The notes under the pieces are model-generated. The model was not told where the DNA came from, made no database searches, and saw nothing but the letters and a program-made list of their open reading frames with translations. From Synechococcus sp. UW140 (lineage in GTDB: Bacteria; Cyanobacteriota; Cyanobacteriia; PCC-6307; Cyanobiaceae), in contig NZ_UCOB01000023.1 in NCBI RefSeq assembly GCF_900474295.1, positions 62,001 to 126,000 on the forward strand: a stretch of 64,000 bases of DNA, read 5' to 3'. The translations under genes and the position numbers were made by a program. This document shows, one piece after another, positions 1 through 64,000 of this stretch (within the stretch, counting starts at the first letter, position 1; each line of letters starts with the position of its first letter).

Positions 1-358
1 TGAGGTTGAGGTTGATGACCGATTGCCAGTCGGCTGTCTTCATCCGCATCAGCAGTCCGTCGCGGGTGATGCCGGCATTGTTCACCAGCACGTCAATGCG
101 TCCACTGCGCTCGAGCACGGTTTTGATCAGGTCTTCGACTGCTTCCTCTTCAGCCACGTTGGCCTGGAGGGCATAGGCCTTGCCTCCGCCTGAGGTGATC
201 TCTGCTACCACTGCGTTTGCTGCATCCGGAGAGCTGGAGTAATTCACCACCACTTCAGCGCCCGCCGCAGCAAGAGCCAGAGCAACGGCGCGGCCGATGC
301 CGCGGCTGGCACCGGTCACCAGAGCGGTCTGGCCGTTGAGGGAGTCGTTGGACGTCAT
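1..358 (-). CDS. fabG: 3-oxoacyl-ACP reductase FabG (C-terminus outside window)
   Basis: This is the N-terminal part of a short-chain dehydrogenase that reduces 3-oxoacyl-ACP with NADPH in type II fatty acid synthesis in the cytosol. The protein starts MTSNDSLNGQTALVTGASRG, which contains the Rossmann TGxxxGIG cofactor loop. An N-N-A-G motif follows near residue 90. The catalytic Tyr-x-x-x-Lys would lie beyond the window edge, so it cannot be checked. The start ATG is the only good one ahead of the Rossmann strand. FabG and other SDRs are hard to tell apart from the N-terminus, but the overall sequence is FabG-like. Confidence 0.88.
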   Translation of the reverse strand, partial: MTSNDSLNGQTALVTGASRGIGRAVALALAAAGAEVVVNYSSSPDAANAVVAEITSGGGKAYALQANVAEEEAVEDLIKTVLERSGRIDVLVNNAGITRDGLLMRMKTADWQSVINLNL

Positions 359-430
359 GAAGGGCTCCACAGTGGATGGATCGTAGGGATCCGCCCCGTA
401 TGGGCTCAACCGGGAAGGGTTAGGGAGCGC

Positions 431-1540
431 TTATCCAGAGGCGGAACCGCCCATGGTCTCCACCATGTCCACGGCAGGGCCAAGCAGCTCGCGGAAGCGC
501 ATCAGTTGCTCTTTGCTGCCCAGCACCACCAGAAGCTGCCCTGCTTCCAGGCGCATATCGCCACCGGGATTGGCCACCAGTCGGCCCCGGTCCCGAATGG
601 CAAGCACAAAGGCTCCGCTTCTTCGCCCCAGCTGAAGATCTGCCAGGGTCTGCCCCGGGAGGTTGTGCAGAAGCAGCGGGTTGTTGCTCAGTTGGAACTC
701 CTCGATTTCGCAGTCGGAGCCCACCAGCAACTCCATGAAGTCGACGGCGAGGGGGCGCAGAGCAGACGCTGCCATCACCCGTCCCCCGGCGACATAGGGG
801 CTCACCACCACACTGGCGCCGGCAAGTTTCAGCTTCGCTGCTGCCTCTTCGCTGTCGGAGCGTGCAATCAGTCGACAGTTCGGCTGCAGGCCACGGGCAC
901 TGAGCACTACATAGAGGTTGGCGGCATCGCTGGGTAGCGCTGCCACCAGGCTGCGACAGCGATTCAGCCCGGCCTCGAGGAGGGTTTCATCTCCTGTGGC
1001 ATCCGCTTCCAGCACCCGCAAGCCGCGTTCCTGGGCGGCCTGGCTTCGCTGGGGGTCCAGCTCCACCACCAAGACAGCGATGTTCTCCTGAAGGAGTTGT
1101 TCGCCGATCTCCCTGCCGATACGGCCATAGCCGCAGATGATCACGTGATCGTGCATGCGCCGGAGTTTGCGTCGAAAGCGCAGTGCTCGCAACTGGCGGA
1201 AGTAGCCGGCCTCGGTCAGGCCAAGGATGCGCTGGATGGTCAGTTGGACCACCACAATGCCCCCGGCGATGATCAAGACCGTTACCAACCGCCCGGCGTG
1301 CGAGAGGGGCTCCACTTCGCCGTAACCAATCGTGCTGATTGTGATCAGCACCATCCAGAAGCAATCCCCCCAGTCCCAACCCTCGGTGACCCGGTACCCG
1401 ACGGCCCCTGTGAGGACCACCACCACCAGCGCCAGCAGGGGGCCGATCCAGGGTTGAGCGAGCAGCCTCAGATTGGGCACCAGCCGCCATGGTGAGAAGG
1501 ATGGTCTGCGGCTGGACTGGCCCAGTCGCTTCTTTGGCAT
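431..1540 (-). CDS. Single-pore potassium channel with RCK (TrkA) domains
   Basis: This is a 369-residue inner-membrane K+ channel. Two hydrophobic helices (about residues 33-50 and 82-100) flank a pore loop with the selectivity filter TIGYGE. A cytosolic RCK-N Rossmann domain follows (IICGYGRIG, about residue 133, with an acidic residue ending the second strand, VVELD). An RCK-C domain occupies the last 90 residues. The architecture matches MthK-type channels gated by ligands bound to the RCK ring. Its start codon overlaps the stop of the upstream glycosyltransferase-like gene (TGATG), so the two are probably co-transcribed. The gating ligand cannot be told from the sequence. Confidence 0.9.
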   Translation of the reverse strand: MPKKRLGQSSRRPSFSPWRLVPNLRLLAQPWIGPLLALVVVVLTGAVGYRVTEGWDWGDCFWMVLITISTIGYGEVEPLSHAGRLVTVLIIAGGIVVVQLTIQRILGLTEAGYFRQLRALRFRRKLRRMHDHVIICGYGRIGREIGEQLLQENIAVLVVELDPQRSQAAQERGLRVLEADATGDETLLEAGLNRCRSLVAALPSDAANLYVVLSARGLQPNCRLIARSDSEEAAAKLKLAGASVVVSPYVAGGRVMAASALRPLAVDFMELLVGSDCEIEEFQLSNNPLLLHNLPGQTLADLQLGRRSGAFVLAIRDRGRLVANPGGDMRLEAGQLLVVLGSKEQLMRFRELLGPAVDMVETMGGSASG

Positions 1541-2376
1541 CAGAACCCGAGAGCGGAAAGCACGTCCTCTTCGCTGAGGTCGCGGAGATCAGAGCCCGCA
1601 CCCCCCAGGCAGCGCACCCCTTGACGTGTTGGTAGATCGGCCTCATCCGCTCCAAGGGCCACCAGTGGCACACCGGCATACACCGCCAGAAGCTGAGTGA
1701 CGGGGCAGCTGCTGAGCACCACATCCGAGCAGGCCACCTGGGCGGCGCGGATGTTGAGCTTCCCTCCAGCCGGTAAGTGCTGGCTGCGCAAAGAGTCCAA
1801 GCGCTGGCGGATGGTGTCTGGCAGCCGCTGCCAGCGATCGGCGGGCCAGTCGTTGTTGTCCTGACCAGGAGCAAGCAGCAGCAAGGGACCGTCACCGGCG
1901 GGCTGGTCGGCACGCACTAATTCCAGCGCTGCAGCAGGCAGGGACAGGCGGAAGGCGTCGGCATCGAGCTTTAGGCCGATCGGCTGAAGAAAACTGCTGG
2001 TCTTCTGGGCCTTCCAACCACTACCGGGCTGAATCTGGTCGGTGGTGGAGAAACCGTCGAGGGCGATTCGTGTGGGGATATGGCTCATGCTGAGCATCAG
2101 GTTCACCTGTCGCCCGGAGGCGAAGTTGAAACACACCTGGAAGTCGGGTTCGCGCACGGTGCCAAGCAGATTGGCCCAGTCCGACAGATTGGAGTCCTCG
2201 TCGAATCCGAAGGGGATCACCTTCTCAACGGCTGGAAGCAGCTCCCATCCCTGGCGGTGGGCGAGCGGACAGGCCACCTGAATGGTGGCGTTGAGCTGTT
2301 CAGCAGCAGCGGCCAGAGCGGGGATACGCTCGAGTTGCTGCTGAAGAGTCCCCGGACTTAGGACAAGAACACGCAT
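1540..2376 (-). CDS. Glycosyltransferase family 9 (heptosyltransferase-like) protein
   Basis: This 278-residue protein starts MRVLVLSPGTLQQQLERIPA, which resembles the first strand of ADP-heptose:LPS heptosyltransferases of the GT-B fold. A second Rossmann-like half begins with LLLLAPGQDNNDWPADRW (about residue 160) and ends with a nucleotide-sugar site-like VLSSCPVTQLLAVYAGVPLVALG. It is shorter than classical heptosyltransferases (about 330-350 residues). It may act on lipopolysaccharide or another surface glycan, but donor and acceptor are unknown. The open frame continues upstream of the chosen ATG, but that part has low-complexity, non-protein-like composition and runs antisense to ispD. 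Confidence 0.7.
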   Translation of the reverse strand: MRVLVLSPGTLQQQLERIPALAAAAEQLNATIQVACPLAHRQGWELLPAVEKVIPFGFDEDSNLSDWANLLGTVREPDFQVCFNFASGRQVNLMLSMSHIPTRIALDGFSTTDQIQPGSGWKAQKTSSFLQPIGLKLDADAFRLSLPAAALELVRADQPAGDGPLLLLAPGQDNNDWPADRWQRLPDTIRQRLDSLRSQHLPAGGKLNIRAAQVACSDVVLSSCPVTQLLAVYAGVPLVALGADEADLPTRQGVRCLGGAGSDLRDLSEEDVLSALGF

Positions 2377-2450
2377 GAACCAGCAGCACAAGGAGGGTGC
2401 GAGCTGATTGTATGGAGGCCGTATCCCGCTGCCGGCCGCAGGAGTCGCTT

Positions 2451-3143
2451 GTGCATCTGTTGATCGCTGCCGCCGGAAGCGGTCGTCGCATGGGGGGCGA
2501 CCGCAACAAGTTGTTGCTGCCGCTGCGGGAACGTCCCGTTCTGGCTTGGACGCTTGAGGCTGCCTTAAAGGCGGAGACGGTCGGCTGGATCGGCATCGTC
2601 GGGCAAGAGGTCGATCGTGCTGCGATTGAGGCCCTGATCGCTGAGGCCCAGCCCCTGGCACCCGCTAAACCGATTCATTGGATCGAGGGAGGCAGCACGC
2701 GGCAGCAATCAGTGCTGCGTGGTCTGGCGGGGCTGCCTGCAGAGGCCTCCCATGTGTTGATTCACGATGGGGCCCGTTGTCTGGCGGAGTCGGCCCTGTT
2801 CGACCGCTGTGCTCAGGTTGTGCTTGAGGGTGAGGCCGTCATCGCTGCCACGCCTGTGACCGACACGATCAAGCGGGTGGATGATCAAGGCTTCATCACG
2901 GCCACACCAGATCGCTCCGAACTCTGGGCTGCCCAGACACCCCAGGCCTTTGCTGTGGATCAGTTGCGCCAAGGGCATGCCGAGGCCCTTCGGCTTGGCT
3001 GGGAAGTCACCGATGATGCCTCGCTGTATGAACGACTCGGTTGGGATGTGAAGGTGTTGGACGCTGGCCCCGCCAATATCAAGGTCACCACTCCTTTTGA
3101 TTTGATTGTTGCCGAGGCGGTGCTGTCGTTTCGATCAGCCTGA
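2451..3143 (+). CDS. ispD: 2-C-methyl-D-erythritol 4-phosphate cytidylyltransferase IspD
   Basis: This enzyme joins MEP with CTP to give CDP-ME in the non-mevalonate isoprenoid pathway that feeds carotenoid, phytol and quinone synthesis. The N-terminal nucleotide-binding loop [10 protein letters not shown] with its downstream lysine, the GGSTRQQSV motif near residue 75 and HDGARC near residue 100 are all present. The 230-residue length is typical. I chose the GTG start just ahead of HLLIAAAG because a GGAG Shine-Dalgarno sits six bases upstream. An ATG further upstream would add residues not seen in the family. The 3' end overlaps the convergent LD-carboxypeptidase gene by 59 bases. Confidence 0.93.
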
Positions 3144-4005
3144 GTTGTCCGCGGTCACCATCCAGACAGGCCTCTCTCCCGATTGGGAGGGCGGCGTTGC
3201 CACCAGGCCCATGCCCCAGTGGCAGGTCGGCCACAACGGGAATGCCTAGATCGAGGCTGCGCTCCTGCAGCACCTCGGCACAAGCGAATCCATCGCTGTC
3301 CTCTTCGTCCTCGCAGCCGCTGAAACGTCCGAAGCCCAGGCCAGACAGCTTGTGCAGCGCACCGGTCAGGCGCCAGTGGGTGAGCATGCGATCGATCCGG
3401 TAAGGACTCTCCCCCACGTCTTCAAGGATCAGGATTGCTCCGCTGAGGCCTGGCATGTGGGGGCTCCCTAGTAAATGGGAGGCCACGGTGAGATTGGCTG
3501 CGATCAGGGGCCCCCGTGCTGTGCCGCTAGCCCAGCTGATGCCCTGTAGGTCAGGCAGTGGTTGCCCGAACAGCAGATCTTTCAGCCGCTGCTGGCTCCA
3601 GTCCGGTTCAGCCGCCAGGGTGCTCAGCAGGGGGCCGTGAATGCTTCCATCAAGCCCTGCGCTGAAGCGAGCCAGCAACAGGGCGGTCACGTCGGAGAAG
3701 CCCAGTAGCCAGCCTGGTCGCCAATGGATTGGCTGTTCCAGCAGGCGCGCTGCCCCCCAGCCACCGCGTGCACAGGCCAGTAGTGGTGCTGCCGGCACGG
3801 GGTAAAGGTCGTTGCGACGTTCGTGGTCTTCTCCCGCTAGGTAGCCCCACCGACGCCTAGGGATTCCAGTGGGATCCGTTTGCAGGCCCCAGCGACTGAG
3901 TACCTCCAGGCCCTGGCTGAGCGCTTCGGGGTCATCAAAGGCCGAGCTGGCTGCCACCACATGGACGGCGTCGCCGTTGCGCAGAGGCGCTGTGAGTCTG
4001 CTCAT
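3085..4005 (-). CDS. ldcA: LD-carboxypeptidase (muramoyltetrapeptide carboxypeptidase, S66 family)
   Basis: This is a 306-residue serine peptidase of the S66/LdcA family, which removes the terminal D-Ala from murein tetrapeptides during cell-wall recycling. The nucleophile motif GFSDVTALL is present about residue 115. A Glu lies in the central ILEDVGE segment, and the catalytic His is in [16 protein letters not shown] near the end, giving the expected Ser-Glu-His triad. The ATG shares four bases (ATGA) with the stop of the upstream prenyltransferase gene, so the two are translationally coupled. The tail runs into ispD from the opposite strand. Confidence 0.88.
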
Positions 4006-4910
4006 CCTTGTAGCCCGCCCAGCACGAGGCCAAACAGCAACAGCCCCCCCAGCCAGACCTGATGTTTGAAGTGCCGGCCGTAGACCGACATCGGCTGCTG
4101 GCTTAGACGCTGCAACCGCCTGGGCTCCAGAACCATGCCGGTTGCAGCGACGCACCAGCAGGGCCAGAAGGCAGCCCCCACACCTGTCTCGATGGCTGCG
4201 ACCCCCAAGGCCAGCACAGTGAGGGAATAGCAGGCGGTCACGACGGGCACGGAGGCCTTGCCGAGAGTGAGGGCGCTGCTGCGCAAGCCAAGACGACGGT
4301 CATCGAGCCGGTCGGCCATGGCATACACGGTGTCAAAGCCGAAGGTCCAGGCCATCGTCGCCAGCCAGCACAGCCACAGAGCTGGTGTGGCTGTTAGCTC
4401 TCCTTCAGCCGCGGCCCAAGGGATCAACACGGCGAAGCCCCAGCAGAGCGCCAGAACGGCTTGAGGGAAGGGGAACCAGCGTTTGGCCGACGGATAAAGC
4501 AGGATCGGTGGTAGCGCCAGCAGGGCCAGAACAAGGCATAGGCCGCGTCCTGGTGACGGAAGGCCCAGCACCACAAGCAGGCTGAGCAGCAGCAGTGCCA
4601 GCAATGAGGCAATGGCCACCGTTAAGGGCAGGACTCCTCGGGCCAGAGGACGGCCTTTGGTGCGCTCCACCTGGCGGTCGATGCGTCGGTCCCAGAGGTC
4701 ATTGGCGATGCACCCTGCCGCACTCACGGCGAGACCACCGACGATGATCAGCAGGACGAGGGAGACTGGTGGCGGAGATTCGGGAGAGAGCCAGAGGCTC
4801 CATCCGGCCGGCACTAGCAAAATCAGTCGTCCGCTGGGTTTGTTCCAGCGCAAAAGTTGGATCCAGGCGGCCAAGGCCGGATTGACTTGGCGTTGTAGTG
4901 CGCCGATCAC
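4002..4910 (-). CDS. ubiA: 4-hydroxybenzoate polyprenyltransferase (UbiA family)
   Basis: This is a 302-residue integral membrane prenyltransferase with about eight or nine hydrophobic helices. Two Asp-rich motifs mark the family: NDLWDRRIDRQVERTKGRP (about residue 70) binds Mg-diphosphate, and YAMADRLDDRRLG (about residue 195) is the second. In cyanobacteria the closest-acting enzyme attaches a solanesyl chain to 4-hydroxybenzoate in plastoquinone synthesis. I infer that role from the HBA-type first motif. Homogentisate and chlorophyll prenyltransferases are related alternatives. It lies divergent from ppx, with about 108 bases between them that must hold both promoters. Confidence 0.88.
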   Translation of the reverse strand: MIGALQRQVNPALAAWIQLLRWNKPSGRLILLVPAGWSLWLSPESPPPVSLVLLIIVGGLAVSAAGCIANDLWDRRIDRQVERTKGRPLARGVLPLTVAIASLLALLLLSLLVVLGLPSPGRGLCLVLALLALPPILLYPSAKRWFPFPQAVLALCWGFAVLIPWAAAEGELTATPALWLCWLATMAWTFGFDTVYAMADRLDDRRLGLRSSALTLGKASVPVVTACYSLTVLALGVAAIETGVGAAFWPCWCVAATGMVLEPRRLQRLSQQPMSVYGRHFKHQVWLGGLLLFGLVLGGLQG

Positions 4911-5018
4911 GTTGAGCGGTGTTTCAAAAAACCTTAGGCACTCCCTTCCCTGCGGCGGTGCTTGATGGCCACGCCATTGACCGATGCCAGAGTGTGAGCG
5001 GTTTGCAAGTCTCTGCTG

Positions 5019-6641
5019 ATGGCAGGTGCCGACGCCGCGTCATCTGACAACGCTCAGCGCCAGGGCGTGAGAGAGCTGAGACGCGTCGCCGCGATCGACA
5101 TCGGCACCAATTCCACCCACCTGTTGGTCGCAGCGGTGGATCCCAGCTTGCGCACCTTCAGTGTTGTGCTGGCGGAGAAATCCACCACAAGGCTCGGAGA
5201 ACGGGATGCTGCCACGGGACACCTCAGTGAGGAGGCACTCGCGCGTGGCATGGATGCCCTGCGCCGCTTCACCGATCTGGCCGCCAGCCATCAGGTTGAG
5301 CAGATTGTCACGGCGGCCACCAGTGCCGTGCGGGAAGCACCGAATGGCCGTGAGTTTCTGCAACAGGTCAAAGATGAACTCGATCTCGATGTCGATCTCG
5401 TCAGTGGTCCTGAAGAGGCGCGACTGATCTACCTCGGGGTGCTCTCTGGCATGTCTTTTGGGGACCGCCCTCACCTGCTGCTGGATATCGGCGGTGGATC
5501 CACCGAACTGATCCTGGCTGACGGACGCGATGCCCGCGCCCTCACCAGCACCCGCGTCGGAGCCGTACGGCTTCAGCGTGATTTCGTCAGGGAAGATCCT
5601 CTGCCGCCCAAGGGACAGGCCTTCCTACGGGCTTACATCCAAGGGTCCTTGGAGCCTGCAGTCGACAAGGTTCGGCGGCGCATCAAGCCGGGAGAAACGC
5701 CTGTGATGGTCGCCACCAGTGGCACCGCCATGGCGATTGGCGCTCTCGCCGCCAGCGAGGACGACCGTGCTCCGCTGAAGCTGCATGGCTATCGCCTGGA
5801 TCGTGATCGCCTTGACCGGGTTGTTGAGCGTTTGCTGACGCTCTCCCCTGAGCAGCGCAAGGGTTTGGCGCCGATCAACGACCGACGTGCCGAGATCATC
5901 GTGCCGGGCGCGTTGATCCTGCAGACCACCATGCAAATGCTCGACGTTGAGGAGATGGTTCTGAGCGAAAGGGCTCTTCGGGAGGGCTTGATCGTTGACT
6001 GGATGTTGCGTCACGGTCTTCTCGAAGACCGCTTCAGTTTTCAGAGCAGCATTCGCCAGCGCACTGTCATCCATCAGGTACAGCGTTTCGCTGTTGATCA
6101 GAAGCGGGCGGAACGGGTCGCCAAGCATGCTCTCTGTCTTTATGACAACACCGCCGGTGTGCTGCATCGGGACACCGGCTTGGGACGGGAGTTGCTCTGG
6201 GCTGCGGCCATGCTCCATGCCTGTGGTCAGCACATCAACCTCAGCGCTTATCACAAGCATTCCTGGTATTTGATTCGTCACGGTGAGCTGCTCGGTTACT
6301 CCGAAACCGAACACTTGATGGTTGCGGCGATCGCCCGTTACCACCGCCGCAGCCTGCCTAAAAAGCGGCATGAGGCTTGGCAGGCCCTGCAAACGCGCTC
6401 TGAACGCCGCACCGTGTCTGAGATGGCTTTGTTGCTTCGTCTGGCTTCAGCCCTCGATCGACGCCCTGAACCGGTGGTCGATTTGATCCGCGTCAAAACA
6501 AAAACGGGGGTTCTCTCGCTTGAACTGGTGCCAGAGCGACTGAACCAGAACCTCAGTCTTGAGCAGTGGAGCCTCGAGGGTTGTTCGCCGGTGTTGCAGG
6601 AAGCGACGGGTTTGGCACTGAAGGTGAAGGTGCAGCAGTGA
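5019..6641 (+). CDS. ppx: Exopolyphosphatase / guanosine pentaphosphatase (Ppx/GppA family)
   Basis: This 540-residue cytosolic enzyme hydrolyses terminal phosphates of polyphosphate, and possibly pppGpp. The N-terminal half has the actin-like ATPase fold: DIGTNSTHLLVA is the phosphate-1 loop (about residue 26), LLLDIGGGSTELIL follows (about residue 155), and a third loop contains ATSGTAMA. The C-terminal region (about 320-480) looks like the HD-type helical domain of long Ppx proteins, with LHACGQHINLSAYHKHSWYL resembling its His/Asp region. The last 89 bases overlap the convergent RodZ-like gene. Polyphosphate turnover fits the phosphatase genes found later in the window, but there is no physical link. 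Confidence 0.92.
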   Translation: MAGADAASSDNAQRQGVRELRRVAAIDIGTNSTHLLVAAVDPSLRTFSVVLAEKSTTRLGERDAATGHLSEEALARGMDALRRFTDLAASHQVEQIVTAATSAVREAPNGREFLQQVKDELDLDVDLVSGPEEARLIYLGVLSGMSFGDRPHLLLDIGGGSTELILADGRDARALTSTRVGAVRLQRDFVREDPLPPKGQAFLRAYIQGSLEPAVDKVRRRIKPGETPVMVATSGTAMAIGALAASEDDRAPLKLHGYRLDRDRLDRVVERLLTLSPEQRKGLAPINDRRAEIIVPGALILQTTMQMLDVEEMVLSERALREGLIVDWMLRHGLLEDRFSFQSSIRQRTVIHQVQRFAVDQKRAERVAKHALCLYDNTAGVLHRDTGLGRELLWAAAMLHACGQHINLSAYHKHSWYLIRHGELLGYSETEHLMVAAIARYHRRSLPKKRHEAWQALQTRSERRTVSEMALLLRLASALDRRPEPVVDLIRVKTKTGVLSLELVPERLNQNLSLEQWSLEGCSPVLQEATGLALKVKVQQ

Positions 6642-7491
6642 TGGGATACCAACGCAGCTGGTCGATCGCACCCAAGGGGCCTTGGCTCTCACCGTCATCG
6701 TTCACCGTCACCAGATCCGGCCTGCCGGCATAGATCTCAATGCCGTTGCTTGCGTCGACGGTTTTTTGGGAGTCCACCATGCCTTCAAACAGAAGCTGGC
6801 GTTCTCGATCGCGGATAGCGATCCAGCTGGGCTCCTTCGTGAAAATGGTGACCGACTTGTTGCTGCCCCTGGTTGTGGAGACTTGATCAGTCACCTCGAG
6901 CCCTTGACTGGCCGGCAGCTGAGGGGGTGTTGGCTGGAGCGATGGGACGGAAGCCGAGGCTGATTGTGGTCGTTGCGGCAGCAAGGGCTGAGGCCGGAAG
7001 GTGGTTTGGCTCCAGCTCCAACCGGCAGCGACTGCCGCCCCCACGGCCACGGCCACCGTTGCGATTCGGATTAAACGTCCGCTCTGGTTGGGTTTTGCAC
7101 CGGTCTGTCCAGGAGCTTGGGCCGGAGTGGATCTCGCCGTGGATCTCGCAGTGGAGCGTTTGGAGCGTTGGTCGGAGCTAACGCCATCCAGATCGCGAAG
7201 GGCGGCGATCAAGGGCTCTGGATCCATCCGTAGCCTGTCGGCTACACGTCGCACCGTGGCACGAACAAAAACGGTTTCGGCGAGATTGGCGCGGTCACCG
7301 GCTTCAAGGGCCTTGAGCTGCTCATCGCCCATGTGCAGGCCTTCGGCCAGCTGATGAAGGCTCAGGCCCTGGGATTCTCGGGCGGACTGGAGAGCCGCCC
7401 CGACCTGTTGAAGACCGGTGAATGATTCTTGCCTGGTCTCCCTGTGGTTGTCGCTGGAGGAATGGTCGAGATTCGCCATATCCAAGAGCAC
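6553..7491 (-). CDS. RodZ-like helix-turn-helix membrane protein
   Basis: This protein of about 310 residues has a Cro/C1-type HTH near the N-terminus (residues about 25-95, with ESQGLSLHQLAEGLHMG and LEAGDRANL). A low-complexity Ser/Thr/Arg linker follows, then a single membrane helix about 150-170. The exported C-terminal domain (WIAIRDRERQLLFEGM) is of the DUF4115 type seen in RodZ. RodZ links MreB to the elongation machinery, and here I infer only the architecture. The GTG start has a weak AAGAG upstream. An in-frame ATG twelve bases downstream (MANLDHSS) is an equal candidate. Confidence 0.78.
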   Translation of the reverse strand: MLLDMANLDHSSSDNHRETRQESFTGLQQVGAALQSARESQGLSLHQLAEGLHMGDEQLKALEAGDRANLAETVFVRATVRRVADRLRMDPEPLIAALRDLDGVSSDQRSKRSTARSTARSTPAQAPGQTGAKPNQSGRLIRIATVAVAVGAAVAAGWSWSQTTFRPQPLLPQRPQSASASVPSLQPTPPQLPASQGLEVTDQVSTTRGSNKSVTIFTKEPSWIAIRDRERQLLFEGMVDSQKTVDASNGIEIYAGRPDLVTVNDDGESQGPLGAIDQLRWYPITAAPSPSVPNPSLPATPANNPRGSTAQD

Positions 7492-7583
7492 GCTCTTTTC
7501 GATCAGGCAGAACCTAATGGTAAAGATCGGATTTGTCCTGATCCAATTGATCTGAAAATGTGCTGCTGAGCATCAGGAATCAA

Positions 7584-7655
<72 letters not shown>

Positions 7656-7693
7656 GCACGCAGGGATCTTAAACCACCACCGGTGCTTGTTTG

Positions 7694-8464
7694 TTACCCC
7701 TGCTGGGGACGGAATAGATGGTCGTGGCTGGGGGAATAAAGCATGGAACGGCGTCCTTGGCTTGCAAGGGCTGGACTGACGATGTAGAGGGTTGTGCGGA
7801 TCAGATCTCGCTCTTTGGAGGCCTTCGCCATCGCATTCAGCGGCACCACATCCAGCCACTGATCAGGCCAGCTCACCCGGTAGCCAATGGCTACCGGGGT
7901 GTCGGCCGGATAATGCTCGAGCAAGGTGGCCTGAACCTCATCAACGTGACGGGCACTCAAGTAGAGGCATAGGGATGCTTGGAGGCGGGCCAAGTTCGCC
8001 AGCTCTTCGGCTTGTGGCACGCCGGTCCGTCCGCCGGCGCGACTGAGCACGATGGTTTGGACGACGCCTGGAATTGTGAGTTCTGCGCTGAGAGCGGATG
8101 CAGTGGCCTGATAAGCACTCAGCCCAGGCACGACCTCAACGCTGAGACCGGCATCAGCCAGTCCGCAGACCTGCTCAGACAAGGCTCCATAAAGACAGGG
8201 GTCACCGTCATGAAGACGGACCACACGCAATCCTTTGCGTGCACGATCGATCATCACTGGCAGCACCTCTTCAAGGGTGAGGTTGCTGGTGCGGATGCGT
8301 TCGCAACTTGGTGATGCAAGCGCAGCAATCTGAGGAGAGACCAGCGAATCGGTCCAGATCAGAACGTCGGCTGTTTTGAGTCGGTCTTCGGCGCGTCGGG
8401 TCAGCAGATCGGGCGCTCCTGGTCCTGCGCCAACGATGGCAATTCTGCTGGGTGTGGAAGACAT
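7694..8464 (-). CDS. cobM: Precorrin-4 C(11)-methyltransferase CobM/CbiF
   Basis: This 256-residue SAM-dependent tetrapyrrole methylase acts in corrin ring synthesis for cobalamin or pseudocobalamin. Family signatures are the first loop IAIVGAGPGAPDLLT, then VVRLHDGDPCLYGALSEQ (about residue 90) and VVPGLSAYQATASAL (about residue 115), in the order typical of CobM rather than CobI or CobJ. I chose the ATG at MSSTPSR because the longer open frame adds residues lying inside lgt. The gap to lgt is only five bases, suggesting one transcript with lgt and the petCA genes. Confidence 0.9.
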   Translation of the reverse strand: MSSTPSRIAIVGAGPGAPDLLTRRAEDRLKTADVLIWTDSLVSPQIAALASPSCERIRTSNLTLEEVLPVMIDRARKGLRVVRLHDGDPCLYGALSEQVCGLADAGLSVEVVPGLSAYQATASALSAELTIPGVVQTIVLSRAGGRTGVPQAEELANLARLQASLCLYLSARHVDEVQATLLEHYPADTPVAIGYRVSWPDQWLDVVPLNAMAKASKERDLIRTTLYIVSPALASQGRRSMLYSPSHDHLFRPQQG

Positions 8465-8469
8465 GGGAA

Positions 8470-9333
8470 TCAGCCCTGACGGAGGCCCGGATCGGGAAGG
8501 GACCGATCGCGTCCATACAGCCACCACAGCCCAGCCGCCGCAAGGGCCATCAGCATCAGGCTCATCAATTGGGCCATGCGCAGACCGCCATCGCAGAAGG
8601 GGGGCATGCCACCCAGGCAGAGGGGATCGATGCGCAGGCCTTCAATCCAAAGGCGGCCCAGGCTGTAGGCCAGCAGATACACGCAGCTGAGAGCACCGGC
8701 AGGCAGTTTCAGCGATCCCTGTTTGGCTCGGAGGAAGAGCAGCATCAGAAAAGCAAACACCACCAAGTTCCAAAGGGATTCGTAGAGGAAGGTGGGATGG
8801 AAAAACTGGGCGTTCGGGAACAGTCTTTGGACGTTGATCGGAACCGTCTTGATCAGAAGTTTCCAGGGGAGGTCTGTAGGCACTCCGAAGGCTTCGCTAT
8901 TGAAAAAATTGCCCCAACGGCCGATCGATTGACCAAGGGCCACGGATGGCACGAGCACGTCCAACACATCCCAGAAGGGCTGTCGCCTCCAGCGGCAGAA
9001 GAGAATGACGGCAAGGGTTCCTGCGATCAAGGCGCCGTGAATGGCGATGCCGCCCTCCCAGATCGCCAGAGCCTTCAAGGGAGTGGCGGCGTAGTTACGC
9101 CACTCAAAAGCGACGTAGTAGAGCCTGGCTCCAATCACCGCTGAGAGCACAAGGATTGGCAGCAGATCACTGATCAGTCCTTGCTCGAGCTGACGCTGCC
9201 TGGCCAGCCAGCTGGACAGGTTGAGGCCGATCAACACCGCCAGGGCGATCAGCAACCCATACCAACGCAGAGCAAAAGGCCCGAGCTGGAAAAGCTCGGG
9301 CCCTGGTGACGTGAACAACGAGAGGAGTGACAC
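8470..9333 (-). CDS. lgt: Prolipoprotein diacylglyceryl transferase Lgt
   Basis: This inner-membrane enzyme moves diacylglycerol from phosphatidylglycerol to the lipobox cysteine of prolipoproteins. The 287-residue protein has about seven membrane helices. The conserved signature is [15 protein letters not shown] (about residue 92), followed by the essential Arg region [19 protein letters not shown] (about residue 133). The N-terminus ([18 protein letters not shown]) is also diagnostic. It lies five bases after petA and five before cobM on the same strand, an arrangement expected of one operon although the products work in different pathways. Confidence 0.96.
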
Positions 9334-9338
9334 AGACC

Positions 9339-10271
9339 TCAGACGCCTTCAGCAGCCTGCACTTTCTCCACCTGTCTCTTCTTCAGCACCAGCATGATCT
9401 GGGCAAGGGCTACGGCCGCAAAGAAGGCGAGCAGGCCGTAGATGCGAACCGGGTTCTGCAGAACAACTTCTGCATCGAGCTGGCCGAAGCCTCCCACATT
9501 GGGATCATTGGTGAGGGCAGCACCTGCTTCCACTTGATCACCCACTGCAACAGCGAGTTCGGGGCCCACAGGAATGGTCTCAGTGGTGGTGTTGCCGTCA
9601 GCCGTCTCAATGGTCACCAAGCTTGCACCGTTGTCACCAGGCTCAATCGAGGCAATGCGGCCCTCAGTAGTGGCTGTGAAGAGGGTGTTGTTGGTTTTTT
9701 CACCGGTGGGGTACACCTGGCCACGGCCACGGTTGCCGCCAACGTGGATTTGATATTTGCCGAACTGAATGCTGCTATCGGTTGAGGGGTCTGGAGAAAG
9801 GATCGGGAACACGATTTCCTGATTCTGATCGCCAGGGATTGGCCCCACCAGAAGGATGTTGGGTTGATCGTCGCTGTACTGACTGAAGTACACCCCTTCA
9901 GTTTCTTCTTTGATCTCGTCGGTCCAACGGTCCTGCGGTGCAAGGGTGAAACCATCGGGAAGCATCACCACAGCGCCGACTTGGAGCGGCACCTGGCTGC
10001 CATCAGCACCGACTTCCTGCAGGCCTGACTGATAAGGAACCTTCACAACAGCTTTGAACACACTGTCGGGAAGCACCGATTGGGGCACCTCAGCTTGGGT
10101 GAGCTTGTTGGCGAGGTGGCAGTTTGCGCAAACGATCTTGCCCGTGGCTTCCCGGGGACTGTCGTAGTTCTGCTGAGCCCAGAAGGGGTAAGCCCAGGAT
10201 GCGGTGGGGGCCGTGAGCACGGCCATTCCCATGATCAGGGCTGCGAGAAGAGGTGAGAGGAGGCGACGCAT
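9339..10271 (-). CDS. petA: Apocytochrome f, cytochrome b6f complex
   Basis: This 310-residue protein is the c-type cytochrome that carries electrons from the Rieske centre to plastocyanin or cytochrome c6 in thylakoids. The signal peptide ends at [16 protein letters not shown], so Tyr becomes the mature N-terminus and axial haem ligand. The haem site CANCH follows at about residue 48. The large lumenal beta domain ends in a single membrane helix (about 270-290) and a short basic stromal tail ([11 protein letters not shown]). It lies 43 bases downstream of petC, the usual cyanobacterial petCA order. Confidence 0.98.
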
Positions 10272-10314
10272 GGAGGACGAGGAGCGGGGTGGGATGGGAG
10301 GACGGCTGGGTTGA

Positions 10315-10851
10315 TCAGGCCCACCAGGGCTTCTCGCCCGTGCGGAAGTCGGTTTCGGTCCACTGGCTCACGAACACGTTGTCGTTCTCGACACTCACGT
10401 TCGCCAGGGCCAGAGAAAGGGGAGCAGGACCACGCACCACCTTGCCGGTGGCGTCGTACTGGCTGCCGTGGCACGGGCACATGAATTTGTTGGCACCGCT
10501 GTTCCAAGGCACGACACAGCCAAGATGGGTGCAGATGGCATTGATCCCGTAACTGCCGATGGCGTCATCGCCTTCGACGATCAGATAGGTGGGGTCACCT
10601 TTGAGGCCCTGCACCAGGCTGCGGTCGCCGCTGGGGTGGCTGTTCAGCCATCCGGAGGCGGTGACAGCGTTGCCCAGTTCATCCTTGGCACTGGTTCCAC
10701 CACCACTACCTGCGGCCCGGGGAGGGATGAAGTAGTTGGCAACCGGATAGAGAGCACCCAGGGCAACGCCAGTCACGGAGCCGAATGTCAGCAGATTCAT
10801 GAACTGCCGACGACCCATTCCGGGCACATCGCTCGAGGAGGCTTGGGTCAT
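10315..10851 (-). CDS. petC: Cytochrome b6f Rieske iron-sulfur subunit
   Basis: This 178-residue Rieske protein binds a [2Fe-2S] cluster through [10 protein letters not shown] (about residue 106) and CPCHGSQYD (about residue 126). The N-terminal [22 protein letters not shown] is an uncleaved twin-arginine signal/anchor followed by a glycine-rich hinge (AAGSGGG). Export of the folded, cluster-loaded protein therefore needs the Tat system, and tatC lies one gene away. It is divergent from the DUF3067 gene with only 23 bases between start codons, so the promoters must overlap coding sequence. Confidence 0.98.
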
Positions 10852-10874
10852 GGCGGGTGATCAACCGTCACTGA

Positions 10875-11300
10875 ATGGCGATCATTATGGACGCTAAAGG
10901 TCCCGTCACACTTTGCGACGACAGGGCTTTACCGATTGTTCTTTCTTGCGATTCCGTGCTTGACGTTCGTGCTGGAGAGGCTCAAAGCCCCCTGACCGTC
11001 GATGAGGTGATTGGCTGCTTACAGCAGCGCTGGCAGGCGAGTTACGACCTTCAGCTGGTCGTTCGTAGGGGGCGTCTTTACCTCCATGTGATGTGGGCGT
11101 ATCTCGAGCAGCAGTCGTTCCCCCTCGACGAAAACGCCTATCGGGAGCACATCGCTGAGGTGATTGATGTTGTGAATCGTTTAGCTCAGGCGCAGGTGGT
11201 ACGCGAGTGGTTGGCCACGACTCGCGATCGCCCTCGCCTCGGAAAGGCCCTCAGCCTGCCGCTTCAGGGGGGGGAGCGTCTGGAGGAGTTTGTGCTCTGA
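10875..11300 (+). CDS. DUF3067 family protein
   Basis: This is a conserved cyanobacterial/plastid-lineage protein of unknown function. The conserved core runs from PLTVDEVIGCLQQRWQASYD to about residue 115, is rich in aromatic residues (LYLHVMWAYLEQQSFPLDE) and has no membrane helix. The annotated frame opens with about 30 residues that look non-conserved. A GTG at 10956 (VLDVRAGE) is a plausible true start. It is wedged between petC and tatC, reading toward tatC and overlapping its 3' end by 50 bases. The context suggests b6f or Tat-related work, but that is inference only. Confidence 0.75.
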   Translation: MAIIMDAKGPVTLCDDRALPIVLSCDSVLDVRAGEAQSPLTVDEVIGCLQQRWQASYDLQLVVRRGRLYLHVMWAYLEQQSFPLDENAYREHIAEVIDVVNRLAQAQVVREWLATTRDRPRLGKALSLPLQGGERLEEFVL

Positions 11301-11985
11301 ATCTCTCGGTGAGGGCCACCAGGCCCACGCCGATGAGGAACAGCGCCGTGATCGCTCCCGCCAGTAACAGCATCGTGATCGGATCGGTGGAAGGAGTGAG
11401 CACGGCCCCAGCCAGGGATGCCGACAGCACAACCCAGCGCCAGGCCGCCAGCATTGATTTCCAGTTGATCAGCCCAAACAATCCGAGCAGCAGTTGCAGC
11501 ACAGGCAGTTGGAAGGCGAGACCTGTCGCCAGCATCAGCAGCAGCACGAAGTCGAGGTAGCGCTCGATCGACCAGAGCGGTTCCACGACATCGGCGCCAT
11601 AGCTCACCAAGAAGCGCAGGGCCGCAGGCACGAGTGCCCACCAGGCAAAGGCCAATCCCCCCAGAAACAGCACTGCCGAGCCAGCCACGGCTGGAGCGAT
11701 GAGCCGGCGTTCATTGCGCGTGAGGCCGGGGAGCACAAAGGCCAGTCCCTGATAGAGCACATAGGGCAGTGCCAGGGTGAGGCCGGCGTAGCCGGCCACC
11801 TTGAAGGAGACGAACAGAAATTCCCCAGGTGCGAGTTGGAGAAAATGGATCGAGCCGGCCGGTTCCTCCAGGAGCCGCACTAGGGGCTTCACCGCTACCA
11901 GGCAGGCGATCGCTGCCAGCACCACCGCAAGCAGGCTGCGCAGGACGCGTTGGCGCAGTTCCTCGAGATGGTCCAGCAGAGGCAT
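11251..11985 (-). CDS. tatC: Sec-independent protein translocase TatC
   Basis: This is the 244-residue polytopic receptor of the twin-arginine pathway, with six membrane helices. The N-terminal LLDHLEELRQRVLRSLL is the conserved Tat-signal-binding segment. A first periplasmic loop with P-x-E-F (QLAPGEFLFVSFK) and the FEL/FQLPVL region (about residue 158) also fit. The chosen ATG leaves almost no cytosolic tail. The frame is open upstream with a Pro-rich stretch back to the stop of the NFACT gene, but contains no ATG, GTG or TTG that I could find, so this start stands. Likely cargo includes PetC and the PhoX-type protein at 49.6 kb. Confidence 0.93.
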   Translation of the reverse strand: MPLLDHLEELRQRVLRSLLAVVLAAIACLVAVKPLVRLLEEPAGSIHFLQLAPGEFLFVSFKVAGYAGLTLALPYVLYQGLAFVLPGLTRNERRLIAPAVAGSAVLFLGGLAFAWWALVPAALRFLVSYGADVVEPLWSIERYLDFVLLLMLATGLAFQLPVLQLLLGLFGLINWKSMLAAWRWVVLSASLAGAVLTPSTDPITMLLLAGAITALFLIGVGLVALTERFRAQTPPDAPPPEAAG

Positions 11986-12120
11986 CTCTTTATCCGCCGG
12001 TAGATACGACCCCCCGGAGCGACCGATCTGGATCGGCGGAGGAGGTTCGAGCGGCGTAGGGATGACGTCCGGCTGATCAATCGGTTCGGGAGGGCTCAGA
12101 AAGACGTGCCTGTTCTGGCT

Positions 12121-13854
12121 TCAGGCTAGAAGTTCTCCGGCTTGGAGCTGTCGCTCAGCGCGCTCAGGTTCGGCCCAACGCACAGTGCCACCGCGGTGGC
12201 GCACTGTGCCGGGCCCAGCCCCAACAATGCGCTGTAGTTGCTCCACCGGCACCATCACCACCGCCACGCGACGGTTGCCGCGTGCTCGGCTGAATAGGGC
12301 TGCAAGATCAGCCGCCAGGATGAGGTCGGCTTCATCTGCCAGGCCGGTAGACGCCTTCAGCACAACGTGGCTGCCTGGACATTCCTGGGCGTGGAACCAA
12401 AGATCGCCTGGCTTGGCTTGGCGCAGGCTGATCCAGTCGTTCTGTCGGTGGTTGCGGCCCACTTGGATCGTCAGACCTCCTGGTGAGAGCAGTTCCAATG
12501 GCTGGGGCTGGAGCGCTGGTCGGAGTGCCCCCTGGCGGCGGCCACGTCGCCGCTGAGAGGTCAACAGTTCCTGCGCCTCGAGACGCAGCTCATCCAGGCG
12601 CTTCAATCGCTGCCTAGGGCAGTCCCAGTCTGCAGAAAGCACCTCCTCAAGGAAGGCCTCGCTGCCCTCGATCAAGGCCAGTCGTTGGCGATGGTGGCGC
12701 TGCCGTTCCTCCAGTTGAGGCACTGACCGTCGCAGTTTGCGTGCGCGTCGGTAAAGCTTCTGTGCCTGATCAATCTGGTCGCGACTGGGAGCCGGCAGAC
12801 ACAGCAGGGCATCCGCTTGCTGTTGCAGCTCCGCCGCAGAGTTGGTGGCTTGCATTTTGGAGTTCTGATCAAGCAGAAGCCTCTCTTCCCGGCGTCTGGC
12901 CTGGAGGAGCTGCTGGCGCAGCTCCTCGCTTTGACGTTCCAGTTCTCGGGCCTGCAGCTGATCGCTGTAGTAGCAACCGAGCGTCAGGCTCAGGGGTGGT
13001 TCTTTTTGGGTTGAGGTCGTTAATGGCACTGCGGTCGCTCCCCACACGCGATAGCTATTCGTTGCGGTGGAGATGTGGAGGCTGAAGCTGGTCTCGTCCA
13101 GGCAGTGCAGCCACTGCTGCCAGCGTTCATGCAGTTGTTTCCATTGCCTCTGATCAATCTGTTGGACAGGAGTGTTGAGAAGAGGGCTGGTAGCACTGGG
13201 GGCATCTGCGGCCAGTTGTCGTGCCAACGCCGGACTGATGCCCTGGTAGGCCTGGGGCAAGGCTTTGGCTAGGGGAACCGGGAGCAGGCTCAGCCGTTTT
13301 TTCCAACGCGCGAAGTCTTCATCCTTCTGCGGTGGACTGCTTTGCAGTGGTGGGGGTGGCACGTAGTCATCACCGGTGCCGATGGGTCGTACCCGCGATT
13401 GATGATCCCTCACCTGGCGGCCCAGAGCGATGACCCGATTGCGTTCATCAAGGAGCAGCAGGTTGCTGTGGCGGCCCATCAGCTCCAGGACAAGACGTCG
13501 TTGCACGGGATTGCCGGGCCGACTGGCAAATCCGAAGCGCACCACCCGTTCGAATCCCTCCTGCTCCATCTCGACCAGAGCGAGCTGGCGAAGACTGTGC
13601 TGGCTCTGTTGCGCCAAGGTGCTGCCGCTGCCGTTCCTGGGTGGTGGCGGAATCTGTACCAGCCGGGGGCAGTCGGCGCGCCAGCTCAGCTCAAGCCACA
13701 CCATGCCCTGCAGCGTGCGGAAACCGAGTTGGAGGGTCTGGCTATCAGGCTGCTGGGCTTTCTCGAATCGACTCGGCAGCATGCGTCCGCGCAGATCGTT
13801 CACCACCGCCAGCAGGGTGGTGACGTCCATGACCTGTGGCGAAGGCGTGCCCAT
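12121..13854 (-). CDS. NFACT family protein (Rqc2/RqcH-like, FbpA-type)
   Basis: This 577-residue protein has the NFACT-N domain (from MDVTTLLAVVNDLRG), a long coiled-coil middle (about 300-430, many Arg, Gln and Leu) and a C-terminal NFACT-R domain. The last contains GGLTIQVGRNHRQNDWISLRQAKPGDLWFHAQECPGSHVVLK. This family includes bacterial RqcH, which binds stalled 50S subunits and directs Ala-tail addition. The core motifs suggest the same role here, although older annotations call it fibronectin-binding. The ATG at 13830 (MDVTT) is a credible alternative start. It is divergent from gmk. Confidence 0.85.
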   Translation of the reverse strand: MGTPSPQVMDVTTLLAVVNDLRGRMLPSRFEKAQQPDSQTLQLGFRTLQGMVWLELSWRADCPRLVQIPPPPRNGSGSTLAQQSQHSLRQLALVEMEQEGFERVVRFGFASRPGNPVQRRLVLELMGRHSNLLLLDERNRVIALGRQVRDHQSRVRPIGTGDDYVPPPPLQSSPPQKDEDFARWKKRLSLLPVPLAKALPQAYQGISPALARQLAADAPSATSPLLNTPVQQIDQRQWKQLHERWQQWLHCLDETSFSLHISTATNSYRVWGATAVPLTTSTQKEPPLSLTLGCYYSDQLQARELERQSEELRQQLLQARRREERLLLDQNSKMQATNSAAELQQQADALLCLPAPSRDQIDQAQKLYRRARKLRRSVPQLEERQRHHRQRLALIEGSEAFLEEVLSADWDCPRQRLKRLDELRLEAQELLTSQRRRGRRQGALRPALQPQPLELLSPGGLTIQVGRNHRQNDWISLRQAKPGDLWFHAQECPGSHVVLKASTGLADEADLILAADLAALFSRARGNRRVAVVMVPVEQLQRIVGAGPGTVRHRGGTVRWAEPERAERQLQAGELLA

Positions 13855-13920
13855 CGTTGGGATGGTGGAACCTGCTGAGCAGGATGCCTTCCTACCCTGC
13901 GGGGTGACCGGAAGCGATTC

Positions 13921-14487
13921 ATGCCCCTATCCGAGACATGCGCAAGGCTCACGGTGTTGACCGGCCCCAGCGGCGTTGGCAAGGGCACTCTCGTGACCCG
14001 TTTACGGGAACGCCATCCTTCGCTGTGGTTGTCCGTGTCTGCTACGACGCGCTCTCCACGTGAGGGGGAGAAGGACGGTGTGCACTATTTCTTCCATCGT
14101 CGAGAGCAGTTTGATGCTCTGGTGGCGGAGGGAGGGTTGTTGGAGTGGGCTGAATTCGCCGGCAACTGTTATGGCACCCCCCGCCAGCCTGTGGAAGTCA
14201 GGTTGGCGGCTGGCTCGCCGGTGTTGTTGGAGATCGAGTTGGAGGGAGCTCGTCAGGTGCGTCGCACCTTTCCTGATGCGCAGCAGATTTTTTTAGCTCC
14301 CCCTAGCTTTCAGGTGCTTGAACAGCGCATCCGCGGCCGCGGCACCGATGCAGAAGAGGCGATCCAACGCCGTCTGGCCAGAGCGAAGCTGGAATTGGAG
14401 GCTCAGGGCGAATTTGATGCGGTCGTCATCAATGACGATCTCGATGTTGCTCTTGTTGCTCTGGAGAGCCTGATGGGTTTGGCTTGA
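13921..14487 (+). CDS. gmk: Guanylate kinase
   Basis: This 188-residue enzyme phosphorylates GMP to GDP with ATP. The P-loop [10 protein letters not shown] is at about residue 14. GMP-binding [19 protein letters not shown] follows at about residue 40, and the LID-region arginines ([17 protein letters not shown]) at about residue 136. Length and domain order are normal. The start ATG follows the divergent NFACT gene by 66 bases. A perfect hairpin with U-tracts on both sides about 100 bases after its stop would end both this transcript and the facing psaFJ transcript. Confidence 0.96.
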
Positions 14488-14590
14488 CTTGAGCGGAAGG
14501 CTGTTGTCGATGAACCTCGTTGTCGATGACAGCTCTTTGCTGCTCAACCCGTGTTGCCGACTAGGACTGTCGATGCGATGAAAAGGCATC

Positions 14591-14619
14591 AAAAAAGGAG
14601 GCCAAAGGCCTCCTTTTTT
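14591..14619. terminator. Bidirectional intrinsic terminator between gmk and psaJ
   Basis: A perfect 13-base inverted repeat (AAAAAAGGAGGCC / GGCCTCCTTTTTT) encloses a three-base AAA loop. The A-run on one arm and T-run on the other make it work as a rho-independent terminator on both strands, placed between converging gmk and psaJ. Confidence 0.93.
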
Positions 14620-14636
14620 GATGGATTGTTCTCCAA

Positions 14637-14753
14637 TCACATGGGGTGGAAAAGGAGATCGGGAAAGAAGCGGTTCCACTCAATCAGGATGCCTGCGGTG
14701 AGGGTGAACCAGATGGCGGCAACCACGGGAGCGGTGGTGAGAAATTTCTGCAT
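14637..14753 (-). CDS. psaJ: Photosystem I subunit IX PsaJ
   Basis: This is a 38-residue single-helix thylakoid protein that begins [20 protein letters not shown] and continues with [18 protein letters not shown]. That is a textbook PsaJ: a hydrophobic helix followed by the conserved E-x-N-R-F-x-P-D segment, whose Glu and Arg contact PSI chlorophylls and PsaF. It is too short for most ORF callers. It follows psaF by 45 bases on the same strand (psaFJ operon) and is closed by the bidirectional terminator 18 bases downstream. Confidence 0.97.
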
Positions 14754-14798
14754 CGGAATTCAGTTGTTGAAAACGAGTGAAGTGATCTTGAGAGAGGC

Positions 14799-15278
14799 TC
14801 AGCGAGGTGAGACGGTCACCTTGTCGTCGCTTTCAAGCAGCTTGCCGCTGGTGAATTCGGCGAAGGCAGCCAGAGGCCAGGAAGCAGCAGCGATACAGCT
14901 CTTAAGGGCGAGCTTGAGATCGATCTGGATTTCCTTGGTGTATTGCTCTTTGGTGCCACGAGTGGCTTTGAGATACTCACGCCCGGCCCAGCCGATGCAT
15001 CCGGTGATGTAGAGGAACATCAGGCCTGGATACACAAAGTCACCAGCGTGGCTAAAGCGGCCGTCAACAATCAGATGGGGAAGACCATCTTCACCACAAA
15101 CTGCTTGGCTGTACATCTCGAAGCGGGCTTTGGCCTGCGGGGTGGCAGCTGCACTGGCACGCTGCTGGAAACGGGCACTTTCGGAGCAGGGAGTCAGACC
15201 TGCCACATCAGCCTTGGCAACTGGGGCGAAGCCGAAGACAAGAAGGGCCGAAAGCGCAAGGGCAAAGAGACGACGCAT
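14799..15278 (-). CDS. psaF: Photosystem I reaction centre subunit III PsaF
   Basis: This 159-residue protein has a lumen-targeting signal peptide (cleavage after APVAKA, about residue 23). The mature part begins DVAGLTPCSESARFQQRA and keeps two cysteines (C32 and the later AVCGEDG) that form the lumenal disulfide. The helical segment FVYPGLMFLYITGCIGWAGREYL anchors it beside PsaJ. PsaF helps plastocyanin or cytochrome c6 docking in algae and stabilises the PSI edge in cyanobacteria. It is divergent from tsaD with about 77 bases of shared upstream sequence. Confidence 0.97.
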   Translation of the reverse strand: MRRLFALALSALLVFGFAPVAKADVAGLTPCSESARFQQRASAAATPQAKARFEMYSQAVCGEDGLPHLIVDGRFSHAGDFVYPGLMFLYITGCIGWAGREYLKATRGTKEQYTKEIQIDLKLALKSCIAAASWPLAAFAEFTSGKLLESDDKVTVSPR

Positions 15279-15355
15279 CGGAAGGAATCCTGATTAAGCC
15301 TGCCCCGAAACGGCAGGATGTCACATGCGGACACTAGGGGAGGCTCCCCAGCCAA

Positions 15356-16426
15356 ATGACAACGGTGCTGGCCCTCGAAACAAGTTGTGACGAGTCAGCT
15401 GCTGCGATCGTGCGCCGGAGCGGCAGAGGAATGGAGGTGCTTGCCCATGGCATCGCCTCCCAGGTTGAGGAACATGCCCAGTGGGGTGGGGTGGTACCGG
15501 AAATTGCATCCCGCAGGCATGTTGAAGCCTTGCCCCATCTTGTGGAGGCGGCCTTGTCAGAGGCTGACGTGGCCTTTGATCAGCTCGATGCGGTGGCGGC
15601 CACCGTGGCTCCGGGGCTGGTGGGTGCCCTGATGGTTGGCTCGGTGACAGCGCGCAGCCTGGCTGTGTTGCACCAACGGCCGTTTCTTGCGATTCACCAT
15701 CTCGAGGCCCATCTCGCTTCAGTGCAACTGGCGCCCGATCCACCCAATCCTCCTTACTTGGTGCTGCTGGTGAGCGGAGGCCATACGGAACTGATCCGTG
15801 TCGATGCTGATGGGGGGATGCTGCGGCTCGGCCGCAGTCACGATGACGCGGCTGGAGAGGCTTTCGACAAAGTGGCCCGCTTGCTGGGCCTGACCTATCC
15901 GGGAGGGCCTGCGATCCAGGCGTTGGCAGAAACAGGGGATCCCCGCCGCTTCGCCCTGCCCAAGGGGCGTGTGAAGCGGCCAGAGGGGGGCTTTTATCCC
16001 TATGACTTCTCTTTCAGTGGTCTTAAAACAGCAATGCTTCGCCAGGTGGAGGGATTGCGAGACCTGGCGGATCCGCTGCCCCTTGCTGATCTGGCTGCCA
16101 GTTTCGAGCAGGTGGTGGCAGATGTTCTGGTTGACCGCAGCCTGCGCTGTTGCCGCGAGCTTGGCCTTCCACGCCTGGTGATGGTGGGAGGGGTGGCGGC
16201 CAACCGTCGTTTAAGGAGCCTGATGGAGCTCCGAGGCGGGAAGGACGGCGTCGACGTGTGCTGCGCGCCGCTCGCTTACTGCACGGACAACGCCGCCATG
16301 GTTGGAGCGGCCGCTTTGCAGCGTCTGTCTCTGGCGCCGCAAAAGAGTTCGATCTCGCTAGGGGTCTCCGCCCGCTGGCCGCTCGATCAGGCTTCTGCGC
16401 TGCAAGCGGAGGCGCCGCCGTTCTGA
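15356..16426 (+). CDS. tsaD: tRNA N6-adenosine threonylcarbamoyltransferase TsaD
   Basis: This 356-residue protein transfers the threonylcarbamoyl group from TC-AMP to A37 of ANN-decoding tRNAs, working with TsaB and TsaE. The N-terminal [14 protein letters not shown] is the ATPase-fold phosphate loop. The metal-binding HxxxH is in [10 protein letters not shown] (about residue 115), and [11 protein letters not shown] and the late CTDNAAMVG segment are also conserved. Length is standard. The hli gene follows 46 bases after its stop on the same strand. Confidence 0.97.
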
Positions 16427-16472
16427 ACGGATTTTCCTTAACGTTGTTAGCAACAAAATTGCGGGCCGCCCC

Positions 16473-16661
16473 ATGGCAACTGAATCCGCTCCCGATGGCA
16501 GTTCTCTCCTGGAAGACGTGCCAAGTGATGAACTCAATGCCTGGCGTCGTGGCATTACTCCGCAAGCGGAGATCTGGAATGGCCGACTGGCCATGCTCGG
16601 CTTGTCGGTAGCCCTTGTTGTGCTTCTGATCGTGCGCCTATTCAGCAGCGGGTTGTCGTAA
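16473..16661 (+). CDS. hli: High-light-inducible protein (one-helix Chl-binding Hlip)
   Basis: This 62-residue thylakoid protein has one membrane helix carrying the chlorophyll-binding motif EIWNGRLAMLG (about residue 33), as in the LHC/ELIP superfamily. Hlips dimerise, bind chlorophyll and beta-carotene, and quench energy during chlorophyll recycling and photosystem assembly. The N-terminal 30 residues are soluble and acidic. The position just after tsaD could be an operon, but Hlips are usually induced separately by light stress. I did not identify an operator. Confidence 0.95.
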   Translation: MATESAPDGSSLLEDVPSDELNAWRRGITPQAEIWNGRLAMLGLSVALVVLLIVRLFSSGLS

Positions 16662-16676
16662 ACGCTCGCATTGCAA

Positions 16677-17945
16677 TCAACTCCTGCCCCTTAGGGCCTG
16701 AGCCAATTCATTCGGTTTGAGACTGACGGCGATTGCAGCTTCTCCTTCGACCCGGCCCGCCTCGACCAGCGCTTGTAAGGACTGGTTCAACGTGACCATG
16801 CCATCAAAGCTGCTGCGCTCCATGATTTCCTCAACGTCATCGAGAGCACCTCGCTGGATGTAGTCCCTGCAAGCGTCGGTGTTGATCAGGATGTCGTGAT
16901 AAGCCACGCGTTTGGCATCTGCCGAGCGGATCAGTCCCTGGGCAATCACACCCAGGAGCGACTCCGACAGGGCGCGACGCACACTCTCTTGTTCATCCGG
17001 GGGGTACATGCCCAGCACGCGCTCCACAGTTTTAACGGCGGAATTGGTGTGAAGGGTGCCGAACACCAGGTGACCGGTTTGGGAGGCTTCGAGGGCTGTG
17101 CTCAGGGTTTCGCGATCTCTGATCTCACCCACGAGGATCACATCCGGGTCTTCCCGCAGGGCTGCCCTTAGGGCGTTGTGAAATTTCAGCGTGTGTTGGC
17201 CCACCTCCCGATGGCGGATGAGCGATTGTCGGCTCTCGTGGACGAATTCCACCGGATCCTCGATCGTCAGGATGTGGCGTGTCTGGTGCCTGTTGATCCA
17301 GTCGATCATGGCGGCGAGGGTTGTGCTCTTGCCAGAGCCTGTGGGTCCTGTCACCAGTACTAGGCCCTTGGGGCGGGAGGCCAACCCCTGCAGTACCTCA
17401 GGAAGCTGAAGTTGTTCCAAGCTGAGGATCGTCTGGGGGATCAGCCGCAACACCATTGCCGGGCCTCGCAGTGAGTCCAGCAGGTTGATCCGCACCCTGA
17501 CGAAGGGGAAGGCATGAGATCCATCGAACTCTTTCGTGGTGGTGAAGGCGTCAATCTGCTGTGGGCTGAGGATTTCTTGCAGCCAGGCTTGAAACACTGC
17601 GGCGGTTGTCTCAGGCCACTCGGTGATCACCATCTCGCCGCGGGCCCTGTAGCGCGGCTGCTCCCCCACCCCGAGATGCACATCGGAGTGTCCGGCGTCA
17701 TGGGCGATGCGCACGATCGCCTCAAGGCTTGGACCACCGTTTGGCCCGGCGTTGGTCGCTGCTTGAGAGGGCGCGACCTGCGCTGCCGAGGACCCCAAAG
17801 GTGTGGCTTGCTCAGAGCTTGCATCGCCAAGGCTGCCGCTGTTGTCCTGGTCCGCGACCGGGCGCGGCGGAAGCGGTGGGAAGCCTGGTGGAAAAACCGG
17901 ACTGGTCACAGTGTCAGCAGAGCCTGATCTCTTCAGCTTCGCCAT
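16677..17945 (-). CDS. pilT: Type IV pilus retraction ATPase PilT
   Basis: This 422-residue hexameric ATPase powers type IV pilus retraction. A Pro/Ser-rich, poorly conserved N-terminal 70 residues precede the PAS-like domain (HDAGHSDVHLGVGEQPRYR). The ATPase core has Walker A GPTGSGKST (about residue 203), the Asp box LTIEDPVEFVH, Walker B PDVILVGEIRD and the His box GTLHTNSA. No other pil genes are in the window. In picocyanobacteria it would act with pilus genes elsewhere, for DNA uptake or buoyancy-related pili. It is convergent with hli, 15 bases apart. Confidence 0.93.
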   Translation of the reverse strand: MAKLKRSGSADTVTSPVFPPGFPPLPPRPVADQDNSGSLGDASSEQATPLGSSAAQVAPSQAATNAGPNGGPSLEAIVRIAHDAGHSDVHLGVGEQPRYRARGEMVITEWPETTAAVFQAWLQEILSPQQIDAFTTTKEFDGSHAFPFVRVRINLLDSLRGPAMVLRLIPQTILSLEQLQLPEVLQGLASRPKGLVLVTGPTGSGKSTTLAAMIDWINRHQTRHILTIEDPVEFVHESRQSLIRHREVGQHTLKFHNALRAALREDPDVILVGEIRDRETLSTALEASQTGHLVFGTLHTNSAVKTVERVLGMYPPDEQESVRRALSESLLGVIAQGLIRSADAKRVAYHDILINTDACRDYIQRGALDDVEEIMERSSFDGMVTLNQSLQALVEAGRVEGEAAIAVSLKPNELAQALRGRS

Positions 17946-18003
17946 GGCTGTGGATCTGGCAAGCAGGACTCGCTCTTAAACTGAGGCGATCGTTGAGGGA
18001 TGT

Positions 18004-19116
18004 ATGGCTGGGAAGCCCAGGGTGACGATCGTGCTCGGCACCCGTCCCGAGGCCATCAAGCTTGCTCCGGTGATCCAGGAGTTTCAGGCCTGCCCACTGT
18101 TGGAGACCCGCGTTGTGCTGACGGGGCAGCATCGCGAGATGGTGACTCAGGTGATGGATTTGTTCGGTCTGCGTGCCGATCATGATCTCGATCTGATGGC
18201 CCCGCGTCAGACCCTCACCCATGTCACATGTGCGGCACTGCAGGGGTTGCGAGACGACTTTCAGGCCTACCCCCCCGCATTGGTGCTTGTACAGGGGGAC
18301 ACCACGACCGCCTTCGCGGCAGCCTTGGCCGCCTTCTATGAACAGATCCCTGTTGGCCACGTCGAGGCCGGCCTGCGCACCGACAACATTCTCGACCCGT
18401 TCCCGGAAGAGGCCAACCGCAGGTTGATTTCTCAGGTGGCCCAGCTTCATTTCGCACCCACTCAGCGCTCTGAACGGAACCTTGAGGCATCGGGCGTCGT
18501 GGGTCGGGTCTTGGTCACTGGAAACACCGTGATCGATGCCCTGTTGCGTATGGCTGAGCGTGCGCCTGAGCTCGATGACATGCCAATCGACTGGTCCACT
18601 CAGCGGGTGATCTTGGCGACCGTCCATCGCCGCGAAAACTGGGGTGACCGCTTGACGAGCATTGCCGAGGGCATGCTCAAGGTGCTCAACGCTCATCCCG
18701 ACACAGCTCTGCTGCTTCCGCTGCATCGCAACCCGACAGTGCGTGAACCGCTTCAAGCTCTGCTGGCTTCCCATCCTCGGGTAATCCTTGCCGAACCCCT
18801 GGATTACGACCGGCTCGTGGCGGCGATGAAAGGCTGCACCTTGTTGCTGACCGATTCAGGTGGTCTCCAGGAGGAAGCTCCCGCCCTGGGTAAGCCCGTG
18901 CTCGTGCTCCGTCGCACCACCGAGCGTCCAGAAGCAGTGGATTCCGGCACGGCGCGCCTTGTCGGCACCGATGCCGACACCATCGCGGCCGAGGCGTCGC
19001 TGTTGCTCAGCGACCCGCAGGCATACGACGCAATGGCCCGGGCTGTGAACCCCTTTGGTGATGGTCAGGCCAGTGCCAGGATCCTTGAGGCGGCCCGTGC
19101 CCTGCTCGCGGTCTGA
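18004..19116 (+). CDS. wecB: UDP-N-acetylglucosamine 2-epimerase (non-hydrolysing)
   Basis: This 370-residue GT-B fold enzyme interconverts UDP-GlcNAc and UDP-ManNAc for surface polysaccharide synthesis. Signature stretches are the N-terminal VLGTRPEAIKLAPVI, HVEAGLRTDN (about residue 120) and FPEEANRR. The late LLTDSGGLQEEAPALGKPVLVLR binds the UDP moiety. Length is typical. It diverges from pilT by 58 bases. The DUF1643 gene begins about 20 bases after its stop. Confidence 0.95.
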   Translation: MAGKPRVTIVLGTRPEAIKLAPVIQEFQACPLLETRVVLTGQHREMVTQVMDLFGLRADHDLDLMAPRQTLTHVTCAALQGLRDDFQAYPPALVLVQGDTTTAFAAALAAFYEQIPVGHVEAGLRTDNILDPFPEEANRRLISQVAQLHFAPTQRSERNLEASGVVGRVLVTGNTVIDALLRMAERAPELDDMPIDWSTQRVILATVHRRENWGDRLTSIAEGMLKVLNAHPDTALLLPLHRNPTVREPLQALLASHPRVILAEPLDYDRLVAAMKGCTLLLTDSGGLQEEAPALGKPVLVLRRTTERPEAVDSGTARLVGTDADTIAAEASLLLSDPQAYDAMARAVNPFGDGQASARILEAARALLAV

Positions 19117-19138
19117 GCCTCGGCCCTGCGCGACAGCC

Positions 19139-19744
19139 GTGGTTGGTCGTGCCGCTTTTAGTCGCTGCGGGCGTTATCGCTGGTTGCTGGAGCGGAGATG
19201 GCTCCCCCCCAATCAGATCACACCGGCTGGCCAAGGCCTGAACACCCTCATCTATTGCGGGCTTAATCCATCCCGGGCTGATGCCGGCAGCGATGACCCA
19301 ACGCTTCGTCGACTCTGCGGTTTTGCCCGTGGCTGGGGATACCAACGCTTGGTGGTGCTCAATCTGTTTGCCCTGGTGACGCCCTCTCCTGCGGCGCTGC
19401 GCCGTCACCCCTTTCCCATTGGAGCTGGGAATGATGCTGTGCTGGAGAGCTGGTTACAGCGCTGGAGCCTGACCGCCTCTGTGGACCTTTGGTTGGGCTG
19501 GGGAGCTCATGGCAGTTTCCAAGGTCGTGATCACTGGCTGCTGGAGCGCCTTGCCTCATGCGCTGCCCTGCGCCGCATTGGCGGCGCAGCTGCTGCCTTC
19601 TGCCTCGGTACAACCCAAGGAGGGCATCCCCGGCACCCTCTCTATCGCCCCGCTTCGGCCATGCCTCAAGCCTGGATTGGAGAGCCGCCGTGCCTGCTGG
19701 TGCAGCCTGGGGCCAAGGGTCCTGCTAGTACGGTTCGGCTATGA
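19139..19744 (+). CDS. DUF1643 family protein
   Basis: This protein of about 201 residues shows the DUF1643 pattern: a first segment RYRWLLERRW, then LIYCGLNPSRADAGSDDPTLRRLCGFARGWGY and LVVLNLFALVTPSP, with a later WLGWGAHG. No biochemical role is established for the family. I chose the GTG at 19139 because the longer frame starts inside wecB with unlikely Arg/Pro-rich sequence. The stop overlaps the next ATG by four bases (ATGA), which points to co-translation with the small downstream gene. Confidence 0.75.
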   Translation: MVGRAAFSRCGRYRWLLERRWLPPNQITPAGQGLNTLIYCGLNPSRADAGSDDPTLRRLCGFARGWGYQRLVVLNLFALVTPSPAALRRHPFPIGAGNDAVLESWLQRWSLTASVDLWLGWGAHGSFQGRDHWLLERLASCAALRRIGGAAAAFCLGTTQGGHPRHPLYRPASAMPQAWIGEPPCLLVQPGAKGPASTVRL

Positions 19745-19986
19745 CTCGCACACCGCGCCGTTACGCCGTCTCGCTCCATCTGATCGGTGGGCAGACCGAG
19801 AGGGTGCATTTCTCGACTCTGGAGCAGTTTCAGCAGTGGTATCAGGGATTGGTCAGTGCCGGAGCCGAGTCTGGATTTGTGAATGTGCCTCTAGGGGATT
19901 TGGAGGGGGAATATCTCGTGGTGCGACCGGACGCGGTGATCGGGCTCCGGGTAGAGCCGCAATTCACCTCCATCGATGACGCCTGA
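19741..19986 (+). CDS. Conserved hypothetical protein, 81 aa
   Basis: This small soluble protein begins MTRTPRRYAVSLHLIGGQTE and has beta-rich composition ending VVRPDAVIGLRVEPQF. I do not recognise a named family. The start overlaps the DUF1643 stop (ATGA), and the end overlaps the antiporter start by 11 bases, so it is embedded in a coupled three-gene unit. The alternating hydrophobic pattern (YAVSLHLI, EYLVVRPDAVIGLRV) suggests a small beta-barrel, possibly an accessory factor of the antiporter. That is inference from context alone. Confidence 0.7.
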   Translation: MTRTPRRYAVSLHLIGGQTERVHFSTLEQFQQWYQGLVSAGAESGFVNVPLGDLEGEYLVVRPDAVIGLRVEPQFTSIDDA

Positions 19987-21244
19987 GCGTTTGGGTTTGC
20001 TCTGGGGTGTCACGGTGTTCGCCGGGGCCTCAGCTCGTCTGCTGGCAGCCCTTTCGGGGTTACCAGGGGTGGTGCTGCTGCTGCTGTCCGGGCTGCTGAT
20101 CGGCCGTTCTGGCATGGGGCTTGTTGAACCCCTAGACCTTGGCCAGGGGCTGGCCACAGTGGTGGGTCTGCTGGTCAGCCTGGTGCTGTTCGACGGTGGC
20201 CTCAATCTGCGCCTTCCTGGCGACACGATTAAGGCCACGGTCCTGCGCATCTCGGTGATTCGGCTGTTGCTGTCACTTGGTGCGGGACTGCTGGCGGCCC
20301 ATTGGCTGGCGGGGCTGAACTGGTCGGTGGCGGCGGTCTACAGCGCCATCGTCCTGGCGACCGGTCCCACGGTGGTGACGCCATTGATCCAGCAGATTCG
20401 CCTCGCCTCACCCTTGGGGGATGTGCTCGAAGCCGAGGGTCTGGTGCTGGAACCGGTGGGAGCTGTTCTGGCCCTGTTGCTGCTGGAGCTTCTGCTTGGC
20501 AACCTTCACGGCTGGCGGGAGCTGGCCTTCGGTCTTCTGGCCCGTCTCGGTGGCGGCGTGCTGATCGGTCTTGCCGCTGGCTGGCTGCTGTCTGAGGGAC
20601 TGCGTCGTCTGCGGCCCGATCCCTCGGTGGGGCTTCGCCTGCAGATCACTCTTGGCGTTCTGTTCCTGATGTTCGGCACCTGTGAGTGGCTGTTGCCCGA
20701 GTCAGGGCTACCGGCTTCCGTGGCGGCGGGTGTGGTGGTGGGCCGTCGTCCCTCCACGCAGGCAGCTCAGCTCGATGAAGTAATCCGTGAACTGGCCCAG
20801 CTGGCGATCACCATGTTGTTCCCGCTGCTGGCGGCTGATGTGTCCTGGGCCGAGCTCAGCCCCCTGGGCTGGGGTGGGGTGAGCTGTGTGCTGGTGCTGA
20901 TGTTGGTGGTTCGCCCTGTAGCTGTCAGCGTGGCCACCATTGGCCTCCCTCTGGACTGGAGACAGCGTTTGTTTATGGGTTGGCTCGCGCCACGGGGCAT
21001 TGTCACGGCTGCGGTGGCGTCCTTGTTCGCGATCCGTCTGGAGCAGGCGGGTGTGCTTGGCGCCGGTCGGTTGCAGGGCCTGGTGTTTTTAACGATCCTG
21101 ATGACCGTTGGCCTGCAGGGTTTAACAGCCCAACCTTTGGCCAAGCTTCTGGGTCTGGTGGATCCTGATCCCGCGGAAGCGGCTGTGTCCGAATCAGAGG
21201 CAGCGGTTGAGTCGTTGCCGGTCGCAACTGATCCTGGCCAGTAG
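19976..21244 (+). CDS. Cation:proton antiporter (CPA1, NhaP-like)
   Basis: This 422-residue membrane protein has about 12 hydrophobic segments. Family hallmarks are the early [23 protein letters not shown] (about residue 70) and the ion-site region [44 protein letters not shown] (about residues 120-165). In other CPA1 proteins that last region holds an Asp-rich motif. A later [21 protein letters not shown] (about residue 338) is also typical. It probably exchanges Na+ or K+ for H+ across the plasma or thylakoid membrane. The soluble tail is short and acidic. The end overlaps gltX, which converges on it, by 51 bases. Confidence 0.88.
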
Positions 21245-22627
21245 GCTCCAGGTGGTCATCAGATCAGGTCCCTGGAGTCGCCCCAGCAGAGCCGCTCGCA
21301 GTGATTTCATCAGCACACCTTTTTTGACGCCGGCAGTTTTTGCTGCAGCTCCGATCATGTCCTGACCGCGAGCAACATCCATCCCGTCCCAAGGGGTGGC
21401 GTCAAGCAGAACGGTTAGAGCTTGAAGGGCATCGCGGGCCCCATTGCTCTCGATCTGAGCCACGGCGACGCTTTCCAAGGGTGGTTCATCGAAGAACGGC
21501 CTGGCTTGGTCAACCCCGTCGTTGAGAAGGGTGAGGGAGGGGCCGAGCAGCTCAGCCAGTGTGACTGCCCAGTTCCGGTCATCAGGCAGACTCCAGCCTT
21601 GGTCGTGCCAGAGCGGTATCAGTGACTCCAGCAGCTGATCACTGCTCCAGTTGTGCAGCACCTGGGCATTGAGCCAGTTGAGCTTGTCCCAGTCGAAGCG
21701 GGCTCCAGCCTTGTTGACGCGGTCAAAACTGAACGATGCGGCCGCTTCCTTCAGGGTGAAGCGCTCCTCCATGCCTTCTGGCACGGACCAGCCCAGCAGC
21801 GTCATGTAGTTGGCCAGGGCCTCCGCGTTGTATCCCATCGAGCGGAAATCATTGATCGAGGTGACACCATCCCGCTTGGATAGTTTGCGCCCCTCGGCAT
21901 TGAGGATGAGCGGTGCGTGGGCAAAAGTCGGCACTGGCAGGCCCATCGCCTCATAGAGCAGGAGTTGCTTGGCGGTGTTGGCGATGTGGTCTTCGCCACG
22001 GATCACATGGGAGATGGCCATGGATGCGTCGTCCACCACCACCACCAGGTTGTAGAGGGGGTCGCCGATCTGATCCGCAGGAGCGCGGCGCGCCACCACC
22101 ATGTCGCCACCGAGGTCCGCTCCACGCCAGCTCATCGGACCCCGCACTAGATCGTTCCAGCGGATTTCGGCGGAGTCATCGATACGGAATCGGATCACCG
22201 CTTCGCGGCCATCCGCCTGGAAAGCTGCTTCTTGCTCCGGAGTGAGGTTGCGGTGACGATTGTCGTAGCGAGGGGCTTGGTTGGACGCTTTCTGGGCCTC
22301 CCGCATGGCCTCCAGTTCGGACTCGCTGGCGTAGCAGCGATAGGCCAGGCCCTTGTCGAGCAGCGTCTGAATCGCGGCGCGGTGCTCGGCAACGCGCTCG
22401 CTCTGGATGATGGGTTCCTCGTCCCAGTCGACCCCAAGCCATTGCAGTCCTTCGAGGATGTTTTGCGTGAATTCTGGTTTGGAGCGCTCCTTGTCGGTGT
22501 CCTCAATCCGCAGCAGGAAGGAGCCTCCGTTGTGACGGGCAAACAGCCAATTGAAAACTGCGGTTCGAGCCGTACCGATGTGAAGTGTTCCGGTTGGGCT
22601 AGGAGCCAGACGAACGCGAACCGACAC
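21194..22627 (-). CDS. gltX: Glutamyl-tRNA synthetase
   Basis: This 477-residue class I synthetase charges tRNA-Glu, supplying both translation and the C5 pathway to tetrapyrroles (hemL is also in this window). The N-terminal [21 protein letters not shown] contains the HIGH signature. The KMSKS-equivalent KLSKRDG is at about residue 253, and the anticodon-binding helical domain fills the last 150 residues. Start and length are normal. tRNA-Asp lies 20 bases upstream on the same strand and may share its transcript. Confidence 0.97.
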
Positions 22628-22647
22628 TGTGACGTGAGGCTTTGGAA

Positions 22648-22721
22648 CGGGACCGACGGGATTCGAACCCGCAACTTCCGCCGTGACAGGGCGGTGCTCT
22701 AACCGGTTGAACTACGGTCCC
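22648..22721 (-). tRNA. tRNA-Asp (anticodon GTC)
   Basis: The minus strand gives the acceptor pair GGGACCG/CGGTCCC and a D arm with GTTCAACCGGTTAGAGC. Anticodon stem CCGCC/GGCGG surrounds CTGTCAC (anticodon GTC). The T arm GCGGGTTCGAATCCCGT ends with discriminator G. CCA is not encoded. It sits just upstream of gltX. Confidence 0.96.
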
Positions 22722-22952
22722 AGGTGCACCCACTCAGGAGAATGATCTTCTGCGGTTGCCCTGTGTCGCTTGCACGACTTAGGCAGTATCAACCTCAGCC
22801 CTGCCCTCCGTCAACCAACTGCTTGAAACGGGCAAATTATGCAGGTCGCGGATGAAATCGCGTCTTTCCTTCATCTCTTGGAGGGGTTTGGGCGATTAGC
22901 TGAATTAATGGGTGGCAGTCAGAGGTTGCGATTTGAACGGCGCCACTCCGCC

Positions 22953-23834
22953 ATGATCACGCTTGATGCACTGCGCATGCTGGATACCACCTACTGGCTG
23001 AGGTCAGGGGAGAGAGCTTCACAGCGTCTGCACTGTTCTCAGAGCACGGTGTCGAGAAACAACATGGAGAGTCTGACCCTCTTCGGTCTTGCCATGGAGC
23101 GCGTGGATGGCGAGTGGCAGATGCATGGCGACGTCAATCTGTTGATGATGGAGCGCTTGGTTCATCAGAAAAAGCGCCTGCTTGGGGATTCCGTCTCTCC
23201 ACCGCTCAGGGTTGAAGCCAATTTCTGGGCGGCACCCTCTCTTTTGGAGCCCATCCCGAAACATTGGGAGGGTGGTACTTGGGATCATGTGGGCATGGAG
23301 CGGCCACTACAGCTCTTGCGTGAGCGTGTGATCGATGCCTGGATCGCCAGTTACCAACCAGATCTGCCGAACAGGGATCCCGATCTGTGTGTGATCGATC
23401 TCTGCCGATCTCCTGTGCACCTGGTGGCTGCTGTTGATCATCCCCTGGCTGGATGCGGACCACTTTCGGCGTCGGATCTCGATCCGTTTCCCAGTCTTGG
23501 CTTGCCATCAGGCATGTTTCCACAGACTGAGGCGATCCTGCGGGGCCATGGCCTATGGCAGACCCGGGTACGCATGAAGCGCTACCGCCCAGAGCTTTGG
23601 CATGGGCGAACTGAGGATCAGGTCACGTTGACCTATGCCACCTGTATCGCTTTGGAGGTGATGCCAGGCTTGGTTCCTCTGGATTTCAACCTCGGCCTGA
23701 TCAGCGGTGAATCTCTAGTTGTTCGCCGTGATCTCCTGGAGGAAGTGGTGATTCAGGATCTTCTCCAGCTGCTCATACACCGTTGCGAACTGCTTGCAGA
23801 AGACTTCCCTGAGCTGGAGATGGCTCTCACTTGA
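22953..23834 (+). CDS. LysR-like transcriptional regulator (divergent)
   Basis: This protein is about 293 residues from the chosen ATG (MITLDALRMLDTTYWLRSGE). The first 60 residues fit a winged helix with LHCSQSTVSRNNMESL as the recognition helix region, echoing the LysR SQPAVSR pattern. The remainder resembles a periplasmic-binding-like effector domain (DLCVIDLCRSPVHLVAAVDHPLAG; FPSLGLPSGMFPQTEAIL). An upstream ATG at 22839 would add 38 residues unlike the family. Effector and targets are unknown. It stands alone, divergent from tRNA-Asp and convergent with PSHCP. Confidence 0.65.
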   Translation: MITLDALRMLDTTYWLRSGERASQRLHCSQSTVSRNNMESLTLFGLAMERVDGEWQMHGDVNLLMMERLVHQKKRLLGDSVSPPLRVEANFWAAPSLLEPIPKHWEGGTWDHVGMERPLQLLRERVIDAWIASYQPDLPNRDPDLCVIDLCRSPVHLVAAVDHPLAGCGPLSASDLDPFPSLGLPSGMFPQTEAILRGHGLWQTRVRMKRYRPELWHGRTEDQVTLTYATCIALEVMPGLVPLDFNLGLISGESLVVRRDLLEEVVIQDLLQLLIHRCELLAEDFPELEMALT

Positions 23835-23841
23835 TGAGCAA

Positions 23842-23870
23842 TTAAAAAAGCCCCGCCTGAGGCGGAGCTT
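23842..23870 (-). terminator. Intrinsic terminator after the PSHCP gene
   Basis: On the minus strand, AAGCTCCGCC and GGCGGGGCTT form a ten-pair stem (one U-G) around a UCA loop, followed by a TTTTTT tract. It lies 30 bases past the PSHCP stop and also just after the facing LysR-like gene. Confidence 0.88.
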
Positions 23871-23900
23871 CGGGGATAGAAATGACCATGACGTTGATCG

Positions 23901-24089
23901 TCAGGGACGGAATCCAGCTGGTTCAATCAGGCGCACCTGATTCCCCCGAGCTGTGAACTCTCGGCCTTGATCGCTTTGTACCACGACACGACCACCAGAT
24001 TTGACGCGGATCACTCGTGCACGAACCCAGCCAAGGGCGGCTGATTCGAGCACCTTCACGACGTCACCAGGTTGAAGATCCAACTCCAT
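23901..24089 (-). CDS. Hyperconserved picocyanobacterial protein PSHCP
   Basis: This is a 62-residue basic protein starting MELDLQPGDVVKVLESAALG and ending NQVRLIEPAGFRP. From memory this matches the protein reported as essentially invariant across Prochlorococcus and marine Synechococcus and missing elsewhere. It was described as associated with the ribosome, with an SH3-like fold and tRNA binding. The alternating hydrophobic/basic strands (WVRARVIRVKSGGRVVVQSD) fit a KOW/SH3-type barrel. The frame is open further upstream, but those residues overlap the tRNA-Trp gene, so this ATG is preferred. It follows rplS and tRNA-Trp on the same strand and has its own terminator. Confidence 0.88.
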   Translation of the reverse strand: MELDLQPGDVVKVLESAALGWVRARVIRVKSGGRVVVQSDQGREFTARGNQVRLIEPAGFRP

Positions 24090-24125
24090 GCTCGAACTCA
24101 GGAAACTGCATGAGGGGGCATCGGA

Positions 24126-24198
24126 CGCGCCGTGGAGGACTCGAACCCCCGACATCAGGTTTTGGAGACCTGCGTTCTACCAACTGAACTAACGGCGC
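24126..24198 (-). tRNA. tRNA-Trp (anticodon CCA)
   Basis: The minus strand forms acceptor GCGCCGT/ACGGCGC and a D arm with GTTCAGTTGGTAGAAC. Anticodon stem CAGGT/ACCTG encloses CTCCAAA (anticodon CCA). The T arm TCGGGGGTTCGAGTCCTCC ends in discriminator G. It lies between rplS and PSHCP. Confidence 0.96.
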
Positions 24199-24201
24199 AA
24201 G

Positions 24202-24224
24202 GCGATGGACCCCTCGACCATCGC
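24202..24224. other. Hairpin between rplS and tRNA-Trp
   Basis: GCGATGG and CCATCGC form a seven-pair perfect stem around a nine-base loop (ACCCCTCGA), three bases from the mature tRNA-Trp 5' end. No T-tract follows on the minus strand, so it is more likely a processing or attenuation structure than a terminator. Confidence 0.5.
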
Positions 24225-24261
24225 AAAACAATGGTTTTTAGACGGTAATGAAGCGAAAGCC

Positions 24262-24735
24262 TCAGCGGTCGAAGCGCTGCTTCACCCGAGTGGCCTTGCC
24301 CACCCGGTCCCGCAGATAGAAAAGCTTCGCCCTGCGCACTTTACCGCGACGCTCAACCTTAATGGAGGCGACTTGCGGACTATGGACCATAAAGACCCTC
24401 TCCACACCGATTCCTTGGAAGATGCGTCGAACGGTGATGGTGGCGTTGATGCCTCCGTGGCGCTTGGCAATCACAACCCCTTCATAGGGCTGCACTCGCT
24501 CCTTGTTGCCTTCGCTAATGCGAACGCCCACCTTGACGGTGTCTCCGACATAAATGTCGGGGAGCTCGGATTTCTGCTGACCGGCTTCGAATTCCCTGAT
24601 CAGTTCTTGGGCGCTCAGCTTCACGGTCGATGCACTGCCAGTCTCCTTGGCAGGAGCATCGGCGACAGCTACATCACTGCTGGCCACGTCTGTGGCTTCT
24701 TCCTGTACGGAAGTCTCTTTCGGATCCGCTGCCAT
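24262..24735 (-). CDS. rplS: 50S ribosomal protein L19 with N-terminal extension
   Basis: This 157-residue protein has the L19 core from [20 protein letters not shown] through [19 protein letters not shown], which helps form the 30S-50S bridge. The first 40 residues are acidic and rich in Ala, Ser, Glu and Asp ([20 protein letters not shown]), an extension absent in typical L19 of about 115 residues. It starts a likely transcript with tRNA-Trp and PSHCP. Confidence 0.96.
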
Positions 24736-24768
24736 CCCAGCTCCGGGTAATCACGCCAAACAACCAGC

Positions 24769-25083
24769 TTACCCCTTCGCCCTCCCTTCGAAGGAGTTCT
24801 CCTGGCGGGGCGTCCGCCATTGATTCCAGAGCATCGTGCTGCCGGTGATCAGCATCCAGAGCAGTCCCAGCCCGTTGAGCAGCACCATCACAGGCTCGAG
24901 CTGAGGGCCGAGCCACTCACCGTCGTGGAGTGTCATCAGCCAATGCACCTGATCGCGCTCCATCCCTCCCCAGTCTTTGGCCAATCGATAGGCAATGCCT
25001 GTGATCACGGTGAGCAGGAGAGGCAACACCACAAAGGGTGCAACCCATCGATGCAGCTGGCGGATCCGTCGCAGCCACGCCAT
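24769..25083 (-). CDS. Small PepSY-associated membrane protein
   Basis: This protein of about 104 residues has two membrane helices (about 13-32 and 66-85). The N-terminus [21 protein letters not shown] is the conserved first helix of PepSY-associated transmembrane proteins. The second helix ends at MLWNQWRT. It lacks the long periplasmic PepSY domain, so it is a minimal two-helix version. A His in the first helix could bind haem, as proposed for larger relatives, but this is inference. It precedes rplS by 33 bases on the same strand and is divergent from map. Confidence 0.75.
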
Positions 25084-25196
25084 CAACTCTCACAGATCCT
25101 GCAGCTATTGATAGCGTGAATTCAGGATCGTCGAGATTGCACCGCCCATCACGACTCGCCTGCCGCGACATCCCAGTCACCTTCTCGAGCGCCTCG

Positions 25197-26036
25197 ATGA
25201 ATCTGTTTGCTGACCTTCTGGCTGCCTCCAACAGTGCCAAGGCCACATCCACCGGCCCCCGCATTCAGCAGCGTCGCGGGGTGGAGGTGAAATCCTCCCG
25301 GGAGCTCAAAATCATGGCTGAGGCGAGCCGGATCGTGGCCACGGTGTTACGCGAAATCATGGGGGCTGTTCAGCCCGGCCAGACCACGGGTGATTTGGAT
25401 GCCATTGCTGAACGCCGCATCCGTGAAATGGGAGCCACTCCCAGTTTCAAGGGCTATCACGGTTTTCCGGCCAGCATCTGCGCCAGCATCAATAACGAAG
25501 TGGTGCATGGCATTCCCAGCGCCAAGAGGGTGATTCACAAAGGTGACCTCTTGAAGGTCGACACCGGCGCCTATTTCGACGGTTATCACGGTGATAGTTG
25601 CGTCACCATCTGTGTTGGCGATGCTCCCGAAGAGGCTCAGAACCTCAGCCGAGTGGCCCGTGAGTCTTTGATGGCTGGTCTCGCCAAGATCAAGGCTGGA
25701 AACACGCTGCTCGATATCGCTGGCGCTGTGGAAGATCACGTGCTGGCCAATGGCTACAGCGTGGTGGAGGACTACACCGGTCATGGCGTGGGCCGCAATC
25801 TCCATGAAGAGCCCTCTGTCTTCAATTTCCGTACTGATGACCTCCCCAATCTCACCCTGCGACCAGGGATGACCTTGGCGGTGGAGCCGATCCTGAATGC
25901 GGGCAGCAAGCAGTGCCGAACCCTCAAGGACCGCTGGACCGTTGTCACCCGGGATGGAAGCCTCTCGGCTCAGTGGGAGCACACCATCGTGGTGACGTCC
26001 GATGGCTGCGACATCCTCACGGATCGGGGCGACTGA
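25197..26036 (+). CDS. map: Type I methionine aminopeptidase
   Basis: This 279-residue metallopeptidase removes N-terminal Met. Metal ligands are visible in order: Asp in [17 protein letters not shown] (two Asp, about residues 123 and 134), His in [13 protein letters not shown] (about 197), Glu in LAVEPILN (about 230) and Glu in QWEHTIVV (about 261). The long N-terminus (about 30 residues before SSRELKIM) is not a zinc-finger linker. The chosen ATG is [11 protein letters not shown]. The longer open frame begins inside the divergent PepSY-like gene. The end overlaps the SDR gene by 20 bases. Confidence 0.93.
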
Positions 26037-26769
26037 ATAATCTGCTGTAGAGCGCTCGCCCCAGTTCGTTCACAGGCATCAGCACATACGTGAACGGATT
26101 GGGCGTGACGATGATCAGGTTCAGGCCCAGATTGGCTTGGCTCAGGACCTGCCTGGCGACCCAATCCGCCGTCATGATTCCGACCGGGTTGAGATTGGAT
26201 TTGAACGGTCCAAGCACAAGCTTGCGCAGGCGCAGCTGACGCTGTTCAGCCTTGCTGCGTTGGCTCCAGCGCAGGCTGACCAGCTGGCCGATCAAACGTT
26301 TGCTCAATTCGTAGCCAGGGCTTAGCGCGGGCTGGACCTCTGCTTCCGATGTGTTCACCCAGAGTTCTTTTGGCCCCCCATCGCAGCCAGCCTCAGTGGC
26401 AATGGCCTCGAAGCGGTTGATCAGTCGCCAGCTGCTCAGGGCATTGATGGTGAGGGCCTGGGTGATCGTCTCGCTGCGCTGGTCTCCTCCAGGATTGATG
26501 CCGTGGTTCAGCACAAGCACATCAAGGGTTTTCAGCACAGGATCCAGCTCGGACTCCTGCTCACATGTCCATTGCCTCCATTCCTGCGGAGCATGGTCTG
26601 GTTCGCTGTGCTCGGGCCGAGGGCCATGGCTGAGACCGACCACCACGGCGCCCCTCAGCAGAAACTGCCGGCAGAGAGCCTGTCCTAAGGCGCCTCGCAC
26701 ACCAGTGATTCCGATCCGGCGTCCTTGCCAGTGATTGCCGGATGGGGACGATGCAGTGGTCTCAGGCAC
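26017..26769 (-). CDS. Short-chain dehydrogenase/reductase
   Basis: This protein of 250 residues has the cofactor loop [12 protein letters not shown] near the start. [14 protein letters not shown] corresponds to the NNAG strand, and [20 protein letters not shown] carries Ser and the Tyr-x-x-x-Lys catalytic pair (about residue 160). The C-terminus is hydrophobic ([19 protein letters not shown]) and may associate with membrane. I prefer a GTG start because AGGAGAG lies six bases upstream. ATGs further up lack such a site. The substrate cannot be inferred. It is convergent with map and divergent from the next gene. Confidence 0.75.
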
Positions 26770-26787
26770 CGTGCGCTCTCCTGGGGC

Positions 26788-27234
26788 ATGGATGTGGGCC
26801 ATCCCACCAGCTTGGGGCATCCTGAAGAGAAACACGCGCGGCCTTTGATCAGTCCAGCCGATGCAGCTCAGCTCGCCCTGTTCGCTCCCTATTGCGGTGG
26901 GCTTCAGAACGAGCAGGCTTTGCGACAGGTGTTGCCGCTGCTCTCCCGGGGCCGGCTTGAGGGGGCGCGCTCACTGGGCGAGGGGAAAGGGCATGCTTTT
27001 CTGCTCTGCTGGGAGCCGGTGCGAGCTCCGCTCACCCCGGCTCACTGCACGCTCAGCTTCCCCAGGGAAGCTTCTCTGCACTACACATTTGATGTACCAG
27101 GTCACCAACTGGTGGAGTGGTTGATGCATGCCGAAGCTGAGGCCAGTGTGGCTGATCTGCCTGACCGCTTTTGGCAATGGCTTCTGCTGGAACAGACCCC
27201 AACCGGATCGCTCGGGGAAGGCCCGTTACATTGA
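26788..27234 (+). CDS. Conserved hypothetical protein, ~148 aa
   Basis: The reliable part begins at LISPADAAQLALFAPYCGGL and runs through LEGARSLGEGKGHAFLLCWE to a C-terminal QWLLLEQTPTG. I do not recognise a family. There is no signal peptide or membrane helix. The start is uncertain: an ATG at 26788 overlaps the divergent SDR's upstream region, while a TTG at 26845 would begin exactly at the conserved-looking segment. It is followed 27 bases later by the DRTGG-domain gene on the same strand. Confidence 0.6.
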   Translation: MDVGHPTSLGHPEEKHARPLISPADAAQLALFAPYCGGLQNEQALRQVLPLLSRGRLEGARSLGEGKGHAFLLCWEPVRAPLTPAHCTLSFPREASLHYTFDVPGHQLVEWLMHAEAEASVADLPDRFWQWLLLEQTPTGSLGEGPLH

Positions 27235-27261
27235 TCCTCTGAAAGGCCTGCGGAGCCGTTG

Positions 27262-28353
27262 ATGGGATCCACCTTGCTGATCGGATCGTGTGAACCCTTC
27301 AGCGGGAAGTCTGCTCTTGTGCTTGGTCTGGCCCGCCAGTTGGCATCCTCCGGGCGGCAGGTTCGCTTTGGTAAGCCCCTGGCCACAAGCCTGGACTGGA
27401 CACCGGAGGTCGGCCCGCTGCCGGACCCTTTGATCGATGACGACGTTCGCTTCATCGGCACCACCCTGGGCCTCAAGGATGATCAGCTGATTCCCTCTCT
27501 CCACCTTCTGGCCCCCGCCACCGCCGATCAACGGCTGGCGGATGGACACCTTCAGGCCGGCGAGGGCTTTGTCCGTCTGCAGCAGCAACTGCAGAGCGAC
27601 GATGAGACGGTCACGTTGCTGGAAGCGGCTGGCAGTCTTCACGAGGGCCTGCTTTACGGTCTCAGCCTCGGTCAGCTGGCCCGTGGCCTCGATGCCTCGG
27701 TCGTGCTTGTCCACCTCTGGCAAGACAGCCGCAGCGTTGATGCCCTATTGGCGGCCAGAGATCAACTTGGAGAACGTTTGGTAGGCATCGTTCTCAATGC
27801 CGTCACGCCAGATGATGTCGAGTCGCTGCAGCGCCATGTGGTGCCTGAGCTCGAATCGCTTGGTTTGGCTGTGTTCGGTGTGATGCCGCGTTCTCCTTTG
27901 CTCCGCAGTGTCACGGTGGGGGAGCTGGTGCGTCGCTTGGATGCCCGGGTGCTGTGCTGTGAAGAGCGGCTTGAACTGCTGGTGGAAACCCTGAGCATCG
28001 GCGCCATGAACGTGAATTCGGCAATGGAGTTTTTCCGTCGCCGCCGCAACATGGCCGTGGTCACTGGTGCCGATCGCACTGATATTCAGCTGGCAGCCCT
28101 GGAGGCTTCCACCCAGTGTTTGATTCTCACAGGTGCTGGTGAGCCTTTGCCTCAGTTGATCAGTCGGGCGGATGAACTTGAGGTGCCTTTACTGAAGGTG
28201 GAACACGACACGCTTGCCACGGTTGAAGTGATTGAACAGGCCTTTGGCCATGTGCGCCTTCATGAAGCTGTGAAAGCCACCTATGCGTTCCGTCTCGTGG
28301 AAGAGCACTGCCAGCTCGATCGATTGTTCGATGCTTTGGGATGGACTTGTTGA
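27262..28353 (+). CDS. BioD-like P-loop / DRTGG domain protein
   Basis: This protein of about 363 residues has two parts. The N-terminal dethiobiotin-synthetase-like P-loop domain begins with LLIGSCEPFSGKSALVLGL (Walker A), and the C-terminal DRTGG domain (about 215-330) includes VVTGADRTDIQLAALEAS. The pair also forms the N-terminal regulatory half of long bacterial phosphotransacetylases, but here the acetyltransferase domain is absent. The role is unknown, perhaps nucleotide sensing. The ATG has GGAG six bases upstream, so it is preferred over the TTG directly before it. Confidence 0.8.
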   Translation: MGSTLLIGSCEPFSGKSALVLGLARQLASSGRQVRFGKPLATSLDWTPEVGPLPDPLIDDDVRFIGTTLGLKDDQLIPSLHLLAPATADQRLADGHLQAGEGFVRLQQQLQSDDETVTLLEAAGSLHEGLLYGLSLGQLARGLDASVVLVHLWQDSRSVDALLAARDQLGERLVGIVLNAVTPDDVESLQRHVVPELESLGLAVFGVMPRSPLLRSVTVGELVRRLDARVLCCEERLELLVETLSIGAMNVNSAMEFFRRRRNMAVVTGADRTDIQLAALEASTQCLILTGAGEPLPQLISRADELEVPLLKVEHDTLATVEVIEQAFGHVRLHEAVKATYAFRLVEEHCQLDRLFDALGWTC

Positions 28354-28449
28354 TCGCTGGATCCCTCGCTTTCGCATGAGTTAGATCCGGTGCGATTGCT
28401 GCTTCCTGGTCAAGGACATTGCTGCTAATTTCAACTTGACAATGGCGGG

Positions 28450-28968
28450 ATGTCTTTGAGCCGTTCCCTTGATCTTCCTTCCCTTGACAGGGTTGACACA
28501 CTTGCCCAGGAACTGGCTCTTCTCCAGGACAAAGGCAAACGACGGATCGCAATTCTTGGTAGTCGGCACGTCCCGGTCGTGGCGATTCATCTCGTCGAGT
28601 TGATCGCCCGTTCTTTGGCTCAGGAAGGACATTCCCTAATCACATCAGGAGCGCAGGGTGTCAATGCCGCCGTGATCCGCGGTGTCCTCGAGGTTGATCC
28701 GGCTCAACTGACCGTTCTGCTGCCACAGAGCCTCGACCGGCAGGTCCCGGAGATTCGAGACAGCCTTGATCGGGTGCTGCATTTGATTGAAAAGCCTGAG
28801 CAGGATGATTTGCCTTTGCCCCTGGCAAGCAGCCTTTGCAATCAAGACATCATCACGCGCTGTGATCAGCTGATCTGTCTTGCTTTTCACGACAGTGAGA
28901 CACTTCTGAACAGCTGTCGCAGTGCCGAAGACATGGGCAAGGTGGTCAGTCTGCTGTTTTTCGACTGA
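28450..28968 (+). CDS. SLOG-superfamily (DprA/LOG-like Rossmann) protein
   Basis: This 172-residue protein has a Rossmann-like core: RRIAILGSRHVPVV, then LITSGAQGVNAAVIRGVLEVD, TVLLPQSL and the late DQLICLAFHDSETL. The GxxG and SGxxGVN features place it with DprA, LOG and TIR-sensor-type SLOG domains that bind nucleotides or nucleic acid. It lacks the PGGxGTxxE motif of LOG cytokinin hydrolases. The function is not known. The ATG at MSLSRSLDLPSLDRVD is the first in frame. Its end overlaps the convergent NfeD gene by 23 bases. Confidence 0.72.
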   Translation: MSLSRSLDLPSLDRVDTLAQELALLQDKGKRRIAILGSRHVPVVAIHLVELIARSLAQEGHSLITSGAQGVNAAVIRGVLEVDPAQLTVLLPQSLDRQVPEIRDSLDRVLHLIEKPEQDDLPLPLASSLCNQDIITRCDQLICLAFHDSETLLNSCRSAEDMGKVVSLLFFD

Positions 28969-29404
28969 CCGTGGTCTGCGCCATCACTTGAAGCTGGGTG
29001 CCATCACGCCCCACAACCAGTACGCGTTCGCCCTGGGGGATTGAACGGTCCAGATCCAGTGACGCAGCGGCCCAGCTTTGGCCATGCCAGCGAACCCTCC
29101 CCTCTCCGCCTGGCGCAATCGTGCCCAGAACTTCCGCGAGATCGTCGCGTTGCCGTTGCCTCTCCGGCGCAGGATTGCGCTGGGCTGACCACCGCATCAG
29201 CCAGAGGGTGCCTATCACCGTGATGGCGATGAACAGACTGACCTGAAGCAGCACTGGCAACGGCCCAAGGGCGGTGATCACCGACACGATCAGGGCCCCA
29301 ATGGCAGCGAACATCAGGCCGTCGAATGTGGGTTGCGCCAGTTCCAGGGCAAGCAGCACCCCAGCGACCAGAAGCCAGATCAGCGGCACCCAGAACGTGG
29401 TCAT
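28946..29404 (-). CDS. NfeD-like membrane protein
   Basis: This protein of about 152 residues begins MTTFWVPLIWLLVAGVLLALE. Three hydrophobic helices in the first 85 residues precede a soluble OB-fold domain (about 95-145, LGTIAPGGEGRVRWHGQSW, ERVLVVGRDGTQLQV) typical of short NfeD proteins. Such proteins pair with SPFH/stomatin-type partners in membrane microdomains. The matching SPFH gene is divergent, 109 bases away, supporting the call. The nine-residue longer frame is less likely because the ATG directly precedes the first helix. Confidence 0.82.
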   Translation of the reverse strand: MTTFWVPLIWLLVAGVLLALELAQPTFDGLMFAAIGALIVSVITALGPLPVLLQVSLFIAITVIGTLWLMRWSAQRNPAPERQRQRDDLAEVLGTIAPGGEGRVRWHGQSWAAASLDLDRSIPQGERVLVVGRDGTQLQVMAQTTVSRKTAD

Positions 29405-29513
29405 TGGGGTTGTTGCGGCAACACACCTCACTTTGAAGCCGATCCTGCCGGTTGTGGACGTGCTTGTGCGTTAGGAGCGCTGTCCTTAAGGTCCGAACAA
29501 CTGCTCAGCTGTT

Positions 29514-30428
29514 TTGGAAGCATTTTTCAGCCTGCCCGCTTTGATCCTTCTTGCGGTGCTCGGTACTGGCAGCGTCAAGGTGACCAGCGGAGGAAGGTCT
29601 CGTCTGGTCGAGCGCTTGGGAAAGTTTGATCGCGAGCTTCAGCCAGGTTTGTCCCTTGTGCTCCCAGTGGTGGAAAAGGTCGTGAGCCACGAGTCTCTCA
29701 AGGAACGGGTGCTCGACATTCCTCCTCAGCAGTGCATCACCCGTGACAACGTCTCCATCGAAGTGGATGCGGTGGTTTATTGGCAGCTGCTGGAGCATTC
29801 ACAGGCGTATTACGCCGTTGACAACCTCCAGGCGGCGATGGTGAATTTGGTGCTGACTCAGATCCGTGCCGAGATGGGCAAACTGGATCTCGATCAGACC
29901 TTCACCACCCGCAGTGAAGTGAATGAATTGCTGCTTCGGGAGCTTGATCAGGCCACGGACCCTTGGGGCGTGAAAGTCACCCGTGTTGAGATGCGCGACA
30001 TCGTTCCCTCCGCAGGGGTGCAGCAGGCGATGGAACAGCAGATGACGGCGGAACGGGAGAAGCGGGCGGCGATTCTGCGCTCGGAAGGAGAAAAGGAATC
30101 CCAGCTCAACGAGGCACGTGGACGCGCCGAAGCTCTTGTGCTTGATGCCCAGGCTCAGAAGGAGGCACTCCTGTTGGAATCTGAGGCTCAGTCGCATCAG
30201 CAGCAGGTGCTGGCCGAAGCGAAATCCAAGTCAGCCCTGGTGATGGCACAAGCCTTGGAAGCCAATCCCAAAACGGCGGAAGCGATGCGTCTGATGCTCG
30301 CGAAGGACTGGATGGCGATGGGCGAACAACTGGCGGATTCCCCAGGTGGCAGCGTGCTGATGGTTGATCCCCAGTCGCCTGCCGCCCTGCTGGCTGCCCT
30401 GAAGCAGTTTCAAGGGGATCAAGGCTGA
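29514..30428 (+). CDS. SPFH/Band 7 protein (stomatin/QmcA-like)
   Basis: This 304-residue protein has an N-terminal membrane anchor (about 1-20). The SPFH domain begins SGGRSRLVERLGKFDRELQPGL and continues through CITRDNVSIEVDAVVYW. A long helical tail (about 190-260), rich in Ala, Glu and Gln, is predicted to form a coiled coil (ILRSEGEKESQLNEARGRAE). The order matches slipin/QmcA proteins that oligomerise in the membrane and regulate proteases. The start is a TTG. Its divergent neighbour is an NfeD-type protein, the usual partner. Confidence 0.9.
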   Translation: MEAFFSLPALILLAVLGTGSVKVTSGGRSRLVERLGKFDRELQPGLSLVLPVVEKVVSHESLKERVLDIPPQQCITRDNVSIEVDAVVYWQLLEHSQAYYAVDNLQAAMVNLVLTQIRAEMGKLDLDQTFTTRSEVNELLLRELDQATDPWGVKVTRVEMRDIVPSAGVQQAMEQQMTAEREKRAAILRSEGEKESQLNEARGRAEALVLDAQAQKEALLLESEAQSHQQQVLAEAKSKSALVMAQALEANPKTAEAMRLMLAKDWMAMGEQLADSPGGSVLMVDPQSPAALLAALKQFQGDQG

Positions 30429-30489
30429 TGCAGATGGGGAAGGATTCTGAGCAGCTCTTCCTTCGGTCGACCGAGGCTCATCACAGCTG

Positions 30490-30960
30490 GTGCCAGTGAC
30501 CGCTAAGACGATCTATCTGGCATCTCCGTTGGGGTTTTCAGTCGAAAGTCGGCAATTGCTGCTCCCCCGTTATGTCGAGGCACTTCAGGCCTTGGGCTTG
30601 AGAGTTTGGGAGCCTTTCGCGCGCAATGCTGGCGTCGATCTTGATCAGCCTGGTTGGGCCTATGCGGTGTCGCAGCAATGTCTGCAAGACGTGCGTGAGG
30701 CTGATGGTCTGTTCGCGATTGTGAACGGCACCCCACCCGATGAGGGCGTGATGGTGGAGCTGGGGGTTGCTTTCGCTCTGGCTAAGCCCGTGTTCTTGTT
30801 TCGAGATGATTTCCGTCGCTGTACCGATTCGGATCACTATCCACTCAATTTGATGGTGTATGCCGGGCTGCCTCAGCAAGGCTGGGAGAGCTACGTGCAC
30901 GACTCGATCAATTCGATTGGATCCCCTGACAAAGCTCTCGCCCAGTGGGCCCTGGGCTGA
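30490..30960 (+). CDS. Nucleoside 2-deoxyribosyltransferase-like protein
   Basis: This 156-residue protein has the family start TIYLASPLGFS. The motif VREADGLFAIVNGTPPDEGVMVELG follows about residue 75, including the Asp and the nucleophilic Glu of deoxyribosyltransferases. FLFRDDFRR and LNLMVYAGLPQQ complete the fold. The expected role is transfer of deoxyribose between bases in nucleotide salvage. The start is a GTG. It follows the SPFH gene by 61 bases on the same strand, but a functional link is not obvious. Confidence 0.83.
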   Translation: MPVTAKTIYLASPLGFSVESRQLLLPRYVEALQALGLRVWEPFARNAGVDLDQPGWAYAVSQQCLQDVREADGLFAIVNGTPPDEGVMVELGVAFALAKPVFLFRDDFRRCTDSDHYPLNLMVYAGLPQQGWESYVHDSINSIGSPDKALAQWALG

Positions 30961-30972
30961 ACGCCACTGTGT

Positions 30973-31428
30973 TCAGGCTGCTTGGAGAAGGGCTTTGAGT
31001 GCCTCCAGGTAGAGCACACCTGTGCACATCAGCGCTGATGCCCAGCACAGACCCCGCAAGGGAGGAATATTGCCGACGTAGGCCCCGATGTAGAGCAGTC
31101 TCAAGCCTGGCTGCAGAAAGGCCGCGGCAATGGCGAGCCCTGGTAGCGGACCTGTTTCACAGGCTGCGACCAACGACAAAATCGCTGCAGGGGCATGCAG
31201 GCTGAAGGCTTCAAAACTGTTCTGATGCGCCCAGCTGGCCCGTTGGCCCCACGCTGGAAGGCGGTCGAACATGGCCCGCGGCGCGGCCATGTCGGCCATG
31301 GTGAAGTCCGCTTGGGATCGTGCAGCCCCCAGGGGAATGATGCTGACGATGACCACGGCTCCAGCCAGCACCAGCGACCAGGCGAAGGGGGCCGCGGCGT
31401 TGGCGGTGAAGAGTGCGGTGAGAGGCAT
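30973..31428 (-). CDS. MAPEG family membrane protein
   Basis: This protein of about 151 residues has four predicted membrane helices. Features of the MAPEG fold include WGQRASWAHQNSFEAFSLHAPAAIL (about residue 65), where N and E match the glutathione-binding helix pattern, and a final helix GLCWASALMCTGVLYLEALKALL. Human relatives are microsomal glutathione transferases. In cyanobacteria the substrate is unknown. The ATG at MPLTALFTAN is preferred. An upstream ATG (MHTMPL) and a longer form exist. It converges on the deoxyribosyltransferase gene with 12 bases between. Confidence 0.82.
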   Translation of the reverse strand: MPLTALFTANAAAPFAWSLVLAGAVVIVSIIPLGAARSQADFTMADMAAPRAMFDRLPAWGQRASWAHQNSFEAFSLHAPAAILSLVAACETGPLPGLAIAAAFLQPGLRLLYIGAYVGNIPPLRGLCWASALMCTGVLYLEALKALLQAA

Positions 31429-31502
31429 CGTGTGCATGCTGATGCCTCTATTCAAAGGAACGGATCCCGATCGCTGTGAGCCCTACTGACCGCAGCCTTC
31501 GC

Positions 31503-31871
31503 TCAGAAAGCATTCGCCCGCAGCCAGCCGATCGTTCCGGCTTGCGCATGGGTGGATGCGGTTTGCGATGCCGTGCTGTTCTCCACAATCCGTACCTGAT
31601 ACCAGAGGCCTTTCATCCCAGAGCGGCTGCGATGCACCGTCTGAAGCTGCTCCAGACGGCTGCCGCTTCCCACCAGTCCTCGTTCTCGGTTGGGACAGCC
31701 TGAGGAGATCGAGCTGACGGTTGCTGGTGATTGATGGCCGCAATCGCGCAGGAAGGCGGCTGACTGTGTGGTGATCAGAATCGGGTGGGCCATGGCGGTG
31801 CTTGCCAAGACTGCAGTGCCGCTGGCACAACTGATCAGGGTGGCTTTCAGGTTTGCTGGAAGTGGAGGCAT
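31503..31871 (-). CDS. Hypothetical exported protein, 122 aa
   Basis: There is a signal-peptide-like start (MPPLPANLKATLISCASGTA, cleavage likely after STAMA), then HPILITTQSAAFL. The C-terminal half, GLWYQVRIVENSTASQTAS, resembles the end of an SH3-like small exported domain (WYQVRI). Ser-rich, with two cysteines in the mature part (C44 and C59). I do not recognise a family. It is the first of the run of small exported proteins in this region. Confidence 0.6.
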   Translation of the reverse strand: MPPLPANLKATLISCASGTAVLASTAMAHPILITTQSAAFLRDCGHQSPATVSSISSGCPNRERGLVGSGSRLEQLQTVHRSRSGMKGLWYQVRIVENSTASQTASTHAQAGTIGWLRANAF

Positions 31872-32184
31872 GGCCAGACTGCGGAATGACTGTTGGGAAG
31901 CTGATGGATTCGGCTACACGATTGGGTGATCGGGATCTCCAGTTGTTGTGATTCTGATCAAGCTCTTCACGGCTGCGTTGTGCTCTGGGGCCCTCACTGG
32001 GACGTGCAGCTCATGCAACCAATGTTCAGCATCTCGATCCCTAAATTCAAGCGTTGTTTGCTGAAAACTGCTTGCGGCAATGGGGTCGGCGAAGTGTGGC
32101 TAGGCATCGTTGGGACGTGCCGGTGTGGTGATGCATTCCAGCTTCTCTCGTCGCCACCATGTATTGAGCACCCACGTTGCAACC
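31872..32184. other. Intergenic region without a supported gene
   Basis: These 313 bases contain an open frame on the plus strand, but it is Cys/His-rich, has no ribosome site and overlaps the cupin start. No hairpin terminator, tRNA or repeat was seen. It must hold the promoters of the cupin gene and of the leftward exported-protein gene. Confidence 0.5.
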
Positions 32185-32520
32185 ATGAAAAACATCGTGT
32201 TGACTCTGCCGCTGTTGCTGGTTGCTTCGGGGCTGATTGCGGCCCTTGGAAGCACCCATGACGGCCATGGCGCCTCAGAGTTGGGTGTGACCTTGCCTTG
32301 GCACTATCACCCTGTCATTAATGCCGCTGTCATCCTTCAGGGGAATCTTGAGCTGCAGTTAACGGATGGTAGGAAAAAGATCTACCAAGAAAGTGATGCC
32401 TTGATTGAGGTGGTTAATACCATCCATTCGGGCAAGGCTCTGGGCTCACAAGCTGTCAATGTTGTTGTCGTTTATGCAGGTGAGAAAGGAGTCCCAACGA
32501 CATTATTGACCAAGCCATAA
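32185..32520 (+). CDS. Short exported cupin-domain protein
   Basis: This 111-residue protein has a signal peptide (MKNIVLTLPLLLVASGLIAA). The cupin core holds the metal-binding motif LPWHYHPVINAAVILQG (about residue 38) and the second half SDALIEVVNTIHSG, supplying His ligands. The approximately 30 residues that usually precede the first cupin motif (substrate strands) are missing, so the signal peptide meets the barrel directly after STHDGHGASELGV. It is either a naturally minimal cupin or one with an internal deletion. It lies alone between intergenic stretches, ahead of yajQ. Confidence 0.75.
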   Translation: MKNIVLTLPLLLVASGLIAALGSTHDGHGASELGVTLPWHYHPVINAAVILQGNLELQLTDGRKKIYQESDALIEVVNTIHSGKALGSQAVNVVVVYAGEKGVPTTLLTKP

Positions 32521-32827
32521 AAATCTGAAGCCTTATTGAGCCAACACGTTGATTGATAAGCCAAAGCTTGAGTCGGAGTCGGTTCATGTCATTGCAGTTC
32601 GCTTTGATCAGGACTGGGGGCCGCCGTTGATGGCCCTCGGCTGTACTTGTGGTTGTTGCTTTGCATGCAGTCCCACCGCAGCGGCGACCGTGGCTTGCGA
32701 CTGACTGGGGTGAGGGCATGCGCCTCTTCTCTCTGAGCGTAAGAGACACCTTTTGAGGTGCTGCAGTTGGCAGCTCGGCGCTCTGATTGCAAGACTGAAC
32801 TCAGTCGGCAACCAAGAGAGCAGCGTT
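32521..32827. other. Intergenic region upstream of yajQ
   Basis: About 307 bases without a convincing gene. A minus-strand frame of 84 codons crosses it, but it also runs into the yajQ start and has odd composition. A stretch around 32627-32700 is locally GC-rich compared with its flanks. No terminator with a T-tract was found after the cupin gene. Confidence 0.45.
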
Positions 32828-33322
32828 TTGGCAAGCTTTTCATTTGATGTGGTCTCCGATTTTGACCGCCAGGAGCTGGTGAATACCCTTGATCAGGTTC
32901 GCCGGGATGTTGGCAACCGGTATGACCTCAAGGACTCAGCGACGGAGATCGATCTCGAGGAGACCGAGGTGGTGATTACCACTGCCAGCGATATGACCCT
33001 TCAGGCTGTGGAGGATGTGCTCCGCGCGAAGGCGACCAAGCGCAACCTTTCTCTCAAAATCTTTGATTTTCAGAGCCCTGAGGCCGTTGGCGGTAACCGC
33101 GTGAAGCAGGTGGTGAAGTTGCGCAAGGGGCTCAGTCAGGAGCTGGCCAAGAAGCTGAGCAAGAGCGTCCGTGATGAGCTGAAGAAGGTCACCGTTGCGA
33201 TTCAGGGGGAGAGCCTGCGCATCACTGGCAAGAGCAAGGACGATCTGCAGCAGGCGATCCAGCTGCTGAAAACCAAGGAGGATGATCTAGATGTGCCTCT
33301 CCAGTTCGAGAACTACCGGTAG
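32828..33322 (+). CDS. yajQ: YajQ family nucleotide-binding protein
   Basis: This 164-residue protein shows the YajQ signature: start ASFSFDVVSDFDRQELVNTL, TASDMTLQAVEDVLRAKATKR in the middle and GKSKDDLQQAIQLLK near the end. Two ferredoxin-like halves are expected. YajQ proteins bind RNA, or cyclic-di-GMP in Xanthomonas; which applies here is unknown. The start appears to be a TTG, because the family's N-terminus begins exactly there and no ATG or GTG precedes it without adding unrelated residues. Confidence 0.9.
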   Translation: MASFSFDVVSDFDRQELVNTLDQVRRDVGNRYDLKDSATEIDLEETEVVITTASDMTLQAVEDVLRAKATKRNLSLKIFDFQSPEAVGGNRVKQVVKLRKGLSQELAKKLSKSVRDELKKVTVAIQGESLRITGKSKDDLQQAIQLLKTKEDDLDVPLQFENYR

Positions 33323-33435
33323 GGATACCCTTCTCGCTTTAACAGCAGGTTTCGACTCTTTTTCGGTATCCCAATCTCTCTCTGTCGTCAAACTTGTCGA
33401 TGGTGTTCAGACTGAACTAAGTAGAAACGAAGGCA

Positions 33436-33801
33436 ATGGAACAGACAATTTTCAAGAGGTCTGTTCTTGGACTGATCATTCTAATGGTTTTTCCGACCAC
33501 AGTATCTTCTCAGGTCCAATCCGAATGCCACTTCAATGGCGTGAAGGAGAGTTGTATTTTGACCAGGCTATGGAGCAACGGCAACATGTCGGGGGTCAAA
33601 GTTAAGTGGATCAGTGATGGGAAGGTCGTTAGTTATTACTATTCAAATTGCAGGAATTATGCTGGTGGAACCGTTGATGAGTGTCATGTGAAAATCGTTG
33701 AGGATAATGGGAGAGTTGCCTACGCCGCTTCGACCTCAAGTGGCAGGGGTACTCAAATAAGATCAACCTCGGGGAATAGAACAGTGATCCCTCCATTCTG
33801 A
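33436..33801 (+). CDS. Hypothetical exported Cys-containing protein, 121 aa
   Basis: A signal peptide (MEQTIFKRSVLGLIILMVFP, cleavage about VSS-QVQ) precedes a beta-rich domain with four cysteines (ECHFNGVKESC, NCRNYAGGTVDEC), pointing to two disulfides. Tyr/Ser-rich strands (VVSYYYSNCR) and the Ser/Thr/Arg/Gly-rich tail (TSSGRGTQIRSTSGNR) do not match a family I know. Codon use is more AT-rich than the housekeeping genes nearby, consistent with a lineage-specific or transferred gene. Confidence 0.75.
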   Translation: MEQTIFKRSVLGLIILMVFPTTVSSQVQSECHFNGVKESCILTRLWSNGNMSGVKVKWISDGKVVSYYYSNCRNYAGGTVDECHVKIVEDNGRVAYAASTSSGRGTQIRSTSGNRTVIPPF

Positions 33802-34357
33802 GCAGGTGCCTTTATAGGCTTCGCGTTCGATCCATTTTGTCAAGTTTTCTGCATTGAGGTGATCGCTCAACTTGTTAACTGTCTCTATGCACGCTGCACG
33901 CTTTGAACACTGCAGCTAGTGCCGCGACTCGCTTCATTCGATATCGCTAGGATTTCTTATTGTGCCTGTTGAGCGATCTGTCGATGGTTTGATTTCTAGA
34001 TCTGGCGTTGTTAGCGCCATAACGCTTGCTGTTGACGCTATTGCCAGCGTCAAGATGATTGCGATCAGTGAGTCCAAGTGTTAGAGGTCGTTGTCTCATT
34101 GCTAGCAACGCTTCCTGTTTGGGGCTTATTGGCAATCAAAGTGACAGATTCCAGTGCAAGGCAAGCCCCAATGCCTGCTTCTGGCTTGCATGTTGCTAAG
34201 GGGTTTGATGGTTTGCCTCAGCGATCTCCCTTCATTTCAGCGAGGGCTGAGAGCTGCCTGCCCATTTGTTGCTGAGGCCTGCGATTGCGATCAATGCGCT
34301 CTGCATGTGCTTTTTTGTTGATCTCTGCTTTGCTGGAGTCAGTTCAGCCTTGTATGA
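33802..34357. other. Sparsely coding spacer with weak small ORFs
   Basis: This 556-base stretch holds no strongly supported gene. Two weak plus-strand candidates are a 40-residue GTG frame at 33962-34084 and an overlapping GTG frame at 34078-34275 whose first 21 residues are hydrophobic (LEVVVSLLATLPVWGLLAIK). Neither has a clear ribosome site. No tRNA or mobile element was seen. It may be decayed sequence. Confidence 0.45.
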
Positions 34358-34570
34358 ATGTCCAAAGCACGTGATCTCATCAATGCTCACCTCTATCCAG
34401 TGCTGGCAACATTTGCGGTGATTTATGGAGCGATTCAGCTTGCACCGATTGCCAACCAAGCCCGCTATTTCGATCACTGCGTTGATGAAGTGATTAAGGA
34501 TGCAGAAGGGGAAGCCAGCTTCGCGGCCAAGCGTGCTTTGGCAACAAGGATCTGTCATGGGGGCTCCTGA
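34358..34570 (+). CDS. Small hypothetical protein, 70 aa
   Basis: It starts MSKARDLINAHLYPVLATFA and has one short hydrophobic segment (about 13-30, PVLATFAVIYGAIQLAPIA) followed by a charged helical tail with two cysteines (DHCVDEVIKDAEGE, RICHGGS). It may be membrane-anchored. The family is not recognised. A strong intrinsic terminator lies 52 bases after the stop, supporting a real transcript. Confidence 0.65.
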   Translation: MSKARDLINAHLYPVLATFAVIYGAIQLAPIANQARYFDHCVDEVIKDAEGEASFAAKRALATRICHGGS

Positions 34571-34621
34571 ATCAGTCCTTTTGTGGCGACAACGTCCCGG
34601 TTGGCTTCCTGCCCCTGATCC

Positions 34622-34656
34622 GCGCACCGATTCTGAATGGCATCGGTGCTTTATTT
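34622..34656 (+). terminator. Intrinsic terminator after the 70-aa gene
   Basis: GCACCGAT and ATCGGTGC form an eight-pair perfect stem around a ten-base loop, followed by TTTATTTTT on the plus strand. It lies in the 312-base gap before the next exported-protein gene; nothing else is evident in that gap. Confidence 0.88.
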
Positions 34657-34882
34657 TTGCCTCTATGACTGCTCAGATGCGTTTCTTGCTTGAGCAACTT
34701 CACGTTGGTATTGGCTGAGATGGCTTGAGCTTTCGATGTGGGTGAATGGGCTAACTCTGCCACCTGGTGGGAAGTACAAACCTCAACGGCGTTCTGTTGC
34801 TCCGCTTGGTTTTTCTCCATCTCTTCAACTTGCCAGCTCGTGGCATGACCTATCAGAATCAACGGCTTTTTGGGCTGAGCTG

Positions 34883-35572
34883 ATGCGAATACTTCTTGTT
34901 GCCGTCTTGATGCTGAGCCATGGTTCAGCCTTTGCTGCATGTGAGATCAAGCATTCTGAGAAGCGCAATGCGGATGGCTCTCAGATTCGCATCACACAAC
35001 GTCAATGTGATGCGACAAAACGTCGAACGCTCCACGTTGAATTCCAGCCTCAAGGCAGTGAATCCTGTCTCTCGCTGCTCAAACGCACACAGTCTGTCTC
35101 TCAAACCCCCACAGGTGGTTGGCGGTTGAGAGATGTTGATGCGGATGGACTGTTTGAAATTGAAGAGACTGGTGCCTGCGGTGCAGGCCCCAATTGTGAG
35201 CATCGTATCTTCAAGACTTCTGTAGGGCCTGGGCCGATCAACGCCTATCTTTTCTTCCAGGGTGGATATGCTGGGTTCGAACGTGTTTCCGACTATTACG
35301 TCGCAAGTGGTCGGTCTAGTTGTTGTTCATGGGATCACCAGGTCTACAAGAAACCAATGACTGATGACCCCATTAGTGACAGTGATCTCGTTTATGAAGT
35401 CATGGTTGGTGTTGATGTAGGCGACCCATCAAGGACGCGCTGCCGTGTTTTTTCACGTGTTGATCACAACTTGATTCAAGTGCCCCTGAAGGACAAAAAA
35501 CTTCTGACGTTGTGCGAGGTTTATGGTGAAAACTATGTTTTGAATCCGCCAGTCTTCAACGAGGTTCATTAG
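34883..35572 (+). CDS. Hypothetical exported Cys-rich protein, 229 aa
   Basis: The signal peptide MRILLVAVLMLSHGSAFAA is followed by a mature protein with about ten cysteines (CEIKHSEK, RQCDATK, ESCLSLL, GACGAGPNCEH, SSCCSWD, TRCRVFS, TLCEVYG). A DVDADGLFEIEETGACG stretch (about residue 93) looks like a Ca-binding EF/dockerin-type acidic loop. I do not know the family. A secreted, disulfide-stabilised Ca-binding role is inferred only. The ATG was chosen for the signal peptide. The longer frame upstream is unsupported. Confidence 0.75.
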   Translation: MRILLVAVLMLSHGSAFAACEIKHSEKRNADGSQIRITQRQCDATKRRTLHVEFQPQGSESCLSLLKRTQSVSQTPTGGWRLRDVDADGLFEIEETGACGAGPNCEHRIFKTSVGPGPINAYLFFQGGYAGFERVSDYYVASGRSSCCSWDHQVYKKPMTDDPISDSDLVYEVMVGVDVGDPSRTRCRVFSRVDHNLIQVPLKDKKLLTLCEVYGENYVLNPPVFNEVH

Positions 35573-35860
35573 CTTGTGTGCGTTGACAGTCTGGATCCAA
35601 GAAAGTGCTAGGCCAAAGCCGTTGCTATTGATGTCTCCGTTGTCCGTGCTGATTGCCTGATTGGCGATTCGCCGAGATGGTCAGCTGAAGTTCTTGAGCA
35701 GTGTTGGCGATCTCAGGGCTACAGCTTGAGAATGGGGAGTGACCGCCGCAGATGAGGCAGGTGGTGTTCCCCAGCTGGGTGGCCAGCATCAAACCGTGAC
35801 GAGTTCTGCAGGGCTTGGGTGGTTGCCGGCGAAGATGAGCCCAGCCTTGCTTAGGAGTCC

Positions 35861-35971
35861 ATGTTCGAGAACAGAAATCGACCGGCGTGGATGAACTGGA
35901 TCTTTTTGGCCATCTTCCTCTGGTCGAGTTGGCAATTGGCCGGCTTCTGGTTTGCGCAGCTCCACGGTTGA
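35861..35971 (+). CDS. Candidate small membrane protein, 36 aa
   Basis: A short frame begins MFENRNRPAWMNWIFLAIFL and continues with WSSWQLAGFWFAQLHG. It forms one Trp/Phe-rich membrane helix with a charged N-terminus. AGGAG sits three bases ahead of the ATG, slightly close but acceptable. GC-rich codons fit the genome. It lies in an otherwise gene-poor 569-base gap (35573-36141). No family is recognised, so the function is unknown; it could also be chance. Confidence 0.4.
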   Translation: MFENRNRPAWMNWIFLAIFLWSSWQLAGFWFAQLHG

Positions 35972-36141
35972 ATGAGATCGGCCTGTCCTTGCGAACGCAA
36001 TGATCAGCTCCTGAGTTCCGCCAGGTCTCGCGCCGATCATCGTTGCCATGCTTATCAGCTCAATCAGAGTTTTCTGCGCATTGACGGATGCTCCCTATCG
36101 TTGCAGTCACGGCCACGTGAAGGAAGAGCCTTCGCCTCTTG

Positions 36142-36459
36142 ATGAAGCAAGTGATTCGGTTACAGCAGTTTTTGCCTTTGCTGCTTTCTCTCTTTGTTCC
36201 TTTTGCGGCAAGCGCAGTGCCCAATAATAAGACGTCATGGAATTACTTCGGTGGATGTTTTACGTCTGATGTGATTTACGCTGAAAAGGGCATTTATTAC
36301 TTACCAGTGTTTGGTAGGGGTGTCGCGTCCGCGTGGAAGTATGGAGGCGACTATTCTATTGTGAATGATGACAGTATTGCTCTTAAAGTTGAGGGACAGC
36401 GAAATCCGTCGATTTATTGGCGAAGAGGCATGGCGCTCAAAGTATGTGGTCCAAACTAG
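36142..36459 (+). CDS. Hypothetical exported protein, ~105 aa
   Basis: Start MKQVIRLQQFLPLLLSLFVP; signal peptide cleaved about ASA-VPN. The mature domain is aromatic and beta-like (NYFGGCFTSDVIYAEKGIYY, then VASAWKYGGDYSIVNDDSIA) with two cysteines (GGC and the final KVCGPN) that could form one disulfide. No family is recognised. AT-rich codon use matches the neighbouring exported proteins at 33.4 and 34.9 kb, suggesting a shared origin of this segment. Confidence 0.7.
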   Translation: MKQVIRLQQFLPLLLSLFVPFAASAVPNNKTSWNYFGGCFTSDVIYAEKGIYYLPVFGRGVASAWKYGGDYSIVNDDSIALKVEGQRNPSIYWRRGMALKVCGPN

Positions 36460-36631
36460 TTGCAAACTTGGTGGGGATTAACTTCGACTGCCGTGCGTGA
36501 TCTATTCATCCTTATGGATTGGCGTTGCTTGGCTTGAGGTTGGTTGCTGGTTTGTTCCCTTGGGCTAATCGTCAGCTCTGATCGATAGTCTCGTCTCCCT
36601 GCGAGTGCTTCTCGGCTGGTCTTGACCTGGT

Positions 36632-37099
36632 TCAGGAAGCACTTGCTTTCAGGGGCTGCCCCCAGATCAGCTGGTCGCTGCAGTGCGGATCGGCTTGATC
36701 AAGATGTAGGGCTGGAGTGTTTGGCGACAGGGCATTTCGACCTGCTACAAACAGGAAACGCACCATGGCCTGGTCCGGTTCCTTGGGGAGCTGGACGCAG
36801 CCCATGCCGTGCCGTTGACGCAGCAGTCGCCAGGCGCTGCCCCAGTCCACGTTTGCTTTGAGGAAATCGGGGCTCAAGCAGAAACGTTTGCCGCGGAAGC
36901 TTGGTCTGAGATGACCCCAGATAAAGCTTTCGATCGCCTGGATTCGATTGGGAGCTAAAACTTCCGCAAGGAAGCACGTGTCATTGAGGTCGTAGTGCTC
37001 ATCGCCAAGCCTGGCCAGCACCAGGCTGATGTCGAGATCCTGCATGCCCATGGCCAGCAGCTGGTCGGCAAGGGGCGCATTCACAGATGGAGGCTCCAA
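36632..37099 (-). CDS. Conserved hypothetical protein, 155 aa
   Basis: This soluble protein has plausible composition: LADQLLAMGMQDLDISLVLA, DEHYDLNDTCFLAEVLAPNR, FIWGHLRPSFRGKRFCLSPD. No signal peptide or membrane helix is present. The overlapping plus-strand frames look unlike proteins. I do not recognise the family. It shares direction with the 81-aa gene upstream, 38 bases away, so the two may be co-transcribed. Confidence 0.6.
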   Translation of the reverse strand: MEPPSVNAPLADQLLAMGMQDLDISLVLARLGDEHYDLNDTCFLAEVLAPNRIQAIESFIWGHLRPSFRGKRFCLSPDFLKANVDWGSAWRLLRQRHGMGCVQLPKEPDQAMVRFLFVAGRNALSPNTPALHLDQADPHCSDQLIWGQPLKASAS

Positions 37100-37137
37100 G
37101 GCCGTTGGATCATGTCTGCATCATCCCTGTGAATCCT

Positions 37138-37383
37138 TTACTCGGCATCGCGGCGTGCATCGATGATCCGAGCCAGTTGAAGCACGTAGCCGGCGGTGCA
37201 CCACCGGCCATGGCTACGGGCTTTGTTTTCGAGGTCGGAGCGGATCTCCGCTGTTTCCGCCATCAGCAGATCCAGCTCTCCAGGGGCTAGGTCGTACAGC
37301 TCCTGCAATTCCAGTTCGCGGCCAAGCAGATGGCTGCGGAACCACTTGCGTGTCTGCTCCTGGGCTGGGATGTCACGCGCCAT
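37138..37383 (-). CDS. Conserved hypothetical protein, 81 aa
   Basis: This helical, charged protein starts MARDIPAQEQTRKWFRSHLL, with GRELELQELYDLAPGELDLL following. Strong amphipathic pattern; no Cys, no membrane segment. The family is unknown. It is divergent from the small coiled-coil-like gene at 37447, with 63 bases between start codons. Confidence 0.65.
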   Translation of the reverse strand: MARDIPAQEQTRKWFRSHLLGRELELQELYDLAPGELDLLMAETAEIRSDLENKARSHGRWCTAGYVLQLARIIDARRDAE

Positions 37384-37446
37384 CGGCAGAATCGCCTCAT
37401 GTTTCCATGCAGTAAATGGTAAGATGCCGAAATTGCTTGGATTTCA

Positions 37447-37629
37447 ATGCCGACTGCAGCTGAAAAGAAAGCCGACGTCAAGCAGAGAATTCAGCAATTA
37501 CGCAATATGTGCAAGGAGATGCACCTTGCAGTGATGGAGGACGGAACCATGCCTGAGGCGGCTGCGGTGCGGGAATCGATCGAAAAGTTGCAAGGATTGA
37601 TTGATTTGCTTGACGGCAAGAAGAAATAG
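37447..37629 (+). CDS. Small helical protein, 60 aa
   Basis: The Lys-rich start MPTAAEKKADVKQRIQQLRN leads into two amphipathic helices (CKEMHLAVMEDG, AVRESIEKLQGLIDLLDGKKK). It looks like a helical hairpin. No signal peptide. I do not recognise the family. It has an in-frame ATG with no competing start nearby. Confidence 0.65.
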   Translation: MPTAAEKKADVKQRIQQLRNMCKEMHLAVMEDGTMPEAAAVRESIEKLQGLIDLLDGKKK

Positions 37630-37710
37630 ATACAGCTAGCATTCTTGTAGTTTTTTCTGAAAGTCTTTTAGAAGCGGGTTTAAGAGGGTGAAGGCTAGGG
37701 CTTGATTTGA

Positions 37711-38652
37711 TTACTTCAATTCGGTTCCGAGTTGAATCGACATGCTGTTGTTGATTTGTGGTGTTTGGAGTGAGTTGTAAATGGTCTGGGCGCTGAATGA
37801 GGTAAAAAAGGACTGATTTCCCGTTGGGAATACCTTCAGGGTTCCGGAAAATGTATTGCTCGGCGAGAGCCCATTCACATAGGCCCCGGTGAACTGGTTG
37901 GTGAGACTCAGCTTGATGTTTTTGTTGGGTTTCCATTCCATGTGAGCACGTGCTGTGCTGGCGGCGTAGAGGTTGCCGCAGACCGGATCATTGATGCAGC
38001 CTGAACCACCCCAGAGCTGTTGCAGTGATGGGCCGATCGACAGGTTCACCACGGTGGTTGGCGTTTTAACCACATCAAGGCCCAGTCCGATCGAGCCGAC
38101 CACGGTGTCGGTTCCGATTGAATTGAGCGTGTCGTAGTTGTAGCGGCTGGAGATGTAGGCGCTGAGGTCACCCTTGAGTTGGCGGGAGTAGCGCAGTTCG
38201 GCATTTCCCTCGTTGGTGTCGACACTGTTCTCGGTTTCTCCGACATCGCGAGAAACGTCGTAATGGGCCTGGCCATTGAAGGCCAGCTCGTCCTTGTTCT
38301 GCTTGTACTTCGCAGACAGTGTTAGTGCTCCGCCAGCGGAAAGGTCATTGTCAGTGTTGGAGCTGTTGACACCGGCGGAGAGACTGGCGCTCCAGGGCCT
38401 GGTGGTACGGGGCTTGAGCGCTGCGGTCTTGATCTCCATGCGTCCAAGGTCCGGATGGATCAGTACGGTGACGTCTCCATTGCTCTCTTCCTTGACGATG
38501 GTGCCTTTGAGGCTGTCACCATTGCGTAGGATCAGCTCCACCGTCTCGGCTTGAGCGCTGCTTATCGGACACGTGATTCCGCTCGCAAGCACGCTGATGA
38601 TGGCGAGCGCACCGATTGGGTGGTGGGCCCCAGAGTTGAAGGTGTAGACCAA
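37711..38652 (-). CDS. DUF481 family outer-membrane protein
   Basis: This 313-residue protein has an N-terminal signal (cleavage about SSAQA-ETV). A small SH3-like segment LRNGDSLKGTIVKEESNGDV (about residue 43) follows. A beta-barrel domain has alternating strands (WSASLSAGVNSSNTDN, LTLSAKYKQNKDELAFNGQAH) and ends in SIQLGTELK. DUF481/YdiY proteins are thought to be outer-membrane, often salt-induced in Proteobacteria. The start is a TTG; it gives a good signal peptide but a downstream GTG could also serve. It follows the porin gene by 101 bases on the same strand. Confidence 0.8.
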   Translation of the reverse strand: MVYTFNSGAHHPIGALAIISVLASGITCPISSAQAETVELILRNGDSLKGTIVKEESNGDVTVLIHPDLGRMEIKTAALKPRTTRPWSASLSAGVNSSNTDNDLSAGGALTLSAKYKQNKDELAFNGQAHYDVSRDVGETENSVDTNEGNAELRYSRQLKGDLSAYISSRYNYDTLNSIGTDTVVGSIGLGLDVVKTPTTVVNLSIGPSLQQLWGGSGCINDPVCGNLYAASTARAHMEWKPNKNIKLSLTNQFTGAYVNGLSPSNTFSGTLKVFPTGNQSFFTSFSAQTIYNSLQTPQINNSMSIQLGTELK

Positions 38653-38753
38653 GGGGCATCGAAGAACCGCGGCTACTTTCTCATGCCACTGCTTGCGTTG
38701 GTGTGCTTCGTTGAGGCTGGACCAACCGGTCCGTACTTTCGGGCATCAACGGC

Positions 38754-40019
38754 TTAAAGATTCAGGTTCAGCTGCAACCCCGTCGCCCAGATCCCAGGCA
38801 CGGAACCACGACCAGATGGATTGAGAATCCATTGCATCAGGGGTTGCAACTGAACGTGTTGGGAGATCCAGATCGCATAGTTCAGTTCAATCACGCCTTC
38901 AAAGCTTTGTTGGGGCATCAGTGTTGGGCTGAAGCTGCTGCGGCTGATGCCTAAGGCGAGCACATCAAGTGGGCGATGCGGTACGGGACCCTGAGAAAGC
39001 CAGCCGGCTTCAGCAAAGCTTGGTATTGGGTTGTTGGCAGAGTCGAGACCTAGGGCGCCTGCGATCCACACTCTGTTGTCCTGGCCGATGGGTAGATCCA
39101 TTGGCCAGGTGATGGATGCGTAGGCCACGCGATTGACCCCGTCGCCGATGTCAGAGGCGTTCTCTGTCAGCAGTTGCGTGTTGGCTAGCAATCCTCCTAA
39201 TTGGACGGCTGGTGGGGGGAGCTGTCGCGCCACATGGCTGTTGCTGCTGCCGATCTCAATGGGCTCCAGCAGGTCTGTGCGTGCTGGTAAAGGGTTCATG
39301 CTCCATTGCGCAACCTGAACACTCCCGCGCAGATCAGGTTGTTCGGGGTTGACACCCAGGCTTGCGGCGATGTTGGTTTCCTTGCCCAGATTGAAGTAGC
39401 CATAGCTCGCATCTCCAAGTGCAGTTGTATGCACGCTGAATCGCACTCCAGGTGCGACAAACGGATCAATTGGCAGCCCCTCGATTAGAAGATTGAGCGT
39501 GTTGTTGAAGCTGGAGTTGATGTAGTTGTTCGTAGCTGGTGTGACCAGGAAATCAGGATTGAGTGAGATTAATCCGACCTCCGCACTCCACCAGCTCGTG
39601 CCACGATTGCGGCGAATGCTGGATTCACTGATCCAAGTTCCGTCTGGATATGACAGCTCTTGTAGTGCAAATTCTGCACCAAGCTCGTTAGCAAAAGTCT
39701 GATTGCCCGCATAGTGACTGAGCTCCAGATTGAGCTGCCAGTGGTCGAATTCCGACCAGTCTTGTGCTGCTTTTTCAATTCCGGTGCTGAGTGTCAGGTT
39801 GAGCACGGTGGCTTGAATCCAGCTCGTAGCCGCTGGATTCAAGCCACCCAGAAGCCCCGCCATCGGTTGTGCGGTGTAGTCAACATCGAAGTCCACCCAC
39901 TCGGGAAGCCCCAGCCAGGACTGCATCGGGCTTGCGGCCGCAGCCTGTGGTTGGAATCCGGCAAAAAAAAGACCTGTCAGGCCGGCCAGCACTCGCTGAA
40001 CCGTGCACCTGCAGGTCAT
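38754..40019 (-). CDS. Carbohydrate-selective porin (OprB-like)
   Basis: This 421-residue outer-membrane protein has a signal peptide (MTCRCTVQRVLAGLTGLFFA, cleavage about AAA-SPM) and OprB-type strands. These include WIQATVLNLTLSTGIEKAAQ, YGYFNLGKETNIAASLG, VIELNYAIWISQHVQLQPLM and a C-terminal TGLQLNLNL ending in a hydrophobic residue, as Bam substrates do. Unlike many cyanobacterial porins it lacks an N-terminal SLH domain. It lies 18 bases after hemL on the same strand. The permeating solute is unknown. Confidence 0.85.
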   Translation of the reverse strand: MTCRCTVQRVLAGLTGLFFAGFQPQAAAASPMQSWLGLPEWVDFDVDYTAQPMAGLLGGLNPAATSWIQATVLNLTLSTGIEKAAQDWSEFDHWQLNLELSHYAGNQTFANELGAEFALQELSYPDGTWISESSIRRNRGTSWWSAEVGLISLNPDFLVTPATNNYINSSFNNTLNLLIEGLPIDPFVAPGVRFSVHTTALGDASYGYFNLGKETNIAASLGVNPEQPDLRGSVQVAQWSMNPLPARTDLLEPIEIGSSNSHVARQLPPPAVQLGGLLANTQLLTENASDIGDGVNRVAYASITWPMDLPIGQDNRVWIAGALGLDSANNPIPSFAEAGWLSQGPVPHRPLDVLALGISRSSFSPTLMPQQSFEGVIELNYAIWISQHVQLQPLMQWILNPSGRGSVPGIWATGLQLNLNL

Positions 40020-40037
40020 GGCTGTGGTTGGAAAGGC

Positions 40038-41354
40038 TTAGGCAATGGCGGCGAAGCTGTCGCGGAAGGCCTGAATGGTGGCCTCGATATCACCATCGCT
40101 GTGGGCCAGGGAGGTGAAGCCAGCTTCAAAGGCGCTAGGGGCGAGGTAAACACCACGTTCGAGCATGGCGCGATGCAGCTTGCCGAAACGCTCGGCGTCG
40201 GTTGCTTTGGCTTCTTCAAAATTGCGAACAGGGCCTTCACACAGGAAGAAGCCGAACATGGCTCCGATGCTGCCCCCTGTGATCGGCAGCCCCGCTTCCG
40301 AAGCAGCAGCTTTGATCCCTGCAATCAGCTTTTCGGTCGTGGCGGTGAGCTTGTCGTAGCTGCCAGGTTGCTTGAGCAGCTCAAGTGTCTTGATGCCAGC
40401 CGTCATGGCCAGGGGATTGCCGCTGAGGGTTCCGGCCTGGTACATGGGGCCAGCAGGAGCGACCATTTCCATGATCTCCTTGCGTCCGCCATAGGCACCC
40501 ACGGGGAGGCCTCCACCAATGACCTTGCCCATCGTGGTCAGGTCAGGCGTCACACCGAAGTGGGCTTGGGCTCCGCCATAGCTGATGCGGAAGCCTGTCA
40601 TCACCTCGTCGAACACCAGCAGAGCACCGTTTTCTTTGGTGATCTCTCGCAGTCCTTCCAGGAAGCCTGGCTCGGGGGTGATGAATCCAGCATTGCCGAC
40701 GATGGGCTCGAGAATCACGCCGGAGATGGCGTCTGGGTTCTCGGCAAACAGTTGTTTGACGGCCTCAAGGTCGTTGTAAGGGGCGGTCAGGGTGTTGGCG
40801 GTCGTACTGCGCGGTACTCCAGGGGAGTCTGGGAGTCCGAGGGTGGCAACACCGGAACCAGCCTTCACCAAGAAAATGTCGGCGTGCCCGTGGTAGCACC
40901 CCTCGAATTTGATCACCTTGTCACGACCGGTGAAGGCACGGATCAGGCGCAGAACGGCCATGCAGGCCTCGGTTCCACTGTTGACGAAACGCACCATCTC
41001 AACGCTGGGGACAGCGTCGATCACCATTTCTGCCAGGGTGTTTTCCAAGGCGCAGGGTGCCCCGAAGCTGGTGCCCTTCTCAATCGCTTCTTGGAGGGCG
41101 CTGATCACCTCTGGATGGGCATGGCCACAAATGGCCGGCCCCCAGCTGCCGATGTAATCGATGTATTTGTTGCCATCGACGTCCCATGCGTAGGGACCTT
41201 TGACCCTGTCAAAGACGATCGGCTGGCCGCCCACCGACTTGAACGCCCGCACCGGCGAGCTCACGCCACCGGGCATCAGGCTCTGGGCAGCACTGAAGAT
41301 GGCCTGGGAGTGGCTGGTGTTCAGGGTGGGAGCTGTCACGGGGACGGATGCCAA
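40038..41354 (-). CDS. hemL: Glutamate-1-semialdehyde 2,1-aminomutase
   Basis: This 438-residue PLP enzyme converts glutamate-1-semialdehyde to 5-aminolevulinate, the committed precursor of chlorophyll, haem, bilins and cobalamin. Motifs: [17 protein letters not shown] near the N-terminus, [19 protein letters not shown] (about residue 123) and the PLP lysine in [17 protein letters not shown] (about residue 275). It is divergent from the glcD-type gene with 44 bases between. Confidence 0.97.
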
Positions 41355-41398
41355 GGGGCAGATGCAAACCGTGAAGCATCCTGACTCAAAATGGTCAC

Positions 41399-42934
41399 TT
41401 GCGACTGAACTGTGAACCTGGCCCTGCTGCTTCAGCTCCGGTTCTGTCAGAGTTGCATGAAGCGAATTTGGGCCCCTTGACCCACGACTGGGCAGCTCTG
41501 GACAGAGATCTCAGCCGGATCCTCCCGTCTGATGCTCTGGTGCGCAAACGTCAGGAATTGCTGGCGTACGACTGTGATGGTTTAACGATTGACCGTCATC
41601 AGCCCCCTCTGGCGGTGTTGCCACGCACGACGGATCAGGTGGCGGCCACGCTGCGTTGCTGTCGCGATCACGGCGTGCCCTTCGTCGCTCGCGGCAGTGG
41701 CACAGGCTTGTCCGGGGGGGCCGTGACCGAGCAGGAGGCGTTGTTGGTTGTCACCAGCCGGATGCGGCAGATTCTTGCTCTTGACCTGCCGAATCAGACG
41801 ATCACGGTTCAGCCGGGGGTGATCAATAGCTGGGTCACCCGAGCGGTGGCGGGGGAAGGGTTCTATTACGCCCCGGATCCCTCAAGCCAGGTGGTATGCA
41901 GCATCGGCGGCAACGTGGCCGAGAACTCCGGTGGCGTGCATTGCTTGAAATACGGCGTGACCAGCAACCACGTCCTGGGTATGGAAGTGGTCCTTCCTGA
42001 TGGCAGCGTCACCCATCTCGGGGCCGATTTGGTGGAGTGTCCTGAGCTGGATCTGCGTGGTGCCTTCATCGGTAGTGAAGGCACGCTCGGCATCGCCACG
42101 GCCATTACCTTGCGCCTCTTGCGGGCTCCGGAGCGAGTGAGTGTGCTGCTGGCTGATTTCCCCACGATGGAAGCGGCAGGAGAGGCGGTTCGGCTGGTCA
42201 CCGCTGCAGGAGTGCTGCCTGCGGGGATGGAGATCATGGACAACTTCATGATCAATGCGGTGAACGACCTGTTCGGGCACGACGAATACCCCCGTGATGC
42301 GGCGGCGGTGTTGTTGGTCGAACTCGATGGCCAGGCCGCAGAAGTGGCTGTCGCGGCAGACCGTGCTGCTCAGCTCTGCCGTGATGCCGGAGCCCGCGGC
42401 GTGCGCCGGGCCGATGAGGCGGCCGATCGGGCTCTGTTGTGGAAGGGGCGCAAGTCCGCCTTTGCCGCTGTTGGCCAGATCTCCTCTACCTATTACGTGC
42501 AGGACGGAGTGGTTCCTCGCAGCAGCCTGCCTCAGGTGCTCTCCGCAATCGAGGACCTCAGCCGTGACCATGGTCTTCCTGTCGCCAATGTTTTCCATGC
42601 CGGCGACGGAAATCTGCATCCATTGATTCTCTACAGCCGTGATGAGCCCGGCGTTGATGCCCGTGTCAAAGAGCTCGGTGCGGCGATCTTGCGTGAGTGC
42701 CTGGCGGTGGGGGGCAGCATCACCGGTGAGCACGGTGTGGGCGCCGATAAGCGCTGTTATCTCGACTGGATGTTCTCACCTGATGATCTGGCCACCATGC
42801 GCCGACTGCGGCTGGCGTTTGACCCCGAGGGACTGGCGAACCCCGGCAAGATCTTTCCCACCCCCACCAGCTGTGCAGAGGCCTCCCGCAAGGTTGTGAC
42901 GCTTCCGGCCGATCCCTCTGTGGTCGCCTTCTGA
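41399..42934 (+). CDS. glcD: Glycolate oxidase subunit GlcD-like FAD-linked oxidase
   Basis: This 511-residue FAD-binding-4 oxidase has the FAD loop [18 protein letters not shown] (about residue 100) and [20 protein letters not shown] (about residue 165). The C-terminal FAD-oxidase domain includes [13 protein letters not shown] and [13 protein letters not shown]. It probably oxidises glycolate (photorespiration) or D-lactate. The partner subunits glcE and glcF are not adjacent. The start is a TTG. An ATG is absent upstream. Confidence 0.9.
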
Positions 42935-42960
42935 ACCAACCCCAGCCAGGGGCGTGGTTC
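42933..42960. terminator. Hairpin between converging glcD and xth
   Basis: GAACCA and TGGTTC pair at the outside and CCCC with GGGG inside, around a small loop, directly over the glcD stop. No long T-tract follows on either strand, so it is a weak bidirectional terminator or an mRNA-end structure. Confidence 0.55.
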
Positions 42961-42968
42961 AGAACAGT

Positions 42969-43799
42969 TCATTCCCAGTCGTCCTCTTCCTCCTCCTCTG
43001 CCGGAGGCCAACAGAGATCCACCACCACTGGTGCATGGTCGCTGGGCTGCTCTCGGCCTCGTTCCTGCTTGTCGATCACGCAGCCTCGTGCCGTGCTGAG
43101 CAAGTCGTCGGAGAGATAAATGTGGTCGATACGCCAGCCGCTGTCACGGTTCCAGGCGCCGCTTCGGTAATCCCACCAACTCCAGTGACCCGCATCAGGT
43201 TCGAACACGCGGAACACGTCGTTCATGCTGTCGCCGAGGGCTTGGTGCAAGGCCTCCCGTTCGGCGTCGCTGGCCATGATCCCTCCGCTCAGACGCTCAG
43301 GGTCATGGATGTCACGGGCTTCCATCGCAATGTTGAAGTCCCCAACCACACAGAGGGGTTCGTCTCGCGTCCGTGCTGCTTCGAGATAACGCTTGAGGCA
43401 GGCCAGCCAACGCAGTTTGTAGGGATATTTTTCTGACGTGAGTGACGATCCGTTCGGCACATAAAGGTTCACCACGCGCACACCGTCGATCAGAGCGCTA
43501 ATGACCCGTTTCTGCTCTCCGAGTTGCAGGGCTTCGCCATCCTCCGCCAGTTCACCGATGAAGCCTTTGCGCACATCGTCGAGTGGCTCGCGGCTCAGCA
43601 TGGCCACGCCGTTGTAGGCCTTCTGACCATGGAAACTCAGCTGATAGCCGCTCGATTCGAATGCCTCTGCAGGAAAGAGGGGGTCATCCACTTTGGTTTC
43701 TTGTAAGCAGAGAAGATCCGGCTGGGTGTGCTCCAGCCAGGCCAGCACATGCTCCAGACGGGTGCGTACGGAGTTGACGTTCCAGCTGGCAATCAGCAT
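42969..43799 (-). CDS. xth: Exodeoxyribonuclease III
   Basis: This 276-residue AP endonuclease/3'-5' exonuclease of base-excision repair begins MLIASWNVNSVRTRLEHVLA. Catalytic residues are visible in LLCLQETKVDD (Glu), VVGDFNIAMEARD (Asp and Asn) and the final SDHAPVVVDL (Asp-His). The tail is an unusual run of acidic residues (PAEEEEEDDWE). The longer upstream frame has unlike composition, so this ATG is preferred. It is convergent with glcD. Confidence 0.95.
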   Translation of the reverse strand: MLIASWNVNSVRTRLEHVLAWLEHTQPDLLCLQETKVDDPLFPAEAFESSGYQLSFHGQKAYNGVAMLSREPLDDVRKGFIGELAEDGEALQLGEQKRVISALIDGVRVVNLYVPNGSSLTSEKYPYKLRWLACLKRYLEAARTRDEPLCVVGDFNIAMEARDIHDPERLSGGIMASDAEREALHQALGDSMNDVFRVFEPDAGHWSWWDYRSGAWNRDSGWRIDHIYLSDDLLSTARGCVIDKQERGREQPSDHAPVVVDLCWPPAEEEEEDDWE

Positions 43800-43855
43800 G
43801 GGGTTCCTTCCATCGTTGGTGACCCTTAGCATTGATCTCCCTCCGGAGTCAGACG

Positions 43856-44149
43856 ATGCTGCCGATCCCACGACGCGTTGCTGTGATCGCCATGGCTGTG
43901 GCGTTGAGTGGAGCAGGTGCTGCCCAGGCTCAGGCTCCGCTGTCTGGCTACCAGACTCCAGCTGAGCAGGAGATTTACAACACGGAACCCGGTAAACCCA
44001 AGGGTTCGGTGCTCGATGCAACCAATCCGATGGATCTGCTCAACCGGTTGCGTCAGGCCACGTCAATGGACGATGCCACGGATCCCTCCGACGCCATCGA
44101 TGCCGCCCTCAAGGGGTGGGAGTCGCAGACCCCGGGTTCGGTTCAGTAG
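43856..44149 (+). CDS. Small hypothetical exported protein, ~97 aa
   Basis: A signal peptide (MLPIPRRVAVIAMAVALSGA, cleavage about AQA-QAP) precedes a Pro/Thr/Asp-rich mature part, APLSGYQTPAEQEIYNTEPG, ending with helical LLNRLRQATSMDDATD. The family is unknown. The end overlaps the convergent TPR gene by 41 bases. It is divergent from xth. Confidence 0.7.
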   Translation: MLPIPRRVAVIAMAVALSGAGAAQAQAPLSGYQTPAEQEIYNTEPGKPKGSVLDATNPMDLLNRLRQATSMDDATDPSDAIDAALKGWESQTPGSVQ

Positions 44150-44969
44150 CCGTCGTTCCGTCACCGACGGATTTGGCGCGGTTCGTTACCAGCCCCCAAC
44201 GGGCTGCCAAGGCATCCAGGACCTGAGTATCGGTTTTGGTTGCCATCTGCCGTTGCCGTGCTGTTTCGAGCAGGGCCAGGGCTCTCTCCCGTTCCCCTTG
44301 CTCCTGTCTGAGTACGGCCTCGGCCAGCAGAGGCCTGGCATCTTGAGGCGCTTCCTTGCTGAGCTGTCGATAGGTGTTTAGGGCAGCGTTAGCAGAACCA
44401 CTTTGTCGTTGAAGGTCGGCCAGCAGAAGGCCGATCGGCATCCGTTCCTGTTTGGGGCTGGCGCTCAGGGCTGACTGCACTGTCTTCACTGCCTCCAGGG
44501 GACGGCCCTGCTGCATGCGTAGCAAGGCCAGCGTCTGCAGCACCTCAAGCTCATTCGGTTGAAGACGCATGAGGATCAGCAGCTGCGTCTCGGCTGCCTT
44601 GGTATTGCCGTTGCGCAGGTGCAGCTGGCTCAGGAGTAGGCGCCAGCGCCAGGCCTTGGGCTGGGCTGCCAGCTGTTCCTCAACCAGCACGATGGTTTCA
44701 GGGAGTCGTCCGAGGGCCAGAAGACGTTCGATCAGACGCCGCTCGTCGGCTGTACTTAGGGGCTCCTGCTCACGTCTGCTGAGCAGTGCACTCACCTGAC
44801 GATCCACTTCGATCCGGCTGGGTGATGGCGTGGACTGACCATTCATCAGCTCACTCAGCAGCCACCCCACTCCCAGAGCGACCACCAGTCCACCCCCCAG
44901 CCACCAGCGCTTGTGTCCTGCCACCGATTTCGTCCTTTCCCCGCCAGGTCCGATCAGTCTGGGGGGCAT
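44109..44969 (-). CDS. Membrane-anchored TPR protein
   Basis: This protein of about 286 residues has one membrane helix (about 23-40, WWLGGGLVVALGVGWLLSEL). A helical domain with TPR-like repeats runs from about 75 to 260 (ERRLIERLLALGRLPETIVL, LLLSQLHLRNGNTKAAETQL, LEVLQTLALLRMQQGRPLEA, DARPLLAEAVLRQEQGERER). It is probably a scaffold at the membrane. The ATG MPPRLIGPGGE is preferred over an upstream GTG. It is divergent from the 212-aa gene that starts the next operon. Confidence 0.75.
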   Translation of the reverse strand: MPPRLIGPGGERTKSVAGHKRWWLGGGLVVALGVGWLLSELMNGQSTPSPSRIEVDRQVSALLSRREQEPLSTADERRLIERLLALGRLPETIVLVEEQLAAQPKAWRWRLLLSQLHLRNGNTKAAETQLLILMRLQPNELEVLQTLALLRMQQGRPLEAVKTVQSALSASPKQERMPIGLLLADLQRQSGSANAALNTYRQLSKEAPQDARPLLAEAVLRQEQGERERALALLETARQRQMATKTDTQVLDALAARWGLVTNRAKSVGDGTTATEPNPGSATPTP

Positions 44970-45021
44970 CACCAATGCTGGCTAGAGTTTGTTGCGGGCC
45001 ACTGCATGCCCTTTCTGACTG

Positions 45022-45660
45022 ATGCGCGACCATCCGATTTCCCCGGTCACTGAACCGTTGCAATACCGGGCCATCGGCGTTGTCCGCGGCACCTACCGAC
45101 CCGAGTCTGATGAGCAGCTGACCCGAGGGGTGCTGGTCGATGACCAGGGGCAGGAACTGGAGGCCGTGGTTCTCGGCCGGATGCTCACCCTGATGCGTCG
45201 TCACCTGGCGATGGAGCAGCCTCATCTTTGGGTGGTGTACCCCCGCTCCCGCGATGGCGGCCATCTGCATCTTCAGATTGCTGGGATCTGGGAGCCGAGC
45301 ACTCTCGATCGCACCGATCTGTCGCCAGTCGCCGAGGCGGAGCCGGTGCACGACACCCTGCCGGAGGGAGATGATTTTTTCTCCATCCGCGGTGAGCTGA
45401 TCTTTACGCGGCCCGAAAGTGGGGACCTTGTGGTCAAGGTGCGCCAGCAGCCCCGAGCGGATGGAAGTCGCCCGCTCCCTTTCAAGCTGCAGCTCAAGGG
45501 TGAGCTCCCGCTTGATCAGCTGCGACATTTCGTCAGCCTCGATGTGCGACGTCAGGGTCAGGATTTGCAGGTTGAACACTGTGAGGCGATTGCGCCGATG
45601 CCCACCCGCGGCGGCAAGGGTCGGGGAGGGAAGGGGCGAGGTCGTAGGGCCGAGGCCTGA
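45022..45660 (+). CDS. Conserved hypothetical protein, 212 aa
   Basis: This soluble beta-rich protein starts MRDHPISPVTEPLQYRAIGV and continues VRGTYRPESDEQLTRGVLVD. A central DDFFSIRGELIFTRPESGDLVVKVRQQ and a basic Gly/Arg/Lys tail (TRGGKGRGGKGRGRRAEA) suggest nucleic-acid or RNA contact at the C-terminus. I recall similar proteins only in cyanobacteria, with no established function. Its stop overlaps the ATG of the M41-like gene (TGATG). Confidence 0.7.
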   Translation: MRDHPISPVTEPLQYRAIGVVRGTYRPESDEQLTRGVLVDDQGQELEAVVLGRMLTLMRRHLAMEQPHLWVVYPRSRDGGHLHLQIAGIWEPSTLDRTDLSPVAEAEPVHDTLPEGDDFFSIRGELIFTRPESGDLVVKVRQQPRADGSRPLPFKLQLKGELPLDQLRHFVSLDVRRQGQDLQVEHCEAIAPMPTRGGKGRGGKGRGRRAEA

Positions 45661-46337
45661 TGGAGCCTTCTTCGCCCCCTGAACGTCCTCAGTCGCAGGG
45701 TGCGGTGTCGAGCGGTACTGCTGGAGTGGTTGTGGGCGGGGCCACGCTGGTGGGTGTTTTCGGCCCTCTCGTGGGAATCTCCCCGGCCTGGATCGCCGTG
45801 GGCGTGATCGGTCTGCTGGTTGGTCTCACTGTGGATGCTTCCCAGTGGCAAGGGCTGGGGGGGCACTTGCTGGCAGAGGCCTTGCCCGGCGGCCGGGCCC
45901 GATTACGTCGGATTGCTTGCCATGAGGCGGGTCATCTGCTGCTGGCTCAGGAGAATGCGTTGCCTGTTAAGCGTGTGCTCGTCGGCACCAAGGCCTGCCT
46001 TCAGGCTGGAGTCCGTAGCAACGGTGCGACCGAATTCGTGATTCCTGACAGTGCGCGCATGCCACTGGAAGACCTCAGGCGCTGGAGTCGGGTGCTGCAG
46101 GCCGGCATCGTGGCGGAAACCCTCCTGTATGGCTCAGCCCGTGGAGGTGCGGATGATTCTGCTCTGCTCGGTCGTCTTTGGGGTCTGTCTGGTCATGACG
46201 TCGACACCGCCCAACGGGAGCAGAGGCGGGCGCGCCGGGAGGTGGATCAGTGGTTGCGACAAGAGAAGCCCCGGCTGGAACAGCTGGCGGAACAGCTCCT
46301 GTCATCGCCCCAGTCCGAGGCGGTTGAAGCCGGATGA
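45660..46337 (+). CDS. Membrane M41-type protease domain without ATPase (FtsH-like)
   Basis: This 225-residue protein has two close membrane helices (about 18-55). The zinc-protease segment contains the active-site motif RRIACHEAGHLLLAQE (HEAGH, about residue 82) and a helical C-terminal part (MPLEDLRRWSRVLQAGIVAETLLYGSARGGADD) that matches the FtsH peptidase domain. The AAA+ ATPase domain is absent, so it could be an ATP-independent membrane protease or a pseudo-partner of FtsH. It sits in a coupled run with the gene before and larC (ATGA overlap). Confidence 0.78.
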   Translation: MEPSSPPERPQSQGAVSSGTAGVVVGGATLVGVFGPLVGISPAWIAVGVIGLLVGLTVDASQWQGLGGHLLAEALPGGRARLRRIACHEAGHLLLAQENALPVKRVLVGTKACLQAGVRSNGATEFVIPDSARMPLEDLRRWSRVLQAGIVAETLLYGSARGGADDSALLGRLWGLSGHDVDTAQREQRRARREVDQWLRQEKPRLEQLAEQLLSSPQSEAVEAG

Positions 46338-47584
46338 GCACCCTTGTGGTCGACTGCCCCACGGGTCTCGCGGGCGACATGCTGCTCGCGGCCTGTCTGG
46401 ATTTGGGGGTGCCTCCGGAGGTGATCCATCAACCATTGGCAGCCCTCGGCCTCGGCGAGGCCTATCGCTTGGTGGTGGAGGAGAGCACGAATGGAGGCCT
46501 GCGAGGACTCCAGCTCGAGGTGGAGGCCAATGCAGCAGCAGAGCATCGTCACTGGCGGGACCTGCGCTTGCAGATCACTGAGGCCGCTTTGGATCCCTTG
46601 CTCAAGACTCGCGTGCTGGCGGTGTTCTCTGCCCTCGCAGATGCTGAGGCGGCCGTGCATGGCAGCTCCCCGGAGCAGGTTCATTTCCATGAAGTGGGGG
46701 CGATCGACAGCCTTGTGGATGTGGTGGGTGTGTGTGCTGCCATCACATTCATGGCGCCGAAGCGACTGCTGTGTCTTGCACCGCCTGCGGGTCGGGGAAC
46801 CGTTCAGACCGCCCATGGATGCCTTCCCGTCCCGGTACCGGCTGTCTTGGAACTGGCCCGAAAGCACAGGGTGCCGCTGCGATCAGGCCCTGCTCTCCCC
46901 AGCGGTGAACTCACCACGCCAACGGGGTTGGCCCTGATGGCGGTCTTGGCAGAGGGGTTCGAAGAGCCCGGTGACCTCGTGGTGGAGGCGATTGGGGTTG
47001 GGCTAGGACACCGTCAACTCGATCGTCCCAATCTTCTCCGCCTGTTGCGAGTGGATGAGATGCCTGTACAGACACGGGAGCTGGGTGAGCCAAAGGCCCC
47101 ACCGGAACAGCAGAATCTGGCTTGGCAAGAGCTCGTGGTTCAGGAAGCCTGGATCGATGATGCTTCCGCTGAAGACCTTGCCCATCTTGCGGAAAGCTTG
47201 CGCCAGGCGGGTGCGCTTGAGGTGGTCACCACACCTGCGTTGATGCACAAAGCCCGCCAGGGCGTGGCGATGACGGCGCTGCTCCTCCCAGACCGGGCCG
47301 CGGCGTTGAGGGCTGTTTGGTTTGGGCAGGGTCCCAGTCTGGGCTTGCGTGAACGGCGTCAGGGCCGTTGGCTGCTTTGGCGAAGGATGGGGCTCTGCCC
47401 ATCTCCCTGGGGTGATGTGCGTGTGAAGCAGGTGCGCAGGCCAGGTGGACACACCACGCTCAAAGTGGAACACGACGAATTGCGTCGTGTCAGCCTGCAG
47501 GCAGAAGCCTCGATCGAACAGGTGCGGATGACAGTGTTGTCGCAGGCCGATCGCTTCAGACCTCTCGAGGATTGGTCGCTGTGA
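46334..47584 (+). CDS. larC: LarC-family nickel-pincer cofactor metal-insertion protein
   Basis: This 416-residue protein has the LarC start VDCPTGLAGDMLLAACLDLG. VHFHEVGAIDSLVDVVG (about residue 118) and SGELTTPTGLALM (about residue 190) follow, then the CTP-using C-terminal domain with KVRRPGGHTTLKVEHDELRR-like sequence. LarC inserts Ni into the pincer cofactor of lactate racemase homologues. No larA or larB is in the window, so the client is unknown. It is coupled to both neighbours (ATGA before, GTGA after). Confidence 0.85.
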   Translation: MSTLVVDCPTGLAGDMLLAACLDLGVPPEVIHQPLAALGLGEAYRLVVEESTNGGLRGLQLEVEANAAAEHRHWRDLRLQITEAALDPLLKTRVLAVFSALADAEAAVHGSSPEQVHFHEVGAIDSLVDVVGVCAAITFMAPKRLLCLAPPAGRGTVQTAHGCLPVPVPAVLELARKHRVPLRSGPALPSGELTTPTGLALMAVLAEGFEEPGDLVVEAIGVGLGHRQLDRPNLLRLLRVDEMPVQTRELGEPKAPPEQQNLAWQELVVQEAWIDDASAEDLAHLAESLRQAGALEVVTTPALMHKARQGVAMTALLLPDRAAALRAVWFGQGPSLGLRERRQGRWLLWRRMGLCPSPWGDVRVKQVRRPGGHTTLKVEHDELRRVSLQAEASIEQVRMTVLSQADRFRPLEDWSL

Positions 47585-48543
47585 AGCTGCAGCTGCCGGG
47601 CGGACTTCGGCTCTGGGTCACGCTTGCCAGTTTTGGCTTCGTGGGCTGGGCCCTGTCCGGCCACATCGCTGGTCTGAGCGACCTGTCGATCAGTGCCCGG
47701 GGATGGTGGTGGCTGCTGCTGGGTTTGGCCTTCAGCTGGATGAGTCTGGTGGTGAATGCCCTGGCCTGGCGGGTGCTGGTGGATTGGCTGGGCCATGGAC
47801 GTGAATCCCTGGCGCTCGTGCCTCTGCATCTGCGCACCAATCTGCTCAAGTACCTGCCCGGAGGCGTCTGGCATTTCGTCGATCGCCTGCGCACCCTGCA
47901 GCCCAGCCTCGGTGCCAACCGAGCTTTGGTGTCGGTGTTGCTGGAGCCGCTGGTGATGGCTGTAGCAGCCCTGCTCTGGGTGCCATTTGGTGGTTGGCAA
48001 ACAGGGTTGGCACTGTTGTGTGTTCTGCCGTCCGTTGTGCTTCTTCCCCGTTTCCGGGAGCCGCTGCTGAAGAGGCTGGAGCGGGCCAAATGGAAGCAGA
48101 TCAATCGGGCCGATGCAGACACGCTGGCCCCTCTTGATCCCAACACTCTCGGTAGTGGTCGGGGCGGTTACCCCTGGTGGCCCCTCGCGATGGAGATGGG
48201 GTTTGTGCTCTTCCGGTTCGCCGGATTCTGGTGTTGTGTGCAAACGTTCGGTCTCGGCGAGGGGCACCCTCTCGGGATCTGGCTGGCAGGGTTCTCCCTG
48301 GCCTGGACGGTTGGCTTGGTTGTTCCTGCGGCCCCAGGAGGCCTTGGGGTGTTTGAAGCGATCCTGCTGCTGCGACTGAGTGGTTTTGTCGCTGAAGCCC
48401 CGCTGCTCGCCGTCGCCCTCAGTTACCGATTGGTGGTGACCTTGGCCGACGTGTTGGCGGCGGGAGCGGTGTTCCTGGATCAGCGGGCTCCATGGCCCTT
48501 CATCGGTGCTGCGAGGGCCGAGGATGCGTCTGCGAAGCGTTGA
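47581..48543 (+). CDS. UPF0104 / lysylphosphatidylglycerol-synthase-type membrane protein
   Basis: This 320-residue membrane protein has about eight helices. The motif RTNLLKYLPGGVWHFVDR (about residue 80) and the late VPAAPGGLGVFEAILLLRLSG (about residue 255) are the hallmarks of the UPF0104/MprF-type flippase fold. The soluble synthase domain is absent. It may flip a lipid. The GTG start overlaps the larC stop (GTGA). The next gene begins 65 bases later. Confidence 0.85.
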   Translation: MKLQLPGGLRLWVTLASFGFVGWALSGHIAGLSDLSISARGWWWLLLGLAFSWMSLVVNALAWRVLVDWLGHGRESLALVPLHLRTNLLKYLPGGVWHFVDRLRTLQPSLGANRALVSVLLEPLVMAVAALLWVPFGGWQTGLALLCVLPSVVLLPRFREPLLKRLERAKWKQINRADADTLAPLDPNTLGSGRGGYPWWPLAMEMGFVLFRFAGFWCCVQTFGLGEGHPLGIWLAGFSLAWTVGLVVPAAPGGLGVFEAILLLRLSGFVAEAPLLAVALSYRLVVTLADVLAAGAVFLDQRAPWPFIGAARAEDASAKR

Positions 48544-48608
48544 ACACCCCTCTGGTCCGCCAGCCTGGGAGCCGCTTCGCTTGCAAAGCTGGCTTCAGGA
48601 TGGGACCG

Positions 48609-49640
48609 ATGACCGCCGTGGATCTGCCGTCCTGGACTGACGCTCTCCCTTGCCCGCTATCGGCAGGTTGGGAGCTGGTGCGGCAGCAGGCCTTGCCTCG
48701 ACGGGCGGATGATGGCAAGCCGCTCGGTGGGTTTTCAGCGGCGGCGTATGCGGCTGATGATGACAAGCTCTGGTTGCTCAGTGATGCGCCTCAGGGGCAT
48801 CTGGTGCCGGTTCGGGGCTTGGCCCGTTGGATTCAAACCGGCCGGCCTCTGGAGATGGGGCTGAGGCTCATGCTGCGCAGGTCACAAGGCAAACCGTTGC
48901 CGGTGCGTCTCGATGCAGAGGGGCTGGTGATGCGAGGCGACCAGGCCTGGATCGTCAGCGAAGGTCACCGGCAACACGATCGTCCGGCTCAGCTTCTGCG
49001 GGTGTCTCTGCGGGACGGACGCCTTGAGCAGCAATGGGATCTGCCTCGGACCTGGCAGTTTTCCGATGGCTTTGGGCTGGCGACCAATAAGGGACCGGAA
49101 TCTCTCACCTCTCGTGCGGATGGTTCCCTGCTCGTTGCAGCGGAAGCACCCTTGCTTCAGGACAAGTCTGCCGTTGGTTTCGATCAGGTTCGGCTTGCTG
49201 CGTTCAGCCTGGATGGAGGCTGGAGCGAGCTCGGGTCTCTCCCGATTGGACCTGCCGTTCGTTCATCGTCCATGGGGCAAGGTCTGACCGAATTGCTGGC
49301 CTTGCAGGATCACCCCGGTGTTCTTGCTCTGGTGCGTCGTTATCAGCCTCCTGCCCAGTGGGGGGGGCGGTTAGTGCTTCATTCCGGCGCTCCGGTGCTC
49401 CAGCCGCTCGTTGGATGGGATCTTCTCGATGCTGGTCTGCCGGCGGATAATTGGGAGGGATTGGCCTGGGGGCCGCGGCTTCCGGACGGACGGCGCACTC
49501 TTGTAGCCGTGAGCGACGACAACTTCAACCCCCTTCAGCGAAGCTGGGTCACCGTGTTGGCTCCTCGTCATGCATCGCCGTTCGGCGCTCAGCCTGCTCG
49601 GTCTTGGCAGTGCGGGCCTGGTGCTCTCTCAGTCGACTGA
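48609..49640 (+). CDS. Esterase-like activity of phytase family protein
   Basis: This protein of about 343 residues shows the six-bladed fold of the phytase-like esterase domain. Segments FSAAAYAADDDKLWLLSDAP, DAEGLVMRGDQAWIVSEGHR, GLATNKGPESLTSRADGSLL and DNWEGLAWGPRLPDGRRTLV match blade repeats with Asp/Glu metal positions. The expected substrate is a phosphoester. No clear signal peptide is present at the ATG preferred for its AGGA eight bases upstream. Its 3' end overlaps the PhoX gene by 71 bases. Confidence 0.78.
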   Translation: MTAVDLPSWTDALPCPLSAGWELVRQQALPRRADDGKPLGGFSAAAYAADDDKLWLLSDAPQGHLVPVRGLARWIQTGRPLEMGLRLMLRRSQGKPLPVRLDAEGLVMRGDQAWIVSEGHRQHDRPAQLLRVSLRDGRLEQQWDLPRTWQFSDGFGLATNKGPESLTSRADGSLLVAAEAPLLQDKSAVGFDQVRLAAFSLDGGWSELGSLPIGPAVRSSSMGQGLTELLALQDHPGVLALVRRYQPPAQWGGRLVLHSGAPVLQPLVGWDLLDAGLPADNWEGLAWGPRLPDGRRTLVAVSDDNFNPLQRSWVTVLAPRHASPFGAQPARSWQCGPGALSVD

Positions 49641-51714
49641 GGAAGGAGTGGCTTCTGCCTTGTCGACCTCGACTGGGCCCTCCTGGCCGTTCACGCCCGT
49701 GGCCACACCCTTGCCGCTGCACAGTGATGGTCTCTCCACTGCTGAGCAGAGGGAGGTGTATCGCCGCGTGAGTATCGACGACCGGCTTGTCGTGCCTGAG
49801 GAGTTCCGAGCCGATCTCATCGCGGCTTGGGGAGACCCGCTTGCCAATGGTCGGTTTGGCTTCAACAACGACTATCTCGGCTTTGTGGCTCTGGGGACGG
49901 ACCGCGCCCTACTGAGCGTCAATTTCGAATACATCAGCCCTCGGCCCTGGGCGGATGGCTTTGCGGACGTGATCGCTGCACCGCTGCCCTGGCAAGCCTT
50001 GGTGGATGCGTTGGCGTCCCGCGGCGGTGTGATTGATGCGAGTGCCCTGGAGTCTGATGATCCGCTTTTGGATCTGATTCGGGCTGTGAGTGATCAGGCC
50101 ATGGCTGATCTGGGAATCGGGGTGATTCACCTGCGCCGGTCGGCTCAGGGGGTGTGGACGCGGCATCTGGATCCTCGTGAGCGCCGTATTGATGGTCTGG
50201 CTGGTTGGTACAAGCCGGAGCGTTGTCTTCAGACCACAGGTCCTGCCCAGGCGGTGTTCTCGGCCTCTAGCCGGATTGGTTACGACGATGGACTTGGTAC
50301 CGCTGTGATCGGCACCTTCGCGAACTGCGCCGGAGGCATGACCCCCTGGGGCACGGTGCTCAGTGCCGAGGAAAACTTTCAGGTTCAAGTGCCAGAGGGG
50401 GTGTATGCCGATGGCAGTGCCCAGGCACTGCAGGCTTGCCCCTTTGAGTGTCGGGAGGGGCGTCTCAAGGGGCTGGGCAATGTCTATGGTCTCGCCGGCA
50501 ACAAGTACGGCTGGATGGTGGAAATTGATCCGCTAGATCCGCACTCAACCGTGCTGAAACATTCCGCTCTTGGGCGCTTTCGCCACGAAGCTGTGGCGGT
50601 GCGGGCTGTGGCCGGTGAATACCTGCAGGTGTATTCGGGCTGTGATCGCCGTGGGGGGCATCTCTATCGCTATGTCAGTGCGGAACGGCTGGGTTCGCCT
50701 CAGGATCCGTCCAATTCGCGCTTGCTGGAGAAGGGTGAGCTGCAGGTGGCCCGCTTCAGTCCCGATGGCAGTGGGGAGTGGCTGCCTTTGCGTCCCGACA
50801 CGTCTGTGCGGCCTTTTCTCCCGAGCGCGTATGCGGCGGCGGGGATCGACTGTCCGCTTGCCTTGCCCCATTCCGATCGAAGCCAAGCGGGTGAAGAGCT
50901 CTTTCGTGACGATGAGGCCGTGGCCGCTTATGCCCGCCTTTACCCTGATTTGGCCAGCCTCTACCTGGGCAAAGGCGACGCCTTGCAGGGGGCCATCTTG
51001 GTGGATGCCCATCTCGCCGCGAGTGCGATCGGGGCTACGCCGACGGCGCGCCCCGAAGACACCGAACTCGATCCGATCAGCGGTGACCTGCTGGTGGCCT
51101 TCACCTCAGGGACTGCCGATGGTCAGGGCGGAGCCGATCCAGCGATTTTTCGAGGGCCTAATGGCCAAGCCAACTGGTCGCATGGCTGGGTGATGCGGAT
51201 CAGTGAGGTGGATGGTTGCCGCTTTCGTTGGCGCATGGCTGCGACCGGGGGGGAACCCTGGTGCGGAGGGCTGGGATTCTCCAATCCCGACAACCTTGCA
51301 ATCGATCGCGGCGGGAACCTTTGGGTTGTGACCGATCACGTCGGCCAAGACGCTGAGGTCTTCGGTAATAACACTTGCTGGTTCATTCCCCGTGCTGCAC
51401 AAGGCAGCGCGGAGCTGGCAGCCTCTTTCGCGATTGCTCCGATGGAATCGGAACTCTGCGGCCTCAGCCTTGATGCTCAGGAGCGCAGTTTGTTCCTGGC
51501 CGTTCAGCATCCAGGTGAGCGCAATGGCCGTCGCCTTCAAGGGGCTGAGGTTGTGCAGGTCCATCAGGTTCAGGACAGCGATGGCCAGCCGATCAAGCAG
51601 TTACGCACGGTGCCATTGGGGTCAAACTGGCCAGCCCAGGCACCAGCTCGTCCACCACGGCCGGGGGTGGTGGCGGTGCAGCGCCGAGACGGTCAATCTT
51701 TGACTGGGTTCTGA
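49570..51714 (+). CDS. PhoX-family alkaline phosphatase (DUF839), Tat-exported
   Basis: This 714-residue protein begins MHRRSALSLLGLGSAGLVLS, a twin-arginine-like signal (HRRSAL). PhoX/DUF839 features: EFRADLIAAWGDPL, FGFNNDYLGFVAL, SAEENFQ (about residue 270), KYGWMVEIDP, LGRFRHEAVAV, a long YRYVSAERLG stretch, and GGEPWCGGLGFSNPDNLAIDRGGNLWVVTD near the C-terminus. The metal and phosphate ligands include Glu and Asp residues in these loops. PhoX enzymes are Fe/Ca-dependent and release phosphate from organic esters. The iron-type permease downstream on the other strand is suggestive. Confidence 0.85.
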   Translation: MHRRSALSLLGLGSAGLVLSQSTEEGVASALSTSTGPSWPFTPVATPLPLHSDGLSTAEQREVYRRVSIDDRLVVPEEFRADLIAAWGDPLANGRFGFNNDYLGFVALGTDRALLSVNFEYISPRPWADGFADVIAAPLPWQALVDALASRGGVIDASALESDDPLLDLIRAVSDQAMADLGIGVIHLRRSAQGVWTRHLDPRERRIDGLAGWYKPERCLQTTGPAQAVFSASSRIGYDDGLGTAVIGTFANCAGGMTPWGTVLSAEENFQVQVPEGVYADGSAQALQACPFECREGRLKGLGNVYGLAGNKYGWMVEIDPLDPHSTVLKHSALGRFRHEAVAVRAVAGEYLQVYSGCDRRGGHLYRYVSAERLGSPQDPSNSRLLEKGELQVARFSPDGSGEWLPLRPDTSVRPFLPSAYAAAGIDCPLALPHSDRSQAGEELFRDDEAVAAYARLYPDLASLYLGKGDALQGAILVDAHLAASAIGATPTARPEDTELDPISGDLLVAFTSGTADGQGGADPAIFRGPNGQANWSHGWVMRISEVDGCRFRWRMAATGGEPWCGGLGFSNPDNLAIDRGGNLWVVTDHVGQDAEVFGNNTCWFIPRAAQGSAELAASFAIAPMESELCGLSLDAQERSLFLAVQHPGERNGRRLQGAEVVQVHQVQDSDGQPIKQLRTVPLGSNWPAQAPARPPRPGVVAVQRRDGQSLTGF

Positions 51715-53267
51715 TCCTTGGGGCTGTGGTCGAGACCTGGCACCAGAGCCAGAGATGCCATCAGGCCGAGGGCCAGAATCATGAGCGTTGGCCATAGCGC
51801 TGCCGCCAGACGCTCATCGCTGGCGTACTGATACACCCGCACTGACAGCGTGTCGAAGTCGAAGGGGCGTAAGGACAAGGTGAGCGGTAGTTCTTTCACG
51901 GTGTCGACGAACACCAGTAAGCCACCCACAGCAAGCGGGCCGCGCAGCAGTGGTAAATGAATGCGTTGCAGCACATCAGGCCATCGACAGCCGAGGCCGG
52001 TGGCCGCCTCGTCGAGGCTGGGGGAGAGTCGTTCCAAGGCGGCGTCGAGCCCCCCTTTGGCGACGGCCAGAAAGCGATCGCTGTACCCCCAGAGCAGGAG
52101 CAGGAGTGGGGCCAGTTGCCATGGCCCGCCGAGCAGTAGCAGGGCTAAGGCCAGCACGACGCCTGGGATCGCATAGCCCATGCCAGCGAGGAAGGTGAGG
52201 CTTTGGAGCCAGCGGGATTGGCTCCAGCGTTTGGCGATTGAAAGCAGCAGGGCTGCAACGATTGCAAGCCCGGCGGCGGCAAGGGCTAGGCCGAAGCTTC
52301 GCCCCGTGAGCAGCAGCAGTTCGGGAGAGATCCCTTGTTCGAGTTGGTCAACGTTCATGCCGGCCCAGAGCAGAGGAGTCCCCAGGCTCAGCAGGGGTGG
52401 AATGGAGCCAAGCAGCTGTGCTGTGATCGCCCGGCCTCCATGCAGGGGCCAAGCCGGGGATTCGCCTCCGGCGACTCCTTCTGACCAGCGCCGACTGCGC
52501 CGACGCATCCGACGCTCTCCTCCCAGCAGCACCATCACGATGCAAAGAGTGATCAGGGCCAGACCAACAGCACCGGCAGGGTTGCCCTCCGTTTCCCAGG
52601 CCTGGAGGATTCCGGAGGAGAGGCTGGGGATGCCGAGGAGACGCACAGCGCCAAGTTCATTCACTACCTCCATGCCCATGAGGGCAATGCCGGCACCGAT
52701 TGCTGGCATTGCCATTGGCAGCGCGATCCGCCAGAAGCTGTTCCAGGGGCCGACGCCAAGGCAGCGACAGGCCTCCAGTTGGCGGCGGCCGCAGATTGTG
52801 AAACTTTCCGTGCTTAATAGAAAGACGTAGGGATAGGTGGAGAGTGCCATCACCACCACCCCCCAGCCGAGGCCATAGATGCGCACACCATGGGGGCTGC
52901 CAAGGTCCACCAGGGTGGCGGCGAGGAGGTAGGAGGGGGTGGCCAGCGGAATCAGTTGGGCGATGCGCAGGAGTCGACGTCCTGGGAAGCGGCAATTGGC
53001 GAGGAGCCAGCCATTGGCAGTGCCGACCAGGGAGCCCAGCAAGGTGGTGCCGATCAGCAGGCTGATCGTGCCGGTGATCTGCTCAACACCATCGGCGCCC
53101 AGGCTGGCGGACCCATCCCTCATCCCTTGCAGCCCTGCTCCAATCAGCCCGACCAGGGGGAGCAGCGCCAGCACTGCCAGCAGCATGGCCAGAAGGCTGA
53201 GCAGCCTGCGGTTGGGTCCCCACAGGATCCGGTTCGAGGGGCGTGGTGACCCTGCTGGCTGACTCAT
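51693..53267 (-). CDS. futB: Iron(III) ABC transporter permease (FutB/SfuB-like)
   Basis: This 524-residue double permease has about 12 membrane helices and two inner EAA-type loops: CRCLGVGPWNSFWRIALPMAMPA (about residue 168) and TGLGCRWPDVLQRIHLPLLRGPLAVG (about residue 425). This duplicated architecture typifies the ferric-iron family. The substrate-binding FutA and ATPase FutC genes are not in the window. Upstream lies a Fur-box-like sequence. The 3' end overlaps the phosphatase gene on the other strand by 22 bases. Confidence 0.87.
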   Translation of the reverse strand: MSQPAGSPRPSNRILWGPNRRLLSLLAMLLAVLALLPLVGLIGAGLQGMRDGSASLGADGVEQITGTISLLIGTTLLGSLVGTANGWLLANCRFPGRRLLRIAQLIPLATPSYLLAATLVDLGSPHGVRIYGLGWGVVVMALSTYPYVFLLSTESFTICGRRQLEACRCLGVGPWNSFWRIALPMAMPAIGAGIALMGMEVVNELGAVRLLGIPSLSSGILQAWETEGNPAGAVGLALITLCIVMVLLGGERRMRRRSRRWSEGVAGGESPAWPLHGGRAITAQLLGSIPPLLSLGTPLLWAGMNVDQLEQGISPELLLLTGRSFGLALAAAGLAIVAALLLSIAKRWSQSRWLQSLTFLAGMGYAIPGVVLALALLLLGGPWQLAPLLLLLWGYSDRFLAVAKGGLDAALERLSPSLDEAATGLGCRWPDVLQRIHLPLLRGPLAVGGLLVFVDTVKELPLTLSLRPFDFDTLSVRVYQYASDERLAAALWPTLMILALGLMASLALVPGLDHSPKDQNPVKD

Positions 53268-53399
53268 CGCCAGCGATTAGCGGTCATCAGCTCCACGGCG
53301 TTGCCATTCAGTGTCGAAGCCAGAGGTAAAGAGAGTGATGCGGTTCGTTGCCAGAAGGCACTGTTCAAACTGAACCGCATCAGCGCGTATCGGCACGAT

Positions 53400-53418
53400 G
53401 ATAATGATACGCAATAGC
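53400..53418 (-). promoter_or_regulatory. Candidate Fur box upstream of futB
   Basis: GATAATGATAC with its flank matches the first two hexamers of the Fur consensus (GATAAT repeats), about 130 bases ahead of the futB start. The third hexamer (GCAATAGC) is poor. It fits iron repression of the permease but is only a sequence match. Confidence 0.45.
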
Positions 53419-53444
53419 GCTTTGTGCTGGTCGCTGCAGGCAAC

Positions 53445-53466
53445 AAAAAACCCGCCTCTGGGCGGG
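53445..53466 (-). terminator. Intrinsic terminator after the 48-aa membrane protein gene
   Basis: On the minus strand CCCGCC and GGCGGG form a six-pair stem around a four-base loop, followed by TTTTTT. It lies 29 bases past the stop of the small gene upstream. Confidence 0.85.
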
Positions 53467-53494
53467 GGTGAGGGGCATGGTGATCGCTACTCCT

Positions 53495-53641
53495 TCAGCG
53501 CCGATTGGTTCGAATCGGAATGGGAACAAGGGAGGGTTCCATGAGGCCGCCCCCGCTGTTGTCGTCGTCGGAGTCGGCAAGCATCAGCACAGCAACGAAG
53601 ATCGCTGTGAGCGCGAGTGCTGCGGTAAGGAGTTCAACCAT
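53495..53641 (-). CDS. Small membrane protein, 48 aa
   Basis: This short frame begins MVELLTAALALTAIFVAVLM and continues LADSDDDNSGGG then LMEPSLVPIPIRTNRR. One membrane helix is followed by an acidic Asp run, a Gly linker and a basic tail. GGAG lies five bases before the ATG and an intrinsic terminator follows, both good signs of a real gene. It stands alone between cobW and futB. The family is unknown; it could be a photosystem or transport accessory. Confidence 0.72.
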   Translation of the reverse strand: MVELLTAALALTAIFVAVLMLADSDDDNSGGGLMEPSLVPIPIRTNRR

Positions 53642-53726
53642 GCCGTCTCCCGAAGTCATGTCACCTTAAACACGTTGATCAGATCCTGCTTGTCGCAATT
53701 GCGGCCCTGTCATCCAGAGGCCTGTG

Positions 53727-54842
53727 TTAAGCGAACCCTTTGCCAGCATCCTTGGCCACACAGGCCTGAAGTTGCTTGCGCAGACAGCTGTGGTCGAGAT
53801 CGCGGCCGATGATCACCAGCTGGTTCTTGCGCTCTCCAGGCCAGTCGCTGTCATCAATGGAGAAGCGTTTGCCCGCTAGGTGAAACACATGTCGACGCTC
53901 GCTTTCGTTGAACCAGAGGATCCCCTTGGCACGGAACACAGAGGAGGGAAGCTGATTGTCGAGGAAATACTGAAATTTGCGTAAGGAGAAGGGCCCATCG
54001 CTTCTGAAGGAGAGGGATGTGTATCCCTCGATCGCTAAGTGGTCGGCATGGTTATGGCCATGGTCGTGGCCATGGTCGTGGTCGTGGTGATGGTGCCCGT
54101 GTTCGCCATGGTTGTGGGGCTCATGGTCGTGCTCATGCCCGCCATGGTGATGGTGCTCATGCCCGTGCTCATGGTCGTGGTCATGCTCGGTGGGGCTGAC
54201 AACGCGATCGCTTTCAAACAGGCCCACGCTTAGGAGCAGAGGAAGCGGTACGTCGCCTTTGACTGAGCGCAGGATGCGTGCATCCTTCTTGACATCGCAA
54301 AGCTTCTGCTCGATGCCCTGGAGGCGTTGCTCGTCAACGAGGTCTGTCTTGTTCAGGAGAAGTATGTCGCCATACACCACTTGGGATCGCCCAACCTCAC
54401 TCGCCAGAAGCTGGTCGTCGAAATTCTCGGCATCAACGAGAGTAATGATCGAGTCGAGCCGGGTCTTGTCTCGTAGCTCGCTGCCAAGGAAGGTCATGGC
54501 AACCGGTAAGGGGTCCGCCAGACCAGTGGTTTCGACGACTAAATAATCGACTGGCTGAGGTCGGTCCAGGACCCTGTCCACTGCCTCGAGTAGCTCGTCG
54601 TTAATCGAACAGCAGATGCAGCCGTTGCTGAGTTCCACCATGTCGTCGCCGGCACTGACCACCAGGTCGTTGTCGATGCCGATTTCTCCGAATTCATTCA
54701 CGAGAACGGCTGTCTTCATGCCGTTTTGATTGGTGAGGATGTGATTGAGCAGAGTGGTTTTGCCTGCCCCCAGGAAGCCCGTAAGAATGGTGACCGGCAC
54801 ACCGCTGGTCTGTATCTCTGTAGTGGGAGATGAAGCGGTCAT
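53727..54842 (-). CDS. CobW/COG0523 GTPase with histidine-rich metal-binding stretch
   Basis: This 371-residue G3E GTPase has the P-loop GFLGAGKTTLLNHIL (about residue 22), the metal-relay motif GCICCSINDELL (CxCC, about residue 74) and NKTDLV. Between about residues 225 and 275 lies a His/Asp/Glu-rich run (HDHDHEHGHEHHHH and more) that could hold several zinc or nickel ions. A CobW C-terminal domain (GILWFNESERRHVFHLAGKRF) closes it. It is a metal chaperone; Zn is usual, Co or Ni possible. It lies just downstream of the pterin-dehydratase gene. Confidence 0.9.
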   Translation of the reverse strand: MTASSPTTEIQTSGVPVTILTGFLGAGKTTLLNHILTNQNGMKTAVLVNEFGEIGIDNDLVVSAGDDMVELSNGCICCSINDELLEAVDRVLDRPQPVDYLVVETTGLADPLPVAMTFLGSELRDKTRLDSIITLVDAENFDDQLLASEVGRSQVVYGDILLLNKTDLVDEQRLQGIEQKLCDVKKDARILRSVKGDVPLPLLLSVGLFESDRVVSPTEHDHDHEHGHEHHHHGGHEHDHEPHNHGEHGHHHHDHDHGHDHGHNHADHLAIEGYTSLSFRSDGPFSLRKFQYFLDNQLPSSVFRAKGILWFNESERRHVFHLAGKRFSIDDSDWPGERKNQLVIIGRDLDHSCLRKQLQACVAKDAGKGFA

Positions 54843-54902
54843 TGGCTGTTGCAGGTGAAGAGGGCGCTCATCGGCCGCCAGAGTTGCTCATGCTGGCAGG
54901 GA

Positions 54903-55187
54903 TTAGCTCAGCGCGTCGATCGCCCGCGCCAGGTCGAGGTCGAGATTGGACAGTCCGCCCAGATCATGGGTGCTCAGTTGGATCGTGACACGGGAATAAA
55001 CGTTGCTCCAGTTGGGATGGTGGTTCATGGCTTCTGCCAGCAGGGCGACCTGGCTCATGAATCCCCAGGCGCTCACGAAATCGGCAAACGTCCAGTGGCG
55101 TTCAAGCCTCCCCTCCACCAGTTGCCATTGAGGCAGGGTCTGGGGAAGTGCCTGGATCTCCGCTTGATTGAGCAGGGTTGTTGCCAT
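54903..55187 (-). CDS. Pterin-4a-carbinolamine dehydratase
   Basis: This 94-residue protein shows the PCD/DCoH pattern: W-rich FADFVSAWGFMSQVALLAEAMNHHPNWSNVYSRVTIQLSTHDLGGL, with the HHPNW active-site histidines (about residue 56) and the later STHDLGGLS. It dehydrates the 4a-hydroxy-pterin. In cyanobacteria without phenylalanine hydroxylase the role is uncertain; pterins could serve the circadian or light response. It precedes cobW by 60 bases, same strand. Confidence 0.9.
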   Translation of the reverse strand: MATTLLNQAEIQALPQTLPQWQLVEGRLERHWTFADFVSAWGFMSQVALLAEAMNHHPNWSNVYSRVTIQLSTHDLGGLSNLDLDLARAIDALS

Positions 55188-55259
55188 GGTTCTGACTGGT
55201 CTGCGCTCAGCCTGGGTTGAACAAGCTGCCTAACGTGTGGAGATCAATGTCTTGATGGT

Positions 55260-55538
55260 GTGAAGCTCCAACACTGGACGCTGGTGAAGGGAGTAATCGG
55301 TGCCACAGCCGTTGGTGGCGCCCTCGTCCAATCGGTTTGCGCGCCTGCAGCTTGGGGCCAGCGCGTGGTCCCCAAGCTCCGGGAGATCTGTCCAATGGGC
55401 TACGTGGATACTGCTAAAGGAACGTGCAGCACTCTTGGGCTGATGACCCATACAGTGCAGCCGTCAAAGGGTGAGACTTGTCCTTCGGGATGGGCCAATG
55501 CAGGTGGTGGCTATTGCCGCAAGAGCGATGGAAGCTAG
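55260..55538 (+). CDS. Small exported Cys-rich protein, 92 aa
   Basis: GTG start; a hydrophobic N-terminus (LVKGVIGATAVGGALVQSVC) and then two related Cys motifs, REICPMGYVDTAKGTCSTLG and GETCPSGWANAGGGYCRKS. These look like a duplicated C-P-x-G-[YW]-x(7-8)-C unit. An exported, disulfide-bonded protein is likely. The family is not recognised. It is divergent from the pterin dehydratase. Confidence 0.7.
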   Translation: MKLQHWTLVKGVIGATAVGGALVQSVCAPAAWGQRVVPKLREICPMGYVDTAKGTCSTLGLMTHTVQPSKGETCPSGWANAGGGYCRKSDGS

Positions 55539-55695
55539 TTCAAGTCGTCCTGATTGCTTGATTCCCTCTTCGATTGGCCTTTCTGGATCATTCTTCTATA
55601 GGTTTAATTGCTTTCGCAGGTAGTGGCTCTACCTCTGTAATCCGTGGAAAGAGCTTGGGTCACTGTCCTAGTCTGCAGAAAGTTGTTTTGAGTGA

Positions 55696-56046
55696 ATGAC
55701 TGTTGCTCCTGTCAAGAAGCCTGGCGTCGTTCTCTGGGCAAAGGTGTATATGGGTGGGTTGTCTTTGATGTATCTCGTTTTGATTCTTTTGTCGCCCTTG
55801 ATGTTTCTGTCGGGCGAAGAAGAGGCTGTCGTTACTGGTTTGGTCTTTCTCGTTTTAGGTATACCTTGCCTTGTTATCTCGTTTGTTCCACTCTTCCTTC
55901 CTCCGAAGCCATGGGTTTGGGTGTGGATTCTTGTTCTGATTGCCATAGGTATGACCAGTGTGTGTTGCCTGCCGGTCACGATCCCGCTTCTGATCTTCTG
56001 GATCAAGCCTGATGTCAGGCGCTATTACGGCAACGTTGTTGCCTAA
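55696..56046 (+). CDS. Hypothetical three-helix membrane protein, 116 aa
   Basis: MTVAPVKKPGVVLWAKVYMG precedes three hydrophobic segments (about 22-42, 46-66, 72-97; the last with WVWVWILVLIAIGMTSVCC) and a short basic tail (IKPDVRRYYGNVVA). Positive-inside residues place the tail in the cytoplasm. I do not know the family. Codon use is AT-leaning with several TTG and GTT codons, unlike core genes. Confidence 0.65.
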   Translation: MTVAPVKKPGVVLWAKVYMGGLSLMYLVLILLSPLMFLSGEEEAVVTGLVFLVLGIPCLVISFVPLFLPPKPWVWVWILVLIAIGMTSVCCLPVTIPLLIFWIKPDVRRYYGNVVA

Positions 56047-56468
56047 GCTGTGAGCTTTCTGTTGTTGTTTTCTGAATGGTTTTGTGGCTCTGCCTGTTAT
56101 GAGCCGGTCTCGAAGGGTTGCGGCTGAAGGGATGCGGTTGGTTGTGTTGAGGCGATCGTCGTTGGGGAGTGTTGTCCAGTCGGCATGCAACCTTATGTTC
56201 GGAGCTTTCTTGTAGGGCTTTTGTTCTCAATCTTCCTGCTGGGTTGAGATCAGTTGTGCTCGTTTTTGTTGGGCGCATCGTGGGCATTCCGTATCTGCTT
56301 GAAGGGAGAGTCTTTGTCAAGCAGCTTCTTTGTCTCAAAAGCTTGTTTCTTTTTGCCCGGGTGTATTGGTTCTCAAAAAGTGAGTGTTGGTGTGAGTGTC
56401 AGAGGTGAGGCGTCATGCATTGCTGTTCCAAGCTTTTGCTGAGTCAGCTGATGTTGCAGGCCAAGGTG
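56047..56468. other. Intergenic region without a supported gene
   Basis: These 422 bases contain a weak 38-residue plus-strand frame (56099-56215, MSRSRRVAAEGMRLVVLRRS) with no ribosome site, and other frames with poor composition. No terminator with a clear T-tract was found. Nothing else evident. Confidence 0.4.
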
Positions 56469-57380
56469 TTAGATCCCGAAGAGCCTGGCCTGTTCGACGG
56501 CTGCCCTGAACACGATTGCGTGCCGTTCTACGAGCGGGGTGATCGCGTCGTAGCCGCCGCCGATCACGGTGGCGATCGGAATGCTTCTGCGTAAACAGGC
56601 GTCAATGACTAGGCGGTCGCGATTCAGCAATCCCTGGTCGGTGAGGCCAAGCCGTCCAAGCTTGTCGTCGCGATGTGGGTCTACACCAGCGTTGTAGAAA
56701 ACGAGGTCTGGCTTGAGGTGATCTAGTAGATCTGGTAATCGATCACCAATGGCCGCCATGTAGCCGTCATCATCGGCTTGATCCTCAAGGGGGATATCTA
56801 AGTCGCTGTTGACCTTGCGCAGAGGAAAGTTGCTGGCGGCATGCACCGACAGGGTGAACACCTTTGGCTCCTGGGCGAAGATGGCGGCGGTGCCATCCCC
56901 TTGGTGGACGTCCAGATCGATCACCAGCACCTGCTGCACAAAGGCCTGCTGAAGCAGCACTGAGGCGGCGACGGCACAGTCATTGAAGATGCAGAACCCG
57001 CTGCCGAAGCTGGGATGCGCATGGTGGGTGCCACCGGCAAGATGGCAGGCCAAGCCTGCATTGAGTGCCAGACGGGCTGTGAGCAGGGTGCCTCCTACTG
57101 CCAGCCAGGTGCGCTGCACCAGTGGGCGGGTGGATGGCAGGCCAATGCGGCGTTGCTGTTCACGGGTGAGGTTGCCCCGGCAAAAGGATTGGTGGTAATG
57201 CCGATCGTGCACGAGCTCGAGATCACGCCTGCTGATGCTTAGTGGCCGGTGAATCTGTTGTTCTTGAATCAGAGAGCTGTTCAGCAGATGGTGATAGAGC
57301 AGCTTGAATTTGGCCATCGGGAAGCGATGGCTGCTCGGAAGGGGGGCTGAATAAAGAGGGTGGTAGACAAGCGGCAGCAC
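56469..57380 (-). CDS. Histone deacetylase / AcuC family amidohydrolase
   Basis: This 303-residue zinc enzyme begins [20 protein letters not shown]. The family signatures are [20 protein letters not shown] (tandem His, about residue 115), [18 protein letters not shown] (metal Asp and His, about residue 150) and the late [21 protein letters not shown] (Asp). Bacterial members deacetylate small amines, acetoin-related acyl-CoA synthetase, or polyamines; the substrate here is unknown. It is followed downstream by intergenic DNA. Confidence 0.9.
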
Positions 57381-57431
57381 AGCCGGTTCAAATCAGGCCA
57401 CCGCCGCAGTCTGATGGATTTGAACAGCGGT

Positions 57432-57671
57432 TCAAGCTGCTCTGGAGATCAGCCTTTGGGTGCTCAGTTGGTGATGAGCGAGATTGCTGGCATAGAGGCG
57501 TCCGGCCGCATGGGCCTCTCTTAACGACTGGAAGTTGCCAACAAAGTCATAGTCGGCGCCGTTCAAGGTGGCGGCTACTGCAAACAGCCGTCGAGACACC
57601 TTTGTGACGGTCCAGCTCAGGTGGCAGGCCGGCGCATTGATTGGGTCGTTCACGAGACACCCTCCGGTCAT
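57432..57671 (-). CDS. Conserved hypothetical protein, ~79 aa
   Basis: The protein from MTGGCLVNDPINAPACHLSW continues into VTKVSRRLFAVAATLNGADY. It is a small beta-alpha-type protein with two cysteines near the N-terminus and a helical end (EAHAAGRLYASNLAHHQLST). The family is unknown. It precedes the HDAC-family gene by 51 bases on the opposite side of that gene's start, same strand, so it may be co-transcribed upstream of it. Confidence 0.6.
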   Translation of the reverse strand: MTGGCLVNDPINAPACHLSWTVTKVSRRLFAVAATLNGADYDFVGNFQSLREAHAAGRLYASNLAHHQLSTQRLISRAA

Positions 57672-58062
57672 GTTTTCAGAGTCTGACAATTCCGGGATCA
57701 GGCGGGATCATTCTTAGTCGTTCTTCATCGCCCTGGTGGGTGAGCGCAGGTTGCTCAGGCTGGCTGGGGATCTTCGTCAGCTTCACGGCTTTGCTCAGCC
57801 TGGACTCAGCTCAAGCAATCTGGCGACTTGCCGTAATTTCGGTCTGTGTTCCTTGAATGGGCCTCGAAGCCTCCATGCTTGCGTCTGATCGCTGGTGAAG
57901 AAGTGCTGACAAGCTGCGGATGGCAAGGTGGCTGGTCGTGAGGCGAATGTCAGTCCTGAGGGCAGGCTCGGACTCAGTCACATCTGAATGGATTTTCGAT
58001 GTGTTTCAGTCACGCTTCGGATCCCAGTGACAGCAGTGTTGGGGCGTTGCATTTCTCTCCCC
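57672..58062. other. Intergenic region without a supported gene
   Basis: About 391 bases. One weak plus-strand frame with a GTG start at 57740 (38 residues, containing CSGWLGIFVSFTALLSLD) resembles a small membrane protein but has no ribosome site. Otherwise nothing is evident. It must contain the promoter of the glycine-zipper gene. Confidence 0.4.
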
Positions 58063-58377
58063 ATGAAACGCGCGCTTGCCATCACCGGCCTGGCGTTGTT
58101 CACCATCTGCACCTTCAGTGTGCCTCCGTTGCTTGCCGATCACCACGGCGATTCAGTGTTCCTCGACGATTTCGATGACGCTGATGATGAGAGGGATCGT
58201 TCCACCACCACGGTGAGTGATCCAGACACCAACAGCTGTGTCGAGGGCAGCGTGATCGGTGGCTTGCTTGGGGCCGGCCTTGGTGCAGCACTGTCGCGAG
58301 GCAATGGTCGCTGGATCGGTGTGCCTTTGGGCGGCGCTGCCGGTGCTCTGGTGGGTTGTCAGGTGGATGGCGGCTGA
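58063..58377 (+). CDS. Exported glycine-zipper protein, ~104 aa
   Basis: A signal peptide (MKRALAITGLALFTICTFSV, cleavage about LLA-DHH) is followed by an acidic stretch (VFLDDFDDADDERDR) and a Gly-rich two-segment zipper (VIGGLLGAGLGAALSRGNGR, WIGVPLGGAAGALVGCQV), the pattern of glycine-zipper 2TM / Rick-17kDa-type proteins. It is probably membrane-associated in the periplasm. The ATG fits the signal peptide; the longer frame does not. Confidence 0.75.
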   Translation: MKRALAITGLALFTICTFSVPPLLADHHGDSVFLDDFDDADDERDRSTTTVSDPDTNSCVEGSVIGGLLGAGLGAALSRGNGRWIGVPLGGAAGALVGCQVDGG

Positions 58378-58417
58378 GCGAATCGCAACGCTTCGCTCAG
58401 TGGGCCTTGTTGTCTGC

Positions 58418-58708
58418 TCAGCGGTTGAGCACAGCACGTTCCTGGCGGTCAGTGAGATAACAGCGACCTGCAGTCGCCCCGGAGGCCAGCATTAGTTTCG
58501 GGTTGGGTTGCATGGGGATGGCCTGAAACGGCACGGCTGCATCCAGGCTCACCTCCTCGGTTCCCACCACCAGCGCTTTGTTCCCACTGCTGCCCTCCAC
58601 CGCACAGGCGAACCATCCTCCGGCCTGGCTTTGTGGCGAGGTGAGAAGCGTGCCCACGCTGAGGGCAATGGTGATGGCAAGGCTGTTGCAAGGACGGGGA
58701 AATGCCAT
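58418..58708 (-). CDS. Hypothetical exported protein, ~96 aa
   Basis: A signal peptide (MAFPRPCNSLAITIALSVGT, cleavage about SQA-GGW) precedes a small mature domain WFACAVEGSSGNKALVVGTE, ending with CYLTDRQERAVLNR. Two cysteines are available for one disulfide. The family is unknown. The ATG gives the best signal peptide; a longer frame upstream is unsupported. Confidence 0.7.
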   Translation of the reverse strand: MAFPRPCNSLAITIALSVGTLLTSPQSQAGGWFACAVEGSSGNKALVVGTEEVSLDAAVPFQAIPMQPNPKLMLASGATAGRCYLTDRQERAVLNR

Positions 58709-58838
58709 AACGGTGGTTGAGCCTCGGGTCTGTTGCCAGCCACCCTCAGGCCGTTGTCGCATCAATGGCTTGATCCAGATCACTTGGGAATGTGATTTGG
58801 TTCTCTCACTGCTTCAGGCTCATCTGTCTGGTCGAGGG

Positions 58839-59003
58839 CTATCTGCAGTCGTTGATGTCCCAGCGATCGCCCCAGGCCTGTTTTACATGGACTGTTGCTC
58901 CGTCCAGTTGTGCTTTCGCTGTGAATGGGCTCACGATGATTGCTGCAGCCAGCAGCGTGATCGCGGCAGGCATCGCCAGACGGATCCAATCTTCTTTCAG
59001 CAT
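58839..59003 (-). CDS. Small exported or membrane-anchored protein, 54 aa
   Basis: A short protein starts MLKEDWIRLAMPAAITLLAA with one hydrophobic segment (about 9-30) and ends VKQAWGDRWDINDCR. The terminal sequence (QAWGDRWDINDC) has a conserved look, and I recall similar short tails in cyanobacterial hypothetical proteins, with modest certainty. It is divergent from the Nif11-like gene, 98 bases apart. Confidence 0.6.
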   Translation of the reverse strand: MLKEDWIRLAMPAAITLLAAAIIVSPFTAKAQLDGATVHVKQAWGDRWDINDCR

Positions 59004-59101
59004 GGTGGTCTTGTGCGTTGACGTCTTCGACGATGGCCTGATCTGGCTTTGATGTGTTCCCTTGGCTGCAATCTGTTTCTTTGCCGCAGCTTTCTGACGC
59101 C

Positions 59102-59332
59102 ATGCCGATGGCGACAAAGCTTGAGCTCTATCAGCAGTTTGTTTCCAATCCAGAAGCAGGCATCAACAGCATCATTGCTCTAGCCGCCAAGGAAGGGCTG
59201 GAGCTCAATCAAGCTGAGGTCTCGGAACTGATTAAAACCATTGACGTCGATGAAGAGTTTGATGACGTTGAACTGGATGCCATCGCTCTGGTCGCCATTG
59301 CTGGTGGGAAAGGGAGGAATAGTCACTGCTAA
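59102..59332 (+). CDS. Nif11-like leader peptide / candidate RiPP precursor
   Basis: This 76-residue acidic helical protein begins MPMATKLELYQQFVSNPEAG and contains the Nif11-type pattern LELYQQFVSNPEAGINSIIA followed by EVSELIKTIDVDEEF. It ends VAIAGGKGRNSHC. The Gly-Gly after an Ala-rich hydrophobic stretch is the typical leader-cleavage site, leaving a seven-residue tail KGRNSHC with Ser and Cys. That is far shorter than the usual core of marine prochlorosins. No modifying LanM-type gene is in the window, so it may rely on distant enzymes or act as a non-RiPP Nif11 protein. Confidence 0.72.
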   Translation: MPMATKLELYQQFVSNPEAGINSIIALAAKEGLELNQAEVSELIKTIDVDEEFDDVELDAIALVAIAGGKGRNSHC

Positions 59333-59363
59333 ACGATGATTAGGCCTGGGATTCGTTCAGAGA

Positions 59364-59828
59364 CTAACGATACCTACTCAAATAAGACTCCAGAATGCCA
59401 ACAAGCTCTTTAGGCTTTTTCCCATAGCACTCACTCAAAGAGTGCCTGTTTTCATCGGTTTTGATCCAGAAGCTCACCAACTCCGTCTTGCTACTGGAAT
59501 ATCCTGATCGATGTTGAACAGTTGTAATTTCAAAATAAAGCAAATCACTCCAGAGATAATGGAACTTTCTAAATAGCACTTTCTCGCGTATTCCATCCGG
59601 CCCAAGTTTCAACCAGTTACTATTTGGCCACAGCTTCCATACGGATAGCGGAATTCCGAGGCCACCTCCTGCCAGCAGAATCAATCTCACCAGCATCATT
59701 TCTGGTTTGTTTTCGATTAACAAGATGCCCGAGATAAAAAGGGCGATACATACCAGCAATATCAAGATCCACTTGATCCTGCTGGGATAAAGCGTCATCG
59801 ACTCTGGCAGTGATTCCGGTTGCTTCAC
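59364..59828 (-). CDS. Two-helix membrane protein with PH-like soluble domain
   Basis: This 154-residue protein has an N-terminal soluble stretch and two membrane helices (about 20-38 and 44-62, with ILILLVCIALFISGILLIEN). A beta-type domain (GPDGIREKVLFRKFHYLWSD, LLYFEITTVQHRSGYSS) resembles the STM3941/PH-like fold. AT-rich codons (TTT, AAA, ATA) contrast with core genes. Function unknown. It is convergent with the Nif11-like gene, 31 bases between. Confidence 0.6.
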   Translation of the reverse strand: MKQPESLPESMTLYPSRIKWILILLVCIALFISGILLIENKPEMMLVRLILLAGGGLGIPLSVWKLWPNSNWLKLGPDGIREKVLFRKFHYLWSDLLYFEITTVQHRSGYSSSKTELVSFWIKTDENRHSLSECYGKKPKELVGILESYLSRYR

Positions 59829-59912
59829 GAAAGGTTGACTTATTGGCTTTTCATCATGCTAGGTGAGGCCCTGTGAAGCGCAAAGGAACAAACATAAACA
59901 ATAAATATAATA

Positions 59913-60101
59913 ATGAAAACAAAACAGATTAACCTTAAACAGTTCAACTACCTTTGTGGTCAAGCTGCTGTTCGTGGATCGTTTTACGATAGATACAACG
60001 CAGCTCAAAGCATGTCCAAAACATGTCCAAAACATGCACTCAGAGCCCTCAGAAGGCTCTGCAAGATGCCTCCGACTCGCCTTAGTTGCTACGTAACATA
60101 G
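59913..60101 (+). CDS. Doubtful small ORF, 62 aa, with tandem repeat
   Basis: An ATG frame begins MKTKQINLKQFNYLCGQAAV and ends RRLCKMPPTRLSCYVT. Four cysteines and many Lys/Arg residues, but no ribosome site and no family. An 11-base repeat lies inside. It may be a true lineage-specific small protein or chance; I place it low. Confidence 0.3.
   Translation: MKTKQINLKQFNYLCGQAAVRGSFYDRYNAAQSMSKTCPKHALRALRRLCKMPPTRLSCYVT
60011..60032. repeat. Two tandem copies of an 11-base unit
   Basis: CATGTCCAAAA occurs twice in direct succession, followed by a further CATG. Repeat units of 11 (not a multiple of 3) inside a frame argue against stable coding. Confidence 0.7.
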
Positions 60102-60605
60102 GCCTCATTGGAGGCCCCTTGTAAACCCTTAAGCTTATAAAAGATAATGGAACTTCGTGCAGCTCAAGTTGATGTGATCTTGAATCTACGTCTGACCGGA
60201 ACCACTTTCAAGACAAACAGTACTGCTATTGGTCCGTAAAAGGAACTTCTAAGTCGGAAAATCTAAGGCAAAAGGAACACCATTTTGGTTACAAACTTCC
60301 TTCCGTATGGGTCGTTTGCTTCAGTAACCTCACTTTCTATTTTCTTGCTCCCATTATTGGCTTTTTGTTCTCATCATTACCACCAGCAACTCGCTTTAGC
60401 TCATCTATTGAGAGTTCATGATCAGAGCTCATTTCAGACATGGGAATCAAGACTCTACTCTGTTTCTAGCTGTGGCTTGTCTTTTAGTCCATCGTCTACA
60501 AATTTGTCAGGTTCCGCAAAAGTTTTCAGCAACATCTCCCCCATTTGGGGGATGTGGAAGGTGGAGGTCTGCAGCGATGTTGAAAGGAGTTCAGGAGATG
60601 GCGAA
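60102..60605. other. Spacer with weak ORFs
   Basis: About 500 bases with a plus-strand frame opening at 60285 and a minus-strand frame (60455-60640, 61 codons) that overlap and cannot both be read. A GGCCTC/GAGGCC hairpin occurs near 60105-60120 without a T-tract. No strong gene evidence, although the last part leads into the 27-residue ORF. Confidence 0.4.
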
Positions 60606-60689
60606 ATGCCCCTTCTCACGTTCGCCGCAGTTATTGCCATCGGGACCCCTGCCTATTTGAAGTTCTGCCAGTGGGTCGGCCAGCTCTGA
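60606..60689 (+). CDS. Candidate 27-aa membrane peptide
   Basis: A short frame begins MPLLTFAAVIAIGTPAYLKF and ends CQWVGQL. It has one hydrophobic helix of about 16 residues. AGGAG lies eight bases upstream of the ATG, an ideal spacing. Such size and shape are usual for photosystem, b6f or NDH accessory subunits, but I cannot match it to a known one. The frame extends upstream in a longer ORF of poorer composition. Real coding is possible, not proven. Confidence 0.4.
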   Translation: MPLLTFAAVIAIGTPAYLKFCQWVGQL

Positions 60690-60931
60690 GTCCGTTTGGA
60701 CCGGGAGAGGCCGAAACACCAGTGCAACGGAGAGGGTGGGAGGCCAAACTTCGGTCCGACGATCAAAATGGCTCTGAACAACAGCGCTAGTACCTGGAGC
60801 TCGCGGCACTGCCGATCACGACGCGGATGTTCTCTGGTGGTGAGCCTGTGAATTTGGGTCTCATTGGTTCTGTGTTCTGAGTTGGTGGTCCACCTGGAAG
60901 CTGGTTAGGGTCTTTTTAGATCGGAGAGCCA

Positions 60932-62464
60932 ATGGGTGCCGGGAAAACGGCTTGGGAACGCCTCGCGGAGCACCTACGCGAAACCCAGATCATTGACTCC
61001 ATAAACAGGACGCTCTATTGGGATCAGAACACCCGGATGCCCGCTGGAGGCGCCCCCTGGCGAGGCGAGCAACTGACGCTGCTGGCCCGTCAGTTGCATC
61101 AGCGCCAGAGTTCGGCTGATTACGCCGCGCTTGTCGCTGAAGCTCGTGCTGATTGGCAGCATGCCCGCCGCCTTGAGCAGCTCTCAGAGCTTGAGGAACA
61201 GGAGCGGGGCAGGAATCTGGAGCTGCTGGAGCAGGATCTGCGCCGTCAGCAGCGGCAGGATCCAGAGTTGGTGGCAGCCCTCGCTACCGCAAAGGCTGAA
61301 GGGTATGACTGCTGGCAGCAAGCACGTGCCAGCAATGATTTTCCTTTGTTCGCACCGGCACTTCGCTGTCTGATTGGTTTGCGTCAGGAGCAGTCTCGTC
61401 AGTTGGATGAGCCTCGAGGCTGCTGGGAGACCCTGGCTCAACCGTTCGAACCTGATCTGCGCCTCGATCGCCTGCTTGAGCTCTTCGCTCCCTTGCGCCA
61501 GCGCTTGCCGGAACTGCTCGATCAGGTGCAGGCAGCACCATCGACTCGTGGTGTCGATTGGGATCTCAGTGCAGACCAGCAGCACCGTTTGTGTGATCAG
61601 CTCTTGAAGGAATGGGGCCGTGATCCAGCGATCACCTGTGTGGCTACTTCACCTCACCCGTTCTCGATCACGCTCGGTCCGCGTGACTTCCGTCTCACCA
61701 CAAGGGTGGTCACCGGTCAACCCCTCTCCTGTTTCCTGGCGACCGCTCATGAGTGGGGGCATTCCCTTTATGAGCAGGGATTGCCTCCTGCCAGTCATCA
61801 ATGGTTCGCCTGGCCGTTGGGGCAGGCCACATCCATGGCGGTGCATGAAAGTCAGTCCCTGTTTTGGGAGAACAGAGTGGCGCGCAGTGAAGCGTTTGCG
61901 CAGCGTTGGTGGCAGCGTTTTGCTGCCGAGGGGTCGCCTCTTGATTCCGCCACGATGTTGTGGCGGGCCATGAATCCGATTGTTCCGGGTCCGAATCGAG
62001 TGGAGTCGGATGAGCTCAGCTATGGGCTTCACATCATGATCCGTACAGACCTTGAGTTGGCGTTGCTGGAGCAGGGGTTGCCTGTGGAGGACCTCCCGCG
62101 GGAATGGAACCGTCGCTATGGCGAGCTGCTTGGCGTCACCCCTGCCGACGATGCCCAGGGTTGCCTTCAGGACGTTCACTGGAGTGAGGGCCTTTTCGGC
62201 TATTTCCCTTCCTATCTTTTGGGGCACTTGGTCAGTGCTCAGCTCAGTGAGGCGATGACGGCAGACATCGGTCCTCCTGAGCAGCACGTGGCCAGCGGTG
62301 ATGTCAGACCTCTGCTCGCCTGGTTGAGAGACAAGGTGCATTCCGTGGGGCGGGCTCTGAATGCAGAGGATCTCGTGGCGGAGGTGAGTGGTCATCCCTT
62401 GTCCAGCCAGCCCTTCCTCACCTATCTCGAAGCGAAGCTGATCCAATTGCGCGCCGCTGGCTGA
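60932..62464 (+). CDS. Carboxypeptidase Taq, M32 family
   Basis: This 510-residue zinc metallocarboxypeptidase has TAHEWGHSLYEQGLP (HExxH, about residue 272) and AVHESQSLFWEN (Glu ligand region, about residue 302). The middle motif ITLGPRDFRLTTRV (about residue 247) and the closing YFPSYLLGHLVSAQL, which fits the M32 substrate loop, are also present. The N-terminus WERLAEHLRETQIIDSINRT has the helical clamp. It removes C-terminal residues with broad specificity in the cytosol. The upstream frame begins at ATG 60932 with no strong ribosome site. Confidence 0.95.
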   Translation: MGAGKTAWERLAEHLRETQIIDSINRTLYWDQNTRMPAGGAPWRGEQLTLLARQLHQRQSSADYAALVAEARADWQHARRLEQLSELEEQERGRNLELLEQDLRRQQRQDPELVAALATAKAEGYDCWQQARASNDFPLFAPALRCLIGLRQEQSRQLDEPRGCWETLAQPFEPDLRLDRLLELFAPLRQRLPELLDQVQAAPSTRGVDWDLSADQQHRLCDQLLKEWGRDPAITCVATSPHPFSITLGPRDFRLTTRVVTGQPLSCFLATAHEWGHSLYEQGLPPASHQWFAWPLGQATSMAVHESQSLFWENRVARSEAFAQRWWQRFAAEGSPLDSATMLWRAMNPIVPGPNRVESDELSYGLHIMIRTDLELALLEQGLPVEDLPREWNRRYGELLGVTPADDAQGCLQDVHWSEGLFGYFPSYLLGHLVSAQLSEAMTADIGPPEQHVASGDVRPLLAWLRDKVHSVGRALNAEDLVAEVSGHPLSSQPFLTYLEAKLIQLRAAG

Positions 62465-62520
62465 TTGAGGCCGGCATCTCAGGCTGTGCTTGCGGTGGCT
62501 CGACAGGCTGCTTGAAACCC

Positions 62521-62826
62521 ATGCGAAGGTGGATCACAGCGCAGCCCGACTGGCTTCCGATCGCCTGGATCAAGCTGATGGAACCAATTCAACAAGGTTT
62601 GGAACAGTCGTTTGAGAGTGAGCGCTTGTCGCGATGGATTCGTGAATGTCAGGACATCGACGAGTTGCGCGAGGCGGCGCTTGCCTTGCTGAAACAGCTT
62701 GATCAACAGAAATCGGCTCGTGCATGGTTGGCTGCTCGAGCCTCAGAGTCTGAGAATGCGAAACTCAACATCCTGGCTGAGTTGATCAAGAAAAGCGATT
62801 TATCGGATGAGTCGCCAGAAACGTAG
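62521..62826 (+). CDS. Small helical hypothetical protein, ~101 aa
   Basis: From MRRWITAQPDWLPIAWIKLM the protein is helical and charged (GLEQSFESERLSRWIRECQD, AALALLKQLDQQKSARAW) and ends in acidic residues. No signal peptide. A longer TTG-started version adds three residues. It follows the carboxypeptidase by 56 bases on the same strand and may be co-transcribed. Family unknown. Confidence 0.6.
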   Translation: MRRWITAQPDWLPIAWIKLMEPIQQGLEQSFESERLSRWIRECQDIDELREAALALLKQLDQQKSARAWLAARASESENAKLNILAELIKKSDLSDESPET

Positions 62827-62879
62827 TCAGACAAAGGGTTTCTAGAAGAGTCTGTTTTAGATGCACTTACAACTTGCAC

Positions 62880-63020
62880 TTACTCATCTGGGTCTGGGAA
62901 CAGGTTGCCTTCTTGGTCCAGCACCTCCACGACTTGGACGACCTTGAGGTACTGACAACCGACGTCCTCTTCATCGACCTCTTCGATCTGATGGCGTTTG
63001 AGGTACTTAGAGGCACTCAT
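62880..63020 (-). CDS. Small acidic hypothetical protein, 46 aa
   Basis: The frame starts MSASKYLKRHQIEEVDEEDV and continues GCQYLKVVQVVEVLDQEGNLF with an acidic end (PDPDE). Its ATG overlaps the stop of the coiled-coil gene by four bases (ATGA), a strong sign of coupled translation. The family is unknown. It is the last gene of a minus-strand series. Confidence 0.55.
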   Translation of the reverse strand: MSASKYLKRHQIEEVDEEDVGCQYLKVVQVVEVLDQEGNLFPDPDE

Positions 63021-63262
63021 GACCCAACCGGGGTTGAGTGGCTACGAAGGTTGGCACCAGTGATGTTGAGATTAATATCTATCTGATTTGAAGAGAGGGA
63101 TTGTGCTGAGGTCTTCAGAGCCTCCAGATCAGCAATCTGTTGGGGGATACGGTCTAGTTCAGCCTGTAGTGCTTCAAGTTGTGCTGTGTAATTAGTTTGT
63201 GCAGCAAGAAGGTCCTGGATTTGATCTTCAATACCATCAACAATCTGAGCGTAATTTGACAT
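63017..63262 (-). CDS. Coiled-coil protein, 81 aa
   Basis: It begins MSNYAQIVDGIEDQIQDLLA. A heptad pattern (LAAQTNYTAQLEALQAELDR, IPQQIADLEALKTSAQSLSS) runs through most of its length, followed by a Ser/Asn-rich beta-like end (IDINLNITGANLRS). No cysteines. It is accessory-like, possibly phage-derived, but no hallmark is present. Its ATG overlaps the previous stop by one base (TAATG). Confidence 0.6.
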   Translation of the reverse strand: MSNYAQIVDGIEDQIQDLLAAQTNYTAQLEALQAELDRIPQQIADLEALKTSAQSLSSNQIDINLNITGANLRSHSTPVGS

Positions 63263-63447
63263 TAGGTTTTTAGGTTAACAAGATTTTTCTTGTGGCCATC
63301 GATCTTGAGAAAAGAAATCCACTGCTGAATGGATCGGCTAGTCATGTGAGTGATTTTGGCGTGACTCTGACCGACAAGGTATTTGCTGTAAGCGTTACCA
63401 AGTCTCTGTGCCGTTAGGTGAGCTTCATTGAGATCGTCTATCAGCAA
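63262..63447 (-). CDS. Small basic protein, 61 aa
   Basis: TTG-started protein with helical, basic sequence (AHLTAQRLGNAYSKYLVGQS, HAKITHMTSRSIQQWISFLK) and a Lys-rich end. GGGAG is found directly before the TTG, too close for normal spacing, so the true start might differ. No family recognised. It could alternatively be the C-terminal half of a gene split by a frameshift from the 32-aa frame upstream. Confidence 0.45.
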   Translation of the reverse strand: MLIDDLNEAHLTAQRLGNAYSKYLVGQSHAKITHMTSRSIQQWISFLKIDGHKKNLVNLKT

Positions 63448-63453
63448 CTCCCT

Positions 63454-63552
63454 TTAAATGTCAGAAGCCGTACGAAGACCAGACAAAGCAGACGCAAACT
63501 TGATATGAGCTGCATCTACCTGAATGGTGATGTAGGTAATATTAGTGTTCAT
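63454..63552 (-). CDS. Very short ORF, 32 aa, upstream in the same series
   Basis: An ATG frame encodes MNTNITYITIQVDAAHIKFA and SALSGLRTASDI, ending six bases before the next start. AT-rich codons match the neighbours. It may be an independent peptide or the broken N-terminus of the 61-aa protein. No ribosome site with good spacing was seen. Confidence 0.35.
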   Translation of the reverse strand: MNTNITYITIQVDAAHIKFASALSGLRTASDI

Positions 63553-63877
63553 TTATAGTTAATTAGGTAATACCGTCAGCTGGGGTTGCACCAACTTTGC
63601 TATTGTTTGAGGTGATCAGTATCCACCCTTTGCTGACCCAATAGCTCAGGGCTAGCTCCTGACGGCTTGGAGAGCCAACAACAGCTTAATGCGATTAAAC
63701 TAACTGTTGACTCAAAGTCTTTCAGGCAGGCCGAGGTCTGCATCACAAGCTACTCTGAATTTCCCTTGAGCAACTGAGACATCGAAACTCCTCGTAAGGA
63801 TGGCAAGGAGGAGGGTCTCCCCGAGATTTATTTATTGGGCTGGTGCTAAAGCTCAGCATCAGTTGTAATTAATTTGA
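63553..63877. other. AT-rich spacer of the terminal cassette
   Basis: These 325 bases contain no credible gene. A GGAGGGTCTCC element near 63811-63821 could form a small stem but lacks a proper T-tract. The region separates two parts of the minus-strand series and may contain its promoter. Confidence 0.4.
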
Positions 63878-64000
63878 TTATGCGTAGCAGTTTGCTCTCA
63901 GGTGGAAAGTGCCTGCATAAAGCTTGTCATCTTCATTCTCTGCTCCTATGACCTTGGTAATATATTTATTGAGATCGTGACTCAAATGCTCGTCAGCATC
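63878..64000 (-). CDS. C-terminal fragment of a gene running off the window
   Basis: The last 40 codons of a minus-strand gene read through to the window end: HLSHDLNKYITKVIGAENED followed by DKLYAGTFHLRANCYA and stop. An acidic/aromatic, AT-rich tail. No family can be assigned from this piece. It shares strand and base composition with the small genes beside it. Confidence 0.5.
   Translation of the reverse strand, partial: DADEHLSHDLNKYITKVIGAENEDDKLYAGTFHLRANCYA

Follow-up and report, generated by a model that had tools for sequence, protein, structure and literature searches.

A probable stray, 5'-truncated copy of a Nif11-like double-glycine peptide gene in a Synechococcus genome

Results and discussion

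The short open reading frame (ORF) at 59102–59332 of the 64,000-nucleotide stretch analysed here (the window) is best explained as a recent, 5'-truncated stray copy of a type-C gene from a Nif11-like double-glycine peptide family, presumably exported by an NHLM system and possibly acylated by a GNAT enzyme; we give this reading a probability of about 0.72. The observations behind it are direct ones: the genome holds further copies, the window copy is truncated and lies within an insertion, leaders and cores vary to different degrees, and exporter and GNAT genes adjoin one pair of A- and C-type family genes. In the proposed mechanism, the conserved helical leader would present the precursor to enzymes that tailor it and to the NHLM exporter's C39 peptidase. 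Cleavage by this peptidase behind Gly-Gly would then set free a short, hypervariable core. Fuller members would be expressed, cleaved and exported in this manner. More speculatively, and by analogy with the selidamides, the GNAT may acylate a lysine or another amine, and Cupin_8 hydroxylation may also take place. The window copy would serve at most as a sequence donor for recombination. A more far-reaching version is rather doubtful, namely a lanthionine-free combinatorial RiPP library of A-, B- and C-type precursors with fast-evolving cores of 6–12 residues that in this genus mostly end in Cys, a GNAT (plus Cupin_8 in relatives), NHLM export, recombinase-linked scattering, tails cut off by stop codons, and the window copy as relic or donor.

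The window copy and its truncation

The original prediction described an ORF at 59102–59332 with an AIAGG site followed by the seven residues KGRNSHC, and all of these elements, including the placement of the Ser and the Cys, are present in the sequence. The relevant features are as follows.

59102–59332, plus strand: the predicted ORF, 76 aa, from ATG to TAA; its start Met is internal in full-length relatives
59054–59332, plus strand: alternative GTG-start reading of 92 aa, whose first 11 residues derive from the flank and not from the family
59303–59308, plus strand: Gly-Gly codons, putative C39 cleavage site
59309–59329, plus strand: putative core KGRNSHC, identical to the core of the G000:C2 copy
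59086–59352, plus strand: duplicated stretch, 96.6% identical to G000:C24:355–621, ending 20 nt past the stop
59095–60939, no strand assigned: stretch absent from the relative G011, a mosaic of fragments with differing best matches
59364–59828, minus strand: 154-aa ORF, no Pfam match at E 0.01
60534–60701, no strand assigned: 168-nt repeat, matched at 84.5% identity by DNA that lies some 0.35 kb downstream from the G000:C23 family copy

The window's own genome (G000) comprises 2.70 Mb in 35 contigs and has a listed completeness of 99.98%. In the family alignment, full-length relatives start 13 residues ahead of the Met at 59102. The duplicated stretch starts within the gene, past the MDKLERFK codons. 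Homology to the G000 copies on contigs C24, C10, C2 and C23, as well as to one copy in genome G005, begins at 59086 in every case. Fuller copies have eight more codons at the start, a ribosome-binding site (GGGAGG) and a partner gene, A, upstream of them, all of which are missing from the window copy. Also missing there is TTGTTCGGGAGGAACGCCTG, which lies upstream of all five other listed B- or C-type starts of the genome; GGGAGG is seen at the same five starts. The C2 copy combines the core seen in the window with a leader that carries a 26-codon internal deletion; the same deletion is found in the C23 copy, which no longer has a core.

No promoter-like site was found in 58800–59600, where 0.5 would be expected by chance. 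Judged from its sequence, which is devoid of the start region and the ribosome-binding site, the window copy is most likely silent or weakly expressed. Its leader differs from that of the C24 copy at only 2 of 207 nt, too few for decay to be judged, so that expression from another start is possible. The earlier proposal of an unusually minimal precursor stands as regards leader, Gly-Gly site and short core, and had not foreseen the 5' truncation and the mosaic insertion. The ORF is real, but it is probably a remnant rather than a minimal lanthipeptide standing on its own. The result is sobering in that a truncated stray copy can display a striking short core.

Modifying enzymes had been reported as lacking from the vicinity, and this is borne out by ten larger ORFs between 53.7 and 62.8 kb and by the 154-aa neighbour, none of which has such a match; the ten ORFs match CobW, pterin dehydratase, histone-deacetylase-like, Gly-zipper or M32 peptidase families, or nothing.

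A mosaic insertion

G011 is collinear with the window over 52522–59094 (92.9% identity) and 60940–62613 (96.6%), and between these flanks it has 131 nt as compared with 1845 nt in G000. No family match was found in G011. The insert consists of the gene fragment, a piece resembling G011 contig C27, a piece 87% like a further stretch of G011, and the repeat from the C23 neighbourhood. The C27-like DNA (59352–59862, 94% identity) adjoins an integrase-like remnant in G011 (phmmer E 2.6e-9, without a Pfam match). A tyrosine recombinase gene stands upstream of the A gene at G000 C2, a close relative is similarly placed at C14, and integrases are found on two member-holding contigs of genome G223.

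Several minor observations concern the same elements. The repeat at 60534–60701 is also weakly and partly like locus L052. The tyrosine recombinase genes (PF00589) at L051 7066–8340 (plus strand) and L052 8660–9973 (minus strand) share 80% DNA identity, and G011 holds a remnant-like match to them at L174 6410–6727. Carriage by phages or plasmids was also considered and rejected, as no relative was found among the viral contigs, phages or plasmids searched.

Leader types and family distribution

The protein encoded by the window ORF (P0001) has 12 matches scattered over G000, and matches at E 0.01 or better occur in 13 of 197 genomes, G000 included. A scan of genome contigs with P0001 returned one relative, in Synechococcus sp. 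AG-686-F08, which makes a relative of marine Synechococcus the most likely host. PHROGs returned one family of unknown function (E 0.0083). Three leader types can be distinguished: A (MPTLE, MATLEEF and the like), B (MTTL) and C (MDKLERF or MNKLERF). The genes occur in runs, with A-B-C in G005, A-B at G000 C14 and C29, and A-C at G000 C24, C2 and C23. The A and C genes at C24 overlap in the sequence TGATG, where the stop codon of the first meets the start codon of the second, and GGGAGG precedes this overlap. Three contigs (C24, C10 and C30) have copies at their ends, and copy numbers are therefore approximate.

A chance ORF would be in keeping with the missing promoter-like site. The family recurs in several genomes, however, and the presence of the same leader there refutes this explanation, leaving it practically no probability. 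Leader changes are, in addition, mostly synonymous between copies within G000 (types A and C) and within G004, though not within G025.

Conserved leaders and hypervariable short cores

Family members share a conserved leader, in contrast to the hypervariable stretch that follows Gly-Gly. Between the C10 and window copies, 7 of 207 leader nt differ (5 synonymous codons, 1 non-synonymous) as against 10 of 21 core nt, where all six changed codons are non-synonymous (Fisher test of leader versus core, 5.7e-8). The C24 and window copies differ at 2/207 leader and 3/21 core nt (p 0.006), both changed core codons being non-synonymous, and the C24 and C10 copies at 8/246 and 9/21 nt (3.0e-7). Among 31 within-type pairs, the 11 of equal core length were tested and the other 20 differ in core length; all 11 gave p below 0.01, and these pairs share ancestry and are not independent. 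The leader count of the G000 B-type pair is not meaningful, as the comparison spans an indel. Synonymous core changes, 4 of 5 changed codons in one G004 pair and 2 of 4 in one G000 pair, argue against purely diversifying change.

Altogether 21 short cores were typed. This set omits the tail-bearing genes described below (of which G000 has five, G025 three and G284 one), fragments and the degenerate genes of G021, as well as the C-type gene at C23, all of G223, and two distant Gly-Gly proteins from G025. Core lengths of 6–12 residues are common in the family within the genus, and the window sequence is precursor-like, as had been suggested. The C-terminal residue is Cys in 19 of the 21 cores, Ser or Thr is present in 15, and Lys in just 7, the last count being one that speaks against the preferred reading. 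In G223, which belongs to another genus, a Cys ends no more than 3 of 11 cores; the terminal Cys thus characterises this genus but does not extend to the whole family.

A conserved tail beyond the core

In some precursors of G000 and G025, the sequence continues past the core Cys with EEAHDEPWGRCPGMRPMRKWLF, which in G284 ends a precursor with a different leader. Thirteen other tails were compared with that of the C24 copy over 19 codons and differ from it at 2–10 synonymous and 0–1 non-synonymous codons; among them are some from G004 and G021 that now follow a stop codon or have fallen out of frame. The search pattern consisted of the first seven codons, which favours conserved copies, and tails outside the pattern (the copies in L053, L060, L066 and L175, and one in L064) are not part of this count. 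The tail is present in 6 of 400 family genomes. Given a conserved tail beyond the Cys, the short cores look like stop-cut forms, apparently ended by a stop codon just after the Cys that precedes the tail.

TGC TGA ends 16 of the 21 short-core genes. In a B-type gene of G004 (L058 7283–7356, minus strand), these two codons are immediately followed by the tail, still in frame, an arrangement in which read-through and recent truncation look alike. Selenocysteine was rejected as a general explanation, since matches to tRNA-Sec reach the Rfam cut-off in 0 of 6 genomes; the best score 46.5 bits against a cut-off of 47 (G004 and G021) and are read by ARAGORN as tRNA-Ser (tga).

Relation of the leader to Nif11

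The leader had been assigned to the Nif11 type. For the window protein this label is not supported by profile searches, with no PF07862 match at E 1 and a TIGR03798 score of 12.1 bits against a cut-off of 32.3; the predicted helices and a remote kinship fare better. Among 25 members searched at E 1, TIGR03798 matches nine (best E 0.0076) and PF07862 five (best E 0.045), and unrelated families equal or surpass these figures (DUF1456, 16/25, best E 0.0016). Profile–profile comparison with hhalign gave probabilities of 63.9% (E 6.6e-5) against a Nif11 profile and 70.5% (E 3.9e-5) against a prochlorosin-like profile. The match to Nif11 domains of G000 and to prochlorosin-like proteins covers the segment reading SIIALAAKEGLELNQAEV, and remote Nif11 kinship is plausible. 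With a profile termed A1, 263 of 400 family genomes gave matches, which need not be Nif11 proteins and of which many are weak and run over columns 16–64. At other places, G000 has 14 PF07862 matches, 13 of them over the cut-off. The features that characterise Nif11 precursors, i.e. Gly-Gly, a hypervariable core and many paralogues, are all found in the family. The 25-member consensus reads ELDAVALAAIAGG and does not contain the D/EELExxxGG motif given for prochlorosins in PMC10783134, in whose main text AIAGG has 0 occurrences.

AlphaFold, run on the window protein and three L048 proteins, predicted helices at residues 3–15, 17–30, 37–48 and 58–67, with pLDDT below 50 at 50–55 and 68–76 and a mean of 65.5; with only four sequences in the run, this lends weak support to a leader with a disordered end. 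A helical Nif11-like protein with some other role, its C-terminus varying by chance, would account for C-type relatives in G025 and G284 that end without Gly-Gly and core, and for the fact that no Nif11 precursor HMM is clearly passed. We nevertheless consider a non-precursor unlikely: variation is concentrated beyond Gly-Gly, exporter and tailoring-type genes adjoin one pair, and pLDDT is low at 68–76 in the four sequences modelled.

Export genes and the question of core chemistry

A Gly-Gly peptidase exporter, sought elsewhere in the genome as had been proposed, is present in G000. On contig C24, the A-C pair is followed by genes for a GNAT, a C39 peptidase ABC exporter, an HlyD protein, a second ABC protein and a cyclic-nucleotide-type protein, and two further C39 matches occur in the genome. 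Within this NHLM set, the C39 ABC protein (TIGR03796, 974 bits), the HlyD protein (TIGR03794) and the cyclic-nucleotide-type protein (TIGR03896) score over their cut-offs. Two details count against the preferred reading: the second ABC protein falls below its cut-off (TIGR03797, 621.5 versus 709.4), and the C-type gene adjoining the exporter encodes GR in place of GG. The setting of an NHLM-exported peptide is seen for the C24 pair only, no such genes being found beside the window copy, and the same division holds for a GNAT in the cluster, as in selidamides.

The search for a LanM elsewhere in the genome, and with it the suggestion of a single thioether ring between Ser and Cys, led to a different result. 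No LanM dehydratase (PF13575) or LanC-like protein (PF05147) was matched in G000, nor were YcaO or SPASM proteins; among the genomes searched, YcaO occurs in 2 of 6 and SPASM in 1 of 8. A minimal lanthipeptide, in which a LanM acting in trans would ring the Ser and Cys of KGRNSHC, draws on the spacing of these two residues, on a Ser or Thr placed 2–6 positions ahead of the terminal Cys in 13 of the 21 short cores, and on the presence of LanM in some member-holding relatives (PF13575 in 7 of 16 genomes searched). This spacing is, however, limited to those 13 cores, 6 of the 21 have no Ser or Thr at all, and with the enzyme missing from a 99.98%-complete genome the explanation is much weakened and now very improbable.

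A doubtful but possible account is that of an unmodified double-glycine peptide, such as a class II microcin or a signal, which would undergo C39 cleavage and export only and perhaps form disulfides between the terminal Cys residues of A, B and C. The Gly-Gly site together with the NHLM exporter, in a genome that lacks LanM, YcaO and SPASM matches, fits this account, as do the Cys-ended short cores (19/21) and the proximity of A, B and C genes. Against it stand the GNAT and Cupin_8 genes, which are interspersed with members in G223 and are their neighbours in G025 and G284, and the low share of Cys-ended cores in G223 (3/11). As to chemistry, unmodified export and acylation by the GNAT are both compatible with the data, and a thioether is not favoured.

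GNAT and Cupin_8 genes near family members

The GNAT invoked in the preferred reading is a 330-aa protein at C24 that matches PF00583 and has the P-loop-like motif RHQGIA in its N-terminal half. This motif was not seen in 2 of 8 aligned GNATs (G284 and G360). The PF00583 matches sit in the N-terminal half, and 2 of 8 C-terminal halves match weakly (best E 0.059); a half-to-half comparison aligned only the overlapping ends of the cut pieces and thus says nothing on a tandem fold such as that of NpuN. A PDB sequence search with the GNAT gave a best E of 0.26. GNAT relatives occur in 14 of 400 family genomes, including 4 of the 6 that hold the tail (Fisher 1.4e-5, or 2.6e-4 without G000), a co-occurrence measured on related genomes with two draws of 400 taken as one set.

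GNAT neighbourhoods were examined in 7 of these 14 genomes (G000, G004, G025, G223, G248, G284 and G360). In G223, one intact precursor, two precursors with a stop inside the match, a GNAT and a Cupin_8 protein are encoded within 4.4 kb, the stops in 2 of 3 precursors counting against the preferred reading. In both G025 and G284, a GNAT, a Cupin_8 protein and a tail-bearing precursor lie within 10 kb; G004 has a core-and-tail remnant 1.7 kb from the GNAT, and G360 more distant family relatives within 10 kb of it. For G248 and the G223 GNAT contig C33, no family precursor was found in the stretch examined. The member-holding genomes G005 (58% complete), G006, G021 and G059 gave no GNAT match, a further point against the preferred reading.

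Cupin_8 genes beside members are located at L066 5640–6893, L115 6143–7429 and L108 2850–4097. Their alignment reads H-N-D in G025 and H-C-A in G284 and G223 at the putative first metal site. Two fatty acid desaturase genes (PF00487; L066 4519–5568 and 7566–8552) accompany the GNATs, Cupin_8 and tail-bearing precursor of G025, and relatives of these desaturases were found in none of the other loci scanned.

Comparison with known precursor systems

Three known systems are close to the family. Nif11-derived peptides (N11P; TIGR03798, within PF07862) (Haft et al. 2010, PMC2887384) likewise consist of a leader, a Gly-Gly site and, behind it, a hypervariable end; they too have many paralogues and, in some strains, adjoin a TIGR03794/03796/03797 exporter. 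The present family differs in its absent or weak HMM matches, its short cores, its motif ahead of the cleavage site (ELDAxALxAIAGG) and the lack of LanM and YcaO in G000. Selidamide-type clusters, whose products carry a fatty acyl group on the side chain of Lys or Orn, are similar in that a GNAT adjoins a Gly-Gly precursor and a C39 exporter, here at the C24 pair. GNATs are described as acylating Nif11 or NHLP precursors, with a lanthionine synthetase not always in the cluster (nostolysamide, PMC13060382), and the Cupin_8 oxygenase-type gene of related clusters recalls phaeornamide, which has a GNAT and an Fe/2-oxoglutarate hydroxylase (PMC9505594). In contrast to these systems, LanM is absent here, and acylation is speculative.

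In picocyanobacteria, precursor libraries are known from the prochlorosins, in which one LanM makes many rings. If the preferred reading is true, a smaller library with a GNAT and without lanthionine, azole or SPASM machinery would show the library strategy under another chemistry. Window copy aside, the precursor family itself is worth studying and offers a small, testable system for core diversification and gene scattering. A literature search found no description of it, which does not prove that none exists. Like the prochlorosins and SyncA of marine Synechococcus (Arias-Orozco et al. 2023, PMC10783134), the family forms a library whose precursors occur both dispersed and in tandem, with a leader that is conserved and a core that varies, and has recombination genes nearby. 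Unlike them, it lacks the EELExxxGG motif, its genome G000 has no LanM, and its listed cores of 6–12 residues do not generally permit a Ser/Thr-Cys ring.

Prochlorosin-like genes share islands with family genes in G004 and G025. At L059 and L064, islands mix family genes with prochlorosin-like precursors beginning MSEEQLKAF, and a tRNA-Arg lies beside the mixed island of L059.
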